Part shown: positions 1-64,000 of the stretch, in pieces
How the letters are laid out: each line of letters opens with the position of its first letter
Numbering within the stretch: position 1 is the first letter of the stretch
From: an archaeon
Lineage (GTDB): Archaea > Nanobdellota > Nanobdellia > Pacearchaeales > GW2011-AR1
Assembly (NCBI GenBank): GCA_027343665.1
Contig: DAHWKL010000001.1
Location: 110,770 to 174,769 of the forward strand
DNA length: 64,000 nt
Direction: 5' to 3'
The notes under the pieces: model-generated
What the model saw: only the letters and a program-made list of their open reading frames with translations
Databases searched by the model: none
Told to the model about the DNA's origin: nothing
Translations under genes and position numbers: made by a program

Positions 1-1430
1 ATGGCCTCTTTAGAGTCTTCTTTTATCGAGTCCGCGATACCAATTACACCTATGACTTTTTTGCTTTCTGAGATTAATATCACTGTTTCCCCTTTCTCAC
101 TGTATTCTGAGATTTTCTGGAAATACCTGTCAAATTTTATTTTTCTCCCTTCGAATAATTTTGGATTTCCCGCAAGAACCTCTTTGGAATTTATTTTTCC
201 CTCGACACCTTTGCCCCTTATGATTGTGAAATTTTTGATTGGCTTGTAAACTTTAAGACTGGCTTTCGCTATTATTGCTTTAGAAAGGTGGTGCTCTGAG
301 TGTTTCTCAAGGGAAGCTGCGGTTTCCCAGAAATGCTTTTCAGAAACCTCTGTGTAGAAATCAACAACTTCGGGTTTTCCTTTTGTAATCGTTCCGGTCT
401 TGTCAAGCATGATTGTCTTAATATTCCGGAGAGTCTGGATGGCTTCACCTTTTCTTATCAATATCCCCCGCTTGGCGCCCATGCCTGAACCTACAGTTAT
501 TGCAATCGGTGTAGCCAGACCCAATGCACAAGGACAGGAGATCACAAGAACAGCAATAGCCGGACCGAAAGCAGAGTCGATTCCGGAAAAGAAAAACCAA
601 CCCATGAAAGTGAGAACTGATAAAACTAAAACGGAGGGAACGAATATATTCGTTATCTTGTCTGCGAGCCTCTGGACAGGGACTTTTGAAGTTTGGGCTT
701 CTTCGACTAAATCAATTACATGGGAGAGGAAAGTGTCTGAACCCACCTTTGAAGCCCGAATATGCAAAACCCCATCCTGATTTATTGTCCCCCCAACGAC
801 GCTTGCACCTTCCCTTTTACTTACAGGGAGACTCTCGCCTGTGACCATAGACTCATCAACACTACTTTCTCCGTCAAAAACAAAACCATCGGTCGGAATC
901 TTCTCTCCGGGTTTCACAATCATTACGTCCCCCACTTTAACTTCTGAAATAGGGATTCTCACTTCTTTTCCCTCTTTCACGATTATAGCTTCTTTTGCCC
1001 CGAGTTCTAAAAGTTTCTTTATCTCGCTCCCAGCTCTGCCTCTGGCTCTTGACTCAATATATTTCCCTGTGACGAAAATCGCCATTATCATAGCTGAAAT
1101 CCCCGAGTAATTCTGGACAGGCATGAAGAAGTGGAGTATGCCTGTCGCATAAGCTACGACAGTTCCCAGAGCTATCAAGGAATCCATATTAAAATACAGA
1201 TTCAAAAATCCCCTGAAACCAGATTTCAAAGTCTCGAAGTTGATTATGAAAATCACGGGAAGAGCGAGAGCTAAAACAACTATAGCCAGGAGGTTTTGAT
1301 TTATGACTCCTGCAGCAAAAATGCCAAAAGAATACATAAGAAAAACGGCAGGTATTGTTATAATCCAACTCCAAATAAGTTTTCTCTTCCAGCCTTCTAT
1401 CTCTTTTTTCTCAAGACTTATCTCATCCAT
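1..1430 (-). CDS. copA: Copper-translocating P1B-type ATPase, C-terminus cut by window edge
   Basis: This P-type ATPase exports monovalent copper across the cytoplasmic membrane, driven by ATP. The 476 codons inside the window read open on the minus strand from ATG at 1430. They show paired N-terminal membrane helices (about residues 15-60), the actuator motif TGES near residue 197, the metal-binding SCPCALG motif in the transmembrane region near 299 and the phosphorylation motif DKTGT near 343. The end of the nucleotide-binding domain and the last helices lie outside the window. The usual N-terminal HMA metal-binding domain is absent; it is encoded separately by the gene ending 5 bases upstream. 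Family assignment is firm. Copper rather than zinc is inferred from the CPC motif and the neighbours. Confidence 0.95.
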
Positions 1431-1435
1431 CTAAA

Positions 1436-1645
1436 TTATTCTACAGAAACTGCATTGTAGCCTGCTTTCTCGACGGCCTTTTTCAGGTCTTCATCTTTCA
1501 CATTGCCGTCAGCTTCAACAAGAGCTTTTCTTGTAGCGAGGCTCACAGCAGCGGATTTCACGCCACTGACTTTCCCCAGACTTCGCTCTATGTTCGCAGC
1601 GCAGGAAGCGCAATGCATCCCTTCAACCAAGATCTTCTTTTTCAT
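1436..1645 (-). CDS. copZ: Heavy-metal-associated (HMA) domain protein, CopZ-like copper chaperone
   Basis: This 69-residue protein is a single HMA ferredoxin-like fold that carries Cu(I) through its GMHCASC motif (CxxC near residues 10-13). The start at 1645 (MKKKILVEGM) is preferred over an upstream in-frame ATG because a GGAGA ribosome-binding site lies just before it and the domain begins there. It lies five bases upstream of copA on the same strand, and CopA lacks its own HMA domain. It therefore probably acts as the detached metal-binding domain or delivery chaperone of that pump. The copZ symbol is by function and context. Confidence 0.88.
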   Translation of the reverse strand: MKKKILVEGMHCASCAANIERSLGKVSGVKSAAVSLATRKALVEADGNVKDEDLKKAVEKAGYNAVSVE

Positions 1646-1702
1646 TCTATTTTTCTCCTTTATCCTGAATAAAATCAAAGGTAAATAAATTTTGCGGAGA
1701 AC

Positions 1703-2251
1703 TTATCTCCTCTTTTTCCTCTTCCCGGAAAATCTCAAAGCAAGGAACGCTACAACTCCTGCAAGGAGGGCGAGCAGTACTGCGAGCCCAAGGACTATCC
1801 AGATATTATCATACCACGGAGAGTATGCCTGGTAAGCTCTTTGCCCGTTGTAACCCAGAGCGTAGCCGTATCCTCCCATCATCCCATATCCATACCCTTC
1901 TCCCCCCATCATGCCGTAACCGTAAGAGGGATAATTATCTGAATCGTTTGAGACAGGGTAACCAGATGAATTACAGTAATACCTGTAAGCGAAAGCTATG
2001 TGCATCTGTTCCGCCATAGGGGAAGAGTCTCCCCCCATCATGTTGTCCATGTATTCGTGCTGTTGTGGCGAAAAAACCTGGGACATGTAATAATCCCCGA
2101 TGGAAATCAGTTGAGTCTGGTTGAGTTGTGAGCAAGGAATCTTCTGCTGAATCAAGCTCTGTGCGTATGCAGTGTCATCAGCCGCGACAAAGAGGGTGAA
2201 AGTTCCTAGAACATACAATAATACGATACCGATTATCAATATCTTTTTCAT
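1703..2251 (-). CDS. Secreted or membrane-anchored Met/Gly/Tyr-rich protein, probable periplasmic copper-related protein
   Basis: The protein has 182 residues with an N-terminal hydrophobic signal or anchor (about 4-22), a globular extracytoplasmic part, a low-complexity stretch of repeated GYGMMGG units (about 105-130), one transmembrane helix near 148-170 and a basic cytoplasmic tail (GKRKKRR). The globular part contains QHEYMDNMMGG and EQMHIAF segments, a clustering of Met and His typical of extracytoplasmic copper ligands. The start at 2251 follows an AAGGAGG site. The upstream gene ends at 2290, so the two are probably co-transcribed, and copZ and copA lie downstream. No named family is recognised; a role in copper binding is inferred from composition and context. 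Confidence 0.75.
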   Translation of the reverse strand: MKKILIIGIVLLYVLGTFTLFVAADDTAYAQSLIQQKIPCSQLNQTQLISIGDYYMSQVFSPQQHEYMDNMMGGDSSPMAEQMHIAFAYRYYCNSSGYPVSNDSDNYPSYGYGMMGGEGYGYGMMGGYGYALGYNGQRAYQAYSPWYDNIWIVLGLAVLLALLAGVVAFLALRFSGKRKKRR

Positions 2252-2289
2252 GTTTATCTTTTTCCTCCTTTCTAATCTTTTGATTTGCA

Positions 2290-2859
2290 TCAGTCGCTCC
2301 CTCCGCAGCCGTCAACAAGGTCCCATACATGAGCAACTTGTGCTGCGCTGAAATTCTCATGGGTTATAAGATATTTTCCAAGCCCTTCGAAAGCGTACCA
2401 TCTCCAGCATGTGCAACAACAAGGTCCACGGTTCTCTGAAAGACTCATCGCTTTATTGTAAATTGCCTGCTCTTCCGGATTCAAAGTGATATTGCTGTCA
2501 TAATCCAGAAGCTCCTTTGCAAGGCTGAATGAAACATTATAAGGGTCTCGGGGTATCACACTCAGGTAAGGATAATTCTTAAGGCCTTCAATCTGCTCTG
2601 CATAACTTCCATATACCATCGGATCACAGCATGAACCCTGCAAGTAAGGGACATTCTCGGAATAAATTGCCGACGGCGTTGAGCATAGATTTGTCGTGGC
2701 TTTGCTTAGCTGAGTGAACCTGAGGTAGGTAGCATTCATGTAATCAACTGAATAGCCAGAGATACTAAAAAGATGAAAAGAGAAAAACAGCACCGCTGCT
2801 AATACAAGTATTCCGAAAATTATATACAACCCTTTTCTTTTGAACTCGATTGTTTCCAT
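2290..2859 (-). CDS. Membrane-anchored Cys-rich protein with a PCCCTCWRW motif
   Basis: This 189-residue protein has a basic N-terminus, one transmembrane helix (about 11-33) and an extracytoplasmic domain. The domain carries several cysteine groups: an early NLC, a GSCCDP pair and the motif GPCCCTCWRWYAFEG near residue 145, followed by a C-terminal DGCGGSD. The dense cysteines recall PCYCGC-type metal-binding proteins, but I cannot assign it to that family with confidence. It is the first gene of the minus-strand copper run ending in copA, so a metal-binding or redox role outside the membrane is inferred. A TATA-like TTAAATAAA lies upstream of its ATG. Confidence 0.75.
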   Translation of the reverse strand: METIEFKRKGLYIIFGILVLAAVLFFSFHLFSISGYSVDYMNATYLRFTQLSKATTNLCSTPSAIYSENVPYLQGSCCDPMVYGSYAEQIEGLKNYPYLSVIPRDPYNVSFSLAKELLDYDSNITLNPEEQAIYNKAMSLSENRGPCCCTCWRWYAFEGLGKYLITHENFSAAQVAHVWDLVDGCGGSD

Positions 2860-2968
2860 ACTTCCCCCAGAAAAACATTTTATTTAACTGCTTCGGAGAA
2901 ACTAGTTTCATATGCAAAATAATTCAGATGACCTCAAAATATAAAAAGCCCCTCCCCCTTTTTCTTCA
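2860..2968. promoter_or_regulatory. Divergent promoter region of the copper genes and the membrane regulator
   Basis: The 109-bp gap separates the minus-strand copper genes from the plus-strand winged-helix gene. On the plus strand ATATAAAAAG lies about 25 bases before the ATG at 2969, the spacing expected for an archaeal TATA box with a leaderless transcript. On the minus strand TTAAATAAA lies upstream of 2859. A palindromic ACTAGT sits near the middle. Shared control by the divergent regulator is plausible but not shown. Confidence 0.5.
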
Positions 2969-3448
2969 ATGGAAAATAAAAAAGCTGGGTGGTTAATTGT
3001 TGGGATTGCAGTTGCAATGGGAGTGATAGTCTGGATTTTTAATTCCCTTACACAAAAGGTGATTAATGAAAACTGCATTATGGAAACAAATTGTATAATG
3101 CATGAGACTTCTTCCATGCAACTTTGGCTTGGGCTTTCCATAATCGCAATAATTTTAGCTATGGGGTTTTATATAATGTTTTCAAAACCGGATGAAAAAG
3201 TTGTAGTGAAAAAAATAAAGGAGAAGCAGAAGAGAAAAATGCTTGACCTATCCGGGCTCGAAAGGGATGAGAAAGAAACGATAAAACTCCTTGAAACTGA
3301 GGGCAAAGCAATGTTCCAGAAGGATCTGATGGATAAACTTGGAATCGGAAAAGTAAAGATGACACGTCTTCTTGACAAACTTGAAGCAAAGCAATTCATA
3401 ATAAGGAAAAGAAGAGGGATGAACAATATTGTGGTTTTGAAGGATTAG
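2969..3448 (+). CDS. Membrane-bound winged-helix regulator with a Cys/Met/His external loop (candidate metal sensor)
   Basis: The protein has 159 residues: a transmembrane helix (about 6-26), a short loop, a second helix (about 49-70) and a cytoplasmic winged-helix domain (about 85-159) resembling MarR/ArsR-type archaeal regulators, with the C-terminus LEAKQFIIRKRRG forming the wing. The loop between the helices contains NCIMETNCIMHETSSM, that is two Cys, several Met and one His, a plausible Cu(I) or soft-metal site. It is divergent from the copper efflux genes across a 109-bp promoter region. The membrane topology and DNA-binding domain are visible; metal sensing and control of the copper genes are inferences. 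Confidence 0.78.
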   Translation: MENKKAGWLIVGIAVAMGVIVWIFNSLTQKVINENCIMETNCIMHETSSMQLWLGLSIIAIILAMGFYIMFSKPDEKVVVKKIKEKQKRKMLDLSGLERDEKETIKLLETEGKAMFQKDLMDKLGIGKVKMTRLLDKLEAKQFIIRKRRGMNNIVVLKD

Positions 3449-3478
3449 TTTTATTAATAACTCTCTTCTTTGATAAAG

Positions 3479-4252
3479 ATGGGAGAAAAGGTGTACGGAG
3501 ATTCTTCTTATGAAAAAGACAAATCTTTTTGGATAAAAAAAGGCGATAAACTCACTGTAATGGGAGATCTTCTCGGAAGAATGCCCGCGATAAAAATCCT
3601 TGAACCTGTTAAAGGAGAGAATATCCTTGACGCAGGATGCGGAGCGGGTTTCATATCAAGAAGACTTGCGAAGTTGGGCGCGAAAGTATGGGGATGTGAC
3701 AGAAATGAAAATATGCTCAATCAAGCAATAAAAGAAGAAAAAGAGAATCCATTTGGAATAGAGTATGAATTATCAGATATAACGAAAATGCCTTATAAAA
3801 GTGAATTCTTTGATACTGTCATGTGCATAGGTGTTCTTATGTATCTTTCTCCAGAGGGATGCTCAAATTTCCTTTCAGAGGCCCATAGAATCCTTAAGAA
3901 AAGTGGGAGAGTACTTATTTCTTTAAACGCTCCGGAATTATTTCCAAATCAAATAAGAGGAGCAAAGGGAGTTAATAAAAACGATTGGGTAACTTATAAT
4001 AAATTGGAAAATAAACCGCTTGGTGAAGATCAAATATTCAAAGAGAATTATAGGGATTCCCAAGGGAAGATATTTGAATCTGAACTTTGGAGTCATTCTG
4101 AAAAAGGACTAATAAATTCTTTCGAAAATCTCGGATTTGAGATAAAATCAGTACATAAAAATTATATAACAAAACAATCCTTAGAAATAACAGGGCAAAG
4201 AGGTAAAACGGGGTTTCCAGCATTTTTGCAGATTGAAGCGATAAAGGCTTAG
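3479..4252 (+). CDS. Class I SAM-dependent methyltransferase (UbiE/type 11-like)
   Basis: This 257-residue soluble protein has a Rossmann methyltransferase core: motif I ILDAGCGAGFISRRL near residue 55, an acidic residue ending strand 2 (GCDRNENM) and a motif IV-like region (FDTVMCIGVLMYL) near 115. It is typical of small-molecule methyltransferases of the Methyltransf_11 group. The substrate cannot be told from sequence. An upstream TTG in frame at 3470 is possible, but the ATG at 3479 is the natural start. It lies 30 bases after the regulator gene on the same strand and may be read through from it. Confidence 0.85.
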   Translation: MGEKVYGDSSYEKDKSFWIKKGDKLTVMGDLLGRMPAIKILEPVKGENILDAGCGAGFISRRLAKLGAKVWGCDRNENMLNQAIKEEKENPFGIEYELSDITKMPYKSEFFDTVMCIGVLMYLSPEGCSNFLSEAHRILKKSGRVLISLNAPELFPNQIRGAKGVNKNDWVTYNKLENKPLGEDQIFKENYRDSQGKIFESELWSHSEKGLINSFENLGFEIKSVHKNYITKQSLEITGQRGKTGFPAFLQIEAIKA

Positions 4253-4384
4253 AAACCAATTTCACCAAACAGCTTATAATACAAGTAATTTATATTAAGA
4301 TATGAAATATAGTTTCGAGTGTCCATTAACTTTAAATATGAAAAATATGTCAGATTTTAATAGAATCGAAAAGGAGGAAAAAAA

Positions 4385-5161
4385 ATGAGTGAGACAATTC
4401 AAATAAAAAAAGACACCTTTTACAAAGGTTCTATAGTTGTCCTTGCAGTTCTTCTAATCATTTCAATCTTCACAGGAGGTTTTGGTTTCGGAGGGACGGG
4501 AGCCGCTGTTCAGAATAATAACGCTGCTGCCGGAGCCGGAACAACTGCTGCCGCAGGGAATACTGCCACAGGAGATGTAACAGCGATAACAGGAAATTCT
4601 AATCTGTTCCCTTCATTGGGACCAAGCAATGCGAAAGCAACTGTGATTGAATTAGCAGATTTCCAGTGTCCATATTGTGCGCTCGCTTCCGGACTTCCTA
4701 GCTGGGTAAGCCAGTATCAAAGTCAATACGGAAGTCTTATAGGATCAGCAGGAAATGCCGAGCAAGCTGCTCAAAACGGTCAGATAAGATTCATCTTTGT
4801 GCCATTGAGTTTCCTTGGACAGGAATCGGTGAACGCCGCACAAGCAGCATTCTGCGCTGAGAATCAGGGCAAATTCTGGCAAATGCATGATGCTATCTAC
4901 CAAGCAAGCACAGGACCAACTGAAGATGACGGAAAATATAGCGTCCCTAATTTAGAAAAAATCGCTGCAGGAGTCTCCGGACTTGATACAGCTAAATTCA
5001 ACAGTTGCCTTGAATCAAATGCAACATTGAGTGAAGTCCAACAGGTTATGACTACTGTTCAGAATGCGGGATTCCAGATTTCGACACCTCAGTTCTGGGT
5101 AAATGGACAACAAGTTCAGCCTTCATGGTCTTCAATACAGGCTGCAATCAACGCCGCGTAA
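4385..5161 (+). CDS. Membrane-anchored DsbA-family thiol oxidoreductase (CPYC)
   Basis: The protein has 258 residues with an N-terminal membrane anchor (about 16-35), an Ala/Gly/Asn-rich linker and a thioredoxin-fold DsbA domain starting near residue 80. The redox-active site is FQCPYCALAS near 95. A helical insertion follows, and the cis-Pro region is STPQFWVNG near the C-terminus. This is the BdbD/DsbA-like arrangement that oxidises or isomerises disulfides of secreted proteins on the outside of the membrane. A GGAGGA site lies just upstream of the ATG. A shorter paralogue follows at 5282 with its own promoter, and a T-rich terminator separates the two. Confidence 0.9.
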   Translation: MSETIQIKKDTFYKGSIVVLAVLLIISIFTGGFGFGGTGAAVQNNNAAAGAGTTAAAGNTATGDVTAITGNSNLFPSLGPSNAKATVIELADFQCPYCALASGLPSWVSQYQSQYGSLIGSAGNAEQAAQNGQIRFIFVPLSFLGQESVNAAQAAFCAENQGKFWQMHDAIYQASTGPTEDDGKYSVPNLEKIAAGVSGLDTAKFNSCLESNATLSEVQQVMTTVQNAGFQISTPQFWVNGQQVQPSWSSIQAAINAA

Positions 5162-5192
5162 ATTTATTTTTTATTTTTTATTTTTTATTTTT
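5162..5192 (+). terminator. T-rich transcription terminator after the first DsbA gene
   Basis: Directly after the stop codon the plus strand carries repeated runs of T (TTATTTTTT units repeated about four times). Oligo-T tracts are the main termination signal of archaeal RNA polymerase, so this probably ends the transcript of the first DsbA-like gene. Confidence 0.6.
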
Positions 5193-5281
5193 GAAAAAGA
5201 AAAGGATATGAATTAATTTTCATATCGGGAAAAATAATAATCCCCATTACATTTATATACAAAAATTCCCTGCCTTTTCAG

Positions 5282-5983
5282 ATGAAGGGAACATTCAAGA
5301 TAAAGAAAAAGACTTTTTACATAAGTATGATTGTTCTTGCAGTTATTGCTATTATTATAATTTTAATTGCCGTTTCATCAGCTCCGAAGACTCCCAAAAA
5401 GGACTTTTCTGTATTTAATGACGGAAGTTTGTATCCTTCACTTGGTCCCGAAAATGCTAATCACACCATAATAGAATTTGCCGATTTCCAGTGCCCTTGG
5501 TGCGCTGTCGCGTCAGGATTCCCTGAATGGGCTTATGTTATTGCAAAAAATAATTCTAATGTCGCAAGCATGCTTGACTCTGCCGGAAAAATTGAAAAGA
5601 TGGCTGAAAACGGACAAGTGAGATTTATTTACGTGCCTATGGCTTTCTTAGGGGATGAGTCTGAGAACGCCGCAGAAGCTGCATTATGCGCAAATGAGCA
5701 GGGGAAATTCTGGCAGATGCACGATGCTTTATTCACAGCCAATGACGGGAAAGAAAATGACGGAACTTTCACAAAAGACAAACTTGAAGCGATAGCTCAG
5801 GGGATCACAGGGCTTGACATTCCAAGTTTTAATAATTGCCTTGAGAGCGGAAGCACACTCCTCCAAGTCAGGCAGATCACAAGCGTGGCTGGAAATTATG
5901 TACAAGGAACCCCTGCTTTCTTTGTGGACGGCAAGCAAGTTTCAGGAACATGGGCTAGCCTGCAGGCAGCATTGGGACAATAA
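5282..5983 (+). CDS. Membrane-anchored DsbA-family thiol oxidoreductase (CPWC)
   Basis: This 233-residue paralogue of the preceding protein has a basic start, one transmembrane helix (about 12-33) and a DsbA thioredoxin domain with active site FQCPWCAVAS near residue 73 and a cis-Pro segment GTPAFFVDG near the end. The linker is shorter than in its neighbour. ATTTATATAC lies about 25 bases upstream of the ATG, indicating its own TATA promoter and a leaderless mRNA. It acts outside the membrane on protein disulfides. The different dipeptide between the cysteines (PW versus PY) may tune redox potential; this is inference. Confidence 0.9.
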   Translation: MKGTFKIKKKTFYISMIVLAVIAIIIILIAVSSAPKTPKKDFSVFNDGSLYPSLGPENANHTIIEFADFQCPWCAVASGFPEWAYVIAKNNSNVASMLDSAGKIEKMAENGQVRFIYVPMAFLGDESENAAEAALCANEQGKFWQMHDALFTANDGKENDGTFTKDKLEAIAQGITGLDIPSFNNCLESGSTLLQVRQITSVAGNYVQGTPAFFVDGKQVSGTWASLQAALGQ

Positions 5984-6007
5984 ATTATTAAGCCTTAATA
6001 TTCTGGC

Positions 6008-6811
6008 TCAGATTTCCCCGCAAACTTCTTTTATCTCATCTATCATTTTCAGAATTATCTTCTTATCAAGCAGGGTCCTTCTTGACAAATCATCAGGGGA
6101 TTCATCCAAAAGATCCCGAGCAACCACAATTCTTGATGCATAAAGCTTGTTCAGGATATCATCAGAAACCGAGGTCAATATTGTTATAGGATAAAGTTTC
6201 TTTGACATCACAAGGTTCTGAAGACTCTCTTCTTGGGGATAATTCCATCCGGTGATTTTCAGATTCACTCCCTTGGCATATTCAATTGCATCATCGGAAC
6301 ATTTGGTATTTGTAACAAGCCAGGGGGCGTCAAAATTGTACCTTCCCAAATCAAGGAACCTTGCATAAGTATAAAGCGCGGCATGGAGATCAGTTATAGT
6401 TCCCTGCTCATTATGATATTTGCATTCTATCATCCACTTCTTATTCTTAATAGCCACAATGTCAACTTCATGTGTGATCCTTTTTCCCTTAAGTTGATTG
6501 TCCGTCGTTGTTTTATACCCGTAATATTCAAGGACTCTCGCGAAAAACTGCTCAAAAGGAAATCCCGTAGGACCAAGGGACATTATTGCTCTTTTTATAC
6601 CATATCTTTGTGAAACACCGGGTTCCTGTTTAAGGAAATTCAGAAGAAATTCAAAAATTTCTCTTGTAGGGATATTTTCCCTGTACATCTTCCGTACCTC
6701 ATTTACTGCAGCACTAGCAAGTTTCTTTGATCCGCCAGCATTCCTCACAGCTTTGTAAATTTTTTTATGATCAAATTTCTCGAAATCCCCAGAAGATTTT
6801 ATCACCTGCAT
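6008..6811 (-). CDS. ATP-cone domain fused to an Mrr-type restriction endonuclease domain
   Basis: The protein has 267 residues. Residues 1-85 form an ATP-cone, a nucleotide-binding module best known from ribonucleotide reductases and NrdR (MQVIKSSGDFEKFDHKKIYKAV start). Residues about 95-190 show a PD-(D/E)xK nuclease core of the Mrr type: the HEVDIVAIKNKKWMIECKYH region gives the conserved D and the ExK motif. The last 70 residues are helical with a helix-hairpin-helix-like appearance (LYASRIVVARDLLDESPDDL). The expected activity is nucleotide-regulated DNA cleavage; the target and role (repair or defence) are unknown. It is a stand-alone gene on the minus strand, converging on the DsbA genes. 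Confidence 0.85.
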   Translation of the reverse strand: MQVIKSSGDFEKFDHKKIYKAVRNAGGSKKLASAAVNEVRKMYRENIPTREIFEFLLNFLKQEPGVSQRYGIKRAIMSLGPTGFPFEQFFARVLEYYGYKTTTDNQLKGKRITHEVDIVAIKNKKWMIECKYHNEQGTITDLHAALYTYARFLDLGRYNFDAPWLVTNTKCSDDAIEYAKGVNLKITGWNYPQEESLQNLVMSKKLYPITILTSVSDDILNKLYASRIVVARDLLDESPDDLSRRTLLDKKIILKMIDEIKEVCGEI

Positions 6812-6933
6812 TTTAAAGTAAAATCAAAAGAAGTTATAAATTTAATGAATTCAGGAAAAGATCCGATATAAATATTAGTTTATCGCATTTTTGAGTCCAC
6901 AAGATTTATAAATGAAAATTTTTTCATACGAGG

Positions 6934-7413
6934 ATGTCAGATAAAAAAAGGAGTCCTGCTGTAATATGGGGGACAATTGCTGCAGTGGTGGTGATTGTAA
7001 TCGCTCTCATATTGGTTTTTTCCGGTGGGAACAGCAGCGGTAAGCCGAGCTTGCCATCCGGGCAACCTCCGCAAGCAGGAAATGCAGCTCAATCTTCAGG
7101 AGGGACATTATTTGCAGACTCACCTTACGCAAGCTATGCATACCTTATTTCCACGTCACCTTTGAGTGCACAGGCAAAACAGGCATTAACAGGATTCAAT
7201 CTTAACGTGACACAAAACAGCAACGGATCCGAAACATACAGACTTACAACTGCAAAGAGCAATTATGTCAACCAGACTTACATTCTTGAACCGGGACAGA
7301 AATTGTATTTCATAGAACGTTCCCTTGGGGATGATGATGCTTCAACAGACACTGATTACATGATGGGTGATGACGCCGGAATAGTCGTGAACGCCGATGG
7401 CACAATAGCGTAA
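6934..7413 (+). CDS. Membrane-anchored extracytoplasmic protein, unknown function
   Basis: This 159-residue protein has an N-terminal transmembrane anchor (about 9-29), a low-complexity Ser/Gly/Pro/Gln linker and an extracytoplasmic domain of about 100 residues with several potential N-glycosylation sites (NVT, NGS, NQT). The C-terminus is acidic (SLGDDDASTDTDYMMGDDAG). No family is recognised. GATTTATAAATG lies about 30 bases before the ATG as a promoter, and the next gene follows after 4 bases, so the two probably share a transcript. Confidence 0.75.
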   Translation: MSDKKRSPAVIWGTIAAVVVIVIALILVFSGGNSSGKPSLPSGQPPQAGNAAQSSGGTLFADSPYASYAYLISTSPLSAQAKQALTGFNLNVTQNSNGSETYRLTTAKSNYVNQTYILEPGQKLYFIERSLGDDDASTDTDYMMGDDAGIVVNADGTIA

Positions 7414-7417
7414 ACTT

Positions 7418-7786
7418 ATGGATAAAAATAATTTATCTAAATACCTGATTCATTATGCAGTTTCGTTGATTTTCATAATCTTTGGCCTTTGGGAGATAAT
7501 AGATTTTACATATTGGTCTTCTTTTGTTCCGGGATTAATTTCAAATTTTATCAATGTCCAAACTGCTTTACTGTTCCACGGAATAATATTGATTATCCTC
7601 GGGGGATGGATCTTCTCCGGATATAAAATAAAAATTCCCGCTTTTATAGGAGTATTAATAATGTTTAGTATTGTTATTGATCTTCTTGCATCTTCAGGAT
7701 TTACTCCTGTGTTTGTAAGAGATTTTGTGATAATGCTTGTCACAGCTTCGATAATTTTTGAAGATACTAAAAAAGATAATTTATAA
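7418..7786 (+). CDS. Small four-helix membrane protein, DoxX-like
   Basis: The protein has 122 residues and four predicted transmembrane helices (about 10-30, 45-65, 70-90, 95-115). The first helix followed by GLWEIIDFTYWSSFVPG resembles DoxX/SURF4-type small membrane proteins, but the resemblance is weak. It lies 4 bases downstream of the anchored protein gene. It converges tail to tail with the MacB-like permease gene, whose stop is adjacent to its own. Confidence 0.72.
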   Translation: MDKNNLSKYLIHYAVSLIFIIFGLWEIIDFTYWSSFVPGLISNFINVQTALLFHGIILIILGGWIFSGYKIKIPAFIGVLIMFSIVIDLLASSGFTPVFVRDFVIMLVTASIIFEDTKKDNL

Positions 7787-9070
7787 TTATTCATATCTCA
7801 ATGCATCAACAGGTTTCAATTTCGATGCCCTATAGGCAGGAATAGCTCCTGCAATCATCCCGATTATTATTGAGAATAATAATGCCCCAATTAGAAGAGC
7901 AGGTGTTAGTGCCGTTGAGCCAAAAAGTCTTCCAAATCCTCCTCCGCCGGTTGCTGCACCTGAAGCAAGGGATCCTATAAAACCCGAACCTATTGCACCA
8001 AGTACCACACCTCCAATTCCTCCGACAAAACCAATCATGCCTGCATTGATAAGAAAGATCATCAGTATATCCTTATTTTTTGCACCTATCGCTTTCATTA
8101 TCCCAATTTCTCTCGTTTTTTCAAGGACAGAAGTGAACATCGTGTTTGCTATCCCTATCGCACCAACAATAAGAGAAATGGCTGCTATAGCACCCAAAAA
8201 CAAAGCAAGCATCCCAGTTGTCTGTTCTATTGTTGATTGCAGTTCCGAAGGATTTAAAATAGAAAAATCCTGTTGGCTCGCCTGTATTTCTCCCCTTTCA
8301 AGCATCAATCTTTGAGTTATGGCTGTTACAGTTGCATTAGCTTCTTTAACATTTGATATTTTAACTGATATAGACTGATAATCTGTTCCGCCAACATCAA
8401 ACATATTTCTCGCTTGATCTATTGGAACATAAATTCCGTTACCATTTGATAAGATTCCCACAACAGTAAAAGTTTTACCATCTACTGTTATTTTAGAATT
8501 AAGAGGTATATTACTAAATGTTGAAGTGGCGACGTTCTGTCCAATGACAACTGCATTTGAATCCCCAGAAGAGAGAAATCTTCCCGATGATAAAGTCTCA
8601 GTTGTTACTTCCGACCATGTTGATGTATCAACTCCCGTTATATCAAGAGTTGCAGATTTGGTTAAATAAGAAACTGTTTCTCTGTTTGATATCTCTCCCA
8701 TCACATATTCAACATTTGAGACTCCTTTTATGGTATTTATATCATTTATGGTCAAATTTTTCTGAGTTGTCGAAGATGAAGATGACCCTTCACCCGGACC
8801 GCCATTTCTTGTAATAACCCTAAATCCTCCTCCGCCCCCAACAAATCCCGAACTTCCAAATGCTTTTGAAAATCCGGGAGTTACTGTAAGGACATTGGCC
8901 CCGATGTTTCCCAACTGATTCTGGACTTGCTGTTGTGCTCCTAAACTTATAGAAACTATGGAGACAACCGAAGCAATCCCTATCACAATTCCAATTATAG
9001 TTAGCCAGCTCCTAAGTTTTGAGTGGATAAGAATATTCCATGCAAGATGCGTTGACTTTTTCAGTTTCAT
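7787..9070 (-). CDS. MacB/FtsX-type ABC transporter permease
   Basis: The protein has 427 residues with the MacB topology: an N-terminal helix (about 17-40), a large extracytoplasmic MacB-periplasmic-core domain (about 45-270, Gly/Ser-rich early part) and three C-terminal helices forming the FtsX domain (from about 285, TREIGIMKAIGAKNKDI motif near 320). The C-terminus AIPAYRASKLKPVDALRYE is characteristic of the family. These permeases act as mechanotransmitters for export or extraction of lipoproteins or peptides. Its start overlaps the end of the upstream gene by 4 bases (ATGA), so it is translationally coupled to the secreted-domain gene and the ATPase. Confidence 0.92.
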   Translation of the reverse strand: MKLKKSTHLAWNILIHSKLRSWLTIIGIVIGIASVVSIVSISLGAQQQVQNQLGNIGANVLTVTPGFSKAFGSSGFVGGGGGFRVITRNGGPGEGSSSSSTTQKNLTINDINTIKGVSNVEYVMGEISNRETVSYLTKSATLDITGVDTSTWSEVTTETLSSGRFLSSGDSNAVVIGQNVATSTFSNIPLNSKITVDGKTFTVVGILSNGNGIYVPIDQARNMFDVGGTDYQSISVKISNVKEANATVTAITQRLMLERGEIQASQQDFSILNPSELQSTIEQTTGMLALFLGAIAAISLIVGAIGIANTMFTSVLEKTREIGIMKAIGAKNKDILMIFLINAGMIGFVGGIGGVVLGAIGSGFIGSLASGAATGGGGFGRLFGSTALTPALLIGALLFSIIIGMIAGAIPAYRASKLKPVDALRYE

Positions 9071-10137
9071 TTTCCATTTGGATTACCTTTGGATTTTTCT
9101 TTTTTTATCCAATCAGGAAGTTCAGAGTTTCCCTTGGGCGATTTTTTTCCGGAATTTCTTTTGAAAATTTTAAGAAAGTATTTGTTGTTCCTTAAAGTCA
9201 GAAAAGCCACGATGATTATAGTTATTATTATTAATAGCCACACCCACCATGCAATTCCTCCTGAATTTCTCTGGAATCCGCCACTTACTCTCTGTCCGTT
9301 TACAAAAAATGTCCCACTTGAACCTGAAGCTCCGACGAAACTGGTGGCATTCGACGAATATGTTGGATTAAAGGTTACATTTTCATAAACTACTCTTCTC
9401 ACTCCTATAGAATCTGTATAATCAATTTCAACTGTTAGATTGTTCTCACCCTGCACGCCCTGAGATCCTCTCATTATTACGGGGGTTATATCAAAATTTA
9501 CAAGGGAATAATCTCCGGCGTTAAGATTCCCGACCATTTGACCGTTCGTCCCTGAAACCCTGAAATCTTTCTGATCAGGGATTCTCACAATAAGAGAATT
9601 TGCAGTATTCTCCCCAATGTTTGCAACAGCAAGTGAAACTGAAGAACCAGATTCCTCTTGAACAACTGTGTCAAAAGAAGTCTGAGCATTCTCAACGTAT
9701 ATTCCAAGATCGTTTTCAGTATACGAACCTGTACTTGGATTGGTTATAACATCAAGTTTCAGGTTATTCATTCCTGCAACAGCATCTTGACTAATCCTCA
9801 CTTTGAAATGCATTACCACTTCTCTTGAAGCCATGTTTGTGTACGTTTGTGAAGCACTATCCCCGCTGTCGACACTGAAAGGAAAATTCTGAGCAACAAC
9901 AAACTTTGCATAATCGACTGAACTTCCTAAGGATGCCTGAACCCAAAGATCAATGTATTCTCCGGGATTTGCGGGATATGGTGTATATTTGATCATAGTC
10001 ACCTGAACACCGTCGTAATTCGAGCTTACAGAATAATTTGTGACATTTATTGGCTGTGAAGAAACTTGACTCACAGAAAGTATTACTACAAGAAACATAA
10101 AAGTAAAAAAGAAGATTATCCTATTGCTTTTATTCAT
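9067..10137 (-). CDS. Secreted, membrane-anchored beta-sandwich protein of the MacB-type ABC operon
   Basis: This 356-residue protein has a signal peptide (IIFFFTFMFLVVILSVSQVSS), an extracytoplasmic region with repeat Ig/NPCBM-like beta-sandwich character (COG1361-like S-layer-type domains, NxS/T sites), a transmembrane helix near residues 295-320 (WWVWLLIIITIIIVAFL) and a basic cytoplasmic tail. The start at 10137 is chosen because GGAGG lies 12 bases upstream; a longer in-frame start at 10170 would overlap the ATPase gene. The operon position between ATPase and permease suggests that it is an accessory component of the exporter. Confidence 0.82.
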   Translation of the reverse strand: MNKSNRIIFFFTFMFLVVILSVSQVSSQPINVTNYSVSSNYDGVQVTMIKYTPYPANPGEYIDLWVQASLGSSVDYAKFVVAQNFPFSVDSGDSASQTYTNMASREVVMHFKVRISQDAVAGMNNLKLDVITNPSTGSYTENDLGIYVENAQTSFDTVVQEESGSSVSLAVANIGENTANSLIVRIPDQKDFRVSGTNGQMVGNLNAGDYSLVNFDITPVIMRGSQGVQGENNLTVEIDYTDSIGVRRVVYENVTFNPTYSSNATSFVGASGSSGTFFVNGQRVSGGFQRNSGGIAWWVWLLIIITIIIVAFLTLRNNKYFLKIFKRNSGKKSPKGNSELPDWIKKEKSKGNPNGK

Positions 10138-10138
10138 T

Positions 10139-10828
10139 TTATTTTTTAACCTCCTTTTCAATTTTTCCATCTTTAATGTGGACTACCCTATCTGCATATT
10201 TCACAAGATCAAGGTCATGGGTAATTAATATCACTGTCTTTCCGGCCTTGTTAAGTTTTCCCAAAAAATCCATAACAAATTTTCCGGTGTGAGAGTCTAA
10301 GTTCCCGGTAGGTTCGTCGGCAAGTATTATCTCAGGATCATTTGCAAGAGCTCTTGCAATCGCAACTCTCTGCTGCTGACCACCCGAAAGTTCTGTAGGT
10401 TTATGATTAAGCCTCTCACCCAATCCAAGCATGGTTAAAAGCTCAGTTGCCTTTTCTTTCGCAGATTTTTCTGAAATGTCCAAGATTTCCATTGGGAGCA
10501 TCACATTCTGAAGAGCCGTTAATGTCGGGATTAGGTTAAACTGCTGGAATATAAAGCCAATTGTTTTTGCCCGAAAAAAAGCCAAAGCAGATTCTCTTAA
10601 ATCAGAGATGTTCCTGTTTTTAAGATAAACTCCTCCCCACGACGGTCTGTCAAGAGCACCGACGATATTTACCATCGTTGATTTTCCAGATCCTGATGGT
10701 CCAGTTATTGCGATGAAATCCCCAGTATAAATTTTCAGATTTATGTCCTTCAAGACCACAAGAGGATCAGCACTCCCCATATCATATTTTTTCCAAACGT
10801 TGCCGATACTTATCACTTCCTCTTTCAT
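10139..10828 (-). CDS. MacB/LolD-type ABC transporter ATP-binding protein
   Basis: This 229-residue ATPase hydrolyses ATP for the adjacent MacB-type permease. Visible motifs are Walker A GPSGSGKST near residue 43, a Q-loop (GFIFQQFNLIPTL), the signature LSGGQQQRVAIARAL near 143, Walker B IILADEPTGNLDS and the switch His (LITHD). These are the hallmarks of the MacB/LolD subfamily. It begins two bases after the stop of the small membrane gene upstream, and the anchored beta-sandwich gene follows at once, giving a four-gene operon. Confidence 0.95.
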   Translation of the reverse strand: MKEEVISIGNVWKKYDMGSADPLVVLKDINLKIYTGDFIAITGPSGSGKSTMVNIVGALDRPSWGGVYLKNRNISDLRESALAFFRAKTIGFIFQQFNLIPTLTALQNVMLPMEILDISEKSAKEKATELLTMLGLGERLNHKPTELSGGQQQRVAIARALANDPEIILADEPTGNLDSHTGKFVMDFLGKLNKAGKTVILITHDLDLVKYADRVVHIKDGKIEKEVKK

Positions 10829-10829
10829 C

Positions 10830-11213
10830 CTATCCTCTCCTAAAATATCCTCCTGATGAATTATTCATAAAGGAGGAACAATATTGGTCTTTGGGGTTGA
10901 CATTTCTGCAGTAATAAACACAATTTATCATATTCTGTGAACAGTAGAAATCAACTGCACTTTGATTTTGTGCGCTAGTGAAAACAGAGGCCACTTCACT
11001 TTGTGCACTTGAGTTTATCTGAAATCCCTGTCCCCCGTTAAAAGATCTGGAATTAGGATGCAACGGAAAAAGATAAGATCCACCGAAGTAACCTGCAATG
11101 AGTCCGACTATCAAAAACACAACAGAGAAGAAGATTATTTTACTAGAATTTTTACTTTCCATAAGGATTTTGTGGAAAAATATCCTTTTAAATAAATTGG
11201 ACTTTCTGTCCAT
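10830..11213 (-). CDS. Small membrane-anchored protein, first gene of the MacB-like operon
   Basis: The protein has 127 residues: a basic N-terminus, one transmembrane helix (about 26-50) and an extracytoplasmic tail with four cysteines (DFYCSQNMINCVYYCRN and DQYCSS), which could form two disulfides. The ATG at 11213 has a TTTAAATATT box about 20 bases upstream; an internal ATG at 11162 is an alternative start. No family is recognised. Its place before the ABC ATPase, 2 bases apart, suggests that it is a subunit or substrate of the exporter. Confidence 0.7.
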   Translation of the reverse strand: MDRKSNLFKRIFFHKILMESKNSSKIIFFSVVFLIVGLIAGYFGGSYLFPLHPNSRSFNGGQGFQINSSAQSEVASVFTSAQNQSAVDFYCSQNMINCVYYCRNVNPKDQYCSSFMNNSSGGYFRRG

Positions 11214-11251
11214 TCCGATTAATATTTAAATTTGTTTTTTCAAATTAATTC

Positions 11252-11995
11252 ATGGCAATCATAGTGACGCAAGGGGCAGTTGACCCAAACATAACGGCAA
11301 GAGCAATTGTTTATCATGGAACTTTTCGCGCAACAAATTTCGGACTTCCCATAATAGCCCCCACGGTAGGAGCAGAAATAATTTATTCATTTGCTATAAT
11401 ATTCTGCAGCCTCATGATATATTTCGGAACAAAAGAACTTTACGAACTTTCAACTTACAAAGGACTTAAATATTTCAGATATGCATTCCTTTTCCTTGCA
11501 ATTGCATACATTTTCAGATTACCGACAATAAGTTTAGCACCAAGCCCAGAGATAACCTCACTTATATGGATTTATATTTCACTTTTTGCATTCATGTATT
11601 TCAGTTCTATGGCAATTTTTTATTTAATAGAAGGTGTTCTTTGGAAAAATTTGAATGAAAGGTCTAAAATAAACTATCTGTTCCACGGGATTGCAATAAT
11701 CATCTCTCTTGCTACAATCGTTTTCAATAATCCCTTTTTCTATCTCGGACTTAATATCATCCTTTTCATCTCTGCAGGCATTGCCATATATATGGCGTCA
11801 CACAATCGCAAGTTCAAATCTAAGAAGAATTATTTTCACAGACTCTATATACTGCTTTTGGTCTTTCTTGTACTTAATATATTCAACGCTCTCGTTCCGG
11901 TATTTTTGGATACATTAAAACTCTTTCTGTATTTGGTATCACTCAGCGTATTTTTTGTAATCCTATATAGAGTTCTTAAAAAATCAGGTGATTAA
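11252..11995 (+). CDS. Polytopic membrane protein, about seven helices, unknown function
   Basis: The protein has 247 residues with about seven predicted transmembrane helices distributed over the whole length and short charged loops (LKYFRYAF, RKFKSKKNYFHR). It is followed without gap by a winged-helix gene (TAAATG junction), so the two are likely co-expressed, and it is divergent from the MacB-like operon. The pattern of a membrane receptor-like protein next to a small DNA-binding protein recalls archaeal signalling pairs. The family is not recognised and the function is open. Confidence 0.78.
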   Translation: MAIIVTQGAVDPNITARAIVYHGTFRATNFGLPIIAPTVGAEIIYSFAIIFCSLMIYFGTKELYELSTYKGLKYFRYAFLFLAIAYIFRLPTISLAPSPEITSLIWIYISLFAFMYFSSMAIFYLIEGVLWKNLNERSKINYLFHGIAIIISLATIVFNNPFFYLGLNIILFISAGIAIYMASHNRKFKSKKNYFHRLYILLLVFLVLNIFNALVPVFLDTLKLFLYLVSLSVFFVILYRVLKKSGD

Positions 11996-12268
11996 ATGGC
12001 AAAGAGAGGGAGACTTGAGATTATGGAAAACACTCTTAATATCATAAGGGAGAATAGAAATTTCATAAGACCCACTGTCTTACTAAGAAAATCAAAAATG
12101 TCTTCCATGAAATTCAAAGATTATTATAATGATTTAATAAAGAACGGATTCATAAAAGAAATATTTGATGACGATGACAGAAAACATGTTTCCCTTACAG
12201 AGAAAGGTATGAAATTTCTTGAAAGGTATAAAGTAATCATAGATTTTATCGATGAATTTGAACTTTAA
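11996..12268 (+). CDS. Small winged-helix DNA-binding protein
   Basis: This 90-residue protein is a single winged helix-turn-helix domain of the archaeal wHTH_45 type. It has helix 1 (LEIMENTLNII), a recognition-helix region (MSSMKFKDYYNDLIKNGFI) and a wing (KHVSLTEKGMKFLERY). It begins directly after the stop of the polytopic membrane protein gene and overlaps the convergent minus-strand gene by 4 bases. It is probably a local transcription regulator; the ligand and targets are unknown. Confidence 0.82.
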   Translation: MAKRGRLEIMENTLNIIRENRNFIRPTVLLRKSKMSSMKFKDYYNDLIKNGFIKEIFDDDDRKHVSLTEKGMKFLERYKVIIDFIDEFEL

Positions 12269-12804
12269 TTTCCCTTCTTCAAATTGCAGAAGTACATATT
12301 TTTCGAAATTTTGACTATCGCAAATACAAGCATTAATATTGAAAGGATTGTGAACTCAAATCCATGATATGGGAAAACCGAAAGAAATCCTGCGCTTATA
12401 CCAAGAATAGAAACAAGTCCAACACCACAAGCTGCACAGCCAGTAGCAAAAATTCCCGTGAAAGCTCCAAAAACTCCCGATCCTATTATTCCGAAAAATC
12501 CCGATTTTCTCTCTGATGGATCTTTGAAAAAATTAACTTTGTAAAATATAAGACTGAAGAGGAAACCGAAAAGGAGACTCACCACTATGAGACCAATGAA
12601 AGAATATACCTTAAATGTCAGGGGCATGCTGAAAATCATAGGAAGAAAATTCCCAATATTTTGCCATGAGTCAAAGACAAAGTTCCAGTTTAAGATTAAT
12701 ATATTCAGAAGATAAAAGGTAAAAGAGACTAGAACAGCAACAAGGGGGTATCTCCAGCTTTTATAAATATGCGTCCATATTTCAAAGATCTCATTTAATC
12801 TCAT
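12265..12804 (-). CDS. Membrane protein with GCAAC motif, unknown function
   Basis: The protein has 179 residues with four predicted membrane helices (about 20-42, 57-80, 100-125, 130-155). A conserved-looking ATGCAACGVG segment with two Cys three residues apart lies in a membrane helix near 118, a possible metal or thiol site. The ATG at 12804 is preferred over a TTG at 12825. It stands alone on the minus strand. No family is recognised. Confidence 0.68.
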   Translation of the reverse strand: MRLNEIFEIWTHIYKSWRYPLVAVLVSFTFYLLNILILNWNFVFDSWQNIGNFLPMIFSMPLTFKVYSFIGLIVVSLLFGFLFSLIFYKVNFFKDPSERKSGFFGIIGSGVFGAFTGIFATGCAACGVGLVSILGISAGFLSVFPYHGFEFTILSILMLVFAIVKISKNMYFCNLKKGN

Positions 12805-12880
12805 AAGATGCCTAGCAGATTCCAATTTAAAAACAAGATGGAGAAATGAAAATAAAAATAGAAAAAAGAAAGTTCTCCAT

Positions 12881-13627
12881 TTATCCTAATTTGTAAGTTG
12901 CTGTGACTGAAGCAGTTACATCCTGTTCTGTTGGTTGTATGTTTGCAACAGTTTTCATAACTTCTGGTGCAGCAACTCCCGATCCGGCAGAGTAAACCAC
13001 CCAGGGAGCATAGTTATAATTATCAACAGACACTGAAACAAGGCTTCCGACACTTTTCCCGAATCCGGCTGCCAAAGCCTCGGCTTTCGTTTCTGCATCC
13101 TGTGAAGCCAGTTCTATAGCCTGAGCTTTATACTTATTTTGCAAAGACTGACTCAACTCAAAATCGATGGAACTTATACCTGCACCTACGTTTATACCAT
13201 CATCAACGATGGAAGAAAGTCGGGTTGTGTCATTTGCAGAAAGTTCGACTTTTAGTATATGGCTCGCGATAAAACCTTCATCTACGGTTTTCCCGTTGTC
13301 ATAATATGTATTCGGATAAACATTGAAACTTTGAGTTCCTATATCCGAATCGTTAAATCCCTGGGCCAGAAGTGCATCGTGAAGCTTGTTATAAATTGCC
13401 GTGTTTGCATCATTGGCCTCAGCGGTCGTTGTCCCATTTGTTTGTATATTAAAATATATAGAAACTTTGTCAGGAAGGACCTTGATAGTGGATAATCCTT
13501 GTACATTCATTATGTTTTCATTTGATGGACCTTGATTTCCCAGAATAAGCAAGGCAGCCAAAGCTATCACAAGTATGACTCCTGCAATAATCGAAGTCAC
13601 AACAATAGGTGTATTTTCTTTTTTCAT
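12881..13627 (-). CDS. SIMPL (DUF541) domain protein, membrane-anchored
   Basis: The protein has 248 residues with an N-terminal transmembrane anchor (about 9-30) and an extracytoplasmic SIMPL/DUF541 domain. The family pattern is visible: a first strand VQGLSTIKVLPDKVSIYFNI, a LLAQGF...DIGTQSFNVYPNT segment and a C-terminal region with ATYKLG. SIMPL proteins are oligomeric cell-surface proteins of poorly known function, sometimes linked to oxidative stress. AGGAGG precedes the ATG. It lies 25 bases downstream of a membrane-linked winged-helix gene, with which it may form an operon. Confidence 0.9.
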   Translation of the reverse strand: MKKENTPIVVTSIIAGVILVIALAALLILGNQGPSNENIMNVQGLSTIKVLPDKVSIYFNIQTNGTTTAEANDANTAIYNKLHDALLAQGFNDSDIGTQSFNVYPNTYYDNGKTVDEGFIASHILKVELSANDTTRLSSIVDDGINVGAGISSIDFELSQSLQNKYKAQAIELASQDAETKAEALAAGFGKSVGSLVSVSVDNYNYAPWVVYSAGSGVAAPEVMKTVANIQPTEQDVTASVTATYKLG

Positions 13628-13652
13628 GATTATTTTTCCTCCTTTTTACTTA

Positions 13653-14234
13653 TTATAATTTCCTCCAATTCAGCATAGAAAATATTCCCAAGACAAGAAG
13701 TCCCCCAATAAGAAACCAAAGCCATAAAGGACTTGATTGCACAATTTCAACTGATCCACCTGCTGCTTTCGGCGCTGCAGCAAGGGCAAAATTTGTTGCC
13801 GCTTCAGGTGCTGATTGCACATAATCCTGAATCCCATTAACACTAAGTCTTTGATAGACCCAAACAGCAAATGTGCCTGCTCCAAGAAGAATTAGAGACG
13901 GAAGAAGGGATTTCACTTTTTCCTTAGAATTATTTCTCGGAGAGATTATTATTGATTTATTAGTCAATTCATACATTGGAATTTTTTTACCTTTCTTACT
14001 CCAGAAAAAATTCTTTCTCTTTTGGACAAAACCACTGTCGATAAGTTTTTTGAGATTATATTCCACAGTATTGATTGGCAGTTTTAAAAAATCTGAGATG
14101 TCTTTTTCGCTTGCTTCACTTTTTTCAGCAAGATGTTCGACAATTTTTTTGCAAGTTTTATTCCCAAGAACATCTGCCAAATTCTTAAGTCTCTCATCAT
14201 CCATTGAAACTAATATAAATTTGTCTTCTACCAT
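13653..14234 (-). CDS. Winged-helix regulator with C-terminal membrane segments
   Basis: This 193-residue protein has an N-terminal ArsR-like winged-helix domain (about 10-95; DVLGNKTCKKIVEHLAE, recognition helix PINTVEYNLKKLIDSGF, wing KIPMYELTNK) followed by two hydrophobic helices (about 110-125 and 168-187). It is a membrane-tethered transcription factor of a type frequent in archaea. The SIMPL-domain gene lies downstream on the same strand and may be a target. An internal ATG at 14204 is a possible alternative start; ATTATAAAATA lies upstream of 14234. Confidence 0.85.
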   Translation of the reverse strand: MVEDKFILVSMDDERLKNLADVLGNKTCKKIVEHLAEKSEASEKDISDFLKLPINTVEYNLKKLIDSGFVQKRKNFFWSKKGKKIPMYELTNKSIIISPRNNSKEKVKSLLPSLILLGAGTFAVWVYQRLSVNGIQDYVQSAPEAATNFALAAAPKAAGGSVEIVQSSPLWLWFLIGGLLVLGIFSMLNWRKL

Positions 14235-14299
14235 GAATATTTTATAATTCTGAAATTTATAAATAATTTGAAGGGTTCAAATAAGATTGAAGTGATAGC

Positions 14300-15451
14300 T
14301 CAAAGTTTATTTTTATCCAGCCTCTCGAGCGTAAGGGTTATTTCTTTTCCGGTCAGCATATTCTTTATCTTTATCTTTTTTGTTTCAACTTCCTGTTTTC
14401 CGACGAAAATTACTTTGCTTATACCGCAGGAGTTTGCATATTCAAGAGCTTTTGAAGGTTTTCCGAAATAAACGCTGGCATTTTTACCAAGATTCCTCAA
14501 ATTCCTTGAAAGCTCAATAGCCTTTTTGTCTTCATTAAGGGAAACGACAAGAATTTTATCTATGTTTATTATTATGCTGGAGACTGCCATCAATCTTTCT
14601 ATTGAGAAAGATATTCCCGATGATTCAATACCCTCTATGAGGTAAGTCCCTCCTCCGCAAACAGTCTCTTTTATATCTGATTTTATCTCATAGACATTTC
14701 CCATATAATATGAAAGGCCTCTTGCAAGCGTCGGAGAAAAAGTTATCTTGACACCATAAAGAGCACAGTACTCTTTTAGCTCTTCAATCTCTGAGTAGGA
14801 TTTGTACTTTTTGAAAAAATCCTCTTTATTTCTTATAATTTCAAGTAACTTTTCAGCTTTTATTTTTTTCAGATTTTCAAAAACTTCTTTTTCGGGAAGC
14901 TTATCAAGTTTATCCAACTCTCTCATTGCTTCCTCTTTATTTTTTATCCCATTCTCTTCCATTATTTCATTTAAGAGTTTTCTATTATTCACGAAAATCG
15001 AATAATTTATTTTAAGAGCATTCAATATTTCAGCAAATGCGGCAAGTAACTCCGCCTGATCTTTTACGGAAGCACCAATAGTATCTATATCGCACTGCGT
15101 GAACTGTCTTAATCTATTGCCTGTAATTGGCTCATCCCTGAAAACAGGACCGATTTGAAACCTTTTGAATGGAAGCTTCTGATTCTTTGCTATTCTTTTA
15201 AGCTGAAAAGTAAATTCATATCTAAGGGCAAGAGCCCTTTTCCCTTTATCTTTAAGCCTGAAGATATCGGAGACCGCTTCATCTTTTTTGTTGTCTCCTC
15301 TGACGAACTCTTCATATTCAACAATCGGAGTTTCCGCTTCCTGAAAGTTGTACCTTTCAAAGGTCTGCCTAGCCACTTCACGTATAAATGCTGCCTTCTC
15401 CGCATCTTTCCCTATTTTATCCTTGAATCCCTTCACAGGTTCTGTTGTCAT
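14300..15451 (-). CDS. hisS: Histidyl-tRNA synthetase
   Basis: This 383-residue class II aminoacyl-tRNA synthetase charges tRNA-His. Motif 2 (KRFQIGPVFRDEP near residue 110), the histidine-binding ARGLSYYMG segment near 265 and motif 3 (GISFSIERLMAV near 300) are visible, followed by a compact anticodon-binding domain (ILVVSLNEDKKAIEL to the end). It is somewhat shorter than usual family members but complete. Its start overlaps the stop of the phosphatase gene by 4 bases (ATGA), and the tRNA-His gene lies just upstream on the same strand. Confidence 0.96.
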   Translation of the reverse strand: MTTEPVKGFKDKIGKDAEKAAFIREVARQTFERYNFQEAETPIVEYEEFVRGDNKKDEAVSDIFRLKDKGKRALALRYEFTFQLKRIAKNQKLPFKRFQIGPVFRDEPITGNRLRQFTQCDIDTIGASVKDQAELLAAFAEILNALKINYSIFVNNRKLLNEIMEENGIKNKEEAMRELDKLDKLPEKEVFENLKKIKAEKLLEIIRNKEDFFKKYKSYSEIEELKEYCALYGVKITFSPTLARGLSYYMGNVYEIKSDIKETVCGGGTYLIEGIESSGISFSIERLMAVSSIIINIDKILVVSLNEDKKAIELSRNLRNLGKNASVYFGKPSKALEYANSCGISKVIFVGKQEVETKKIKIKNMLTGKEITLTLERLDKNKL

Positions 15452-15885
15452 TTTCTTTTCTCCAGTTTTTTACTCAACTCATCGACTCTTACAATTATCT
15501 CCTTCAAAATCCCTTCAATATCTTTTTCATCATTGTAATAATCATCCCTGATTTTCCATACAATAACATTGCTTCTAAACTTGCTATAATTAAATATCTT
15601 TTTAGGGGAAGGGAGATCATTAGTTATCAGGACAATTAGATCATTCCATTCAAGAAGGTTCGTCGTCACAGGCTTTGGCCTTCCTTTGAGAGCAATTCCC
15701 AATTTCCCGGCGACTTTCATTTCGGTCTTATCAAGAGGATATTCGCCGGGGAAAATCCCGGCACTTTTCACTTTAATATTCTTATCTTTGTTTATTTTTT
15801 TGAAGTAAGCCTCTGCAAACTTACTCCTAAACCGATTATGCCTGCATACAAACAGAAGATTGAATTTTTTATTTGAAGCTTTCAT
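15448..15885 (-). CDS. Low-molecular-weight protein tyrosine/arginine phosphatase-like protein
   Basis: The protein has 145 residues and the LMW-PTP fold. The phosphate-binding loop CRHNRFRS (CX5RS) is at residues 13-20 and a candidate general-acid Asp sits in the late VWKIRDDYYND segment, giving an intact active site. Such enzymes dephosphorylate Tyr or Arg residues, or reduce arsenate in the ArsC branch; sequence alone does not separate these. It is translationally coupled to hisS (4-base overlap). Confidence 0.85.
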   Translation of the reverse strand: MKASNKKFNLLFVCRHNRFRSKFAEAYFKKINKDKNIKVKSAGIFPGEYPLDKTEMKVAGKLGIALKGRPKPVTTNLLEWNDLIVLITNDLPSPKKIFNYSKFRSNVIVWKIRDDYYNDEKDIEGILKEIIVRVDELSKKLEKRK

Positions 15886-15904
15886 CTTAACCTCTTTTTC
15901 ATAA

Positions 15905-16003
15905 GCGGGAGGAGGGAATCGAACCCTCGTTTTACGGATATTGCGCCGGTCTCACAAAAGCCCGGCACCACAACCGCACGTTCTGCCACTGAACTACAGC
16001 CGC
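15905..16003 (-). tRNA. tRNA-His (GTG) with a 29-nt intron
   Basis: On the minus strand the D arm (GTTC/GAAC), T arm (GAGGG/CCCTC around TTCGATT) and anticodon stem TGCGG/CCGTA are clear, with anticodon GTG at 15969-15971. The loop is interrupted after position 37 by about 29 nt (15939-15967) that can fold as a GTGCCGG/CCGGCGC hairpin, the usual place of archaeal BHB introns. A G precedes position 1 (16004), as expected for tRNA-His. Odd points: the acceptor stem has two adjacent mismatches (5-68 C/C, 6-67 U/U) and the base after position 72 is U rather than the usual C73. It may therefore be degenerate or edited. Confidence 0.8.
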
Positions 16004-16164
16004 CATTACAGTTTAATTCAGGGAAAAATGCTTTATAATATTTTTCGAAAAAGATAAAGTTAACACTAAAGAAATCCTTTCTAAGGATGGGGATAACTCC
16101 GTGTGTTTATCATAAATCTTCAGAGATAAAGCAGTTTTTAAGTTTTTTGATTAAAAAAGTCCAC

Positions 16165-16211
16165 AAAGTTTAAATACCCTATCGGATATTAGATATCGGA
16201 TAAACGATAAA
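16165..16211 (+). promoter_or_regulatory. Promoter and probable PadR operator
   Basis: GTTTAAATACC near 16168-16178 is a good archaeal TATA box. Immediately downstream TATCGGATA occurs twice, 14 bases apart (about 16180-16202), followed by a partial AACGATA up to the ATG at 16212. Two identical half-sites over the transcription start are what an autoregulating PadR dimer would bind. The stretch from 16004 to 16165 shows nothing else I can name. Confidence 0.6.
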
Positions 16212-16646
16212 ATGGAAAAAGATAATATAAAAGATTGGGGAAATTGTGCTAGGTCTCATTGGAGGATGTCTTTTGGCAAAAAAGGATGGTTAAGACCAAC
16301 AGTACTTGGGATGATTGAGAAAGAGCCGATGAACGGCATTGAACTCATAAACAGGATAAGTGAAATCAGCCATGGATGGTGGAAACCTTCACCAGGCTCA
16401 ATATATCCTCTTCTTCAAGCACTCTGCGAGGAAAAGATAGTAAAAAAGAGAAGCGATGGAAAATATGAGCTCACTGAAAAATATAAAAAAGAGTTCGGTT
16501 CTGATGATGAGACTGAAAATTTACTGATGAATATAGAAAGTGAGCTAAGTTACCTTGAAGAATTATCACAGAGCGATAAGAAAGAATTAGAAAAATACAA
16601 GGGGAAAATTGCCCAAATAAAAGACAGGCTTTCAAAGCTTAAATAA
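16212..16646 (+). CDS. PadR-family transcriptional regulator
   Basis: This 144-residue protein has a PadR winged helix (about 28-100): LRPTVLGMIEKEPMNGIELI, then the diagnostic PSPGSIYPLLQAL near 57-70 and the wing KYELTEKYKKEF. A C-terminal coiled coil for dimerisation follows (about 105-144). PadR proteins repress transporter genes and respond to small molecules. It lies one base before the ABC ATPase gene, so it probably represses its own operon through the repeats in its promoter. The N-terminal CARSHW and WGN residues could bind a ligand; that is speculation. Confidence 0.92.
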   Translation: MEKDNIKDWGNCARSHWRMSFGKKGWLRPTVLGMIEKEPMNGIELINRISEISHGWWKPSPGSIYPLLQALCEEKIVKKRSDGKYELTEKYKKEFGSDDETENLLMNIESELSYLEELSQSDKKELEKYKGKIAQIKDRLSKLK

Positions 16647-16647
16647 G

Positions 16648-17460
16648 ATGGAAGGAAAAAAAGAGGAAAACATAATCGAGGTTAAGAACCTTGTAAAAAA
16701 GTTTGGAGAATTAACCGCTGTAAATGGCGTTTCATTTGAAGTAAAAAAGGGTGAAGTATTCGCATTTCTCGGCCCAAATGGCGCAGGGAAATCAACGACC
16801 ATAAAAATTCTTACAACACTTCTTAATCCAACTTCCGGGGAGATAATCCTTGACGGCATAAATCCGGAAAAAGATAAAAACAAAGCGAGAAAATCATTTG
16901 GGATAGTTTTCCAAGATCCGAGTCTTGATGATGATCTGACTGCCTATGAAAACCTGGAGTTCCATGCTGTCTTTTACGGAGTCCCGGAAAAAGACAGGAA
17001 AGAGAGAATTGAAAAGATGCTTAAGTTCGTTGAACTTTGGGAAAGAAAAGATTCATTAGTAAAAACTTTCTCAGGTGGTATGAAAAGGAGACTTGAGATT
17101 GCAAGAGGGCTTATACATCATCCTAAAATATTATTCCTTGATGAGCCAACAGTGGGACTTGACCCTCAGACAAGAAACCATTTATGGGGATTCATAAAAG
17201 AAATGAACAAAGAAGAGGGGATGACTGTATTTATGACAACACATTATATGGAAGAAGCGGAAGAAGTTGCAAACAGGATAGCAATAATGGACCATGGGAA
17301 AATAATCGAGAAAGGAACAGCTAAAGAGCTTAAGAAAAAAACAAAGGCAAAAAATCTGGAAGATGCTTTCCTTAAACTTACAGGACATGAAATAAGAGAT
17401 GAGAGTGCTTCAGGCCTTGATCATCTAAGAAGCCATGCAAGGGCTTGGGGGAGAAGATGA
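16648..17460 (+). CDS. DrrA-type ABC transporter ATP-binding protein
   Basis: The protein has 270 residues. Walker A GPNGAGKST near residue 45, signature FSGGMKRRLEIARGL near 140, Walker B ILFLDEPTVGLDPQTR and switch His MTTHYMEEAEE place it in the DrrA/CcmA-type multidrug or polysaccharide export group. The start is one base after the padR stop, and the permease ATG overlaps its stop (ATGA). The three genes form one operon under PadR, which suggests inducible export of a toxic or small hydrophobic compound. Confidence 0.94.
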   Translation: MEGKKEENIIEVKNLVKKFGELTAVNGVSFEVKKGEVFAFLGPNGAGKSTTIKILTTLLNPTSGEIILDGINPEKDKNKARKSFGIVFQDPSLDDDLTAYENLEFHAVFYGVPEKDRKERIEKMLKFVELWERKDSLVKTFSGGMKRRLEIARGLIHHPKILFLDEPTVGLDPQTRNHLWGFIKEMNKEEGMTVFMTTHYMEEAEEVANRIAIMDHGKIIEKGTAKELKKKTKAKNLEDAFLKLTGHEIRDESASGLDHLRSHARAWGRR

Positions 17461-18203
17461 ACAGTCCTGTATACACAATGTGGTTGAGACAGGTGAAAAA
17501 ATACCTGCGTTCAAAACCAAGAATGATAGGATCTTTAGGTCAGCCAATTTTGTTTTTAGTTGCACTTGGATTCGGACTTGGATCGCTTTATCAATCTGCT
17601 AACGGAGGAAATTTCATAGATTTCCTGGCACCCGGAATAATAGCTATGAGCATACTCTTCACATCAATGTTTACTGGTATAGAAGTTATATGGGACAGGC
17701 AATTCGGATTCCTAAAGGAAACCCTTGTCGCACCAGTCACAAGATTCAAGATAATGTTTGGGAGAACACTTGGCGGAGCGACAACTGGAATTTTCCAGGG
17801 AATACTTGTTCTTATAATCGCCGCAATAATAGGTTTTAGACCTGAGCTTGCATTGATTCCTCTCTCGATAATTTTCATGATACTCATCGGTCTTTTCTTC
17901 ACCTCTCTTGGTACAGCAATAGCATCGAAGTTGGAAGATATGCAGGGATTCAATCTCATAATGAATTTTTTGGTGATGCCATTATTCTTTCTTTCGGGGG
18001 CTCTTTTCCCATTGCAGGATGCTCCGGAATTCTTAAAGATAATCTCCTATTTCGACCCTTTGACATATGGTGTTGACGGACTTAGGGCAACATTGACAGG
18101 AATGAGTCAGTTTGGAATAGGACTTGACCTTGTAGTCTGCACTGTACTTACTCTAATTGTTTTATGGATAGGCGCAAAACTTTTCTCAGACATACAAATC
18201 TAA
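17457..18203 (+). CDS. DrrB-type ABC-2 transporter permease
   Basis: This 248-residue protein has six predicted helices and the ABC-2 family features: an N-terminal cytoplasmic segment (LRQVKKYLRSKPRMIGSLGQP), a helix-rich core with EVIWDRQFGFLKETLVAPV near residue 80 and the late FLSGALFPLQDAPEFLKIISYFDPLTYGVDGLR signature (split here as a family feature near 180-210). The ATG at 17457 overlaps the ATPase stop; a TTG at 17445 is less likely. It pairs with the preceding ATPase as an exporter. Confidence 0.93.
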   Translation: MNSPVYTMWLRQVKKYLRSKPRMIGSLGQPILFLVALGFGLGSLYQSANGGNFIDFLAPGIIAMSILFTSMFTGIEVIWDRQFGFLKETLVAPVTRFKIMFGRTLGGATTGIFQGILVLIIAAIIGFRPELALIPLSIIFMILIGLFFTSLGTAIASKLEDMQGFNLIMNFLVMPLFFLSGALFPLQDAPEFLKIISYFDPLTYGVDGLRATLTGMSQFGIGLDLVVCTVLTLIVLWIGAKLFSDIQI

Positions 18204-18757
18204 AGTTTAGCAAATTCTTCAATCACTTCATGATTGTAGACTTCGGGATGGAAAAGAACGCCATAAATATCTTTTGACTTGTGCTTCACTGCTTGTATAT
18301 CCTTATCTGACTTTGCGTATACATCGAAGTTTTTACCAATTTCCCCCACGCCTAACCTGTGAAGAGAATAAACCTCAGATTTCCCTTTTGGAATTCCCAG
18401 AAAAGTTTTATTGAACTTCACTGTGTTAATACCAATTTCAATATGTTCAATGATAGATCTGTCATCTCTACTTAATTCTCCGCCAAGATGATGGACTAAA
18501 ACCTGCATTCCGGCGCAAATTCCAAGAAGAGGTTTGTCAAAATCTTTTATCCATAAAAAATTATCAAGATCACCTAAATAATCAAAGTCTTTAAGCGAAG
18601 TTCCAGACAAAATAACTTTATCTGCTTTTTTCAGATCCCCCATAGTGATATCCTTGTAACTTTTCACTAAGTGATTCTCTTTCACAATCTTCTCGATTGG
18701 TTTTACAAATTCAAGTTCGTGAAGTTTTTCCTTACAGAGACTTAATATCAATATCAC
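18200..18757 (-). CDS. Class I glutamine amidotransferase
   Basis: The protein has 185 residues and a complete class I GATase: the nucleophile elbow LLGICAGMQVL near residue 80 and the His-x-Glu pair in GVLFHPEVYNHE near the C-terminus. It releases ammonia from glutamine for a partner enzyme. The sequence is close to stand-alone archaeal GuaA glutaminase subunits. However, its GTG start overlaps the stop of the Dph6-like gene (GTGA) rather than a GMP synthetase gene, so it may feed that ligase. The GTG start is chosen because of the overlap. It converges with the ABC permease by 4 bases. Confidence 0.88.
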   Translation of the reverse strand: MILILSLCKEKLHELEFVKPIEKIVKENHLVKSYKDITMGDLKKADKVILSGTSLKDFDYLGDLDNFLWIKDFDKPLLGICAGMQVLVHHLGGELSRDDRSIIEHIEIGINTVKFNKTFLGIPKGKSEVYSLHRLGVGEIGKNFDVYAKSDKDIQAVKHKSKDIYGVLFHPEVYNHEVIEEFAKL

Positions 18758-19425
18758 TTCACTTCAACCTCCCCGCGAAAAGAATTCTCTCCTTCTTTTG
18801 TGACACTTTTGCCTGTAAGTTTAAGGCCTCTTGAATACAAAGGGCAATTAAGCACGAAAGTTTCATACTCTCCCCCTTCACCTGCAGGATGAATCTTATA
18901 TTTCACAGCAAGGGCTTTAATCTCTTTTATTAAATCTTTGTCAATCTTTCTGAAAAGCCATTTTTCGTCCAAAGGATAAGCAAAAACACCCGTCAGGATT
19001 ATCTCAAATCCGTTCTCCAGAAGCTCATCAAGGTAATTACTCTCTTCTTTTTGCCAGAGTGGATTGAAACATTCAATTCCCAATTCATCACATATTTTCT
19101 GCACCCTGGAAGCCTGATAGATCGATCCTATAGCGCCGGTCACAACCCCCTCGATTTCATAATTCTCTTTTGCTTTTTTTATGGCCTCTTTAAGATCCTT
19201 TAATTCTTCTTCTTTTTCACCTTTTGTTCTCTGAACAATCAAGGGGATTCCCATAACTCCTGCCTGGACTTCTGTTTTTCCTATCGATGGCGTGTGGAAC
19301 ATAAAACTTTCTTTATTTTCTGAATTAATAGATATGAGACAGACTATTTCATAACCCATTTTCCTTGCAAGATAAGCTGCATAAAGGGAATCCTTGCCAC
19401 CTGAAAAGAGAACACCGAGTTTCAT
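18754..19425 (-). CDS. Dph6-like ATP-pyrophosphatase, diphthine-ammonia ligase family
   Basis: This 223-residue PP-loop protein has the signature LFSGGKDSLYAAYLA at residues 6-20, the family segments FMFHTPSIG and GVVTGAIGSIYQASRV, and the C-terminal HPAGEGGEYETFVLNCPLY. The last motif is typical of diphthine-ammonia ligases (Dph6), which amidate diphthine on elongation factor 2 in the last step of diphthamide synthesis. The direct overlap with a glutaminase gene downstream suggests glutamine as ammonia donor here; that is inference. Confidence 0.88.
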   Translation of the reverse strand: MKLGVLFSGGKDSLYAAYLARKMGYEIVCLISINSENKESFMFHTPSIGKTEVQAGVMGIPLIVQRTKGEKEEELKDLKEAIKKAKENYEIEGVVTGAIGSIYQASRVQKICDELGIECFNPLWQKEESNYLDELLENGFEIILTGVFAYPLDEKWLFRKIDKDLIKEIKALAVKYKIHPAGEGGEYETFVLNCPLYSRGLKLTGKSVTKEGENSFRGEVEVK

Positions 19426-19449
19426 GAAAAGGAGAAAAACACGAGGTTT

Positions 19450-19695
19450 TTATTTTTTTGTAAAATACTTTCTGTAAACATAAGTAGTTCCGTCCGGAGA
19501 CACTAAAGAGGGTTTCAGGAGATTTTCATCCAGGGTGGATCGCTCCAATCTTCCCAAACTAACAGAAGCGGCTGAATTCAGGCGGGCGTAAGGTTCAGGC
19601 TTCGCGTTGTAATCTCCGCACATTGGAATGGCAGTTGCTATAACCAATGCAGTAAAAAAGACGGCATACCTCAACCCCTTCCTCTTTTTTTCCAT
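19450..19695 (-). CDS. Small secreted or anchored protein, unknown function
   Basis: The protein has 81 residues with a basic start, a hydrophobic segment (about 9-24) ending in a Cys (ATAIPMCG, near residue 26, lipobox-like) and a short extracytoplasmic tail ending YVYRKYFTKK. No family is recognised. It lies between Dph6 and the Lrp-type regulator, 24 bases before the former on the same strand. The open frame and signal-like start make it a plausible gene. Confidence 0.5.
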   Translation of the reverse strand: MEKKRKGLRYAVFFTALVIATAIPMCGDYNAKPEPYARLNSAASVSLGRLERSTLDENLLKPSLVSPDGTTYVYRKYFTKK

Positions 19696-19729
19696 GTGAG
19701 ATATAAAAGATTGAGGATTATAAAGATTC

Positions 19730-20725
19730 TCATTGGTCCGCAGGTTTTACAATCTTCTCGTCTTCAATCAATTGCCCGGGTAGATAGACCTGCTTTATTG
19801 TCCTCACGAACCTATGGAACCTATAATAACTTATACTCCCTTCAAAATTTTTCCTTACTTCGTTTATCAGGTCATTAAGCTCATTTGAATTTTTCACGAC
19901 GGCTTCTATCTCATAATCAGGACCCCCTATTGTCTTCATGAGGTATGAAACTTTTTTGTGCTCCTTCGCAAAAATTTCCATTTCAGGATATTTTGAAAGA
20001 TCATTCAAGTAAAAGTCAACCTTGTAAAAGGAATAACCCATTGCTTCGGTATCCATTATAGCATTATAACCCAAGATTATTTTTTTCTTCTCGAGATTTT
20101 TTATCCTATAGATTATAGCTTTTGGAGTCAGGCGGATTTTCCCAGAAAGCTCGACAACAGACATCCGGGCATTGAATGAGATGTACTTCAAGATTTCATA
20201 ATCCTTTTCATCAAAATCAATGATCTTGTCAAGACCTATAACTCTCTCATCAACTTTCTTTGAATCAACCAAAAATTTCAGGGGATAGTTAATCATTGCG
20301 ACAGATTCACAGATCTCCTTTTTCAGGATGTATTTCTGATATTTCCCGAGGAATCTATTGAGTTCGTTATAAAAAGATACTACCTCTTTTGTCCAGACAT
20401 AGAAAGCTAAATCAAATTCGCCCTCGAACTTTATAGACCACATAAAAAGCGGGTTTTTCCTTATGTAATCTTCTATCTCTTTTTCTTTCTCGAGAGGAAG
20501 ACTTTTCCATTTCAGGTAAACTCTCGTCGAATTGTATCCCAGCCTTCTCCAGTCTATGAGGGTGCTGTAGCCGAAAATAATTTTTTCATCCTCGAGTTTT
20601 TTTATCCTGTAATTCACAACCTGCTTTGATACCTGGAGTTTCCTTGCTATCTCACTATTGGTCTGCCTGCAATTCCAATTAAGTTCATAGAGCAGTTTTC
20701 TATCTGAATTACTTAATTCTATCAT
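19730..20725 (-). CDS. Lrp/AsnC-family regulator with two tandem modules
   Basis: The protein has 331 residues with duplicated Lrp architecture. The first HTH (about 5-55; NSEIARKLQVSKQVVNYRIKKLEDEKIIFGY) is followed by an effector-like domain. A second HTH (about 180-225; VELSGKIRLTPKAIIYRIKNLEKKKIILGY) is followed by a second ligand-binding-like domain. Single-chain duplicates of this kind occur in archaea and may bind DNA as pseudo-dimers. The divergent promoter lies before 20828. Targets and ligand are unknown. Confidence 0.88.
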   Translation of the reverse strand: MIELSNSDRKLLYELNWNCRQTNSEIARKLQVSKQVVNYRIKKLEDEKIIFGYSTLIDWRRLGYNSTRVYLKWKSLPLEKEKEIEDYIRKNPLFMWSIKFEGEFDLAFYVWTKEVVSFYNELNRFLGKYQKYILKKEICESVAMINYPLKFLVDSKKVDERVIGLDKIIDFDEKDYEILKYISFNARMSVVELSGKIRLTPKAIIYRIKNLEKKKIILGYNAIMDTEAMGYSFYKVDFYLNDLSKYPEMEIFAKEHKKVSYLMKTIGGPDYEIEAVVKNSNELNDLINEVRKNFEGSISYYRFHRFVRTIKQVYLPGQLIEDEKIVKPADQ

Positions 20726-20827
20726 ATTTTAACTTATTTTACCTTTATTTATATATTTTTCCATTTTGACAAAAAAACTGAAAGAAAGTTTGATATACTT
20801 CTATTACTATAATAGGATAACTAAAAA

Positions 20828-21829
20828 GTGATTACACAAAAGAAAATGAAAAACGAAATCAACAGCAGACCAACGAAGCTTGAAAGAATAACCATGTTCC
20901 CTGAGCCTGTCGAGATAGTCACGACCCCTCATGGGTCAGCGAGCCTTGACCAAGTTTATTTCATGCATAAAGAAAAGGATAAGGATGGGGATGTAATTGC
21001 AAGAGTCTATAACTCAAGAGGCAAGATAACCTGGTCAAGCGATGGATCTGAAGTTTCAATTTATGGTCCAGAGAGTGTTGAGATAAGGGGATACAAGACA
21101 AACCCTCTGATAGTTTGCAAAAATCATCTCAGAATTCCAGATTTTGACGTTTTTGAGGCGGATACTGGGAAGAAAGTCGGAGCTTTCTGCGAAGAATTCA
21201 AACCTGTAAGAATCAGCAAGTGGGCTTCATTTCCATCTGAGGAAGACATTCTTGGAAAAAGCGAGCAATACATTTTCACACACAGAATAAGCAAAAAAAT
21301 AACAGATAAAAATTCGTGGGAAGAAGAGCATGAATGTCTTTTAAATACTAACGACGTATTAATATCACATGAGTCTAGACTTGGAGACATAATATTTGAG
21401 GGGGATCTTGTAGTGGAAAGAGAGCAACCACTAACTCCCGGAATCGAAAGATATGAAACAAGATTCCCTTATAAAGAAAGACCCCTAGAAGATAAAGTGG
21501 GACTATTCAGAGTGGCACAAATTATTAATAATAGTTTCAAACTTCATGAAGATCTCCATGCCGATTACATAGAGATGTTTCCTGATTCAAATGGATTAGA
21601 AAACAGAAAGATCAAAGAAATTGGTGTTAAAGGGAGACATGTGCTTTTACAAGAAGATAATTCCACAGAACAATTCATATTAAGAAGTAAATATGGAATT
21701 GAAGCTTTAACTTCAAGTATAATGATACGCCCATGCTATTACTATCCAAAAAAACCGACGTATTACCTTGACAGTACAGGAACACAACTTTTCGGAGTTC
21801 CGCACGGAATATTCGGGAGGAAATTCTAA
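20828..21829 (+). CDS. Uncharacterised soluble protein of 333 residues
   Basis: The frame is open from a GTG at 20828 (an ATG at 20846 is an alternative). The product is beta-rich and polar, without signal or membrane segments, with motifs such as FPEPVEIVTTPHG and FPYKERPLEDKVGLFRVAQII. No family is recognised. Its stop overlaps the ATG of the next gene (TAATG), and a damaged third gene overlaps the second in turn, so the three form one transcription unit. Lrp control from the divergent gene is possible. Confidence 0.72.
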   Translation: MITQKKMKNEINSRPTKLERITMFPEPVEIVTTPHGSASLDQVYFMHKEKDKDGDVIARVYNSRGKITWSSDGSEVSIYGPESVEIRGYKTNPLIVCKNHLRIPDFDVFEADTGKKVGAFCEEFKPVRISKWASFPSEEDILGKSEQYIFTHRISKKITDKNSWEEEHECLLNTNDVLISHESRLGDIIFEGDLVVEREQPLTPGIERYETRFPYKERPLEDKVGLFRVAQIINNSFKLHEDLHADYIEMFPDSNGLENRKIKEIGVKGRHVLLQEDNSTEQFILRSKYGIEALTSSIMIRPCYYYPKKPTYYLDSTGTQLFGVPHGIFGRKF

Positions 21830-22248
21830 TGAAGACATTAAATGATTTGTATAAGAAGGTTGCGTTGTATGGTGTTGCTGCAGCAACTGCAGCAGCATTA
21901 TCTTTAGAAGTTGGTTATAAATCTTACAATGAATCAAGCAGACTGAAAAAAATAGCCGACAAGAACCGGTCTATTGAGATGGCTAAAAGCAACCCTGATT
22001 CATTGAATCACCTTGACTCACTGTATTTTGCAGGAGGAATGGATAGAAAGAGATCACAAGAATATCTAGAGTCGAGGCACACAAGAATTTTTTCAGAGAA
22101 TCTTAAGTATCTCTCCGACAGCACATCTCTGCCATTAATACTGGAGGAGGTGGGTACGTTCGGTTTAAGTTGTACTGCATATTGTTTTGTTATGGCTGGC
22201 TATGATGAATACAAACGCAAAAAGGTTAAGAAAAAATCGAGAAAATGA
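21829..22248 (+). CDS. Small two-helix membrane protein, unknown function
   Basis: The protein has 139 residues: a hydrophobic helix near residues 10-28 (ALYGVAAATAAALSLEVGY), a charged middle section with coiled-coil propensity and a second hydrophobic helix near 105-125, ending with a basic tail (KRKKVKKKSRK). No family is recognised. The start overlaps the preceding stop by one base (TAATG), and the following frameshifted gene begins within its last codons (ATGA). Confidence 0.68.
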   Translation: MKTLNDLYKKVALYGVAAATAAALSLEVGYKSYNESSRLKKIADKNRSIEMAKSNPDSLNHLDSLYFAGGMDRKRSQEYLESRHTRIFSENLKYLSDSTSLPLILEEVGTFGLSCTAYCFVMAGYDEYKRKKVKKKSRK

Positions 22249-22541
22249 AAACATTAGAGAAAATCGCTTGTGTAAGCAAGGGGTGTTTTGAAGATTCGAA
22301 CGGAAAAAGGTTCATGCAGAACCTGTTGGAAACCCCCTAATTTATCTTTCAAGGAACGAAGATGAAGCGTTAGATGAAGGAGAGCTTATAGTATTTGTAA
22401 GTGGGATGCACCTATTTGATTCGGAAACTTACTCAATGATAAGCTTACACGGTCGGGGATAGTAGAGTAGTGAGGGCTTTTGATGCCTTAGCAACAACTC
22501 CTTTCCCAGTACAATTTTATCATATTAGAAAAAAAGGTTGA
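22245..22541 (+). pseudogene. Frameshifted small gene (about 98 codons in three frame segments)
   Basis: Three consecutive segments read as one protein if two single-base shifts are allowed. Frame A runs from ATG 22245 (MKTLEKIACVSKGCFEDSNGK) to an A-run at about 22312. A -1 shifted frame follows (KVHAEPVGNPLIYLSRNEDE... to MISLHG) until a G-run near 22455. The original frame then resumes (GDSRVVRAFDALATTPFPVQ...HIRKKG) to TGA at 22541. Each segment has natural protein composition and no stops. Both shifts fall at homopolymers (GGAAAAAGG and TCGGGGA), so sequencing error, gene decay or recoding are all possible. It overlaps the preceding gene by 4 bases as a third operon member. Confidence 0.65.
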
Positions 22542-22565
22542 TTAATCCTTTCATAGAAAACTTTA

Positions 22566-23456
22566 TTAATTTTCTTTTTCGGAAGATTCAGATTCCTCTT
22601 CCAGACTATCCTCAGAACTCTCGAATTCATCAGTCAGGATTTCCCCTTCTTCAAGAGTTTCTTCGCTCCAGTCTCCATTTTTCAAATCGGCGTAAGGGTC
22701 AGGATTTTCCTTCAGAAAAGCTTTTTTGAGCCATATGTAGATTTCATCAAAATGATTCTCCTGTTCAAGCCATAATTCACCGTTGTTTTCAAGCTGGATT
22801 ATCGGGAAAAATGAAAGCGCCCTTTCCTCCTTGTCATCTCCTATAATCTGCGTGTATGAAACTTTTTTCTTATCACTTTTACTGAAATAATCTTTGATAT
22901 TATCGTGAATACCTTTCATCCTGTTCATTATATTGTATTTCCTTTTCGGAAGGCTTATTCCAGCCTCACGGAGCGCATTGTTGTCAACTATGACTTTCTT
23001 TATCCTCCTATTTTCAGTTATTATTGCTTTGTTCAGGGATTCTATGAGTTCACTCAAAGTCACTTTTCTGAATCTTGGAATGGGACTTCTCAGCACAAGT
23101 TCAGGAATTTCCTCATCAAGTTCTATCCTCTCAAGCCCTCTTTCCTTTTTCTCCTCTTTCTCACCAAAAAGAATGCTGTCTATACTTTTCATATAACGAC
23201 TCAAAAGAAGTTCTGATTTTATTCTCAGAAGAAGCGCGGCGGCAAGAAGAACCTTGCTCGAGATGAAGAAATCGGTCTCCTCATATTGCTGTATCCTTAT
23301 CAAAAACCCTTCGGCAAGGCGCCCGACATCAATATCCCACGGATCAAGCTGTTCTGTATTGATAAGATCATAAATTATTTCCTTCCATCCTATCTCCCGG
23401 TTGAAAAGAAGATCCTCAACTTCCTTCTGGCTGACCGTCGATTTCACCCCATCCAT
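22566..23456 (-). CDS. scpA: Segregation and condensation protein A (ScpA, kleisin)
   Basis: The protein has 296 residues. The N-terminal kleisin region (QLDPWDIDVGRLAEGFLIRIQQYEE, then SSKVLLAAALLLRIKSELLL, residues about 35-90) is diagnostic of ScpA, which bridges the heads of SMC in chromosome condensation. The C-terminal winged-helix part is present (about 210-250), followed by an acidic tail rich in Glu and Ser. No scpB or smc gene lies in the window. The acidic C-terminal extension is longer than in bacterial ScpA. Confidence 0.92.
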   Translation of the reverse strand: MDGVKSTVSQKEVEDLLFNREIGWKEIIYDLINTEQLDPWDIDVGRLAEGFLIRIQQYEETDFFISSKVLLAAALLLRIKSELLLSRYMKSIDSILFGEKEEKKERGLERIELDEEIPELVLRSPIPRFRKVTLSELIESLNKAIITENRRIKKVIVDNNALREAGISLPKRKYNIMNRMKGIHDNIKDYFSKSDKKKVSYTQIIGDDKEERALSFFPIIQLENNGELWLEQENHFDEIYIWLKKAFLKENPDPYADLKNGDWSEETLEEGEILTDEFESSEDSLEEESESSEKEN

Positions 23457-23564
23457 AACCCCTAGAAGTCATTTTCTTTTATAAATTTATTATAGAAAAA
23501 GAGGGACGCCTTGTCATTTTTGAAGAGTAACATAATAGAAAGGTTTATATAGGGGGATTGCCAC

Positions 23565-23814
23565 CAGATATTATCACCTCTTTTTACCCAGGAGAGGACG
23601 CAAGTCATACTATTTGATTTGGCTTGAAGAATCTCCTAGGTTTTATACTAAGCCGGGGAGAACCCCCGAATTTTTCTTCATAATGAGAAGATTCTTAAGC
23701 TGGCAGGGTGAAAACCACCATGAGAGCTATTTTTGAAAAACGTGAGGTTTAAAAACGATGTATTCGATGAATCTTAATGGAATTCACAATAATGTTAGAA
23801 TGGAGGAATTTAAG
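23565..23814 (+). promoter_or_regulatory. Long structured 5' leader (candidate cis-acting RNA) of the RRM protein gene
   Basis: A strong TATA box (GGTTTATATAGG, 23542-23553) predicts transcription from about 23570, leaving some 245 nt before the RRM start codon. The leader holds several helices: AGGAGA/TCTCCT (about 23590-23638) enclosing CAAGTC/GGCTTG, a CGGGG-AGAA-CCCCG hairpin near 23654-23669, GAAT...ATTC with TTCT/AGAA near 23668-23694, and a GGTG-AAAA-CCACC hairpin near 23706. GGCTT (about 23621) can pair alternatively with AAGCC (23650-23654), excluding the first stem. This bistable layout suggests a thermosensor or riboswitch-like leader. No known class is recognised. Confidence 0.55.
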
Positions 23815-24153
23815 ATGAAGTTATATGTGGGAAATCTCCCTTTTAGTGTTGATGACTCAAAGTTGAAAGAAGCTTTTTCAAGTTTCGGTAGTGTTGAAGA
23901 AGCATCTGTTATAAAAGACAAATTCTCAGGAAGATCCAAGGGATTCGGTTTTGTTACTATCAAAGACGATGAAGCAGCAAAGAAAGCAATTTCTGAAATG
24001 AACGGGAAAAATTTCGAAGGACGAGAAATGAAAGTTTCTGAATCCAAGCCACGAGATGAATCTGAAAGACCAAGAAGAAGTTTCGGGTCCGACAGAGGAA
24101 ATTACGGCGGTTTTAACGGTGGAAGAAGAAGCGGCGGTTTTGGAAGAAGGTAA
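23815..24153 (+). CDS. RRM-type RNA-binding protein, Gly/Arg-rich tail
   Basis: The protein has 112 residues with one RNA recognition motif (1-80): RNP2 LYVGNLPF at 2-9 and RNP1 SKGFGFVTI near 40-48, followed by a glycine/arginine-rich tail (GGFNGGRRSGGFGRR). The domain resembles cyanobacterial and eukaryotic glycine-rich RNA-binding proteins that act as RNA chaperones, often cold-induced. The start at 23815 is chosen because GGAGG lies 8 bases upstream and the RRM begins there; the upstream in-frame ATG at 23758 would add a non-conserved 19 residues. Confidence 0.93.
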   Translation: MKLYVGNLPFSVDDSKLKEAFSSFGSVEEASVIKDKFSGRSKGFGFVTIKDDEAAKKAISEMNGKNFEGREMKVSESKPRDESERPRRSFGSDRGNYGGFNGGRRSGGFGRR

Positions 24154-24238
24154 TCCTTTTTTCAAACCAAAATTTTATTTATTTTTTATTAATTTTTTAA
24201 GAAAGATTTTTATCAGGATATATTCGGCAGGATTGAGT

Positions 24239-24712
24239 TTAGATTTTACCTTTCCTCAATTTCTTGTAATCCCAGATTATGAAAGATATCACGACAATAT
24301 CAACTAATATCAGGAAAAGCCAGAGCAAAGAGAGGTCTGTGATAAAAGTGTATATCTGGTAGAAAAGGAAGATTGTCATTATGCCTATCGCCCAAGGATA
24401 AATCCACACTTTCCTTTGCCATAATCCCCAAACAAGCCATATTTTTATCACTCCGTGGATCATGAAATAAACCGGCCAGAAAATTGAGAGGTCTTTAGGC
24501 AATATTGAGAGCAGATGGATTATATTATTCGCAAGAAAATCTTTCGGATCCTCAGTAAGTTCCCCCGACAGGAAATTTTTGACAAAAGCGCTTACAGCAC
24601 TCAAAGGTATAAATAAGAGGAATACTCCTGAAATGAACTCAGAAGCTCCGTCAAGGAATTTCAAAAAAAGCCCGGTAAAGTAAGATTCTTCAAATGCTCT
24701 CTTGAAATTCAT
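24239..24712 (-). CDS. DUF2127-family membrane protein
   Basis: This 157-residue protein has four predicted helices and matches the DUF2127 pattern: FLDGASEFISGVFLLF near the start, a middle FMIHGVIKIWLVWGLW segment and a charged C-terminus (DYKKLRKGKI). The biochemical function of the family is unknown. It stands alone on the minus strand, convergent with the RRM gene and divergent from the gene at 24783. Confidence 0.85.
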   Translation of the reverse strand: MNFKRAFEESYFTGLFLKFLDGASEFISGVFLLFIPLSAVSAFVKNFLSGELTEDPKDFLANNIIHLLSILPKDLSIFWPVYFMIHGVIKIWLVWGLWQRKVWIYPWAIGIMTIFLFYQIYTFITDLSLLWLFLILVDIVVISFIIWDYKKLRKGKI

Positions 24713-24782
24713 AGAACAATCAGGAGAATTGACAATTTAAAATTTATGAAAAATATATATACTTCATTGGCATAGATAATGA

Positions 24783-25169
24783 GTGGAAAAAGTAGAACTT
24801 CTTGTGACGGATATCCATGGCGTTTTCACGGTATTTGACAGATATGATTTCATAAAACAAAGTGTCGATCCTGTGATAAACTACTGCTCTGTAAATGACA
24901 GGATGAAAAGCGAGGATGAGATAAAATCCAAAATTGAAGATTCACTTTTTGAAAAATATTCAAAATGTCAGAATAATTTTGACACCATCTTTGTTTATCA
25001 CCAGATGAGATTTAATGTCGAAAAAGCTAGGGTGAATATAATTTATGATTCTTCACTTTTGCCCGAGAAATTCAGCATAATGGCACTTTCCGCAGTAGAA
25101 CCTGTCCTTGGTTTTCATAAGAAAAACTCCGGGACCGCACCTTGGGCAAAATCTTTCCCTTTTAACTGA
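24783..25169 (+). CDS. Uncharacterised 128-residue protein, 3' end antisense to eS31
   Basis: The frame is open from GTG 24783 with an AAATATATATAC box about 30 bases upstream. The first 90 residues look like a natural globular protein ([20 protein letters not shown]..., two Cys). The last 39 residues are encoded antisense to the end of the eS31 gene and may be an artefact of read-through after loss of the true stop. No family is recognised. It may be a truncated or eroded gene. Confidence 0.42.
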
Positions 25170-25259
25170 ATTGCCTTCAATTTTGTATTTAGAATATTTC
25201 TTGCTCGTAGGCTTATTCTTGTGCGGTTTCTTCCCTTTCTTCTCAACCTTCTTTCCCAT
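25053..25259 (-). CDS. rps27ae: Small-subunit ribosomal protein eS31 (S27ae)
   Basis: The protein has 68 residues: a basic N-terminal tail ([15 protein letters not shown]) and a zinc ribbon [22 protein letters not shown] with four Cys ligands. It is the archaeal counterpart of the ribosomal part of eukaryotic ubiquitin-S27a. It is the last gene of the conserved archaeal run Rpo7-Spt4-eS24-eS31; its ATG overlaps the stop of eS24. Confidence 0.95.
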
Positions 25260-25615
25260 TATTTTTTAGCCTCCGAATTTCCTGATGCAGCAGCCTTTTT
25301 AGCTTCATCTTCAGCCTTTCTCTTATCTTCAGCTTCTTTTTTCTCTTTCTCTTTTTCCTGTTTAGTCTTTCTTACAACTCTGTCAAATTCTTTTTTTGAA
25401 GAATAAACATCAGCAGTGACTTCAAAAATTTTGTTCCCGAATTTTCCCTGGATTTTGTTTGTCCTGACAAGTTCCGGTTTTATGGAAAATTTTTCGGAAA
25501 GGAGCTTTTTCACTTCCTCATGACTTGGGACAATATCAGATTTTATCTCAAATTTCATCTCTTTCCTCCCAAAAATCGGGTTCTCAGCATCTGAAACTAA
25601 TCTTATCTCTGTCAT
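25259..25615 (-). CDS. rps24e: Small-subunit ribosomal protein eS24
   Basis: The protein has 118 residues. The eS24 fold is recognised in the first 85 residues ([50 protein letters not shown]), followed by a long charged Lys/Glu/Ala helix. It overlaps the Spt4 stop by 4 bases and the eS31 start by 1 base, a tightly coupled operon that is conserved across archaea. Confidence 0.95.
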
Positions 25616-25806
25616 CTTGTCTTTATTGCGAACTCACCGTTATAGTTTAAGTTTATATTTTTTGCAATCTCAGATTTCTCATGATTTAGAACGAAGATTT
25701 TCCCCTTATAGGAATCAGTGAATTCCTTTGATCCGCAATTTGGGCATTTATCCCCCTCATAAATCGCCTTGCATATTTTGCAAGCTTTGTCTTTTGATTT
25801 TGCCAT
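25612..25806 (-). CDS. spt4: Transcription elongation factor Spt4 (RNA polymerase subunit E'')
   Basis: This 64-residue zinc-ribbon protein has Cys pairs CKICKAIYEG and CPNCGSKEF near residues 10-26, matching archaeal Spt4/RpoE''. It joins with Spt5 to form a clamp on RNA polymerase that raises processivity. It is immediately downstream of Rpo7 (1-base overlap) in the standard archaeal order. Confidence 0.95.
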   Translation of the reverse strand: MAKSKDKACKICKAIYEGDKCPNCGSKEFTDSYKGKIFVLNHEKSEIAKNINLNYNGEFAIKTR

Positions 25807-26417
25807 TATTTCCTCTTCTCCTTCTTACCTTTTGATTCTTTTCCGGCTTCTTTCTTTGCCGCTTTTTTCTCTTCAGCTTCTTTTTTCGCCTTGTCTTCTT
25901 TCACCCATTCAAGCTTTCCGAGTCCGGGCTGCCTCATCGTGAGGCCTATCTTCGGATCATCACCTTTATGGGAAATTGCGACAACTCTTGCAACGCAAAG
26001 GTCCCCTTCTTTCAGAGATCTTCCGCTGGATTTTCCCGAGAGATTTCCGGAATCGCTGAAGCTTACGTAATCATCCATTGTCTGGCTTATGTGAATCATT
26101 CCTTTCATAAACCCCAGATCCATGAAAGCCCCGAAGTTTGTTATCTCGGCGACTTTCCCATAAACAAGCTCCTGAAGTTCGGGTTTCCAGACAAGCAGTT
26201 CAAATGCACATTTATAATAAGCAGCACCATCGCCGGGAATTATAACGCCTTTACCGACGTTTATAACACGAACCACTGCGACAACTTTTCCGAGCTCCTT
26301 TTCATAATAATCTTTGTAAGTATCTTCAAGCTGCTGCTCGACGGACTCTGAAGTAGGCAATCCAAACAGCTTCGGGTCAACCCTTACGTAATCTTCAACT
26401 TCTGAGAGATAAAACAT
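25806..26417 (-). CDS. rpo7: RNA polymerase subunit Rpo7 (RpoE')
   Basis: The protein has 203 residues: an N-terminal tip domain (FYLSEVEDYVRVDPKLFG to EGKVVAVVRVINVG) and an S1 RNA-binding domain (about 80-165; YGKVAEITNFGAFMDLGFMKGMIHISQ), then a Lys/Glu-rich tail. With Rpo4 it forms the polymerase stalk. The start at 26417 fits the family; the longer frame start at 26474 would add a non-conserved 19 residues. The charged tail (KKEAEEKKAAKK...) is longer than usual. Confidence 0.95.
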   Translation of the reverse strand: MFYLSEVEDYVRVDPKLFGLPTSESVEQQLEDTYKDYYEKELGKVVAVVRVINVGKGVIIPGDGAAYYKCAFELLVWKPELQELVYGKVAEITNFGAFMDLGFMKGMIHISQTMDDYVSFSDSGNLSGKSSGRSLKEGDLCVARVVAISHKGDDPKIGLTMRQPGLGKLEWVKEDKAKKEAEEKKAAKKEAGKESKGKKEKRK

Positions 26418-26505
26418 TTTTAATCGAAATTTAAAGCAAAAATTGGTTTTTAAAGATTTTGTTTTGATTTTCAAAAAATGACAGAATTAAAAGATTTGCC
26501 AATGA

Positions 26506-26877
26506 TTACTGCAACTCAAGTTTTTTCCTGTTCCTGATCACAATCTTCCTGTTTTTCACGGATTTTTTCAGGTCATAATCCATTGTCGCAAGCACAAAAT
26601 CAGGATGCAAATCAAGATAATTTTTTATCCCCGCATCCGGATATTTACCCGGGCAATCCACTTTGCTGAACTTCCCGTTTTTTATGATTTTAACAGCAAG
26701 CTCCGATTCACTCCTCACTTTCAGGGATTTTGTGGATTTTCCTATCCTTTCTATCTCCGAAATCACCTCTGAAGGTATGAAAACAGAATGACCTAAATCG
26801 GACAGTCCTTCGAAAAAATCAAGTTTGTTCCTGACTGAGCTCAATATGAAACTTGTATCTAAAATGACATTTGCCAT
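26506..26877 (-). CDS. PIN-domain protein, Fcf1/UPF0129-like
   Basis: This 123-residue protein is a PIN nuclease domain with acidic positions LDTSFIL (residue 7), SEVISEIERIG (near 41), DAGIKNYL (near 87) and ATMDYDLKK (near 104). This arrangement suits the archaeal Fcf1-like group often encoded beside Rpo7/Spt4. A role in rRNA maturation is inferred from that conserved neighbourhood. It lies 88 bases upstream of rpo7 on the same strand. Confidence 0.88.
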   Translation of the reverse strand: MANVILDTSFILSSVRNKLDFFEGLSDLGHSVFIPSEVISEIERIGKSTKSLKVRSESELAVKIIKNGKFSKVDCPGKYPDAGIKNYLDLHPDFVLATMDYDLKKSVKNRKIVIRNRKKLELQ

Positions 26878-26946
26878 GCAAAAAAGAGATAATCCGAATA
26901 TAAAAACTTAACATTTATAATCCGCATTATCTTCAAAATGTGAATT

Positions 26947-27492
26947 ATGATAACGGAACTCGCGGAAAATTTCGCAAAAGAAAAACATTCAGGCCAGATC
27001 AGAAAACTCCAAAATGAACCATATTTCAACCATGTTGAAAGAGTGTCAAAAATCCTCAAAGAGAACAAAAAGAGCCATGCGATAAACGAACTCGTTGCCG
27101 CGGCCCTTCTCCATGACACTCTCGAGAATACCAATACAAATGAGAAAGAACTGGCAGATAATTTCGGAGAACTCATCACCTCAATAGTGAAAGAACTCAC
27201 AACAAACAAGGAAGAGACAAAAAAAGTTGGGAAGGATAATTATCTTGCCGAAAAAATGAGCGACCCAAAAAAGATGAGCAGCTGGGCACTTGCGATAAAA
27301 CTCGCTGACAGGCTTGATAATGTTTCGGACCTGCATAAAGGCACAAAAGAATTCAGAGAGAGGTATGTAAATGAGACAAATCATATCCTTAGAACTCTTG
27401 AGGAAAAAAGGAAGCTGACATATACCCAGCAAAACCTTGTTCAAAAAATAAAAGAAAAGATCAAAGAGATCTCCGCTCTTGCGGGAGATTAA
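26947..27492 (+). CDS. HD-domain phosphohydrolase, RelA/SpoT hydrolase-like (MESH1 type)
   Basis: The protein has 181 residues. The HD motif set is visible: FNHVERVSKIL (His near 33), AALLHDTLENT (HD near 58) and KLADRLDNVSDLHKG (D near 118), as in the hydrolase half of SpoT and in MESH1. It probably removes pyrophosphate from (p)ppGpp-like or other nucleotides with Mn2+. No synthetase domain is attached. Its stop is 5 bases before the ksgA start. Confidence 0.88.
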   Translation: MITELAENFAKEKHSGQIRKLQNEPYFNHVERVSKILKENKKSHAINELVAAALLHDTLENTNTNEKELADNFGELITSIVKELTTNKEETKKVGKDNYLAEKMSDPKKMSSWALAIKLADRLDNVSDLHKGTKEFRERYVNETNHILRTLEEKRKLTYTQQNLVQKIKEKIKEISALAGD

Positions 27493-27496
27493 CAAG

Positions 27497-28240
27497 ATGG
27501 AACCTGATCCTCAAAAGCAGCAGCATTTTCTGAAAAGCGAAAGAATCCTTAATGACGAAGTGGCCGTCGCCAAGCTCACGAAAAAGGATCGTGTCGTGGA
27601 GATAGGCGCAGGCGACGGGAGACTCACCAAACTGATTGCAAAAAAAGCCGGTTCGGTCACCGCATACGAAACTGATGAAAAATTCAAGGATGAACTTGAA
27701 AATCTGGAACTGGAAAATGTGATATTCACCTTTCACAACGCTCTTGATGATTCGTGGAAAGGCCATAATAAAATAGTCTCGAACATCCCTTATTCGCTTT
27801 CCGAACCAGTCATCATGAAAGCGATAAAAGATGATGTGAAAGAGATCACCCTGATTGTCGGGGAGAAATTCGCTAATCTCCTGAAAGACAAAGAGACAAA
27901 AATAGGCGTTATTGCAGACCTTTATTTCTCGACAGATTTCATCCAAAAGATCGGGAAAGCGGAATTCGAACCTCCACCCAGAGTTGATTCCTGCCTGGTG
28001 CATATGAAAAGGAAAAAACCAACTGAAGCCGAACTTGTTATCCAGTCAATAATTGAGAAAGAGTCCAAGACAAAGAATGCCATAATAATGGTGCTTCAGA
28101 AATACGGAAAGACAAAAAATCAGGCTCGGAAGATAATCGATGAAATGAGACTCAACGCAGAAACGCTCGAGAAATCCACCAAGACGATCTCAGGAAAGTT
28201 TATCGAGAGATTGAAGGAAGAGTTTAGGAAGAGGCTTTAA
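27497..28240 (+). CDS. ksgA: 16S rRNA adenine dimethyltransferase (KsgA/Dim1)
   Basis: The protein has 247 residues. QQHFLKSERILNDEVA at the start, motif I VVEIGAGDGRLTKLIA near 33, the catalytic NIPYSLSEPV near 95 and PPPRVDSCLV near 158 identify the KsgA/Dim1 family, which dimethylates two adjacent adenines in helix 45 of 16S rRNA. The ATG at 27497 follows CGGGAG; the in-frame TTG at 27479 lies inside the HD gene. It probably shares a transcript with the HD gene. Confidence 0.95.
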   Translation: MEPDPQKQQHFLKSERILNDEVAVAKLTKKDRVVEIGAGDGRLTKLIAKKAGSVTAYETDEKFKDELENLELENVIFTFHNALDDSWKGHNKIVSNIPYSLSEPVIMKAIKDDVKEITLIVGEKFANLLKDKETKIGVIADLYFSTDFIQKIGKAEFEPPPRVDSCLVHMKRKKPTEAELVIQSIIEKESKTKNAIIMVLQKYGKTKNQARKIIDEMRLNAETLEKSTKTISGKFIERLKEEFRKRL

Positions 28241-28241
28241 G

Positions 28242-28784
28242 TTATCTGCCTATAAAATCAGAGACATAATGGTTTCTGTTGGATGCATTTTCTTCTTTAA
28301 GTTTTTCTAATAAATCTTTGAGATTAAATTTAAGGGCATATTCTTTTGGGATATTTGATAAGAATTCTATAGTAAGGTTTCTAAAATGATAATATAAGAC
28401 ATCAACAGGATACAATTCATATGAATGTTTTCCTTCAGCTTGTGTGACTCTTGTATAAGTTAAATGGGAGAGATAATTATTTATTTGAATTTTCCATTTT
28501 TTTATTCCCTCTAGAGGTTCTTTTACCTTCCAATTTTTGATAAAGTCAGTTGCATATGAAGTATCCTTCTTTCCAGTTTCATAAAAAAATTCATATAAAA
28601 TTCTTACATGAACAAGAAAATCTACTAATAATCTGTTGTCTATTGTAAATCTTCCATTGGGCTGGGCCCATTTTTTTTCTTGTATGCAATAAAAAGTATC
28701 CCTCACACAAGTAACCTCATAATAAAAATGCTCATTTAGGAGTGCAATTTTAAGTTCATTATTTGGTGCTTGTGATTTTGCCAT
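28242..28784 (-). CDS. Uncharacterised helical protein, HEPN-like features
   Basis: The protein has 180 residues and is mostly helical. The INNYLSHLTYTRV segment near 115 resembles the conserved helix of several uncharacterised HEPN-like families, but I cannot confirm the RX4-6H motif. The ATG at 28784 directly follows the stop of the upstream membrane-anchored gene, so the two are coupled. The region is very AT-rich compared with the flanking ksgA and gyrA genes, suggesting acquisition. It converges with ksgA, one base apart. Confidence 0.68.
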   Translation of the reverse strand: MAKSQAPNNELKIALLNEHFYYEVTCVRDTFYCIQEKKWAQPNGRFTIDNRLLVDFLVHVRILYEFFYETGKKDTSYATDFIKNWKVKEPLEGIKKWKIQINNYLSHLTYTRVTQAEGKHSYELYPVDVLYYHFRNLTIEFLSNIPKEYALKFNLKDLLEKLKEENASNRNHYVSDFIGR

Positions 28785-28786
28785 TT

Positions 28787-29458
28787 TTAATAAGGCCAAT
28801 AATTTGGACAATGGGTCTCTGTTAAATCATGAACTCGATTATTATTAACACAAGAAACATTGCTAGAATAATCATAAACGCAAATATTAAATGAATAACA
28901 TCTTTCATTATTCGCGAAACCGCACCCAGGACAATCAACTCTCAGTATTAAATTATTATTTCCCCGCGTTAAATTATCTGAAATTTTTTCACATTTTCTT
29001 AGGATTTCATAACCACTTTCATTTGTTCCAAGAGAGTCCATATACACTTGAGAACAATTCTCACTCCAAATTGGAATCTGGAAAAAAGTATTTTGAAGAC
29101 TACCCAAGTTCTTTATAGAATTATCACCAAAAGTGTATTCTCCATTTGGGTCTTCAACATAAAAATTCATGTAATTTGTGCTTTTTTGCCCTAGATTGCT
29201 AATTTCAAAGTTCAGATACTCCTTACTTATCCCAAAGGTTCCATTTTCTAGAACATAAATCAAGGACAATCTATCCGCAGTAAAAGAATTACTATCAACA
29301 AGATTTACAATTACCTTAGGTTCTATTTGAGGATTACTGTTTATTTGAAAGATTAATGAACTAATTCCGATCATTAAAGTCCCAAGTGCCAAAACAAAAA
29401 AACCCCATTCTCTTATTTCCTTCCCATACTTTTGGTAAAAAGTTTGTTTTTTTGGCAC
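28787..29458 (-). CDS. Membrane-anchored extracytoplasmic protein, unknown function
   Basis: The protein has 223 residues: a short cytoplasmic start (GTG at 29458), one transmembrane helix (about 16-35) and an extracytoplasmic beta-rich domain with many potential N-glycosylation sites and five or more Cys (ENCSQVY, LRKCEK, VDCPGCGF, NERCYSF, ICVYD, VSCVNN), consistent with disulfides. It is coupled to the downstream HEPN-like gene. No family is recognised. Confidence 0.68.
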   Translation of the reverse strand: MPKKQTFYQKYGKEIREWGFFVLALGTLMIGISSLIFQINSNPQIEPKVIVNLVDSNSFTADRLSLIYVLENGTFGISKEYLNFEISNLGQKSTNYMNFYVEDPNGEYTFGDNSIKNLGSLQNTFFQIPIWSENCSQVYMDSLGTNESGYEILRKCEKISDNLTRGNNNLILRVDCPGCGFANNERCYSFNICVYDYSSNVSCVNNNRVHDLTETHCPNYWPY

Positions 29459-29535
29459 AAAAAATTCAGGGAGTTATTAATTTTAAATATTTCCCTATAA
29501 GAAAAATACTTAAAATATAAAATGCAACGAGACAA

Positions 29536-30396
29536 ATGGGAAAAATCAATTGGAATTCAGTTTTTACGCTTATCAAAAGGTTGAGAAAGAACCCCAAAGA
29601 CATTTCTAACCTTATGGAAATTTCAATCCTAGCAAATTCAACGGAAGAAGAGAAACAGGATTATTTCAAAATAAAAAAGACCTTTACGGAAATTAAGGAT
29701 GAATTAAAAAAAGTTTCAAAGAAGAAATTGATTTCTGAGAAAATTGTTTATTTGATTAAAAAAGGGAAAGATAGGAAAAAGACTAAAGAAGAGGAATTTT
29801 TATCTCGGGGGTATGCCGTTTTCATGGAAAGAGAAGTGATGATTCTCCCGAAATTGCTCTGGTTAAATAGGAAATTTTCAAAAAGACCATTAAAGAGTTT
29901 TGAGGTTTATATTCTCACTAATTTTTATCGCTCACTCTGTGAAATATCATTAAATCTCATTAGAGAGCCATTTATGAGAAAACTGGAGGTAATAGAAAAG
30001 AATAGTCCAGAAAAAAAGAATAAATGCAAATCTTTTAAAAAATTAATAAAACAGGAAAGATTAACCCTCGGATTTGTAAATGAACTATGCAAGTTTGCTT
30101 TTCCAAAGAGCAAATTAGATGGTTTATTCAAAAAAACTTTTGACTGTGACCGGAAAAAAGGATTCTATTTAAGAAACTTAGTGGCTCATGAAAAATTACT
30201 CTTCCAAGAGATTGATATAAAAAGTATTATAATTGGGTTGGGAAAGATAAATCGCTTTAATATTGCATTAATGCAACCTTTTTACCTAGACCCTCTTGGA
30301 CCATATTTGACTAAAGCAGTATTAAACCCCGCGGAGAGTTTATACTCTCCTCTGCTCCCAAAAAGATATTCACTCTTATTAAAGTTCATTAAATAA
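29536..30396 (+). CDS. Uncharacterised helical protein with an RX4H (HEPN-type) motif
   Basis: This 286-residue helical, strongly basic protein has no signal or membrane helix. Near residue 215 the sequence YLRNLVAHEKLLF contains RNLVAH, which fits the RX4-6H catalytic motif of HEPN ribonucleases. The rest (KRLRKNPKDISNLM... and a Lys-rich middle) shows no known family. It is divergent from the membrane/HEPN-like pair in the same AT-rich patch and ends 20 bases before tRNA-Trp. A nuclease role is inference. Confidence 0.66.
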   Translation: MGKINWNSVFTLIKRLRKNPKDISNLMEISILANSTEEEKQDYFKIKKTFTEIKDELKKVSKKKLISEKIVYLIKKGKDRKKTKEEEFLSRGYAVFMEREVMILPKLLWLNRKFSKRPLKSFEVYILTNFYRSLCEISLNLIREPFMRKLEVIEKNSPEKKNKCKSFKKLIKQERLTLGFVNELCKFAFPKSKLDGLFKKTFDCDRKKGFYLRNLVAHEKLLFQEIDIKSIIIGLGKINRFNIALMQPFYLDPLGPYLTKAVLNPAESLYSPLLPKRYSLLLKFIK

Positions 30397-30415
30397 TCTT
30401 CCATATTAAAAACAT

Positions 30416-30543
30416 GGGCGCGGAGGGAATCGAACCCCCAATCTTTCGGTTACTCTCGACCTCGCTCGTTATGCAGACTTTTTGATTTCCGCTCGCGAAC
30501 TCGTTCGCTGGAGCCGAACATTTTACCACTAAACTACGCACCC
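30416..30543 (-). tRNA. tRNA-Trp (CCA) with a 57-nt intron
   Basis: Minus-strand acceptor GGGTGCG/CGCGCCC (one G-U), D stem GTTT/AAAT, anticodon stem TTCGG/CCGAA and T arm GGGGG/CCCTC are complete. The anticodon CCA is at 30509-30511. An intron of about 57 nt (30451-30507) follows position 37. Archaeal tRNA-Trp introns often act as box C/D guides, but here no RTGATGA or CTGA box is visible and the intron is short. Confidence 0.93.
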
Positions 30544-30604
30544 GTTAAAGATTAAAGGTTATCAGAGGTTTTTAATAATTTTGATTAAAAGAAAAGAAAC
30601 TTAT

Positions 30605-33205
30605 TCATTCTGCTTTCTCAGCATCTTTCACGTTCGCGACTGCGTTTACGTTCGAATCATTGTTCCCATTGACGACTTCGTCGTCATGGACTTTCACGAC
30701 GTCTGTGACATAATCTTCCGACTGGAGCTTCACGACACGCACACCCTGAGCCGCACGTCCCATGACACGGATTTGCTTCAGGCTTGTCCTTATGACCTGA
30801 CCCATAGCAGTCGTTATTATTATCGAATCATCATCATTCACCGAGATCGTGTTGACGACAGGACCAGTCTTCTCATTGACTTTGAGGTTTATCACACCTT
30901 TTCCGGCTCTTGCTGTCTTCCTATAATCCTCCACAGCTGTCCTTTTCCCGTAACCGTTCTTTGTTATCGTGAAAACAGCCTCAGTCTCAAGAACTTCCAT
31001 AGAGACAACAACATCCCCGTCCGAAAGTTTTATCCCAGTGACGCCGTAACTTGAGCGTCCCATGGACCTAATTTCATTAGAGCTGAATCTTATAGCTTTC
31101 CCATCTTTTGTCGCGAGACTTATCTCCTGCCCGTCCTTAACTATCTCGACACCGATGAGATTGTCTGAATTGTCAAGCGGGAGATTTATCGCCTTAAGGC
31201 CTGAAGCCCTCGGATTCGCAAAATATGAAAGGGAAGTCTTTTTCACAACGCCTTTCTTCGTCGCCATCATTAGATAATTCTCAAACTTCTTCACTGAAAT
31301 CACCTTTGTCACGGTCTCCTCTTTCAGGCCCAGCATGTTTATTATCGCTTTTCCTTTTCCGTATCTTTCGGCTTCGGGAACATCGTAAGCCTTGAGCCAC
31401 AGGACCCTTCCACGCGAAGTGAAAAACATCAGGTAATCGTGAGTCGAGCAAGTAAGAATCTGTTTTGTGAAATCTCCCGTAGAAAGGCTGCTTCCTATGA
31501 CCCCTCTTCCGCCGCGCCTCTGCTCTTTGTAAGTCTCGACATCCATCCTCTTAACATAACCTTTGTCAGTTATCGAAACGACCACTTCTTTCTCTTTTAT
31601 CAGATCTTTTTCAGAGATTTCGTTGAATCCCCTCTTGAATATCTGAGTCCTTCTAGAATCTCCGTATTTCTCCCTGAGTTCAGTAACTTCTTTCTTTATG
31701 ATCTTAAGGACTTCTTTTATATCTCCTAATATTTTCTCATATTCCTTTATCTTCTTATCAAGTTCCTTGTGCTCATCCTTCAGTTTATCATTCTCGAGGG
31801 AAGTAAGCTGCCTTAACCTAGTCTCAAGAATAGCTCTGACCTGATTTTCCGTGAATTTGAATTTCGACATAAGTTCTTCCTGCGGACTCTTCCCGAATCT
31901 TATGATTTTTATGATCTGATCAATATTATCAAGAGCTTTCAGAAGACCCTCAACAATTTCCTGCCTTAGTTTAGCTTTGGAAAGATCATATTTTGTCCTG
32001 TTGGTGATTATAATCTTCCTGTAAGAAACATAATTTTCAAGCACTTCTCTTAACCCGAGGATCCTTGGCTTTCCGCCGACAAGAGCAAGAAAGTTCACAT
32101 TGAAAGAATCCTGAAGCCTTGTGTATTTGTACAATCCATTTGTGACATATTTAGGGCTTGCACCTTTCCTGAGCTCAAGAACAATTCTTATCCTGCCTTT
32201 GTTTGATTCATCCCTCAGATCCGAGACATCTTTTATCTTCTTGTCTCTGACCAAATCGGCAATCTGCGTTATCAAATCAGATTTGTTAACCATATAAGGT
32301 ATCTCTGTTATTACAAGATATTCCTTATTTTTCCTCTCTTCGGTATCAACTTTTCCTCTCACGATAATTTTCCCTTTGCCTGTCTCATATATCTCATTCA
32401 TATTTCCCTGGATTATTCCGCCTGTGGGAAAATCAGGCCCAGAGATTATCTTCGTAAGCTCAGAAAGCTGGATTTCCGGATTGTCCACATAAGCGACTAT
32501 AGCATCAGCAACTTCCCTTAGATTATGCGGAGGGATGTTTGTAGCCATACCTACAGCAATACCTGAAGCACCGTTAAGCATCAAAGCTGGAAGTTTCCCT
32601 GGAAGCAAAATAGGCTCTTTAAGGGAACCATCATAATTCGGAACGAACTCCACAGTTTCTTTATCCAGATCCTCAAGAAGTTCCTCGGCTAGCTTTTCCA
32701 TTTTAGCTTCAGTGTACCTCATAGCTGCCGGAGGATCACCATCAATCGATCCAAAGTTTCCCTGTCCGTAAACCAAAGGATATCTGAGAGAAAAATCCTG
32801 AGCCATCCTTACAAGAGAATCATATATGGCCATATCCCCGTGAGGGTGGTATTTACCCATAACATCACCGACAACTGTAGCTGATTTTCTCGTCGATGTC
32901 GATGATTTCAGACCCATCTTATCCATGACATAAAGTATCCTTCTCTGGACAGGTTTCATACCATCTTCAACTGAAGGAATCGCACGTGAAACTATGACAC
33001 TCATAGCATAATCAAGATAAGATTTTTTCATTTCACTTGAAACTTCAGAATTCAGCACACCTTTCTCATCTTTGGGAGGATTCATCTTTCTGGCGGGAGG
33101 TTTCACATTGTTTTCCTTGGATATTTCTTCTGTTCCTTCCTCATTCTCTTCTTCCTCTTCTTCAGATTCTTCTTCAAAACTTTCGTCTTCTTCGTCTTCT
33201 GTCAT
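30605..33205 (-). CDS. gyrA: DNA gyrase subunit A
   Basis: This 866-residue type IIA topoisomerase subunit cuts and rejoins DNA. The catalytic region ([27 protein letters not shown], then HPHGD and the active-site Tyr in AAMRYTEA) and the GyrA-box EQRRGGRG near 555 mark it as gyrase rather than topoisomerase IV, so negative supercoiling is expected. The N-terminus carries an extra acidic stretch of about 30 Glu/Asp-rich residues. The start overlaps the stop of a small acidic protein gene (ATGA). The C-terminal beta-pinwheel repeats are present. gyrB is four genes upstream in the same operon. Confidence 0.97.
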
Positions 33206-33546
33206 TCTTCATCCTCCATTCCTTCTTCATTATCATCATCTTCTTCTCCTTCTTCCAATTCTTCATATTCAACAACAGCATCCATTTTCTTATCACCGGT
33301 CCCTTCATCTTCAGGCTCCGAATCATCATAATTAATCATGAGCTCGCTTTCCTCATCAAGAGGCAAACTGATATTTCCTGCCCTGCTCTCCCTAAGACTT
33401 TCAAGTTCCGATATCCAGTAGTTTATCTCACCTTCATTCAGGGATATCTCTGTCACTTCAATTTCCACCTCATCATCGGAATCTTCCTCATGTCTTTCAA
33501 TATGTATCTCTTCATATTTATCTTCATTTTCATAATCTTCTGTCAT
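33202..33546 (-). CDS. Small very acidic protein in the gyrase operon
   Basis: The protein has 114 residues, with a high Glu/Asp content throughout and an acidic run at the C-terminus ([20 protein letters not shown]) that adjoins the acidic N-terminus of GyrA across a 4-base ATGA overlap. A central part ([20 protein letters not shown]) could fold. It resembles no family I know; acidic proteins can mimic DNA or bind basic partners. It also overlaps the zinc-ribbon gene upstream by 4 bases. Confidence 0.7.
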
Positions 33547-33803
33547 TTTTCATTTTCCTCCTTGTTATCCAGATATTCCATGAACTCATCTTCGCTAAGC
33601 TCTTTCTCCTTTGGATTAGGTCCTTTCCATTTACAGTTCTTGCATTCCCAAAGTCCAACTTCTCCTATCACCACTGAAACTTTGTCGGAATTGCATTTAG
33701 GGCAGAGTCTTATCTTGAAAGTTTTCCCTTTGGTTTTGCTCTTTGGCGCAGATTCCCCTTTCAAAATCCAATCGGGAGTCTTTATTTTTGATCTCTTCAC
33801 CAT
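33543..33803 (-). CDS. Small zinc-ribbon protein in the gyrase operon
   Basis: The protein has 86 residues with a zinc ribbon (CPKCNSDKVSVVIGEVGLWECKNC, Cys spacing as in RPA12/TFIIS-like ribbons) between a basic N-terminus and an acidic C-terminal tail. It lies between the 137-residue gene and the acidic gene, overlapping both, so it is part of the gyrBA transcript. Nucleic acid or protein binding is inferred; no function is known. Confidence 0.8.
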   Translation of the reverse strand: MVKRSKIKTPDWILKGESAPKSKTKGKTFKIRLCPKCNSDKVSVVIGEVGLWECKNCKWKGPNPKEKELSEDEFMEYLDNKEENEK

Positions 33804-34210
33804 TTTGGTACAACCTCCATGAATCTCCTAATTTCATCTCCGGCATGATAATATTTTCCTCCAAAAGCCGTATCTTTATCCAATTTTATCATTTCATCAA
33901 AATCCATGACACTCTTGAAAAAAACGGATCCCGGCGGAAACTCCTTACCCCCAAAATTTCCTCCAAGCACATTTTTCATGATAACAATCTTTTCATTTAC
34001 ATCTTCCAAACTTGATGCCGGGCCAAAAACTTCATAGTTTTTTTTCTCTTTCACATCATAAAAAGGTATTCCTTTCTCCAGGAGCCCAGAAGGAACATAA
34101 ATATGGCTCTCAAAGTCCGCAAGAATATCGCTAAGAGGTTCCCACCCTTCACTCACTGAAAATTCAAAAGTTTTCATAATTTCTTCAGGGAGCATTTCTT
34201 CAAGCATCAT
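33797..34210 (-). CDS. Uncharacterised protein immediately downstream of gyrB
   Basis: The protein has 137 residues from the ATG at 34210, which directly follows the gyrB stop (TAATATG). The product is an alpha/beta-type soluble protein (FSVSEGWEPLSDILADFESHIYV ... FPPGSVFFKSVMDFDEMIKL). A longer frame start inside gyrB (34318) is rejected because it would read the gyrB end in another frame. No family is recognised. Overlap with the zinc-ribbon gene downstream places it in the gyrase operon. Confidence 0.72.
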   Translation of the reverse strand: MMLEEMLPEEIMKTFEFSVSEGWEPLSDILADFESHIYVPSGLLEKGIPFYDVKEKKNYEVFGPASSLEDVNEKIVIMKNVLGGNFGGKEFPPGSVFFKSVMDFDEMIKLDKDTAFGGKYYHAGDEIRRFMEVVPKW

Positions 34211-34211
34211 A

Positions 34212-36098
<1,887 letters not shown>

Positions 36099-36239
36099 TC
36101 AACATGTCTAATTTTTTATTTTAAATAAACGGGAAAATTCCCTTTTTATAAACAAAGCGCTTTTTGCTTTTTTACATCTGAAAAAAGCCGGGTTAGTTTA
36201 TAAATCTTTATGTCAAAAAATACAATTTGTCGACGGGAT

Positions 36240-36256
36240 AAATGCAGAATGCATTT
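36240..36256. promoter_or_regulatory. Short inverted repeat upstream of the 36301 gene
   Basis: AAATGCA-GAA-TGCATTT is a perfect 7-bp inverted repeat with a 3-base spacer, about 45 bases before the ATG at 36301, upstream of a TATA-like CATAAATACTT. It could be an operator. The remainder of the 36096-36300 gap between gyrB and this gene shows only the gyrB upstream region and nothing else I can name. Confidence 0.4.
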
Positions 36257-36300
36257 TCCAAGCCATAAATACTTAAAAATATTTTCAACATTAAAGGATC

Positions 36301-36558
36301 ATGGAAAAAAACGAAAAAATAGCTGTTTTCCTGCTCATCATTTTGATAGTTATTTTTGCATATCTTCAGTTGACACTGGCACAGAATCCATTATTATCGG
36401 ATCACTCTTATACAAAAGCTATGTGCAATTCATCAAAATACTGTGAAGATTATTCCATAAGGTGTAACGGTCAAAAACTGGTCAGCATAAGTCCGACAGG
36501 CTACTCAATTTATTCTGAAAATACATTTGAGAGCACGAACAAAAGTTTGTGCGATTAA
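36301..36558 (+). CDS. Small anchored or secreted Cys-containing protein
   Basis: The protein has 85 residues with an N-terminal hydrophobic helix (about 8-25) followed by an extracytoplasmic tail with Cys residues in AMCNSSKYCEDYSIRCNG and the terminal LCD, possibly two disulfides. No family is recognised. A TATA-like box lies upstream. It overlaps the convergent minus-strand gene by 4 bases. Confidence 0.65.
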   Translation: MEKNEKIAVFLLIILIVIFAYLQLTLAQNPLLSDHSYTKAMCNSSKYCEDYSIRCNGQKLVSISPTGYSIYSENTFESTNKSLCD

Positions 36559-36833
36559 TGGCTACCAATTCCTGGCACAGCATGATCCATAAAAAGTTTT
36601 TCAACTGAAGAATAATTTTTGTTTTCGGGGTTTATCTCCCTTTCCATATCATAAAAATTCATTTTGTATATCGGGTTTTCACCATCAGATTTCTTATAGA
36701 TAGTAACCGGAACGTCGCTCAAATCACATGCTGGACCTGCAACACCTTCATCATTCAATATCAAAAGACCCACATCTCTTGCAAAAGTTCCAGCTTCAAG
36801 TACAACTCTATCTATCATTTGTTCTGGAAGCAT
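36555..36833 (-). CDS. Uncharacterised 92-residue protein
   Basis: This soluble protein (EAGTFARDVGLLILNDEGVAGPACDLSDVPVTIYKK...) has mixed alpha/beta character and no signal peptide. No family is recognised. It lies between the anchored small protein (convergent) and eL24 (33 bases downstream of the eL24 stop on the same strand reading away), and may be independent of the ribosomal operon. Confidence 0.6.
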   Translation of the reverse strand: MLPEQMIDRVVLEAGTFARDVGLLILNDEGVAGPACDLSDVPVTIYKKSDGENPIYKMNFYDMEREINPENKNYSSVEKLFMDHAVPGIGSH

Positions 36834-36866
36834 ACATGGTTTAAAAGAATTATCGTACTTGAAAAA

Positions 36867-37061
36867 TCATCTCTTGGGTTTTATCTTATTTTTCGGATTG
36901 AACTTAAGATGAGATGGAAGCCACCTGACCTTTCTTCTTCCCATGAGCATGTTTTTTCTGCATTTGCCCGAACAAAGATAATTCACAGTCCCATCTTTCA
37001 TGATAAGAGTAAGACCTTGGGGAAAATTGTAATTCTTTTCACAATAAGCACATTTTGGCAT
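36867..37061 (-). CDS. rpl24e: Large-subunit ribosomal protein eL24
   Basis: The protein has 64 residues: a zinc finger (CAYCEKNYNFPQG, then LCSGKCRKNML) and a basic C-terminus (GRRKVRWLPSHLKFNPKNK), as in archaeal L24e. It follows eS28 with one base between stop and ATG and is the last gene of the L7Ae-S28e-L24e run typical of archaea. Confidence 0.96.
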   Translation of the reverse strand: MPKCAYCEKNYNFPQGLTLIMKDGTVNYLCSGKCRKNMLMGRRKVRWLPSHLKFNPKNKIKPKR

Positions 37062-37062
37062 T

Positions 37063-37353
37063 TTAACTGTATGACCCCTTTGTAACGTTTGACTTTATCC
37101 TTCTTGCTTCTATTTCCGTCTCTCTTAAGACAAGAACATCTCCAACTCTCACAGCTCCACGGACATTTCTCCTCATTGTTCTTCCCTTGTCTTTACCTGC
37201 TTCAACAAGAACCTTAACCTGAGTTATCTCTCCTCTGAAACCCGTCCTTCCAAGGAGCTCTTTCACAGTTGCAGGAACTGCTTCTCCTAAAATCTTCTCA
37301 CTACCTCTGGAAGCCTGCGTCTTTCCCTGTTTTGGTTTTTGATCTTTTGCCAT
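37063..37353 (-). CDS. rps28e: Small-subunit ribosomal protein eS28
   Basis: The protein has 96 residues. The OB-fold of S28e is clear from [19 protein letters not shown] to [14 protein letters not shown], preceded by a family-atypical extension of about 25 residues. The ATG at 37353 is preferred over a TTG at 37359. It lies between L7Ae and L24e. Confidence 0.95.
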
Positions 37354-37374
37354 CTTCAAAAAGTTTCAGTTGAG

Positions 37375-37677
37375 TTATTTCTTGAGCGAAGCTATGTCTT
37401 TTTCAGCGTCACCGGCAAGTATAACTGTGACAGATGAAGCAGCAACAGGGAGTCCAATTGCAACCCCTAATTTTTGCTTGCTGTCCACTTCAAGGCAAGG
37501 TATGCTCTTTTCCCTGCACAAAAGAGGCAGATGCGCAACAATCTCTTTAGGTTCCACATCTTTTGCATAAACAACAAGTTTAGCCGTTCCCCTCTCGATC
37601 GCCTTAGTTACTTCATTCGTGCCTTTCTCGACCTTTCCGGTTCGTTTCGCTTTCTCAACAATCTGATATGCATCCAT
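37375..37677 (-). CDS. rpl7ae: Ribosomal protein L7Ae (kink-turn binding, also sRNP/RNase P subunit)
   Basis: This 100-residue protein has [19 protein letters not shown] near residue 12 (the RNA-binding signature) and [22 protein letters not shown]. It binds kink-turns in 23S rRNA and in box C/D and H/ACA sRNAs. The start at 37677 matches the family; an upstream in-frame ATG (37728) would add 17 non-conserved residues. Confidence 0.95.
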
Positions 37678-37870
37678 TTTTAATTTGTCGTCGTGTTTAA
37701 TTTTTCGGAAAACTATATGACTCTTCATCTGAACATATGTTCATCCGATAGGAATACTAGGCAATTTTTGGTTTATAAAGTTTTCTTAAATGAAAAAATC
37801 TAAAAATTTCCATTATGAACATCAAGAAATAATTCATTAGTATTATAAATAACTGACTTCAATTAATAGC

Positions 37871-38440
37871 ATGAAAAAGAGAACAAGAAATATTATCGGA
37901 TTTTCGATCCTTATACTCCTTCTGGCTTTTTGGATAGTTCTCTTTAGATATGTTAACCCCCAAGTTATTGTTGCTAAGATCGGTGCAGCAAATGGTTATT
38001 TAATACTTTTTCTGCTCGGAGCTCTCGGTGGTGTCTCAATATTCACAGGTCCGTCATATTTTATCGCTCTTACAACTCTTGCAATAGGCGGCCTAAATCC
38101 TTTTCTTCTTGGGCTTGCCGGGGGTTTAGGAGTCACGATAGGTGATTCCGTAATATTTCTCCTCGGAGTAAGCGCCGGAAAGAAAGCGCCGGAAGGATTC
38201 CAAAAGAAACTAGAAGCTTTGGAAAAAAGAACAAAAAACAAACCTGATTGGCTCGTTAACTTAATTTTATATCTGTATATAGGATTCACACCTCTACCAA
38301 ATGAACTAGCAACTATCGCTCTTGGACTTATAGGGTACAAGAAGAAAACAATCATAGTTTTCCTTCTTCTAGGGAATATAACGAGCGGTGTCCTCACTGC
38401 AATACTCATAAGATTTGGGATCAACTTGTTCGGAGGATAA
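37871..38440 (+). CDS. DedA/VTT-domain membrane protein
   Basis: The protein has 189 residues with about five membrane helices. The VTT (SNARE-associated) pattern is present: GPSYFIALTTLAIGGLNPFLLGLAGGLGVTIGDSVIF with reentrant features, then YLYIGFTPLPNELATIALG, the diagnostic TPxPNEL segment. Such proteins handle lipid flipping or ion homeostasis. It lies 38 bases before the nucleotidyltransferase gene, possibly co-transcribed. Confidence 0.88.
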   Translation: MKKRTRNIIGFSILILLLAFWIVLFRYVNPQVIVAKIGAANGYLILFLLGALGGVSIFTGPSYFIALTTLAIGGLNPFLLGLAGGLGVTIGDSVIFLLGVSAGKKAPEGFQKKLEALEKRTKNKPDWLVNLILYLYIGFTPLPNELATIALGLIGYKKKTIIVFLLLGNITSGVLTAILIRFGINLFGG

Positions 38441-38478
38441 TGAGTCAATTTTTTAAATGAATAAAACTGATTGTATTC

Positions 38479-39294
38479 ATGAAAATTGCTCTTGTCTGTA
38501 TGGCTGCAGGATCTTCATCCAGATTCGGCGGCAGACCAAAACAATTTGCTATTGTCGGGCCCAAAGGTGAAACATTAATAGAATACTCAATGAATCAGGC
38601 TCTTAAGGCAGGATTTGACAAAATAATTTTTATAGTGAGCGAAAAGACAAATGATGGCTTAAAAAAAATTTTCGGTCAAAATTATAAAGGTACCCAAATA
38701 TTTTATGTCTTTCAGAAGTTCGATGAAAAAATAAGGGATAAACCATGGGGGACTACAGATGCGCTATGCTCTGCAAAAAGTCTCATAGACTGCCCATTCA
38801 TTGTATGCAATACAGATGATGTGTACGGAGAAGAAGCTTTTACTCTCCTAAGAGATCATCTTAACGACAAGAAGAGCGAAGCAACAATATCTTATGATCT
38901 TTTGAGAACTCTTCCACCAACAGGGGAGGTAAATAGGGGGATTTTTAAGCTGAATACCGACAGAACTGTATCCTCCATAACCGAAAATTTTGGAGTTTCA
39001 AGAGCAAATATTGAATCCAGAGGACTAAGACCTGACTCCCAAACAAATGTCAATCTTTTTGCACTTCACCCCGAAACAATAGAATTATTATCACAGATTC
39101 TTCAGAATTTTAAAAAAGAACATATAGAGGACAGGAAAATCGAATGCCTTTTGCCGACTGATTTATCTTCCTTGATAAAAAGTGGTAGGATCAAAATGCA
39201 TTGTTATAAAACAAAGGAGAAATGGTCAGGGGTTACTTATCCTGAAGACGAAAAAATTGTAAGAGAGGATATAAGGAATTTTACTTCCATCTAA
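38479..39294 (+). CDS. Sugar-phosphate nucleotidyltransferase-like protein
   Basis: This 271-residue protein has the nucleotidyltransferase Rossmann signature MAAGSSSRFGGRPKQF at 8-23, the metal-binding NTDDVYG near 113 and a later FEL-type region (NLFALHPET). It likely transfers a nucleotidyl group to a sugar phosphate, as UDP-sugar or mannose pyrophosphorylases do; the substrate is unknown. Its 3' end overlaps the convergent kae1 by 14 bases. Confidence 0.85.
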   Translation: MKIALVCMAAGSSSRFGGRPKQFAIVGPKGETLIEYSMNQALKAGFDKIIFIVSEKTNDGLKKIFGQNYKGTQIFYVFQKFDEKIRDKPWGTTDALCSAKSLIDCPFIVCNTDDVYGEEAFTLLRDHLNDKKSEATISYDLLRTLPPTGEVNRGIFKLNTDRTVSSITENFGVSRANIESRGLRPDSQTNVNLFALHPETIELLSQILQNFKKEHIEDRKIECLLPTDLSSLIKSGRIKMHCYKTKEKWSGVTYPEDEKIVREDIRNFTSI

Positions 39295-40270
39295 CTTTAA
39301 CTTCGTCTGTCCTTTCTCTCGGTTTTATATCCAGTTTTTCAGCGCTTTCACCTGAAAAAGATATGCCCGAATTGAACATTATCTCTCCTAAGTAAGCAAT
39401 CATAGCCCCGTTGTCCACAAGTAAACTCCTATCAGGACAGAAATATTTTGCACCGCGTTCTTCACACATTTTTCTTGCCATCTCCTGAAGGCGGGAATTA
39501 CATGCTACTCCTCCTCCCAAGACAAGCTCATTTTTTCCAACGTGCGCGAGCGCCCTTTCAGCTGTTTCGACGAGCATAGCAAAAACAGTCTCCTGAAGGG
39601 AGAAACTTAAATCTTCGAGGCTACCTTCTTTTCTTTCGAGTTTCTGACGGAGATTTGTAAGTATGCCCGAAAAAGAGACATCCATTCCCTTAACTGCATA
39701 AGGAAGTTCTATGTAATTCTTACCTTCGTGCGCAAACTTCTCAATTTTTGGTCCTCCAGGAAAACCTATTCCGGCGTAGCGCGCGAAAGTATCTATGAAA
39801 TTCCCGACACCTGTATCAAGAGTCTCTCCAAAAACACGATACTTCCCCGAAGCATAACTTATAATTTGTGTATTTGCCCCGGAGCAATAAAGCAAAACAG
39901 CATCTTTCGCACCTGTAACCCCCCCTATTTCAAGATGGGCAACACAATGATTAACCGGAACGAGAGGTTTTTCAAGCCTTTCAGAAAGAGCCTTTGCAAA
40001 CTTTAAACCTTCAAGAAGGCATGGCGGAAGTCCAGGACCCTGACTGAAAGCTATCGCATCGATATCTTTCTCTTCAATCCCTGCTTCTACAAGAGCCTCA
40101 GAATAAATCTTCGGAGAAAGTTCGCGATGATGTCTAGCTGAATCAACAGGTATTATCCCTCCGGATTCCGTAGTATACATATCTCTTTTATTGGCAATAA
40201 TCTTCCCATTCCTGACAATTCCAACCCCAAAAGTATGTGCTGTTGATTCAATTCCTAATATCAATGCCAT
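39281..40270 (-). CDS. kae1: tRNA N6-adenosine threonylcarbamoyltransferase (Kae1/TsaD)
   Basis: The protein has 329 residues and an ASKHA fold. ALILGIESTAHTFGVGIV at the start, the metal-binding VNHCVAHLEIGG near 105 and LVLGGGVACNSRLQEM near 255 identify Kae1, the catalytic part of the KEOPS complex making t6A37 in tRNA. The Bud32 kinase domain is not fused here. The ATG at 40270 is preferred over 40291 on family length. Confidence 0.96.
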   Translation of the reverse strand: MALILGIESTAHTFGVGIVRNGKIIANKRDMYTTESGGIIPVDSARHHRELSPKIYSEALVEAGIEEKDIDAIAFSQGPGLPPCLLEGLKFAKALSERLEKPLVPVNHCVAHLEIGGVTGAKDAVLLYCSGANTQIISYASGKYRVFGETLDTGVGNFIDTFARYAGIGFPGGPKIEKFAHEGKNYIELPYAVKGMDVSFSGILTNLRQKLERKEGSLEDLSFSLQETVFAMLVETAERALAHVGKNELVLGGGVACNSRLQEMARKMCEERGAKYFCPDRSLLVDNGAMIAYLGEIMFNSGISFSGESAEKLDIKPRERTDEVKVRWK

Positions 40271-40416
40271 AAAAGAAACAAAAAGAACCATTATTTAAAA
40301 CTAACCACCTGTGCAGTTCCATACAGAAAATTTGGAAAAAATAAAAAAATAAAAATCAGTCCGGGAAATCCCTATATTCACCTCAATTTACCCAGAGATA
40401 GAATATCAAATTGGCT

Positions 40417-40560
40417 CTATCTTCTCTTAGATTTCTTAGCAGCTTTCTTTTTCTTGCCGCCTCTAGCCATCTTAGCTTCACAAACATTTCCCTTACCGTC
40501 TACATAGTAAAGGTATCCTGGTTTTCTTTTAACAGCGTTTTTTACGAGTACTGTTCCCAT
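40417..40560 (-). CDS. Small basic protein (47 residues), conserved DPANN-type
   Basis: The ATG at 40560 follows a perfect GGAGGTGA ribosome-binding site, and the frame is open to TAG at 40417-40419. The product starts MGTVLVKNAVKRKPGYLYYVD, continues GKGNVCEAKM and ends with a basic tail (GGKKKKAAKKSKRR). It has no membrane segment. The basic tail suggests nucleic acid or ribosome binding. I recognise no named family; similar short KPGYLYY...GNVCEAKM proteins occur in related archaea, from memory only. Confidence 0.8.
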   Translation of the reverse strand: MGTVLVKNAVKRKPGYLYYVDGKGNVCEAKMARGGKKKKAAKKSKRR

Positions 40561-40640
40561 CTCTTCACCTCCTTTTCATCAAATATAAATTCCCATAAAG
40601 AAGGGAATTATTTTATAACTAAATAAAACAAATCTCCTAT

Positions 40641-40994
40641 TTAAATCTTTCTTTTCCCCGACGGAAATTTAAGAAAATTGTACTTTTTATCAAGGGGTAT
40701 CTCGATAAGCCTGGTGAATCTTCCCGACGGCAGAATGTTAAATTCAAACGGCTTGACAGTTTTTATATCAACCACTTTGCCCTTACCGTCGATCCAGATT
40801 GCAATAAATGGAAAAAAAACAAACCAAGAGTGTATTGCCATTTTTACAGGGCGTTTGAACTCAAAAAGCAATGTTTTTGCATTTTTCCGACGGCGGAACA
40901 TCAGCCCTATCCCCTCATACCATTTAGGGACTACATAAGCTTCAATGTTTATTTCTTTGCCTTTGTATTTCAAACCAATCAATTTTTTTCTCAT
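40641..40994 (-). CDS. DUF192-family protein
   Basis: The protein has 117 residues and the DUF192 pattern: YEGIGLMFRRRKNAKTLLFEF near 25-45, then the IWIDGKGKVVDIKTVKP hydrophobic-glycine segment near 65-85. The cellular role of the family is unknown; this member lacks a signal peptide. The ATG at 40994 is chosen; it lies inside the end of the metallopeptidase-like gene (53-base overlap), and the true start may be further downstream. Confidence 0.85.
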   Translation of the reverse strand: MRKKLIGLKYKGKEINIEAYVVPKWYEGIGLMFRRRKNAKTLLFEFKRPVKMAIHSWFVFFPFIAIWIDGKGKVVDIKTVKPFEFNILPSGRFTRLIEIPLDKKYNFLKFPSGKRKI

Positions 40995-41361
40995 ATTGAA
41001 CACACTCCCTGTAGGCTTTGTAACATTTTTCAACATTAGTTTCACAGACGATATCATGATTCTTGAATCCTCCGCCGAAAGTTTCGGGGATATGCATTAA
41101 TTCATGTATCATAACTTTTGTCTTTTCTTCATTATCCAGCTTATCAAATTTCTCGCCCAAAAATTCCAAAGCATAAAAAGCCTCGACATCCATAGCTTTC
41201 TGTAGAAGTTTCCCGAGAGCATGGCATCTTGCAATTGTTCCCCTCGTCGATGATCCATAGCTTCTGAAACATTTTATCCTATTTATCCTTACATGCGGAA
41301 AAATTCTTTTTGCGATATCTTCAGCTAGTATCTGGAGGCTCGGAGAATATTCATATTTCAT
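40942..41361 (-). CDS. Putative metallopeptidase (HELMH motif)
   Basis: The protein has 139 residues. VMIHELMHIPETFGG near residue 83 provides an HExxH zinc motif. N-terminal FPHVRINRIKCFRSYGSSTRG and a C-terminal Cys-containing region match the small putative phage/archaeal metallopeptidase family. It is likely a zinc protease or hydrolase of unknown substrate. It overlaps the ASCH gene upstream by 11 bases and the DUF192 gene downstream. Confidence 0.8.
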   Translation of the reverse strand: MKYEYSPSLQILAEDIAKRIFPHVRINRIKCFRSYGSSTRGTIARCHALGKLLQKAMDVEAFYALEFLGEKFDKLDNEEKTKVMIHELMHIPETFGGGFKNHDIVCETNVEKCYKAYRECVQYEKKIDWFEIQRQRNKH

Positions 41362-41719
41362 AGTCTAACCCCCAAAAATTTAATTTGCCATTAACAGATG
41401 GTCCGTCAATTCTTTTTGCATCTTCCAGAACAAAACCATATCTCCCCCATGAAGAGTCGGCAAGGTGCTTATACCTGTCAGCCCCATGCTCCAAATCACT
41501 TCTGTACTCCTTGACACTGGACAATTCCACAACACCAACTATTTTTCCGACGGGCAAATCAGAGAATCCAAATTTTTCCATCCATTCATAATTGGGAATC
41601 TTTGAAGCATGGACAAGAAATCTCCCACGAAAATTAGTATTCCAATTTCTAAGCTCAATAGTCTTCTTTCCCGAAACAACAAGTTCTGCAAAAGGCTGTT
41701 TCAAAGATAAAACTTTCAT
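41351..41719 (-). CDS. ASCH-domain protein
   Basis: The protein has 122 residues. SLKQPFAELVVSGKKTIELRNWNTNFRGRFLVHASK at the start is the ASCH (PUA-like) signature (positions about 4-40), and GVVELSSVKEY follows. ASCH proteins bind RNA or nucleosides; some are N4-acetylcytidine hydrolases or nucleases. It overlaps the metallopeptidase-like gene by 11 bases. Confidence 0.9.
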   Translation of the reverse strand: MKVLSLKQPFAELVVSGKKTIELRNWNTNFRGRFLVHASKIPNYEWMEKFGFSDLPVGKIVGVVELSSVKEYRSDLEHGADRYKHLADSSWGRYGFVLEDAKRIDGPSVNGKLNFWGLDYEI

Positions 41720-41749
41720 TAATTATGAAGATAAATACGGTTAATAAAA

Positions 41750-41965
41750 TTAATCATAAACTTCAACAAATTTTATTCTTGATGTAAAACCTGATACGAT
41801 GACACATTTTTTCCCAAAATGGTCTCTTATAATTTTCCCAAGTACGAAATTTGCCTTTCCACTAATTGGTTTTTCCTTTATCCAGATTTCAAATTCTTTG
41901 TCCGAAAGCTTCAGAATCTTTTCCTGAGAAGAATTTGCATGAACTTTAACTTTTATTCTCATCAT
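41750..41965 (-). CDS. DUF167-family protein (YggU-like)
   Basis: This 71-residue protein matches DUF167: RIKVKVHANSSQEKILKLSDKEFEIWIKEKP then KANFVLGKIIRDHFGKK and VSGFTSRIKFVEVYD (family-typical GxTSRxK). Function is unknown. It overlaps the stop of the upstream PolX-like gene by 4 bases, so the two are coupled. Confidence 0.9.
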   Translation of the reverse strand: MMRIKVKVHANSSQEKILKLSDKEFEIWIKEKPISGKANFVLGKIIRDHFGKKCVIVSGFTSRIKFVEVYD

Positions 41966-42420
41966 CTGTTCTCAGGCTTTTTGTATTTCCTGCCTAATGC
42001 CGCATATATGTCATGCTCAGTCCTGCCTGCAATCTCTTTTCCTTTTTTGAAAAGACCATGCTGTGTCAGTTTCATACCTTTTCTTTTAGCGACGAGGCGC
42101 AAACCTATATTTGAACCTTTCCTCCCAGAATAGGCCAAAAGCTCAGCTCCCCATTCTTCTTCATTAGTATAATAAAGCTCGACCTTTATTCCGTCAACCA
42201 TCCACGTGGACTCATGTTCCCCACCTTCCATTAATTTGCCTTTTGTCCTCATAAAATCCTCAAGTTTATTTTTGTCTTTTGGGATCAGCACAATGTCTAT
42301 ATCTCCCGGGTCCTGAGAATGGCGACGGATGCTTCCAGCAACTTCAATTTTTTTACTTAAAGGTTTTAATTTATTTTCAATCTCTTTTGCAAGAAATAAA
42401 ACTTCTTTTCCGTTTTTCAT
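41962..42420 (-). CDS. Minimal DNA polymerase X-like nucleotidyltransferase
   Basis: The protein has 152 residues. VAGSIRRHSQDPGDIDIVLIP near 25-45 contains the GS...DxD catalytic pattern of polymerase X, with a third Asp near 75 (DGIKVELYY) and thumb-like elements GAELLAYSGRKGSNIGLRLVAKRKG. It resembles the polymerase X nucleotidyltransferase core without the 8-kDa and PHP domains. It could act in DNA repair. It is coupled to the DUF167 gene. Confidence 0.86.
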   Translation of the reverse strand: MKNGKEVLFLAKEIENKLKPLSKKIEVAGSIRRHSQDPGDIDIVLIPKDKNKLEDFMRTKGKLMEGGEHESTWMVDGIKVELYYTNEEEWGAELLAYSGRKGSNIGLRLVAKRKGMKLTQHGLFKKGKEIAGRTEHDIYAALGRKYKKPENR

Positions 42421-42461
42421 TCAGAATAAAAGAATCCCGATGATTTAAGATTATTGTATTT

Positions 42462-43646
42462 TTATCGTGTGACAATCTCAAGGGCATCTCGAGATTTAAG
42501 TTTATAGTCTTTCCCAAGAGCCATCTTTGTCTTTGCATTTATCGCTTTTATAAAATTTTTCCCGAAATCTGTGTGGAGAAAATATGCAAAGTCAAGAGCA
42601 GTCGAGCCAGGCGGAAGAAGGAAACAGTCAGGAAGGACATTTCCTTTGCTGTCAGAAAGTTTCGTCGCACCTGCGGGAAATATGGGCAAATACCCCAACA
42701 AGTCAAAAACTGCTGTGTTCAGGATTTTCTGAACACCAGTTCCATCTTGGAATTTATCAAGAACATTTTTCTTTATCTTTTCAAGTGCTTCACCTTGCTT
42801 GGATGAAAGCTCCTTCAAAACCCTAAAATCTTTTTCCCCTGGAATGTATTCAATAAGCCCGAATTTCGCAGCCTGACGCAAAGCAAGTTCTGAGTCGGCT
42901 GAGCATGGAATGATAAGTAAATCCGGAAATTCTTTTTTTACTTTAGCGAGATTCTTCTCTCCATTCTCAAGATCAACTTTGTTCGCAGCAAGTATCATTG
43001 GTTTGGAATATTTCCTGAGTTCAGACGCAAATTTTTTGAGTTCAAGATCATTCCACTCGCTCCCCCTCTCATGAAATTTATTCTTAAGTAAAATCTCTTT
43101 AACCTGATCTTCATCAACTTTAAGACCTGAAAACTGCTTGGCAACAGCTTCGGCAAAATTTGTATGCTCCATTTCGGTCTTTCTTGAAAATGTTTTCCAT
43201 ACTTTCATGAGAATATTAAAATACCACAGATTAAGCTCTTCCTCAAGGAATTTTATGTCTTCAACTGGATCATGATCCTTTGTCGGCTTTCCTTCAATAT
43301 CAGTCTCTCCGGAAATGTCAACTATATGAATAAAAACATCTGCCTGTCGCAAATCATCAAGAAATTTATTTCCAAGACCTTTTCCTTCAGAAGCCCCGGG
43401 AACGAGTCCTGCAACATCCATCAAATCAATAGGAACAAATCTGTGGCCATTTATGCAAAAACCATGATTTGGATTGCACTTGACACCGAATTCTTTCTCT
43501 ATGCAGTCTACTTTCACATAACCAACGCCATGATTCGCTTTTATAGTGGTAAATGGATAAGATGCGATCTCAACTTCAGCCAAAGTAGCCGCTTTGAAAA
43601 ATGTTGATTTTCCCACAGAAGGTTTTCCAACAAGCCCTATTAACAT
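42462..43646 (-). CDS. Archaeal YchF/OLA1-like GTPase (MJ1332 type)
   Basis: The protein has 394 residues: G1 GKPSVGKST at 7-15, G3 [12 protein letters not shown] near 70, G4 NKVD near 215 and a C-terminal TGS-like domain ([17 protein letters not shown] ... [17 protein letters not shown]). This Obg-family branch is conserved in archaea and probably acts on the ribosome. The start at 43646 is set by the family; the frame runs upstream to 43733 without conservation. Confidence 0.94.
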
Positions 43647-43697
43647 GATAAAAAAATAAAGCAGAGGTTTATATTTGTTTTCAAAGAGAAAAAATAG

Positions 43698-43718
43698 GCG
43701 GCGCCATAAAGGCGCCGC
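43698..43718 (-). terminator. GC-only hairpin followed by T-run, terminator-like
   Basis: GCGGCGCC-ATAAA-GGCGCCGC is a perfect 8-bp all-GC stem in a strongly AT-rich genome. Read on the minus strand it lies just downstream of tRNA-Tyr and is followed by TATTTTTT, the layout of an intrinsic terminator. It separates the tRNA from the GTPase gene that begins at 43646. Confidence 0.6.
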
Positions 43719-43725
43719 AATCCAT

Positions 43726-43865
43726 CCGCCCACCCAGACTCGAACTGGGGATCTCTCGGGCGCTGCTTAACTTTTGGCTTTTGGGGTTTCATCCAATTTC
43801 CCGAAGGAATGTCCACCTTAGTCATAAACTACAGCCAAGCGCTCTAACCACTGAGCTATGGGCGG
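43726..43865 (-). tRNA. tRNA-Tyr (GTA) with one or two introns
   Basis: Acceptor CCGCCCA/TGGGCGG, D stem GCTC/GAGC and T arm CCCAG/CTGGG are perfect. The anticodon is GTA (43830-43832). Position 37 is followed by an intron of about 50 nt (43779-43828). After it the anticodon stem 3' side reads CCAAA, giving a C-A mismatch, and the variable region would be 23 nt. If an additional 18-nt segment (43756-43773) is removed, the stem becomes CCAAG and the variable loop AGATC, a normal type I tRNA. A second non-canonical intron is therefore likely. Confidence 0.85.
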
Positions 43866-43953
43866 GTTGTATTATCTAACCACTTGCAAAGGTTAAAAAC
43901 CTTTAGTTTCAGCCAGATTGACTTAGAAAAATATCAGGAATTTAAAAAGACTT

Positions 43954-44928
43954 TTATTTTTTCTCAGCAAGTTTTCTGTACTCTTCTTTGCGAATTACAC
44001 TATCTATCACGGATGGGAAGACCCCCAATTGATCTTTATTCCCGACAAAAAGATTTCCGGAACTTATGGTGCTCCGGTAGGACCAGAGAGTAGAGATGTT
44101 ATTTATTATATTTTTTGCCTGTTCGGGGGTTATGCTACCTCCAATTAAGCCTGCGGCGAGGCCGTGGATAAAATGACCTGCATTTGTAAAGATATAAACA
44201 GGCATTCCTTTTTCCTTGGCTTCATTCACTACTAAATTTCCCCCACCCAAGTTCGGAATGCGAAGAACATATTCGAGTAATTCCTCCGTACTGCAATTAG
44301 GAAATTTCACATCTTCTTTATTCAAAATTTCAAGCACAGAATTGAAGGATGCTTGATTTATTAATCTCTCAAGACCGGATATTCTCTGTGCTATTTTCTC
44401 TTCATCAGATGAACCACGAGAGATCATCCCTTCTTGGTATAAATTAGCAAAATCTGCAGTTATTTTCCCAATGTATGGTAACCCCATATCAGAGATAACT
44501 AAATCATATTTTTCTCTGCTTAATTTTCCCAATGCACTTTTAGCATCTATTGTGAGATCAACATCGACATTGCGATGATATTCCTCAGAAAGTTCGTTCC
44601 TGAGCATTTCCGGAGCCACGGCAAGATAATCTTCTGTCACAACCCCCCCTTCTACACCATCACCTCCGATGTATTTTCTCATTCTTGCTGAACATCTAGA
44701 TTTATATTCATCTGACCATCCTCTTGCATCTTGAATATCCTTATTAGAATCTTCAGAATTCGCGTAACTATTGAAAACTCTGGAAAGCCTGGAAAGTTCT
44801 TCATGTTTGCTAATAGCTCTTCCAAGAACACGATTAACAAGGTCTCTTTCGTGCTTCCCCAATTTCATGGGGAGGTCTTCGACAACCAATATTTTCTGCG
44901 CTTCTTCTGTCATATTTTCTCTATGCAT
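43954..44928 (-). CDS. Enlarged receiver (REC)-like domain protein
   Basis: The protein has 324 residues. Pieces of a CheY-type receiver are spread across the chain: the acidic pocket KILVVEDLP at 12-20, the phosphorylation-site-like YDLVISDMGLPYIG near 143-156, a Thr-type strand GMPVYIFTNAGH near 240 and FVGNKDQ with a Lys near 297. Long helical insertions lie after the first and third strands. No output domain is visible. A similar expanded receiver pattern occurs in DPANN and CPR genomes, from memory. Start at 44928; 44913 is an alternative. Confidence 0.72.
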   Translation of the reverse strand: MHRENMTEEAQKILVVEDLPMKLGKHERDLVNRVLGRAISKHEELSRLSRVFNSYANSEDSNKDIQDARGWSDEYKSRCSARMRKYIGGDGVEGGVVTEDYLAVAPEMLRNELSEEYHRNVDVDLTIDAKSALGKLSREKYDLVISDMGLPYIGKITADFANLYQEGMISRGSSDEEKIAQRISGLERLINQASFNSVLEILNKEDVKFPNCSTEELLEYVLRIPNLGGGNLVVNEAKEKGMPVYIFTNAGHFIHGLAAGLIGGSITPEQAKNIINNISTLWSYRSTISSGNLFVGNKDQLGVFPSVIDSVIRKEEYRKLAEKK

Positions 44929-45024
44929 CCAAAGTTTATAATTCTTTTCTTTTGTTAATACTCAAAAGTAGTTACTATAAATCTTCCCAGATATTTGTTT
45001 TTAAAAGTTTCTTAGATTAAAAAA

Positions 45025-46398
45025 TCATTCCCCTTCATGCTCACTTGCCAGGAAGAAAGCTTCATTGGAATAAACTTCTTTCATTTTCCCTTCCTTGTCA
45101 AAGGTTCCGTAAGTCGCAGGGAGTGCAAATCTGCCAAGAACCCCCACCCTTGAATATATAACATATGAAAGCGTCCTTCTCTCTCCTGCTTCAAGATTCC
45201 CAAGCTCCCATTCAAAGACTCTCTTTGTCTTGTTGAATCTCTTTGGTATAACTCCTCCGAATTTCTCGTATATTCTCACAAGAGGAGGTAACCTGTCAAA
45301 AACTTTCACATTCTCAACAAATTTCCTGGCTTCAACAGTCACGAGAATCCTGAGCGCAAACTCACCACCCTTTGCGTTCATGAAAGAGACTCTCTTTTTT
45401 AAAACAAGGTCTTTCCTGGAATATTTCCCCACAAAAACCACAATAAGAACAACCAATATAATAATAACCAGAGGAATCAACCAATTAGTCGTAACATCTA
45501 CTTCATAAGTTTCTCCGGGGCTAAGCTGCTTGTTCCAGGTGTAGATTATATTAAATCCTGTCCTGTTGACCAGATTTGGCGTTGAAGAAAATGTCGTGAA
45601 AAGTCTTGAGATTATGTTTTTCTCCACGGAAACCTGAGCATTACCAATGACATTCCCATCATTCGTCTCTTTTATTGAATCTGTCTGGATTATAAGTCCG
45701 TATTGATTTTTTGTCTCGTTGATTATATTTTTCTCAGCAAAATCTATCGGTTCACTTATATTTGCATATGCACCGCCCACACCAACGTTTGCATTAACAG
45801 TATAAAATCCTGAAGTCAGTTTTGCAAAGTTGCTTCTTTGAAGATTTATTGTGAAAGTTTCTTTTTCGTACGGGGATAAATTAACAACACGGTTAAAAGA
45901 AAAGAAAGGCGAAGTTAGATTAACACTCATATTTTGAAAGTTGAAATTAACTTGGTTCTCAATGTATATCTGAACAGAACTTGAATCAGGATTTATTGAA
46001 TCAGCACCGATTGAAAAAGCTTTGTCAAGATTAATTATATTTGTTGTAAGGCTTTCTTGAGCTTTTGATCTGTCAATCCCCTCTATGTAATAATTGAAGG
46101 TTACATATCCTTTTATATCCAGATCTGTCCTTGGAGATATCTGCAGGTCAACTTCTTTCGTCTCTCCTGAGCCAATCGAAATGGGAGAAGAAGGTTTTAT
46201 GCCTGTTCCAAAAAAAGTGTAGAATGAAAGATTATCTGAAGGGCCATTGTTTGTGACATTAAGTCTGAAAATTGCAGGTTCAGTGGACCCCGCAATCATA
46301 ACCTCATTGGAACTTATTTGCTGGACATTCACATTTATAGCGAGGATTGGCTGTATCAGGAAAAATCCGAGAATTATAAGCAAATACCACTTTTTCAT
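45025..46398 (-). CDS. Secreted, membrane-anchored protein with beta-sandwich repeats
   Basis: The protein has 457 residues: signal peptide (about 1-20), an extracytoplasmic region with several beta-sandwich domains typical of archaeal surface proteins (COG1361-like, NxS/T sites), one transmembrane helix near residues 306-325 and an unusual cytoplasmic domain of about 125 residues (ARKFVENVKVFDRLPPLVRIYE ... FEWELGNLEAGERRTLSYVIYS), itself beta-sandwich-like. TTTATATAC lies about 27 bases before the ATG at 46398, giving a leaderless start. Confidence 0.78.
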   Translation of the reverse strand: MKKWYLLIILGFFLIQPILAINVNVQQISSNEVMIAGSTEPAIFRLNVTNNGPSDNLSFYTFFGTGIKPSSPISIGSGETKEVDLQISPRTDLDIKGYVTFNYYIEGIDRSKAQESLTTNIINLDKAFSIGADSINPDSSSVQIYIENQVNFNFQNMSVNLTSPFFSFNRVVNLSPYEKETFTINLQRSNFAKLTSGFYTVNANVGVGGAYANISEPIDFAEKNIINETKNQYGLIIQTDSIKETNDGNVIGNAQVSVEKNIISRLFTTFSSTPNLVNRTGFNIIYTWNKQLSPGETYEVDVTTNWLIPLVIIILVVLIVVFVGKYSRKDLVLKKRVSFMNAKGGEFALRILVTVEARKFVENVKVFDRLPPLVRIYEKFGGVIPKRFNKTKRVFEWELGNLEAGERRTLSYVIYSRVGVLGRFALPATYGTFDKEGKMKEVYSNEAFFLASEHEGE

Positions 46399-46461
46399 AC
46401 AAGAAATCATCTGAATTTGTATATAAACATTTCTATACCGTCAGTGAAACAAGAAAAGTTA

Positions 46462-46968
46462 TTATTTTCCTGCATTCTCAAGATCAAGGAAAGATTTTGC
46501 TTGGCTCAAAAAATCATCAGCAAGACCGGAAAGCTTGTCTTCAAATTCTCCAACCCTTTGGGAAATTATCCATTTTTCATAAATACCTCTCCACAATTTC
46601 ATCCTTGCTGAAGTCTCAAATTTGCTGTCATAATCCCTTATGAGGTTCGCCGTGACTTTTATCTCGACTTTTCCTTTATTGGACTTGAGCTTGGCGCCAC
46701 CCTGATTTACCTCAATTTCTGACAAATTCCTTATAGAAAAACCTATTTTGACTTCATATTTGAAATAATCTGTGACATTTCTCGTTCCTTTCCATTTGAA
46801 AGCAATCTCTTTTGCTGATCCGGAAATCTTCTCGGAATACTCCGATTCCTCAAGGGAAAGTCCGGCATTTTCAGACAGCCAGTCATAGCAAAAACTGTAG
46901 AAATCCTTGAAGTTGAAAATTCCATCGTAAGATAGTTTACTTGAGTACACCTCGTCCTGTTCTGGCAT
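46462..46968 (-). CDS. Uncharacterised 168-residue protein
   Basis: The protein is soluble, mixed alpha/beta, without signal peptide. It shows YDGIFNFKDFYSFCYDWLSENAG at the start, a beta-rich middle (FKYEVKIGFSIRNLSEIEV, GKVEIKVTANLIRDYDSKF) and a helical end. No family is recognised by eye. It stands between the surface protein and the 135-residue protein, all on the minus strand with short gaps. Confidence 0.7.
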   Translation of the reverse strand: MPEQDEVYSSKLSYDGIFNFKDFYSFCYDWLSENAGLSLEESEYSEKISGSAKEIAFKWKGTRNVTDYFKYEVKIGFSIRNLSEIEVNQGGAKLKSNKGKVEIKVTANLIRDYDSKFETSARMKLWRGIYEKWIISQRVGEFEDKLSGLADDFLSQAKSFLDLENAGK

Positions 46969-47033
46969 GCTTTTATGATGAATTTTTATTTTAAATACTT
47001 TCTGGCGAAGTTATGGCAAGAAAGCCCATTGAT

Positions 47034-47441
47034 TCAGCTCCTTCTAAGAAGTCTTTCAATATTATTTTTATTATTAAAATCCGTTCTTGGCGAACCTTCA
47101 ATCTTCTTCATTATCTCTTCCGGAAAAGTTCCGCCTTTCTCAAGAGCAAGATCAATAAAATGAAGGACCATCGCCCCCCTTAATTCATCAGGTTTTTCAA
47201 GGGAACGGTTGACATAATCTAAACATCCCTTATACATCTTACTTGTGGATGACCTCATAATTTTGTAGTAGATTTTTTTCAGGCCAGTCACGCTCTTAAT
47301 CTCTTCATCGAACTTGTCATCAAAAGTTCTTGATCCACCAATCATATTCACAGCATTGACAGTAAAGGACATCTCCAGATTCGCGTCCAGCACAAAACCC
47401 CGAACTTTAGGTCCGAGATATAATCCCCACTTGCCTTCCAT
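47034..47441 (-). CDS. Uncharacterised 135-residue protein
   Basis: This soluble, mainly helical protein (KWGLYLGPKVRGFVLDANLEMSFTVNAVNM ... SKMYKGCLDYVNRSLEKPDELRGAMVLHFIDLALEKGG) has a Lys/Arg-rich C-terminus. No family is recognised. Its upstream side carries the palindromic insertion element at 47493-47558, so any promoter is close to or within that element. Confidence 0.68.
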   Translation of the reverse strand: MEGKWGLYLGPKVRGFVLDANLEMSFTVNAVNMIGGSRTFDDKFDEEIKSVTGLKKIYYKIMRSSTSKMYKGCLDYVNRSLEKPDELRGAMVLHFIDLALEKGGTFPEEIMKKIEGSPRTDFNNKNNIERLLRRS

Positions 47442-47483
47442 TTTCTTTCATAATATCACTGCTTTGAAACTTATAAGTTTTTC

Positions 47484-47567
47484 CAGTCGCGTGGCTTTGT
47501 GTATAAAGTAGTGTCTGTGTAAAAAGTAGCTCTTTATTTAGACTTTATACACAAAGCCCGGTCGCGT
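47484..47567. mobile_element. 66-bp palindromic MITE-like insertion with 9-bp target duplication
   Basis: GGCTTTGTGTATAAAGT (47493-47509) and its exact reverse complement (47542-47558) flank a 32-bp centre that is itself an imperfect hairpin (GTCT...AGAC). The element is bordered by CAGTCGCGT (47484-47492) and CGGTCGCGT (47559-47567), identical in 8 of 9 bases. A 17-bp perfect terminal inverted repeat plus an 8-9-bp direct repeat is the mark of transposition; the TGTGTATAAAGT/TGTGTAAAAAGT wording is reminiscent of IS256-family ends. The element codes for nothing, so it is a non-autonomous MITE-like remnant. Confidence 0.72.
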
Positions 47568-47651
47568 ATTCCTGGGAGAACAACAAGTTCTCCTAAGAAA
47601 TTCTCTTCCCGGCGCAATAATCTTTAAATAATTGCCATAAGTCGTTTTTTT

Positions 47652-49268
47652 ATGGACAAAAAAGTCGATCTGATGGCAGAGAATACCGAAAGGATTATGG
47701 GAAAAGATGCTCAAAGGAATAATATCTTAGCGGCAAAACTCGTTTCCGAAGTTGTTAAAACTACGCTAGGCCCAAGAGGAATGGATAAAATGCTTGTTTC
47801 CCCGACAAATGATATAATAATCACTAATGATGGTGTTACAATACTCTCTGAAATGCAGATTGAACACCCCGCGGCAAAGATGATGGTTGAAATCGCGAAG
47901 ACACAGGAAAAAGAAGTCGGGGATGGGACAACCACTGCTGTAATGATAGCTGGAAAACTCCTGGAAAATGCGGAAAAACTTCTGGACAAGAAAATTCATC
48001 CGACAGTTATCGTGAAAGGTTACAGGATGGCTCAGGAAAAAGCACAGGAGATTTTAGGAGATATTTCACTCAAAATAACACCCAATAATACAGAGATATT
48101 AAAACAGATAGCAATGACTGCCATGACGGGCAAAGGCGCAGAGGATGAAAAAGAATTTTTTTCCGGGCTTCTTGTGAATGCAATAAAATCGGCAGGAATC
48201 ACAAAAAATGCTGACATAAGTGATATAAAAATTGAGAAAGTTGTGGGGGAAGGAATAAAAAATACTGAACTTGTGAAAGGAATCATAATAGATAAAGAAA
48301 GGATCTCAAATGATATGCCAAAAAAAGTCCAGAACGCAAAAATATTACTGATCGATTTCCCAATTGAAATAAAAAGCCCGGAAATTGACACAAAAATATC
48401 CATTTCAAGCCACAATGAGCTGCAGAACTTTCTGGATGAAGAAGAGAAATCGATAAAACTAATGGTCCAGAAAATTATTGCCACAGGAGCGAATGCTTTA
48501 TTCTGCCAAAAGGGTGTTGATGATTTTGCGAGATACCTCCTCTCAAAGTCCGGAATATATACCTGCCGACGTGTAGCAAGGTCGGATATGGAAAAGATAT
48601 CAAAAGCGACAGAAACCAAAATAATATCAAATATAAATGAAATAGGATCAGCAAGCCTAGGAGCATCTGATGTTGTTGAAGAGATAAAAAAAAGCGGGGA
48701 AAATATGACTTATGTAGGCGGATGCAAAAACCCAAAAGCAGTAACTATCCTCGTTCATGGCGGAACGGTGCATGTCGTGGATGAGATTGAAAGAGCGCTT
48801 CTCGACGGATTAGGAGACATAGCAAGCGCACTGGAAACCGAACTTGTTGTTCCCGGAGGGGGTGCTATAGAGATGGAGATTTCAAAAAGAATAAAAGAAT
48901 ACGGGACAACTTTATCCGGGCGTGAAAGACTTGCTGTTGAAGAATATGCAAATTCTCTGGAGTTCATTCCGACAACACTTGCGGAAAATGCAGGCATGGA
49001 TCCAATTGATGTCATAACGGAACTTAAATCAAAACATGATTCCGGAAATATGAACGCAGGACTGAACCTGTTCACAGGCAAAATCGAAAACATGATAAAT
49101 GCTAAGGTTATAGAACCATCAAAAATAAAAGTTCAGGCAATAAATTCAGCAACTGATGTAGCAACTATGATTCTTAGAATCGATGACGTTATACTATCAA
49201 AACTGCCAAAAAAAGGCAGAATGAATGAACTCGGAAGCTTGCCTGGTTACATGGAGAGTTTAAGTTGA
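47652..49268 (+). CDS. thsA: Thermosome (group II chaperonin) subunit
   Basis: The protein has 538 residues. [27 protein letters not shown] near the start, [15 protein letters not shown] near 90 and [16 protein letters not shown] near 400 identify the CCT/thermosome family, an ATP-driven ring folding chamber. The usual Gly-Met-rich C-terminal tail is missing; the chain ends YMESLS. TTTAAATA lies about 26 bases before the ATG (leaderless). Its stop overlaps the TTG start of the GNAT gene. Confidence 0.96.
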
Positions 49269-49714
49269 AAAAAGACTATGATGTGAAAGAGCTCACGACG
49301 GAAGATTTTATTCTTTACAACGAATCATTTTATCGGACACTTGAAAATCTAAGAGAAAGTCCTGTTCTTGGTATGAAAGAGTCGAAAGATTTGCTTGAAA
49401 AGGTAAATGCACAAGAAGGCCATATATTTGTTGCGATAAAAAATCATGAAGAAATAATAGGAACAGCAAAAATCATAATAGAACAGAAATTTTTCGACGG
49501 TGGGAAAAAAGCAGGTCACATTGAAGACGTCGTGACAAGAAAGGGATTCGAGGGAATGGGAATTGGGGGGGCACTTGTCAAAGAAGCAATTGAACTTTCA
49601 AAAAGAGAAAGATGTTATAAAATAATACTTGATTGCGACGAAAAACTTCTTAATTTCTACGAAAAATTCGGCTTCAAGAAAGCCGGAGATTTCATGAGGA
49701 TGTATCTAAAATGA
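49265..49714 (+). CDS. GNAT acetyltransferase (glucosamine-phosphate N-acetyltransferase-like)
   Basis: This 149-residue protein starts with TTG at 49265, overlapping the thermosome stop (TTGA). The GNAT core is visible: GTAKIIIEQKFFDGGKKAGHIEDVV, acetyl-CoA-binding RKGFEGMGIGGALVKEAIEL near 96-115 and LNFYEKFGFKKAGDFMRMYLK at the end. The closest type appears to be Gna1, but the substrate is not certain. It overlaps the next gene by 4 bases. Confidence 0.88.
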   Translation: MKKDYDVKELTTEDFILYNESFYRTLENLRESPVLGMKESKDLLEKVNAQEGHIFVAIKNHEEIIGTAKIIIEQKFFDGGKKAGHIEDVVTRKGFEGMGIGGALVKEAIELSKRERCYKIILDCDEKLLNFYEKFGFKKAGDFMRMYLK

Positions 49715-50139
49715 ATGGTGACAAGGTGCCACAGATATACGGAGAGTATTCGGAAGAATCAAAAGTGATTCAGGTTTATTTTAATGGAAAGGCTTATTTA
49801 TGGCATGCTCAAAAGTCTGATGAAACTTTTCATAAGACGATATTCTCAAAATTGCTCCTTAACTTAAAAATAGATTATAAGACACGTCTGGATCATCAGA
49901 AAATGGAAGTTCCGATTGAAAAAGATGAGTCAAAAGGTTATGAGCTTGTCGGAGCAGGAGAAGCGAAAAGAATTTCCGAGAATATTGTAAGATATTTTGG
50001 ATACAGTGCAAGTTATATCAATCTTAACGGAATAAACCTGAAACATTTAGAGGACATTTTTGCAAACAGGAAGGTGGAGATAACAACTGAGATAAATAAA
50101 AAATTTGCACCTTCATACCTGATAAAGTTTCTGGATTGA
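49711..50139 (+). CDS. Uncharacterised 142-residue protein
   Basis: The product is soluble and charged (YGEYSEESKVIQVYFNGKAYLWHAQ... KRISENIVRYFGYSASYINLNGINLKHLED), with no signal peptide and no recognised family. It overlaps the GNAT stop by 4 bases, so thermosome, GNAT and this gene are one transcript. The radical SAM gene follows within 100 bases. Confidence 0.7.
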   Translation: MNGDKVPQIYGEYSEESKVIQVYFNGKAYLWHAQKSDETFHKTIFSKLLLNLKIDYKTRLDHQKMEVPIEKDESKGYELVGAGEAKRISENIVRYFGYSASYINLNGINLKHLEDIFANRKVEITTEINKKFAPSYLIKFLD

Positions 50140-50238
50140 TCCTGATCGGAGTTCGCTGATTAATCTTGTTTTTCAATGGCCATAGATTCGCCAAGTTCAT
50201 CAAATTGCTATCAAAATCCATTTAAACTGACCTTTCCC

Positions 50239-51354
50239 ATGAGATTTATGCATTACCACATCATACTTACAGAGATATGCAATCTTAAATGCAAATATTG
50301 TTATGAAAAATCCATGCAGGAGTTTGATAATGGACTTGGAGAAAAATGGGATTATGATGAAAAAACGCCCTTTGATTCTGAAATCCCCGTAGAAAAACTT
50401 AAAAAATTCCTCAAACCGGAAGATACGCTTATTTTTTATGGAGGCGAACCATTAGTCAAAGCTGACAAGATACGGGAAATAATTGACAATGTAAGATGTA
50501 AGTTTGCGATTCAAACGAACGGTGTTTTGCTGCGTCGCCTTTCACCTGAATACTTGAAAAAAATCGATAAGATGCTCATCTCAATAGATGGTACAAGGGA
50601 GAGAACAGATTCAAGCAGGGGGGATGGGATTTATGATTTAGTTATAAAAAATCTGAAATGGCTCCGTTCAGAAGGATATAATGGAGAAATTGTAGCCAGA
50701 ATGACCATTTCATTTCCGGATATATATGAGCAAGTCATGCATCTCGTAAGTTTAATTGATGAAGGCATTTTCGATTCAATACACTGGCAAATTGATGCAG
50801 GATTTTATAAATTCGATTTTGACAAAGTAGCATTCACAAAATTTGTGGATGAATACAACAATGGAATCAATAAACTTCTGGGATGGTGGGTCGGAAAAAT
50901 TCGCACAGGAAAAGTTTACAGATTGTATCCGTTCATAGGAATTTTAAACAGACTGTCCGGCCAAGATGCTACTAGCGGGCTTCCATGCGGTTCAGGTTAT
51001 AGTAATTTCACCTTTAATACATCTGGAAAAATCTCAGCATGTCCGATAATGAATTCAGTCAAAAATTTCTACTGTGGTTCAATTGATGAAGGCATAAAAA
51101 AAGAGATTCATGTGACTGATGAAAAATGCACAAAGTGCAATTACTTCAAAATATGCGGTGGACGATGCCTTTATTGGCGCGACGCAAAATTGTGGCCAGT
51201 CGAAGGTAACGAACTTATATGCAAAACAATAAAATTCCTGATTGATTCAATTTCATCCCGCATGAAAGAGATTTTGAAAAACGAAAGTTCCGGAATAGTT
51301 AGCTCAAAAGATTTCGAATATGAAAGATATTTCGGTCCGGAAATCATTCCTTAA
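50239..51354 (+). CDS. Radical SAM/SPASM enzyme, putative peptide-modifying (AF0577-like)
   Basis: The protein has 371 residues. The radical SAM cluster CNLKCKYCYEKS (CX3CX2C) is at about 13-20, followed by a GGEP segment (FYGGEPLV) and a C-terminal Cys-rich SPASM region (LPCGSGYSNF, ACPIMNS, CTKCNYFKICGGRC) for auxiliary iron-sulfur clusters. MHYHIILTEICN at the start and the SPASM order resemble the AF0577-type family annotated as peptide-modifying. The ATG at 50239 fits this family; the frame is open from 50176. It converges with tatD by 11 bases. No precursor peptide gene is visible nearby. Confidence 0.88.
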   Translation: MRFMHYHIILTEICNLKCKYCYEKSMQEFDNGLGEKWDYDEKTPFDSEIPVEKLKKFLKPEDTLIFYGGEPLVKADKIREIIDNVRCKFAIQTNGVLLRRLSPEYLKKIDKMLISIDGTRERTDSSRGDGIYDLVIKNLKWLRSEGYNGEIVARMTISFPDIYEQVMHLVSLIDEGIFDSIHWQIDAGFYKFDFDKVAFTKFVDEYNNGINKLLGWWVGKIRTGKVYRLYPFIGILNRLSGQDATSGLPCGSGYSNFTFNTSGKISACPIMNSVKNFYCGSIDEGIKKEIHVTDEKCTKCNYFKICGGRCLYWRDAKLWPVEGNELICKTIKFLIDSISSRMKEILKNESSGIVSSKDFEYERYFGPEIIP

Positions 51355-52081
51355 AAATGGAATTGAAATTTTTTTCGATCTGCTTTTCGACTTCGTCTTC
51401 AGATACACTCCACATTTCGGAAATTTTTTTTATTGATTCATTTATAAAAGCAGGTTCATTCTCACGTCCGATAAAAGGAGAAAGATAGGGCGAATCAGTT
51501 TCTGTCAGAATCCTCTCACGCGGAACCTCTTTCACCATCTTCTGGAAGTGCTCACTTCTTGTGATGTTTGCAGGAACAGAAAAATAGCAACCAATTCCAA
51601 CACCCATTCTTACAAGTTTGAAATTTCCGGAAAAACAGTGCAGGATGACTTTCAGATCTTTGAATTTATCAATTATATCCAAAACTTCTTTCTCAGCCTT
51701 TCTTGTATGGATTATCACAGGAATCTTCAATTTTCGCGCAAGTTCGAGCTGTTTAATAAAAATGACTTTCTGGGTTTCGAAATTATCCTTTGTTTCATGC
51801 AAATCAAGGCCTATTTCGCCTAAAGCGACGATGTGGTTCTTATTATCCAAAATAAATCTTTCTAATTTTTCAAAATCTGAGAGCTTCAGGTTCTCTTCTG
51901 GATAAAGTCCCGCTGCGAGTTTTATTTTCGGAAAAATTTTCGAAATCTGCAAGTTCCTCCTGCAGGATTCGAGGTTAACTGAATTAGTAATTACAAAAGA
52001 AATCTTTTTATCCTCCTGAATTTCATTTAGCTTCTTTTCCGATAAAAAGTCTGCATGCATATGGATATCAATTATCATCAT
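51344..52081 (-). CDS. tatD: TatD-family metal-dependent hydrolase/DNase
   Basis: The protein has 245 residues. Metal ligands of the amidohydrolase-type barrel are present: DIHMHADF at 4-11, GEIGLDLHE near 90, HTRKAE near 122, HCFSGN near 144 and TETDSPYLSPFIG near 195. TatD enzymes are 3'-5' exonucleases acting on DNA or RNA with Mg2+ or Mn2+. It is a single gene on the minus strand. Confidence 0.93.
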   Translation of the reverse strand: MMIIDIHMHADFLSEKKLNEIQEDKKISFVITNSVNLESCRRNLQISKIFPKIKLAAGLYPEENLKLSDFEKLERFILDNKNHIVALGEIGLDLHETKDNFETQKVIFIKQLELARKLKIPVIIHTRKAEKEVLDIIDKFKDLKVILHCFSGNFKLVRMGVGIGCYFSVPANITRSEHFQKMVKEVPRERILTETDSPYLSPFIGRENEPAFINESIKKISEMWSVSEDEVEKQIEKNFNSIFKE

Positions 52082-52164
52082 ATTCTAATGTAAAAAACTA
52101 TATTTAAAAATTGTTAAAGGTTAATCTTTTAAATGTCCAAAACAAAATAATCATAAGAGATTAT

Positions 52165-52235
52165 GCGGAAGTAGTTAAGTGGTAGAATGCGACCTTGCCA
52201 AGGTTGTGACCCGAGTCCGATTCTCGGCTTCCGCA
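52165..52235 (+). tRNA. tRNA-Gly (GCC)
   Basis: The 71-nt sequence folds as a standard tRNA without intron: acceptor GCGGAAG/CTTCCGC, D arm GTTA..., anticodon stem CGACC/GGTTG with loop TTGCCAA and T arm CGAGT/GCTCG-type pairing around CCGATT. The anticodon is GCC (glycine). Discriminator A follows. Confidence 0.95.
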
Positions 52236-52308
52236 TTAATTATTGTATTTCTATAATAGTAACACCTAGAATAATTTATAAACTTGCAACCCAAAATTAA
52301 GATGTAAA

Positions 52309-52800
52309 ATGACGAAGGACATAAGTGAAATAATAAATCCAGCAACAAAGGTGGAAGAAATGTTTGACCTACTTAAGAAAGGATTTTTTGTAGACCATAA
52401 TGGACTTAAGATAATTGCACGTATAAATAAAAAACAGACAACAAATGATAAAGGAAGGATAATAAAAGAGGATAAATACAGAGGATACAATCTTAAACCT
52501 AATTACACTGAAGATTATTCTGTGTTTTATGCACTCATCTTTTCTTATCCCATGAACAAATTATCCCAGACCACGGATTTCTTTGAACTAAACAGATTGT
52601 ATGAATCATTTTCAAAAATCGCCATAGAAGGCCATATAACATACTTAAGAAAGTCTCTCGGGCTCCATCGGTTTAATAGCACAGAAGAAGAGAGAAACCT
52701 CTTAAGTCCATTATATAAGAGACACAGAGAAGAATTAGGGGAGATTCAAAGTGCAATAATGAAGCAAAATTCTTATGAACAATGGGTTAAAAACTCTTAA
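52309..52800 (+). CDS. Uncharacterised 163-residue protein between tRNA genes
   Basis: This helical, charged soluble protein has no membrane segment (KVEEMFDLLKKGFFVDHNGLKIIARINK ... EERNLLSPLYKRHREELGEIQSAIMKQ). No family is recognised. It overlaps the next small gene by 26 bases. Both lie between tRNA-Gly and tRNA-Val, a classical place for accessory genes. Confidence 0.65.
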   Translation: MTKDISEIINPATKVEEMFDLLKKGFFVDHNGLKIIARINKKQTTNDKGRIIKEDKYRGYNLKPNYTEDYSVFYALIFSYPMNKLSQTTDFFELNRLYESFSKIAIEGHITYLRKSLGLHRFNSTEEERNLLSPLYKRHREELGEIQSAIMKQNSYEQWVKNS

Positions 52801-52993
52801 ACCGGAATATGAAAAATATATCCACGAAATGAGATTAGCTTATGAAATATGCCACAACTACGGATGGGATAAAACAGGAAAGTTCAAATCTGATTTTTAT
52901 CATATTCTTTCTGCAACATCTCAAGGCGCACTTGAGGCTTTCGATAAGAAATCTCCCGGTTTCCGACAAGGGACCAGTTTGTTATCATTTTGA
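52775..52993 (+). CDS. Small uncharacterised protein between tRNA genes
   Basis: This 72-residue helical soluble protein (LKPEYEKYIHEMRLAYEICHNYGWDKTGKFKSDFYHILS...) has two Cys/His-bearing segments and no recognised family. The ATG at 52775 lies within the end of the preceding gene in another frame, as is typical of coupled small genes. Confidence 0.6.
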   Translation: MNNGLKTLKPEYEKYIHEMRLAYEICHNYGWDKTGKFKSDFYHILSATSQGALEAFDKKSPGFRQGTSLLSF

Positions 52994-53051
52994 GTGAATT
53001 AGTTTTTATTTAAGAAACATTTTTAAAACTGTCAAACAGATTATCTTTATT

Positions 53052-53122
53052 GGTCCATTAGTCTAATGGTAGAACAACTCGTTTACACCGAGTAGGCGGA
53101 GGTCCGATTCCTCCATGGACCA
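53052..53122 (+). tRNA. tRNA-Val (TAC)
   Basis: The 71-nt tRNA has no intron: acceptor GGTCCAT/ATGGACC, D stem GTCT/AGAAC-type arm, anticodon stem ACTCG/CGAGT with loop TTTACAC (anticodon TAC) and T arm GGAGG/CCTCC around TCCGATT. Discriminator A is present. The next gene begins 12 bases downstream. Confidence 0.95.
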
Positions 53123-53134
53123 TTTGAGGTAAAA

Positions 53135-53710
53135 ATGGAAGGTGAAGAGATTGAAGCACAGCTCGGGAAGACTTCCGATATTGAACTTTGGATAGGAGAT
53201 TATGATTACATCTTTTCTGACTTTGATTCAAGACCCTACTCTGAAAGACTTTTATCTGAGGACTTACTCACTGAAATGAACCGTGTGAGTAAAGACAAGA
53301 AATCTGAAGAGATAGAGATCCAATTTATCATGCCAAACGACAAAAGAGACCAGAAAAAAGAGGCCGTGATAAAGAAAAGGCTTAAAGACCAGTTCAAGAT
53401 AAATCTAAAAAACATAGAAGAGACCAAAAAAAAGATATTGCGTCAGGGAAGCACATTCGTCTTTTTTGGAATTATCTTCATGGTCATTGCAACATTCTTC
53501 CTAACAAATAATGGAAACAATTACTTTCTCACTTTTTTGTCTGTCATTTCAGAACCTGCCGGATGGTTTCTTTTTTGGGAAGGCCTGAATCTTCTGATTT
53601 TTGACGTGAAAAAAAAGCTTCCGGATCTTGAATTCTACGATAAGATATCAAAAGCAAAGATAAACTTTGTTGATGAAAATCCCGTCAAGCAACCACAGAA
53701 GACCATTTAA
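53135..53710 (+). CDS. Cytoplasmic domain plus two-helix membrane protein
   Basis: The protein has 191 residues. The first 95 are a charged cytoplasmic domain (EGEEIEAQLGKTSDIELWIGDYDYIFSDFD...), followed by a long basic helix and two hydrophobic helices (about 105-125 and 130-155), then a short tail. No family is recognised. It follows tRNA-Val directly and precedes the nucleotidyltransferase gene by 50 bases. Confidence 0.7.
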   Translation: MEGEEIEAQLGKTSDIELWIGDYDYIFSDFDSRPYSERLLSEDLLTEMNRVSKDKKSEEIEIQFIMPNDKRDQKKEAVIKKRLKDQFKINLKNIEETKKKILRQGSTFVFFGIIFMVIATFFLTNNGNNYFLTFLSVISEPAGWFLFWEGLNLLIFDVKKKLPDLEFYDKISKAKINFVDENPVKQPQKTI

Positions 53711-53759
53711 TCGAGATAGTTCCCCAAACTTTTATAAAGAACTGCTTTGTTTTTAGAGA

Positions 53760-55532
53760 ATGGTTGCGGAAAGCACTGATTCTATACCTGGAATGAACCT
53801 TAACTATTCTAAGCCGCAGATTCCGCCGACAAACCCTGAAGAAGAAAAAGCAAAGTTCGAAAAAACCAAGAAAGAAATCGAAAAGCTGAAAAATTTCGCT
53901 CTTAAAAAATTCAAATACATACTTGCTTTCGGAATATTACCCCCTCAGTCAATTCCAAAGTTCATCGAGGAAGAAGAAGCACCAGAGAACTCAAAAGATC
54001 ACGTCCATATAGAAATAATCGTTCCTGACGAAAAGTCAAAGGAAATTCCGAAGATAAAACAGGAACTGATAAAAGAAATTGAAAGCACTAAAGAAAAAGT
54101 CTGGGCACACATAATGACCCCTTCTGAAATATGGGAAATATGCATGGATCAGAAATTTGAACTTTCGGGGGCAATCGCCATGAGCTATCCAATATATGAC
54201 AAAGGTATCCTTGGAGCATTAAGAGTATCGGAGATACATAAATCTCTTGTTCTCCAGAAGTTTGAAAAATATGTCGTGAGTTATGTAATAGGCGGTAGCT
54301 TAATCAGAGGTGATGCAGCAAAAACAAGTGATGTCGATGTTTTTGTCATAATTAATGATACAGATGTCAAGAAAATGCCAAGACGTGAACTTCTTGAAAG
54401 ATTAAGGGGAATAATATACCAATACGTTGCTGAAGCTTCCCAAATTGCAGGCGTAAAAAATAGATTAGAGCCGCAAATTTATCTTCTGACAGATTTTTGG
54501 GATGCCGTGAAAGATGCACACCCGGTAATGTTCACATTCATAAGAGATGGTGTTCCACTTTATGACAGGGGCACTTTTATGCCATGGAAAGCTCTTCTGA
54601 GAATGGGAAAATTAAAGCCTTCGCCGGAATCAATTGATATGTTCATGAGCATGGGTGATGGAGTAATCCAAAGAAGTAAAAGAACTCTCCTCTCAGAAAT
54701 TTTCACAAACATTTTCTGGGGCGTTACAACACCTGCGCAGGCAATGGTAATGCTGAATGGTGGTGCGCCGCCCAACGCAAAAAAAGAACTGGTCAATGAA
54801 TTCAAAAAGGAATTTTTGGAAAAAGGCATGCTTGAGAAAAAATACGTCGATTTTTTGGAAAAAGTGGTTCAGACGTGGAGAGATTATGAACATGAAAAGA
54901 TAAAAGACATTTCCGGAGCTGAAATTGACAAGCTTCTCAAACAGACAGAAGAGTTCAACAGCAGATTGAAAGATTTAAGAAAGGAGATTGAAGCAAAAGC
55001 TCAGGAAAAGACAATGGAACAGATATATGGAGATGTGATAGAACTCCTGAAAAACATGATGGGAAACAAAACTCCGGAAAAGCTTGCTGAAGAATTCGAG
55101 AGGGAATATGTAAAGAAGGCAAAATTCACAAACCAACACTTGAGAATACTTAAAGATGTAATAAAAGCAAAAAAGGAATTCAAAAAAGAAAAAGCGGAAT
55201 TTCATAAAATAGACAGAGTCAGAAAAGATGCGGATATATTGATAAAAGATCTTATTGAGTACATTCAAAGAAAAGACCTTACTTCCATAAACAAAGGAAA
55301 AATGATCCTGAAAACAAAAGACAAAAGGTTGGAAATTGTCAATGCAGACGGAAAAACTTTCCTTTTTGAAGGCAATTCCGTGAAGAAAGTCTCAGGAAAA
55401 ATCGAAGAATCGAACCTCGAAGAATTTGAAAAGGCTATGTCAAAACAGAAAGATAGCCCTTCAGTTGAAATAGATTCAAAAGTTTTTGACACACTGAAGA
55501 AAAATTACGGCGATTTTGAAGTAATATTTTAA
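53760..55532 (+). CDS. Nucleotidyltransferase-domain protein with long helical C-terminus (DPANN-type)
   Basis: The protein has 590 residues. The minimal nucleotidyltransferase motif GGSLIRGDAAKTSDVDVFVI (G-S then D-x-D) is near residues 178-197, preceded by an N-terminal helical region (about 1-160). A C-terminal half follows that is mostly long helices and coiled coil, ending with a small beta-rich segment (KTFLFEGNSVKKVSGKI). The part from about 275 to 420 resembles the C-terminal half of the 284-residue protein at 59333. Pol-beta-type nucleotidyltransferases add nucleotides to proteins, RNA or small molecules; the target is unknown. Confidence 0.85.
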   Translation: MVAESTDSIPGMNLNYSKPQIPPTNPEEEKAKFEKTKKEIEKLKNFALKKFKYILAFGILPPQSIPKFIEEEEAPENSKDHVHIEIIVPDEKSKEIPKIKQELIKEIESTKEKVWAHIMTPSEIWEICMDQKFELSGAIAMSYPIYDKGILGALRVSEIHKSLVLQKFEKYVVSYVIGGSLIRGDAAKTSDVDVFVIINDTDVKKMPRRELLERLRGIIYQYVAEASQIAGVKNRLEPQIYLLTDFWDAVKDAHPVMFTFIRDGVPLYDRGTFMPWKALLRMGKLKPSPESIDMFMSMGDGVIQRSKRTLLSEIFTNIFWGVTTPAQAMVMLNGGAPPNAKKELVNEFKKEFLEKGMLEKKYVDFLEKVVQTWRDYEHEKIKDISGAEIDKLLKQTEEFNSRLKDLRKEIEAKAQEKTMEQIYGDVIELLKNMMGNKTPEKLAEEFEREYVKKAKFTNQHLRILKDVIKAKKEFKKEKAEFHKIDRVRKDADILIKDLIEYIQRKDLTSINKGKMILKTKDKRLEIVNADGKTFLFEGNSVKKVSGKIEESNLEEFEKAMSKQKDSPSVEIDSKVFDTLKKNYGDFEVIF

Positions 55533-55586
55533 CTTAGACTATTATTGAAATTCACAAAAAGAATATCCCAAAAACAACTTCCTAAT

Positions 55587-56063
55587 TTACTTTCTTCTTT
55601 TGCCAGCAAATCTCTTCTTAAAAACAAAAAATCCAAGCCATGACAAAAATGCTCCGATGAGAGCAAAGATTATCGGGTCTATTATAATATTGATATAAAC
55701 CCCAATCTGGACCATTGTCTGAACAGTCTGTGCATCCACACCCTGTTTCACTGCTGCCTGTATCGCCTGTGCAATCTTCTCAGGATAAGCATAATAAGAA
55801 ATTATTCCGATAACTGCTGAGATTAAACCAATCGCAACACCAGCATAAGCTCCTGCCTTGGCAGGAGTTATATCACTCTTTTCTTTTGCAACTTTATAAC
55901 TCACTAAGCCAAATACATAAAGCATGACAAGTATAGATAATACAGTAGAAAGAGCTGTGCCTATCCAAGTTTGGACAGGAAGAACCATCACAAGAAGTGA
56001 ATAAACTGCATAGATTATAACAGAAGATTCTATCAAATCCCAAATATTAGCCTTTTTTTCCAT
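55587..56063 (-). CDS. Small multi-helix membrane protein (Yip1-like)
   Basis: The protein has 158 residues and four predicted helices (about 10-30, 35-55, 72-95, 125-148) with a basic C-terminus (KKRFAGKRRK). Spacing of helices and the KVAKEKSDITPAKAG loop recall the Yip1/YIP-type family, but weakly. It is on the minus strand, convergent with the nucleotidyltransferase gene. Confidence 0.68.
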   Translation of the reverse strand: MEKKANIWDLIESSVIIYAVYSLLVMVLPVQTWIGTALSTVLSILVMLYVFGLVSYKVAKEKSDITPAKAGAYAGVAIGLISAVIGIISYYAYPEKIAQAIQAAVKQGVDAQTVQTMVQIGVYINIIIDPIIFALIGAFLSWLGFFVFKKRFAGKRRK

Positions 56064-56134
56064 ACTTTGATAAAGTTTTTCGTATATATAAACATAATGA
56101 AAAATTCTAAAAACCTGCTATTTCTCTCAATTCC

Positions 56135-57247
56135 ATGAAATATCTCTTGATATTAGGACGGAATGTTGAACTATCGAATGCCGAGGTGTCTTCATATTTT
56201 GAAAGCCATGAAAATAAGATATTAAATTCTGAACTTATCAAAAATGGATTACTGATAGAAACACAAGAACCTCTTGAAAAAGGTCTTGTGAATTCTTTTG
56301 GAGGGGTAGTCTCTGTAGGCAAGGTAATTGCATCAGGCAAACCAAAAGAAATCATAAAAAAATTGGAAAATGAAAACCTCTACATGGGCAAGAGCAATAA
56401 GCTAAATTATGCCATCTGGAATTTCTCAGATGATTATGAAATCTTCACAGATTATCTTAAGATGAGATTCAAAGAAGAGAAAATAAAAGCTACAATCAAG
56501 CATCTTGAGAACAGGATGGAAATGCAGGACGGGGAGATGGCACAGATGGTTTCTTCAAAATTACTTGACAAGGAGTACTTTGTCTTTGGTAAAGATATTG
56601 CCTGCTTTGGTGAAATCTATGAAACTTTTGACTCACATGCTCTTGAAGAACGCGATATGAAAAAGCCGGTAAGACGTGAAGCTCTGGCAATTTCTCCGCG
56701 GCTTGCCAAGATATTGGTAAATCTATCCGAATCAGAGCCCGGGAAAACCTTGCTTGACCCTTTCTGCGGGATTGGAACAATATTGTCAGAAGCTCTTCTG
56801 CAAGAGATCAGAGTTATCGGGATAGACAAAGACAAAAGTGCTATTATTGGTGCACGACAGAATCTGGAATGGTCAGGGTTCAACCGCACAGATTACAGAT
56901 TGATTAACGGAGATTCTACAAAAGAGAAAATCTCACACGCGGATTTCATAGCAACCGAACCGGATTTGGGAGAGATAATAAGAGAAACACCCACAGAAAA
57001 TAAGGCAAGAGCAACACTTGAAAAATTTGAGGATTTAATCATAAAAGTGATAAATAATTTCAAGGAAGATATTTCTGGTAAAATAACTTTCACTTCACCT
57101 TACATAAAGATTGGAAAAAAGAGGGTCGGTCCAAACACCGAAAAAATCCTCACCTTAACAGGATATACCCTTATTTATAAAATCCCGGAATTTCGTGAGA
57201 ATCAGATTGTCGGAAGAATGATTTATGTTCTTCAGGGACGAAAGTAA
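56135..57247 (+). CDS. Trm-G10-like THUMP/SAM-dependent RNA methyltransferase
   Basis: The protein has 370 residues. The N-terminal half (1-165) is THUMP-like; the C-terminal SAM-binding domain has motif I LDPFCGIGTILSEALLQ near 205 and motif IV-like ATEPDLGE near 270. Trm-G10 normally carries DPPYG; here TEPDLG replaces it, as in a branch I remember from related archaea with TEPYLG. The expected reaction is N2-methylation of a guanine in tRNA (G10), but the altered motif leaves this open. Confidence 0.86.
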   Translation: MKYLLILGRNVELSNAEVSSYFESHENKILNSELIKNGLLIETQEPLEKGLVNSFGGVVSVGKVIASGKPKEIIKKLENENLYMGKSNKLNYAIWNFSDDYEIFTDYLKMRFKEEKIKATIKHLENRMEMQDGEMAQMVSSKLLDKEYFVFGKDIACFGEIYETFDSHALEERDMKKPVRREALAISPRLAKILVNLSESEPGKTLLDPFCGIGTILSEALLQEIRVIGIDKDKSAIIGARQNLEWSGFNRTDYRLINGDSTKEKISHADFIATEPDLGEIIRETPTENKARATLEKFEDLIIKVINNFKEDISGKITFTSPYIKIGKKRVGPNTEKILTLTGYTLIYKIPEFRENQIVGRMIYVLQGRK

Positions 57248-57302
57248 TTATAAAGTGGTCACAAATATAAAGATTTATAAGATTCAAACCATTTAGACTT
57301 AG

Positions 57303-57644
57303 ATGAAGATCAAGAACTTATTAGATAAACTCAAAGAAAAAGACGAGGTCATTCCAATTGAAAAAGCTGAAAAAGTCTTGTCCGCAGTTGGGATAGATAT
57401 AAATTCGCTAAGCCTGCCCAACCTAACAAGTAATGGATATAGAAAGTATTTCAAGAATTTAGAATTGAGACCTTATATGGATATTGATGAACTAAAAGTA
57501 AAAGTAACGGGAGAGTATGTAAGCTACCCTGCGGACTTCCACCTTTATGTTAAAAAAGTTTCTATGTTCACCCAAGAAAAAAAGATTTTAAATCCACCAT
57601 CAACAAAAGTTACGATAGACACTTTTGGAAGGATAAAAAATTAA
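57303..57644 (+). CDS. Uncharacterised 113-residue protein
   Basis: This small soluble protein has helical start (LLDKLKEKDEVIPIEKAEKVLSAVGIDIN) and a beta-rich end (ELKVKVTGEYVSYPADFHLYVKKVSMF). No family is recognised. A TATA-like sequence lies upstream, and a terminator-like hairpin with T-run follows at 57713. Confidence 0.65.
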   Translation: MKIKNLLDKLKEKDEVIPIEKAEKVLSAVGIDINSLSLPNLTSNGYRKYFKNLELRPYMDIDELKVKVTGEYVSYPADFHLYVKKVSMFTQEKKILNPPSTKVTIDTFGRIKN

Positions 57645-57712
57645 TCTTTAATTTTTTAAGTTTCCTGTGAAAAAAATTCATTGTAGCAATAAGTTAGGCA
57701 GAACCAAAGTTT

Positions 57713-57740
57713 ACAAAAAAAACTTCGCCGAAGGTTTTTT
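57713..57740 (+). terminator. Terminator-like hairpin before eL33
   Basis: AAAAAACTTCGCCGAAGGTTTTTT forms a CTTCG/CGAAG stem with A-run on the 5' side and a T-run on the 3' side, between the 113-residue gene and eL33. It may terminate the upstream transcript. Confidence 0.45.
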
Positions 57741-57764
57741 AAACTAATTTTATTGATAATCATT

Positions 57765-58025
57765 ATGACAAAAGGCAAAGTAATACAATTTAGAAGGGGA
57801 AGGCACATAGTTCATGAAAGACACTTTTTAATCGAGGCAGAAGGCGTGGATTCAAAAGGAAAAGCCGAAAAACTCGTCGGGAAAGAAGTTGAATGGAAAT
57901 CCCCTGCAGGCAAGATCATAAAAGGGAAGATTGCAGCAGCTCACGGAAACAAGGGGGTCCTGAGGGCAATTTTTGAGAAAGGTCTTCCGGGACAATCTTT
58001 GACAACAGAGGTGAAAATAGAGTAA
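57765..58025 (+). CDS. rpl35ae: Large-subunit ribosomal protein eL33 (L35Ae)
   Basis: The protein has 86 residues: GKVIQFRRGRHIVHERHFLIEAEGV at the start and VGKEVEWKSPAGKIIKGKIAAAHGNKGVLRAIFEKGLPG, the L35Ae signature. The ATG at 57765 is the family start; a TTG or ATT-type start upstream is not needed. uL16 follows one base after the stop. Confidence 0.93.
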   Translation: MTKGKVIQFRRGRHIVHERHFLIEAEGVDSKGKAEKLVGKEVEWKSPAGKIIKGKIAAAHGNKGVLRAIFEKGLPGQSLTTEVKIE

Positions 58026-58026
58026 A

Positions 58027-58578
58027 ATGGCAGCATTAAGAAAAGCAAATGCATATTCAAAAAGACAGGTTGTTCCGTTCACAAGAGTCTCAAAAAGAAG
58101 ACAAAAATCATACATAAAAGTAGTTCCACCCCAGAAAATTGTGAAGTTCGAAATGGGAAAACCTTCGCTTTTCAATGAGGGGAAACTTCCACACATGCTT
58201 AAGGTTGTATCTACAGAGAAAGTCCAGATTAGGCACAATGCACTTGAAGCATGCAGACAATACATCAACAAAAGACTTGACGAAGACCTGGGGGGCCAAT
58301 ATTTTTTCAAAGTTGTCCCGTTCCCGCATCACATCCAAAGGGAAAACAAAATGCTTACAGGTGCAGGAGCTGACCGTATGCAGACAGGTATGCAGCTCTC
58401 ATTCGGGAAATCTATCGGAAAAGCAGCAATATTAAAACCTGGAAAAGAGCTTTTTATATTCGCACTTCCGAACGAAAAAGCAGTTCAGATAACAAGACAA
58501 TTGATAAGGCAAATTGATTCAAAACTTCCCGGCGGGATAAGGACAGATTATACAAATCTTTCTCAAAAAGCGCAGTAA
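58027..58578 (+). CDS. rpl10e: Large-subunit ribosomal protein uL16 (archaeal L10e)
   Basis: The protein has 183 residues. VPFTRVSKRRQKSYIKVVPPQKI at the start and VVPFPHHIQRENKMLTGAGADRMQTGMQLSFGKSIGKAA identify archaeal L10e/uL16, which forms part of the tRNA-binding region of the large subunit. It overlaps nothing and follows L35Ae by 1 base. Confidence 0.96.
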   Translation: MAALRKANAYSKRQVVPFTRVSKRRQKSYIKVVPPQKIVKFEMGKPSLFNEGKLPHMLKVVSTEKVQIRHNALEACRQYINKRLDEDLGGQYFFKVVPFPHHIQRENKMLTGAGADRMQTGMQLSFGKSIGKAAILKPGKELFIFALPNEKAVQITRQLIRQIDSKLPGGIRTDYTNLSQKAQ

Positions 58579-58645
58579 TTTTTGTTACTATTCTTAAGAA
58601 ACAACAAACCGAAAAGTTTATAAAGTCCGGAATTATCAATCTATT

Positions 58646-59311
58646 ATGACAAACGAGAAACAAAATGAGATGAGTGCTGAAGAGAAAAAAGCTGCAGCTC
58701 TTGAACAATTAAGGCAGGATAGGAAGAACAATCTTGAGAGCCTTTTGAGCTATAGTGCTGCAAATTACCTGAAAAGCACTGAGGCACCTTTTGGCTCCAT
58801 GGGCAACAGAGCAGGGAATTTCGCATTCAATGAATTTTTGACAAGCAAAAAAGCTAATGAAATAAGAGAAGCTTCTTATAATCAAAAAGTTCAGGAAGCT
58901 CAAAGTTATGGTACAATCTCACAGCCTGAATATACTACCAATTATGAACTTGAAAGAAATGCTCTTGGACTTATACAAGATGCACAGGTTAATTTAAACT
59001 TAAAAGATCTTGCGGATGTTATTAAGAAAATTGCTCCGGGATTAAAGATTGATATCCCTGATAAGATTCAAAATATGAATTACGCTTCCTTGGTGGAAAA
59101 AGCGCAAAAAGCCGGAGAAGATTACAAACCAACCCCAGAGGAAGAAGGACTTGCAGCTTATTTCCAAACTTTAACGACTGCCTACAAGTCTTTTGCGGGT
59201 TATGGTTTGATAGGCAGCACTATGACTGCAGAGTACAATGAAGCATTCGAGAAATTCTCAAAAGAATTTGCCCCTAAAGCGTCAGGTGAAGGCGGAGCGA
59301 CTAGTAAATAA
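58646..59311 (+). CDS. Uncharacterised 221-residue helical protein
   Basis: This soluble protein is almost wholly helical (SAEEKKAAALEQLRQDRKNNLESLLSYSAANYL ... DVIKKIAPGLKIDIPDKIQNMNYASLVEKAQKAG). It has an acidic and Gly/Ala-rich tail. No family is recognised. It lies just downstream of L10e and convergent with the 284-residue nucleotidyltransferase gene, in a zone of lineage-type proteins. Confidence 0.7.
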   Translation: MTNEKQNEMSAEEKKAAALEQLRQDRKNNLESLLSYSAANYLKSTEAPFGSMGNRAGNFAFNEFLTSKKANEIREASYNQKVQEAQSYGTISQPEYTTNYELERNALGLIQDAQVNLNLKDLADVIKKIAPGLKIDIPDKIQNMNYASLVEKAQKAGEDYKPTPEEEGLAAYFQTLTTAYKSFAGYGLIGSTMTAEYNEAFEKFSKEFAPKASGEGGATSK

Positions 59312-59332
59312 AATCAAGGGAAATTAAATAGG

Positions 59333-60187
59333 CTATTTTTTCTCACGCGCACCAACAATCTTCTCAATAAGTGAAATCATCTCTTTCATGAATTCCTCGG
59401 CTCTTTGCTGCCAAACTTCAATTTCTGAACCTTTGATATTTTTTATCTCCATATGATCTATCTTCTTATGAAGGTAATAAACATCTTTATACCATTCGAC
59501 GTATTTAATTTTCAAAAATCCTTTATCGACAAAAGCTTCTTTTAAGTCTATCATAACATGCTCAGGTGATGGGGGAAAATATCCTGCAGCCATAAGAGCA
59601 CCATGAGATGAATCAACCATAGACCAATAAATTCCGTCGATAGCGGTAAGCTCTGCTGCTTTACTTCTTGCAAGATGCGATGGAGACCTTTGTATGCATT
59701 GGTAAATCGCTTCCGGGGTTCCTTTAATCTTGCCCTGAAGCATCAGAAATTTCAAAGGCTCTATAAAGCCAGCAGCATCAAGAACAGGAAAACCACTCCT
59801 TATAACATTTAAAACTACCGGATCACCCTTCATAAGATCATCCCACCAAGTGGTAAGACGAATCGTGTTTATATGAAGTTCTGCACCATAGGGATTCTGC
59901 TGTAAAATTTTATCAAGTTCCTCCCTGTACCATGCAATGAGTTCCTGATCCCATTTTATTGAAACGTCATCAACAATTATGATTATATCAATGTCTGAAC
60001 CTAAAGTGGTATTTTCTTTCTCAACGGAACCAAAAAGCACAATTGATTTGATAATTTTCTTAAACTTTTCATAAGCCTTAGCTGCAAAGTCAGTCGCAAT
60101 TTCATGATCAGTTTTAAGATTGAGAGTTCTTGGGATAATCTTTTTTTTAACTTTCACCTTCTTCTTAGAAACAGTTTTATTCACCAT
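59333..60187 (-). CDS. Nucleotidyltransferase-domain protein, paralogue of the 53760 product
   Basis: The protein has 284 residues. A very basic N-terminus (VSKKKVKVKKK) is followed by a minimal nucleotidyltransferase motif LFGSVEKENTTLGSDIDIIII near 50-68 and a C-terminal helical region with segments PEAIYQCIQRSPSHLARSKAAELTAIDGIYWSM and PSPEHVMIDLKEAFVDKGFLKIKYVEW. These align by eye with GDGVIQRSKRTLLSEIF and APPNAKKELVNEFKKEFLEKGMLEKKYVDF of the 590-residue protein, so the two are related. Target unknown. Confidence 0.85.
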   Translation of the reverse strand: MVNKTVSKKKVKVKKKIIPRTLNLKTDHEIATDFAAKAYEKFKKIIKSIVLFGSVEKENTTLGSDIDIIIIVDDVSIKWDQELIAWYREELDKILQQNPYGAELHINTIRLTTWWDDLMKGDPVVLNVIRSGFPVLDAAGFIEPLKFLMLQGKIKGTPEAIYQCIQRSPSHLARSKAAELTAIDGIYWSMVDSSHGALMAAGYFPPSPEHVMIDLKEAFVDKGFLKIKYVEWYKDVYYLHKKIDHMEIKNIKGSEIEVWQQRAEEFMKEMISLIEKIVGAREKK

Positions 60188-60242
60188 CTTTATACTCCAA
60201 TATATATTTTGAGGTATTTAAATTTTAGGCTACTGGTGTAAA

Positions 60243-62111
60243 TTAAAATTCACCGCCCCCCATGCGACCTCCTGAACCCTGCTGGAAAGATCCCCCCAGG
60301 CTTTGAGGAAGCTGTGAAAATCCGGCTCCGAAAACTTGATAGTTTGTATGGGGGAGCATCTGACCATATCCTTCCATATAACTTTGTTGAAATCCTCCTG
60401 CCTGAGACCAGTAAGGTCCTTTGGTAGAAGAGTATATTGGCGAACCGTAAGCTTCCAAAATCTGGGGAAAAGGGGAACTCTTGAACTGCTGAAACCATCC
60501 CCCCACTTCATTTATTTTTATTGCTTTTGCAGCCTTGTCTCCAAGAGCCTCGACAAGAGCGCGTATAGGAACATTTCCCATGCCCGGAGGGAGATGCGTA
60601 TCATTAAAACCAAAATTATCTGTCAGGTGGACCTTATTCACAAATTTTCCAAGAGGTTTAGCTTCTTCCACAAGTTCCTTCTCGGTAAAACCGTACTTTC
60701 TTGACATATTAAGATGCCCCACATCAAAAGTCACACCTATAAGCTTCTCAGAAATTCTTTTTGCTTCGCTTTCCGAAAGATGCCTTTCTTTCATTAGTTT
60801 TTTTTCAAAACTATCTCTTGATGCAAGAACGAGATTTTTTAGGTCTTCTCCCTGTGAAAAACCCATTCCCTGATATAAATTTTCAAGCGAAAGTGCAGGG
60901 GCCTTGTCTTTTTTCAGATCATATGCATGAAGTGCAACATTCGAAAAAGTCTCGGAAGCTTTTTCCGTTGAAAATTTTTCTATACTTTCTAACATGTTAG
61001 GATTCATCTCCTTCAATTTTTCGGCAAAAACTTGCATGGCATTAGCTTGATTCCTAATGCTATTAGAAGAATAATACATCTTACTCTTCTCTTCTTCAGT
61101 CAACTTTCCATCCACCATTTTCTCAGGATCAACTCCATAAAGGTCTTTTGCAAAATCCTTTGACATTGTTAGAAGCTCTTTTTTTTGATTATCATTCCCA
61201 AATTCATAGGCTCTTGAAAACATTGTACTAAGCATTTTATGAACATCCTCAAGATAAGAACGGGCAGACTGGACAGACAAAACTTCGTTTTTCTCATCAG
61301 GAGCAAGTGAATTGAAATAATATGAATCTTCTGCAGCTCTTAGGGCCATCATCTGAGCGTTTTCAGGTATCTTCGAAATTATGTTATCCACATTGACCTT
61401 TTGAAAAATTATCTTATCAATCTGATCTTCCCAAAGAGTCGTATTCGCAATTTTCATCTGCTCCTCAGGGGAATAATTCTTCTTTGAGACATATCTAAGT
61501 TCATTTGTCTTCTCATCTTTTATCGGCTGAGCATAATATCTGACCTCTTCTTTTAAAGGTCTTATCTCTCCTGTCTCCCTGTCAACAGCAATCAATTGAT
61601 CCATAACTTTTCTCCTTCCGTTCTCATCTTCTATATATTTGAACGTGGAGCCATATGTGTTTGAACCGTGAATTGTTATAGGCATGTTGCCTTTATCATC
61701 CATCTCTGCCGCTTTATCAATAACATCTTTAAGATGTTTTTCAACTGCAAGTCTGTTCATTTCATCATAACCCCTCTCTCCAAAACCTGATGGATCAGTG
61801 CCCCTTATCGGCGCATGCATAGTAAGTTGTGCTCCTGCAAGTTTAGCTTTTCTTCTCATTTCAGCAAAATGCTGTTTGGGAATCGTCTCAAAGATATTCT
61901 GATCAAGATTACCGATTTCCATAACAGAAATGCCTTGATTCAAAGCCTGGCTCAAAGCAGCAATTTGATTGGCAGTAGAAGGATCTGTCGTCAGACCAAG
62001 CTGATGGGCTGGAATGAAATTATTTTTTCCCAGATAAGGACTATCCCCAGACGGGCTAAAAGACTGATAACCCGGTTCATAAAAATTTTCGATTTTATAA
62101 CTTCCTGCCAT
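60243..62111 (-). CDS. Large TIM-barrel (xylose isomerase/AP endonuclease 2-like) protein
   Basis: The protein has 622 residues. Barrel strands with metal ligands appear at GISVMEIGNLD near 54, QLTMHAPIRG near 92, TFDVGHLNMS near 475 and NKVHLTDNFGFNDTHLPPGMGNV near 505. Between about 170 and 440 is a long helical insertion. The C-terminus is rich in Gly, Gln and Ser (QGSGGRMGGGEF). Such barrels hydrolyse or isomerise sugars or cleave abasic sites; with the insertion the substrate cannot be predicted. It precedes the 284-residue gene by 55 bases on the same strand. Confidence 0.82.
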   Translation of the reverse strand: MAGSYKIENFYEPGYQSFSPSGDSPYLGKNNFIPAHQLGLTTDPSTANQIAALSQALNQGISVMEIGNLDQNIFETIPKQHFAEMRRKAKLAGAQLTMHAPIRGTDPSGFGERGYDEMNRLAVEKHLKDVIDKAAEMDDKGNMPITIHGSNTYGSTFKYIEDENGRRKVMDQLIAVDRETGEIRPLKEEVRYYAQPIKDEKTNELRYVSKKNYSPEEQMKIANTTLWEDQIDKIIFQKVNVDNIISKIPENAQMMALRAAEDSYYFNSLAPDEKNEVLSVQSARSYLEDVHKMLSTMFSRAYEFGNDNQKKELLTMSKDFAKDLYGVDPEKMVDGKLTEEEKSKMYYSSNSIRNQANAMQVFAEKLKEMNPNMLESIEKFSTEKASETFSNVALHAYDLKKDKAPALSLENLYQGMGFSQGEDLKNLVLASRDSFEKKLMKERHLSESEAKRISEKLIGVTFDVGHLNMSRKYGFTEKELVEEAKPLGKFVNKVHLTDNFGFNDTHLPPGMGNVPIRALVEALGDKAAKAIKINEVGGWFQQFKSSPFPQILEAYGSPIYSSTKGPYWSQAGGFQQSYMEGYGQMLPHTNYQVFGAGFSQLPQSLGGSFQQGSGGRMGGGEF

Positions 62112-62163
62112 TTTCCCTCTTTATACTATGGGGAGATGGAGATTTATTAAATTATTGATATCT

Positions 62164-62724
62164 TTAAGATGGCCCTGTCACGAATTTCTTCTTTGCGAGA
62201 TAATCCTTTCTCATAGTCTCCTCCGGCGTAACCGGATTCCACTCATTTTTCGGACCACTAACTATTCCACCACTTGATTTTTCAAGATGTTTGTAAAGCG
62301 CTTTTTGCTCTTCCAGAATCCTGTCTGTAGACGAAATATTGGAATCGGAAAAATGCGTATCGATGTCCATCCCCTCGTATTTTATTAAGTCATCTTCCGG
62401 TTTTTTTATGTAATCAAAATCTGCATCGGAATTCTGTTCTTCTCTTTGTTTTGGCAAAGAATCTTCAAGGTTTCGCTGAGGTAATTCAAGGATATTTTCA
62501 AGAGAGACCTCATTCTTCTGACTAGTTATGAATCTCAACATTCTCTGGTTAAAAGAGTTGTCATCAAAAAAAACTTCTTCTGGAGATTCTTCTTCGATAG
62601 GATCTTCATCAGACTCTTCATTTTCATCATAAGGCTCATGATCTTCAAACCAATCTATCGAAGCCTCTTCATGGTTCCCTTTATCTTTTTTTTCCGAAGT
62701 TTTTCCCTTATCTTTCTTTGCCAT
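62164..62724 (-). CDS. Acidic 186-residue protein of unknown function
   Basis: The protein is very acidic (EEASIDWFEDHEPYDENEESDEDPIEEESPEEVFFDD) with a Lys-rich start (AKKDKGKTSEKKDKG) and a basic end (YLAKKKFVTG). Low-complexity composition points to a disordered protein. The ATG at 62724 starts AKKDK. It precedes the TIM-barrel gene on the same strand. No family is recognised. Confidence 0.7.
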   Translation of the reverse strand: MAKKDKGKTSEKKDKGNHEEASIDWFEDHEPYDENEESDEDPIEEESPEEVFFDDNSFNQRMLRFITSQKNEVSLENILELPQRNLEDSLPKQREEQNSDADFDYIKKPEDDLIKYEGMDIDTHFSDSNISSTDRILEEQKALYKHLEKSSGGIVSGPKNEWNPVTPEETMRKDYLAKKKFVTGPS

Positions 62725-62768
62725 AATTAGCTCATGCAAATGAGATATTTAATTTTTCTCATTGGGTG

Positions 62769-64000
62769 CTATTTCCATGGAGGAGCAGAATAAGCAGGCA
62801 TTCCATGAGCTTTTTTGTAAGTTTCGAAAAGGGTCTTGGTTATCTTAGTTGTAGATGCTTTAACAGCAGGAAAAAAATACTCTTTCTCGTACCATTTAAA
62901 ATGTTTCTTGTAAGGACTCTTTAATTTTTTTTCTTTCTCTTTTTTTTCTTTCTTCTCCTGTTTATCTTTCTTATTATAAAAGCCAAATAAAGCAAAGAAA
63001 GGATTCTCTCCCTGAATACCCTTTTTTTTCTCGGCTTTTTCTTCCTCTTTTTTATCCTCATTCAGGAAGGCTTCTATATCATCTTTCAATGCCCCCAAAC
63101 TTTCATTTGTAGCACCATCAATAAGCCCAAGAGCACCATCAAGGTCAGATTTGTCAAGCTCTTCATACATTTGTTTTATTTCTGAACCTGTTAGAGAGTA
63201 TCCTCTGAATATCACTTCTGCTCTTCCACCTACGACAAAACCTGCCTGAGTTCTTGAGGGGATACCTCTGAAATGAAAATCGACAAGCACACATGAATTA
63301 TAAGTCTCATTTACTGTTGCGAGGAATTTTTCATTGGCAAAAAATGGGGGAAAATTTCCTGATTTTGCCTCATCCTGCACCTTAAGGGATTGCTTTCCGA
63401 AAAGAGTCAGTTCTAAAAGCAGAGAGTTGAACATCTTGACAAGATCCGGATTCCTGTTTTTCTCGGACATTTCAAGTTCCTGAGCAGCCTTCAAATAAGG
63501 CCTTGCCCATCTTGCATAAAGTTTCAATGAACTCACCTGACTTTTCAGATAAGTTTTTTCTATCTGATATCTTTTCCTCAGTTCACCTTCCGATTCTTTT
63601 ACCCATTTGTTAAACTCATATATCCTCGGCCTCAATAACCTTTTGACTATCTCGTTTAAATCAAGTTCAGCACCATCGGGACCCTTAAGCGATTCGTCTT
63701 CAACAATCAAAAAGGCATCAATTAAAGTATTGAATCCACCTTGACCAAGTGCCATCGCTTTTATAGAGGAGTTCCCTTTTTGGATATCAACTTTATCCAT
63801 CCAGATTTGCTTAAGGCTAAGAAGAGCGGAAGACCTTACATCACGATTGCTGTTTTTCAAGTCATCATAAGCACTAAGCCTAACCTTAAATTCCCTTAGG
63901 TCATAGATTATATTAAGGACACTTCTAAGAACGGCATTTATATTCCCAAGAAGTTCCGCCCCTTGCTTTTCCATGTAAGTCCTTCTCTGGCCCATATCCC
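62769..64000 (-). CDS. Large mostly helical protein, N-terminus beyond window edge
   Basis: An open frame runs on the minus strand into the window end; an internal ATG at 63995 gives 408 residues, but the frame continues beyond it. The sequence is helical with charged repeats (KQEKKEKKEKEKKLKSPYKKHFKWYEKEYFFPAVKAST). KIQ-type segments such as VLRSVLNIIYDLREFKVRLSAYDDL appear conserved. Within the 53-64 kb set of lineage proteins it may form a complex with its neighbours; the function is unknown. Confidence 0.72.
   Translation of the reverse strand, partial: DMGQRRTYMEKQGAELLGNINAVLRSVLNIIYDLREFKVRLSAYDDLKNSNRDVRSSALLSLKQIWMDKVDIQKGNSSIKAMALGQGGFNTLIDAFLIVEDESLKGPDGAELDLNEIVKRLLRPRIYEFNKWVKESEGELRKRYQIEKTYLKSQVSSLKLYARWARPYLKAAQELEMSEKNRNPDLVKMFNSLLLELTLFGKQSLKVQDEAKSGNFPPFFANEKFLATVNETYNSCVLVDFHFRGIPSRTQAGFVVGGRAEVIFRGYSLTGSEIKQMYEELDKSDLDGALGLIDGATNESLGALKDDIEAFLNEDKKEEEKAEKKKGIQGENPFFALFGFYNKKDKQEKKEKKEKEKKLKSPYKKHFKWYEKEYFFPAVKASTTKITKTLFETYKKAHGMPAYSAPPWK

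Follow-up and report, generated by a model that had tools for sequence, protein, structure and literature searches.

A 66-bp palindrome between divergent archaeal promoters: very probably a MITE of a DPANN transposon family with a SWIM and IS5-type transposase

What kind of sequence is a 66-bp palindrome that lies between the promoters of two divergent archaeal genes, flanked by short direct repeats? The palindrome is found in a 64-kb stretch of DNA (64,000 nucleotides, hereafter the window), between a minus-strand gene and the thermosome gene (Table 1). The archaeal host genome that was searched comprises 812 kb in 10 contigs and is about 88% complete. An initial annotation had described a non-coding 66-bp element whose 17-bp terminal inverted repeats match perfectly and whose flanking direct repeats are identical at eight of nine positions, and every one of these features was recovered on recomputation. 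The two arms leave 32 nt in between; the element contains no open reading frame of at least 80 aa and no transposase. It is the sole perfect inverted repeat of at least 17 bp (spacer up to 60) in the window, zero equivalents arose in 60 first-order Markov simulations, and its DNA folding z-score is -6.8. A third, internal repeat at 47516-47529, missed at the first reading, makes the two ends of the element differ from one another.

Table 1. Positions of the element, its parts and its genomic surroundings in the window
Feature	Position	Strand	Remark
Minimal non-autonomous element, 66 bp	47493..47558	.	complementary ends, flanking repeats, family copies
Left terminal inverted repeat, GGCTTTGTGTATAAAGT	47493..47509	+	
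Right terminal inverted repeat	47542..47558	-	17/17 complementary to 47493..47509
Putative 9-bp target duplication, left copy, CAGTCGCGT	47484..47492	.	
Putative 9-bp target duplication, right copy, CGGTCGCGT	47559..47567	.	
B-type end	47493..47527	+	direct repeats TGTGTATAAAGTAG (47498-47511) and TGTGTAAAAAGTAG (47516-47529), spaced 18 bp
A-type end	47514..47558	-	hairpin; overlaps B end
135-aa gene, product without assigned function	47034..47441	-	context; promoter beside insertion
Thermosome (archaeal chaperonin) gene	47652..49268	+	context; divergent neighbour
TATA-like box of minus-strand gene, CTTATAAG	47470..47477	-	16-23 bp beyond left end of element
TATA-like sequence of thermosome gene, TTTAAATAA	47623..47631	+	64 bp from right end; undisturbed by insertion

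Matches to the element (E up to 0.1) occur in 51 of the 180 genomes of the family, and near-complete copies in two of them, G035 and G005. The G035 copy (L043) is 66 bp long, 89% identical to the window element over 65 bp, lies upstream of psmB and has a perfect 9/9 duplication, GGGCGTGAA. The G005 copy (L044; 65 bp, 89% identical) lies at an RRM gene and has an 8/9 duplication. A relative of 86 bp (L118), from a Woesearchaeota record, adjoins rpS13, again with a perfect 9/9 duplication, TATTTGCTG. The search for further copies in this genome and its relatives, which the initial annotation had proposed, is thus answered by related copies at unrelated loci in other genomes, and the refuting condition set there, that no second or related copy exists anywhere, does not hold. 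In the host genome itself a second, diverged and shorter hairpin of 48 bp (C3:90839-90886, L011) lies 45 bp upstream of a gene that we take, from inspection of the sequence by eye, to encode ribosomal protein S6e; a convincing target duplication was not found at this hairpin. No empty site was found at the nucleotide level in a close strain: G003 (thermosome) and G100 (psmB) are without the element, but are too diverged to serve as empty sites. Viral contigs gave zero matches.

Members of this element family, ranging from 65 bp to 4 kb, have two distinct ends, A and B, which share the terminal repeat. Inward of the terminal repeat, the A end (about 45 bp) has the internal repeat in inverted orientation, forming a hairpin, and the B end (about 36 bp) has it in direct orientation at 18 bp spacing. 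Complete elements mostly consist of one A end and one B end. In the window element the two ends overlap and both use the repeat at 47516-47527, which explains its small size. The B end of a larger, transposase-bearing relative, L216 (GGCTTTGTGTATTAAGTAGTCTGTGTGTAAAAAGTA), is very similar to that of the window element, and the L216 ends overall are likewise similar. A B end also occurs upstream of S6e in G048 (L066), and A-type ends are found beyond close relatives in Methanimicrococcus (L120), Nanohalarchaeota (L121) and Methanoperedens (L115). Bacterial matches to the A pattern (L117, L119, L123, L124 and L128) are symmetric terminator-like hairpins and were rejected as A ends.

Target duplication of fixed length is a hallmark of DDE transposition. 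Fifteen elements, from 65 bp to 4 kb long, could be delimited, and all have 9-bp duplications, 12 of them perfect and three at 8/9. Compared over 9 bp, their flanks have a mean identity of 0.98; at lengths 5-8 and 10-13 the value drops to about 0.3 (0.28 to 0.39). This sharpness is partly built in because the elements were picked by their ends and a 9-bp match with one mismatch allowed. Independent loci agreeing on both ends and on the duplication length are evidence for a 9-bp duplication. A mobile element that duplicates 9 bp of its target is strongly supported, and we infer transposition itself. The initial annotation had read transposition from the window repeats; that reading is now backed by perfect 9-bp duplications at unrelated sites and by transposase-bearing relatives with the same ends.

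The position of the element at the promoters of two divergent genes, also part of the initial annotation, proved right, and the family adds a phasing to the TATA box. In an alignment of 62 non-redundant outer flanks, a TATA-like motif occurs at -23, -22 and -21 (26, 6 and 14 matches), over a background of about one per position in the same alignment. In 13 of the 15 delimited elements one side has such a motif between -25 and -21, compared with 12.9% of random intergenic targets at the same loci (binomial P about 2e-10), and in 10 of the 15 it has a stricter motif, compared with 7.7% (P about 1.5e-8); both P values are optimistic, as motif and interval were set after viewing a histogram that includes the 15 elements. 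The narrow peak is a stronger argument than the P values; neighbouring intervals from -40 to -16 hold zero or one element each. The TATA box may face either end of an element, and in the window the box at the phased distance belongs to the minus-strand gene, the thermosome box being untouched. Since the peak is too narrow for survivor bias alone, targeting is the preferred reading, and the element family appears to target promoters.

This placement raises the possibility that the element serves the genes it separates. It might have been co-opted, after insertion, as a promoter or insulator for both divergent genes: it lies between two intact core promoters, adjoins the BRE/TATA of the minus-strand gene, and its two halves are still perfectly complementary. 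The site, however, is not conserved at the locus even within the genus, and a recent insertion would likewise show perfect repeats; co-option seems unlikely. Judged from sequence, the element may have some effect on expression.

Far less probable is a conserved regulatory palindrome, which as an operator or an RNA hairpin would regulate proteostasis genes. In several genomes copies do lie upstream of the genes for thermosome, psmA, psmB, cdc48, S6e and TBP, several ends at psmA, psmB, cdc48 or S6e are about 15 bp away from the TATA box, the predicted hairpin is strong, and perfect symmetry could suit a dimeric regulator. Yet among 30 psmA loci (in one of which the start was not found) there is one clear match (L247) and one weak match (L271), and the element is absent from all other thermosome upstream regions examined. 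The copies also have exact 9-bp duplications at their flanks and transposases or passenger genes between their ends, and they adjoin unrelated genes too. Because the thermosome and proteasome promoters of relatives are mostly without the element, it does not represent a conserved regulatory site; a palindrome defining a proteostasis regulon was rejected, most orthologous promoters lacking it.

The likely source of mobility is found in longer relatives. A class-wide search for the transposase was prompted by DDE_Tnp_1 fragments within such ends (L131, L054) and, in G039, by a longer copy adjoining a B end. Five of the 15 delimited elements, all five in other genomes and each with an A end, a B end and a 9/9 duplication, enclose a transposase gene: L200 (3672 bp), L201 (4026 bp), L203 (3887 bp), L206 (2350 bp) and L216 (2042 bp, the gene internally deleted). 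The transposases typically have a SWIM zinc finger at the N terminus, scoring near the Pfam cut-off, together with DDE_Tnp_1; as read here, the L203 gene (342 aa) is without the SWIM part. Among NCBIfam models IS5_2 fits best (NF033579; E 1e-35 to 3e-41), with scores of 141.8 for L203, 139.6 for L200, 127.5 for L197 and 123.3 for L206 against a curated cut-off of 140. As expected of the IS5 family, a DDE_Tnp_1 or IS5-type transposase lies between matching ends. IS903 has a 9-bp duplication and GGCTTTGTTGAATAAATC, and its group is presumably a neighbour of the family, judged by the ends, so that the assignment to an IS5 subgroup rests on this likeness to IS903.

The autonomous element with matching ends sought by the initial annotation therefore exists in these five cases, all in other genomes; none was found in the host genome (about 88% complete). 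The single DDE_Tnp_1 gene of the host is 42% identical, without the SWIM part and without such ends, so the window copy is apparently partnerless in the about 88% assembled. Many generic DDE_Tnp_1 loci were inspected and show no A or B ends. The initial annotation had likened the ends to IS256, and both the duplication of 9 bp and the TGTGTAAA-rich ends are reminiscent of that family, but a minimal IS256-family derivative is hardly credible: PF00872 is absent from the host genome, weak PF00872 matches in the family are without such ends, one of them is classified as an IS6/IS240-type transposase and scores best to IS240-type DDE, and elements with matching ends are occupied by the IS5-type SWIM transposase.

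The 66-bp palindrome is thus very probably a MITE of a DPANN-archaeal transposon family with a SWIM and IS5-type DDE transposase, moved in trans. The element would be little more than the A and B ends of the family. Autonomous members encode the SWIM zinc finger and IS5-type DDE transposase, which would have acted in trans on the 66-bp element, probably by cut-and-paste. The insertion, immediately upstream of the BRE/TATA core promoter that serves the minus-strand gene, would have duplicated 9 bp of its target. A dedicated regulatory function of the element is not expected. Counted against the MITE reading are the missing partner in the host genome, the 8/9 duplication, the low copy number and the lack of an empty site. 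High copy number is usual for MITEs, yet the mechanism does not require many copies; the host genome has one clear and one diverged copy, short of the many copies typical of MITEs.

Comparison with known systems places the family between several of them. Prokaryotic MITEs are an established kind of short, non-coding element with terminal inverted repeats, a target duplication and a transposase acting in trans (PMC10969869). The window element is like them in being short and non-coding, with inverted repeats, a target duplication and an intergenic position near promoters; unlike them, it has just 66 bp, asymmetric overlapping ends, one or two copies and a phasing to the TATA box. With the IS5 family it shares, through its relatives, a DDE_Tnp_1 domain best matching IS5_2, GGCTTTGT ends and the 9-bp duplication. 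The differences from IS5 are the N-terminal SWIM zinc finger, compound A/B ends with iterated repeats, passenger genes, a size of up to 4 kb and transposases that mostly score under the IS5_2 cut-off.

Many elements of the family carry passenger genes only, without a transposase, and these often appear to be restriction or defence genes. Only part of the elements so tallied have both of their ends and a target duplication mapped. Passengers recognized by Pfam or PADLOC include HEPN, GmrSD (DUF262/HNH), PDC-S18, PDDEXK_3, DUF3800, Fic and nucleotidyltransferase, with a DUF3644 match below the cut-off. Among transposase-bearing elements, L200 carries a C5 methyltransferase and a weakly matched REase_II candidate, L216 an N6/N4 methyltransferase and L203 DUF559; N6 methyltransferases also lie beside transposases with one mapped end (L198, L205). 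An unannotated protein of ~160 aa (MTNPFELPKELL...) is encoded just inside the A end at three loci (L049, L060, L070), suggesting a recurring passenger. A membrane protein of ~98 aa (MNLGVLGLILDIIGVF...) is common to L069 and L077, inside the A end and ahead of different larger genes. L200 and L204 have clearly different transposases and apparently related pairs of a methyltransferase and a partner gene, hinting at cargo exchange between subfamilies.

Mobile insertion cassettes, which carry a passenger gene and no transposase, are likewise established (e.g. PMC3913671). Several relatives resemble them, with IS-type ends enclosing one passenger gene and no transposase; they differ in what they carry, which in these DPANN archaea is for the most part restriction or defence genes. 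Locus L051:7632-9252 (G001 C17) reads psmA, A end, PDC-S18-type gene, A end and a second gene, all co-oriented. This A-ORF-A-ORF order, and passenger stop codons that often fall at the inner edge of an element end, hint at an integron-like cassette array, an arrangement disfavoured by the exact 9-bp duplications and paired A/B ends.

A precedent for promoter-phased insertion exists in bacteria, where TnGBS, ISLre2 and ISKra4, with Mutator-like transposases, insert 15-17 bp upstream of the sigmaA -35 element (PMC3942029). The present family is similar in that its insertions keep a short, constant distance from the core promoter on its upstream side, and different in its IS5-type SWIM transposase and archaeal TATA promoters, as against Mutator-like transposases and sigmaA. 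In the open-access literature no report of a TATA-phased archaeal element family or of a SWIM-IS5 family was found, and literature searches on DPANN MITEs or SWIM transposases returned nothing specific. To our knowledge, little is known about the movement of defence genes among minute DPANN genomes.

A broader proposal, to which we give even chances, is that SWIM-IS5-like transposons and transposase-less cassettes shuttle restriction and defence genes DPANN-wide and integrate upstream of TATA boxes at a set distance, perhaps by recognising promoter-bound TBP/TFB. If true, cargo would land beside active genes while core promoters are spared. Confirmation would provide a mechanism for defence-gene movement in DPANN archaea, namely small promoter-targeted transposons and their MITEs. 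It would also give archaea an equivalent of the promoter-targeting TnGBS/ISLre2 elements of bacteria, and would make it directly testable whether an archaeal transposase recognises the TATA box or the TBP/TFB complex.
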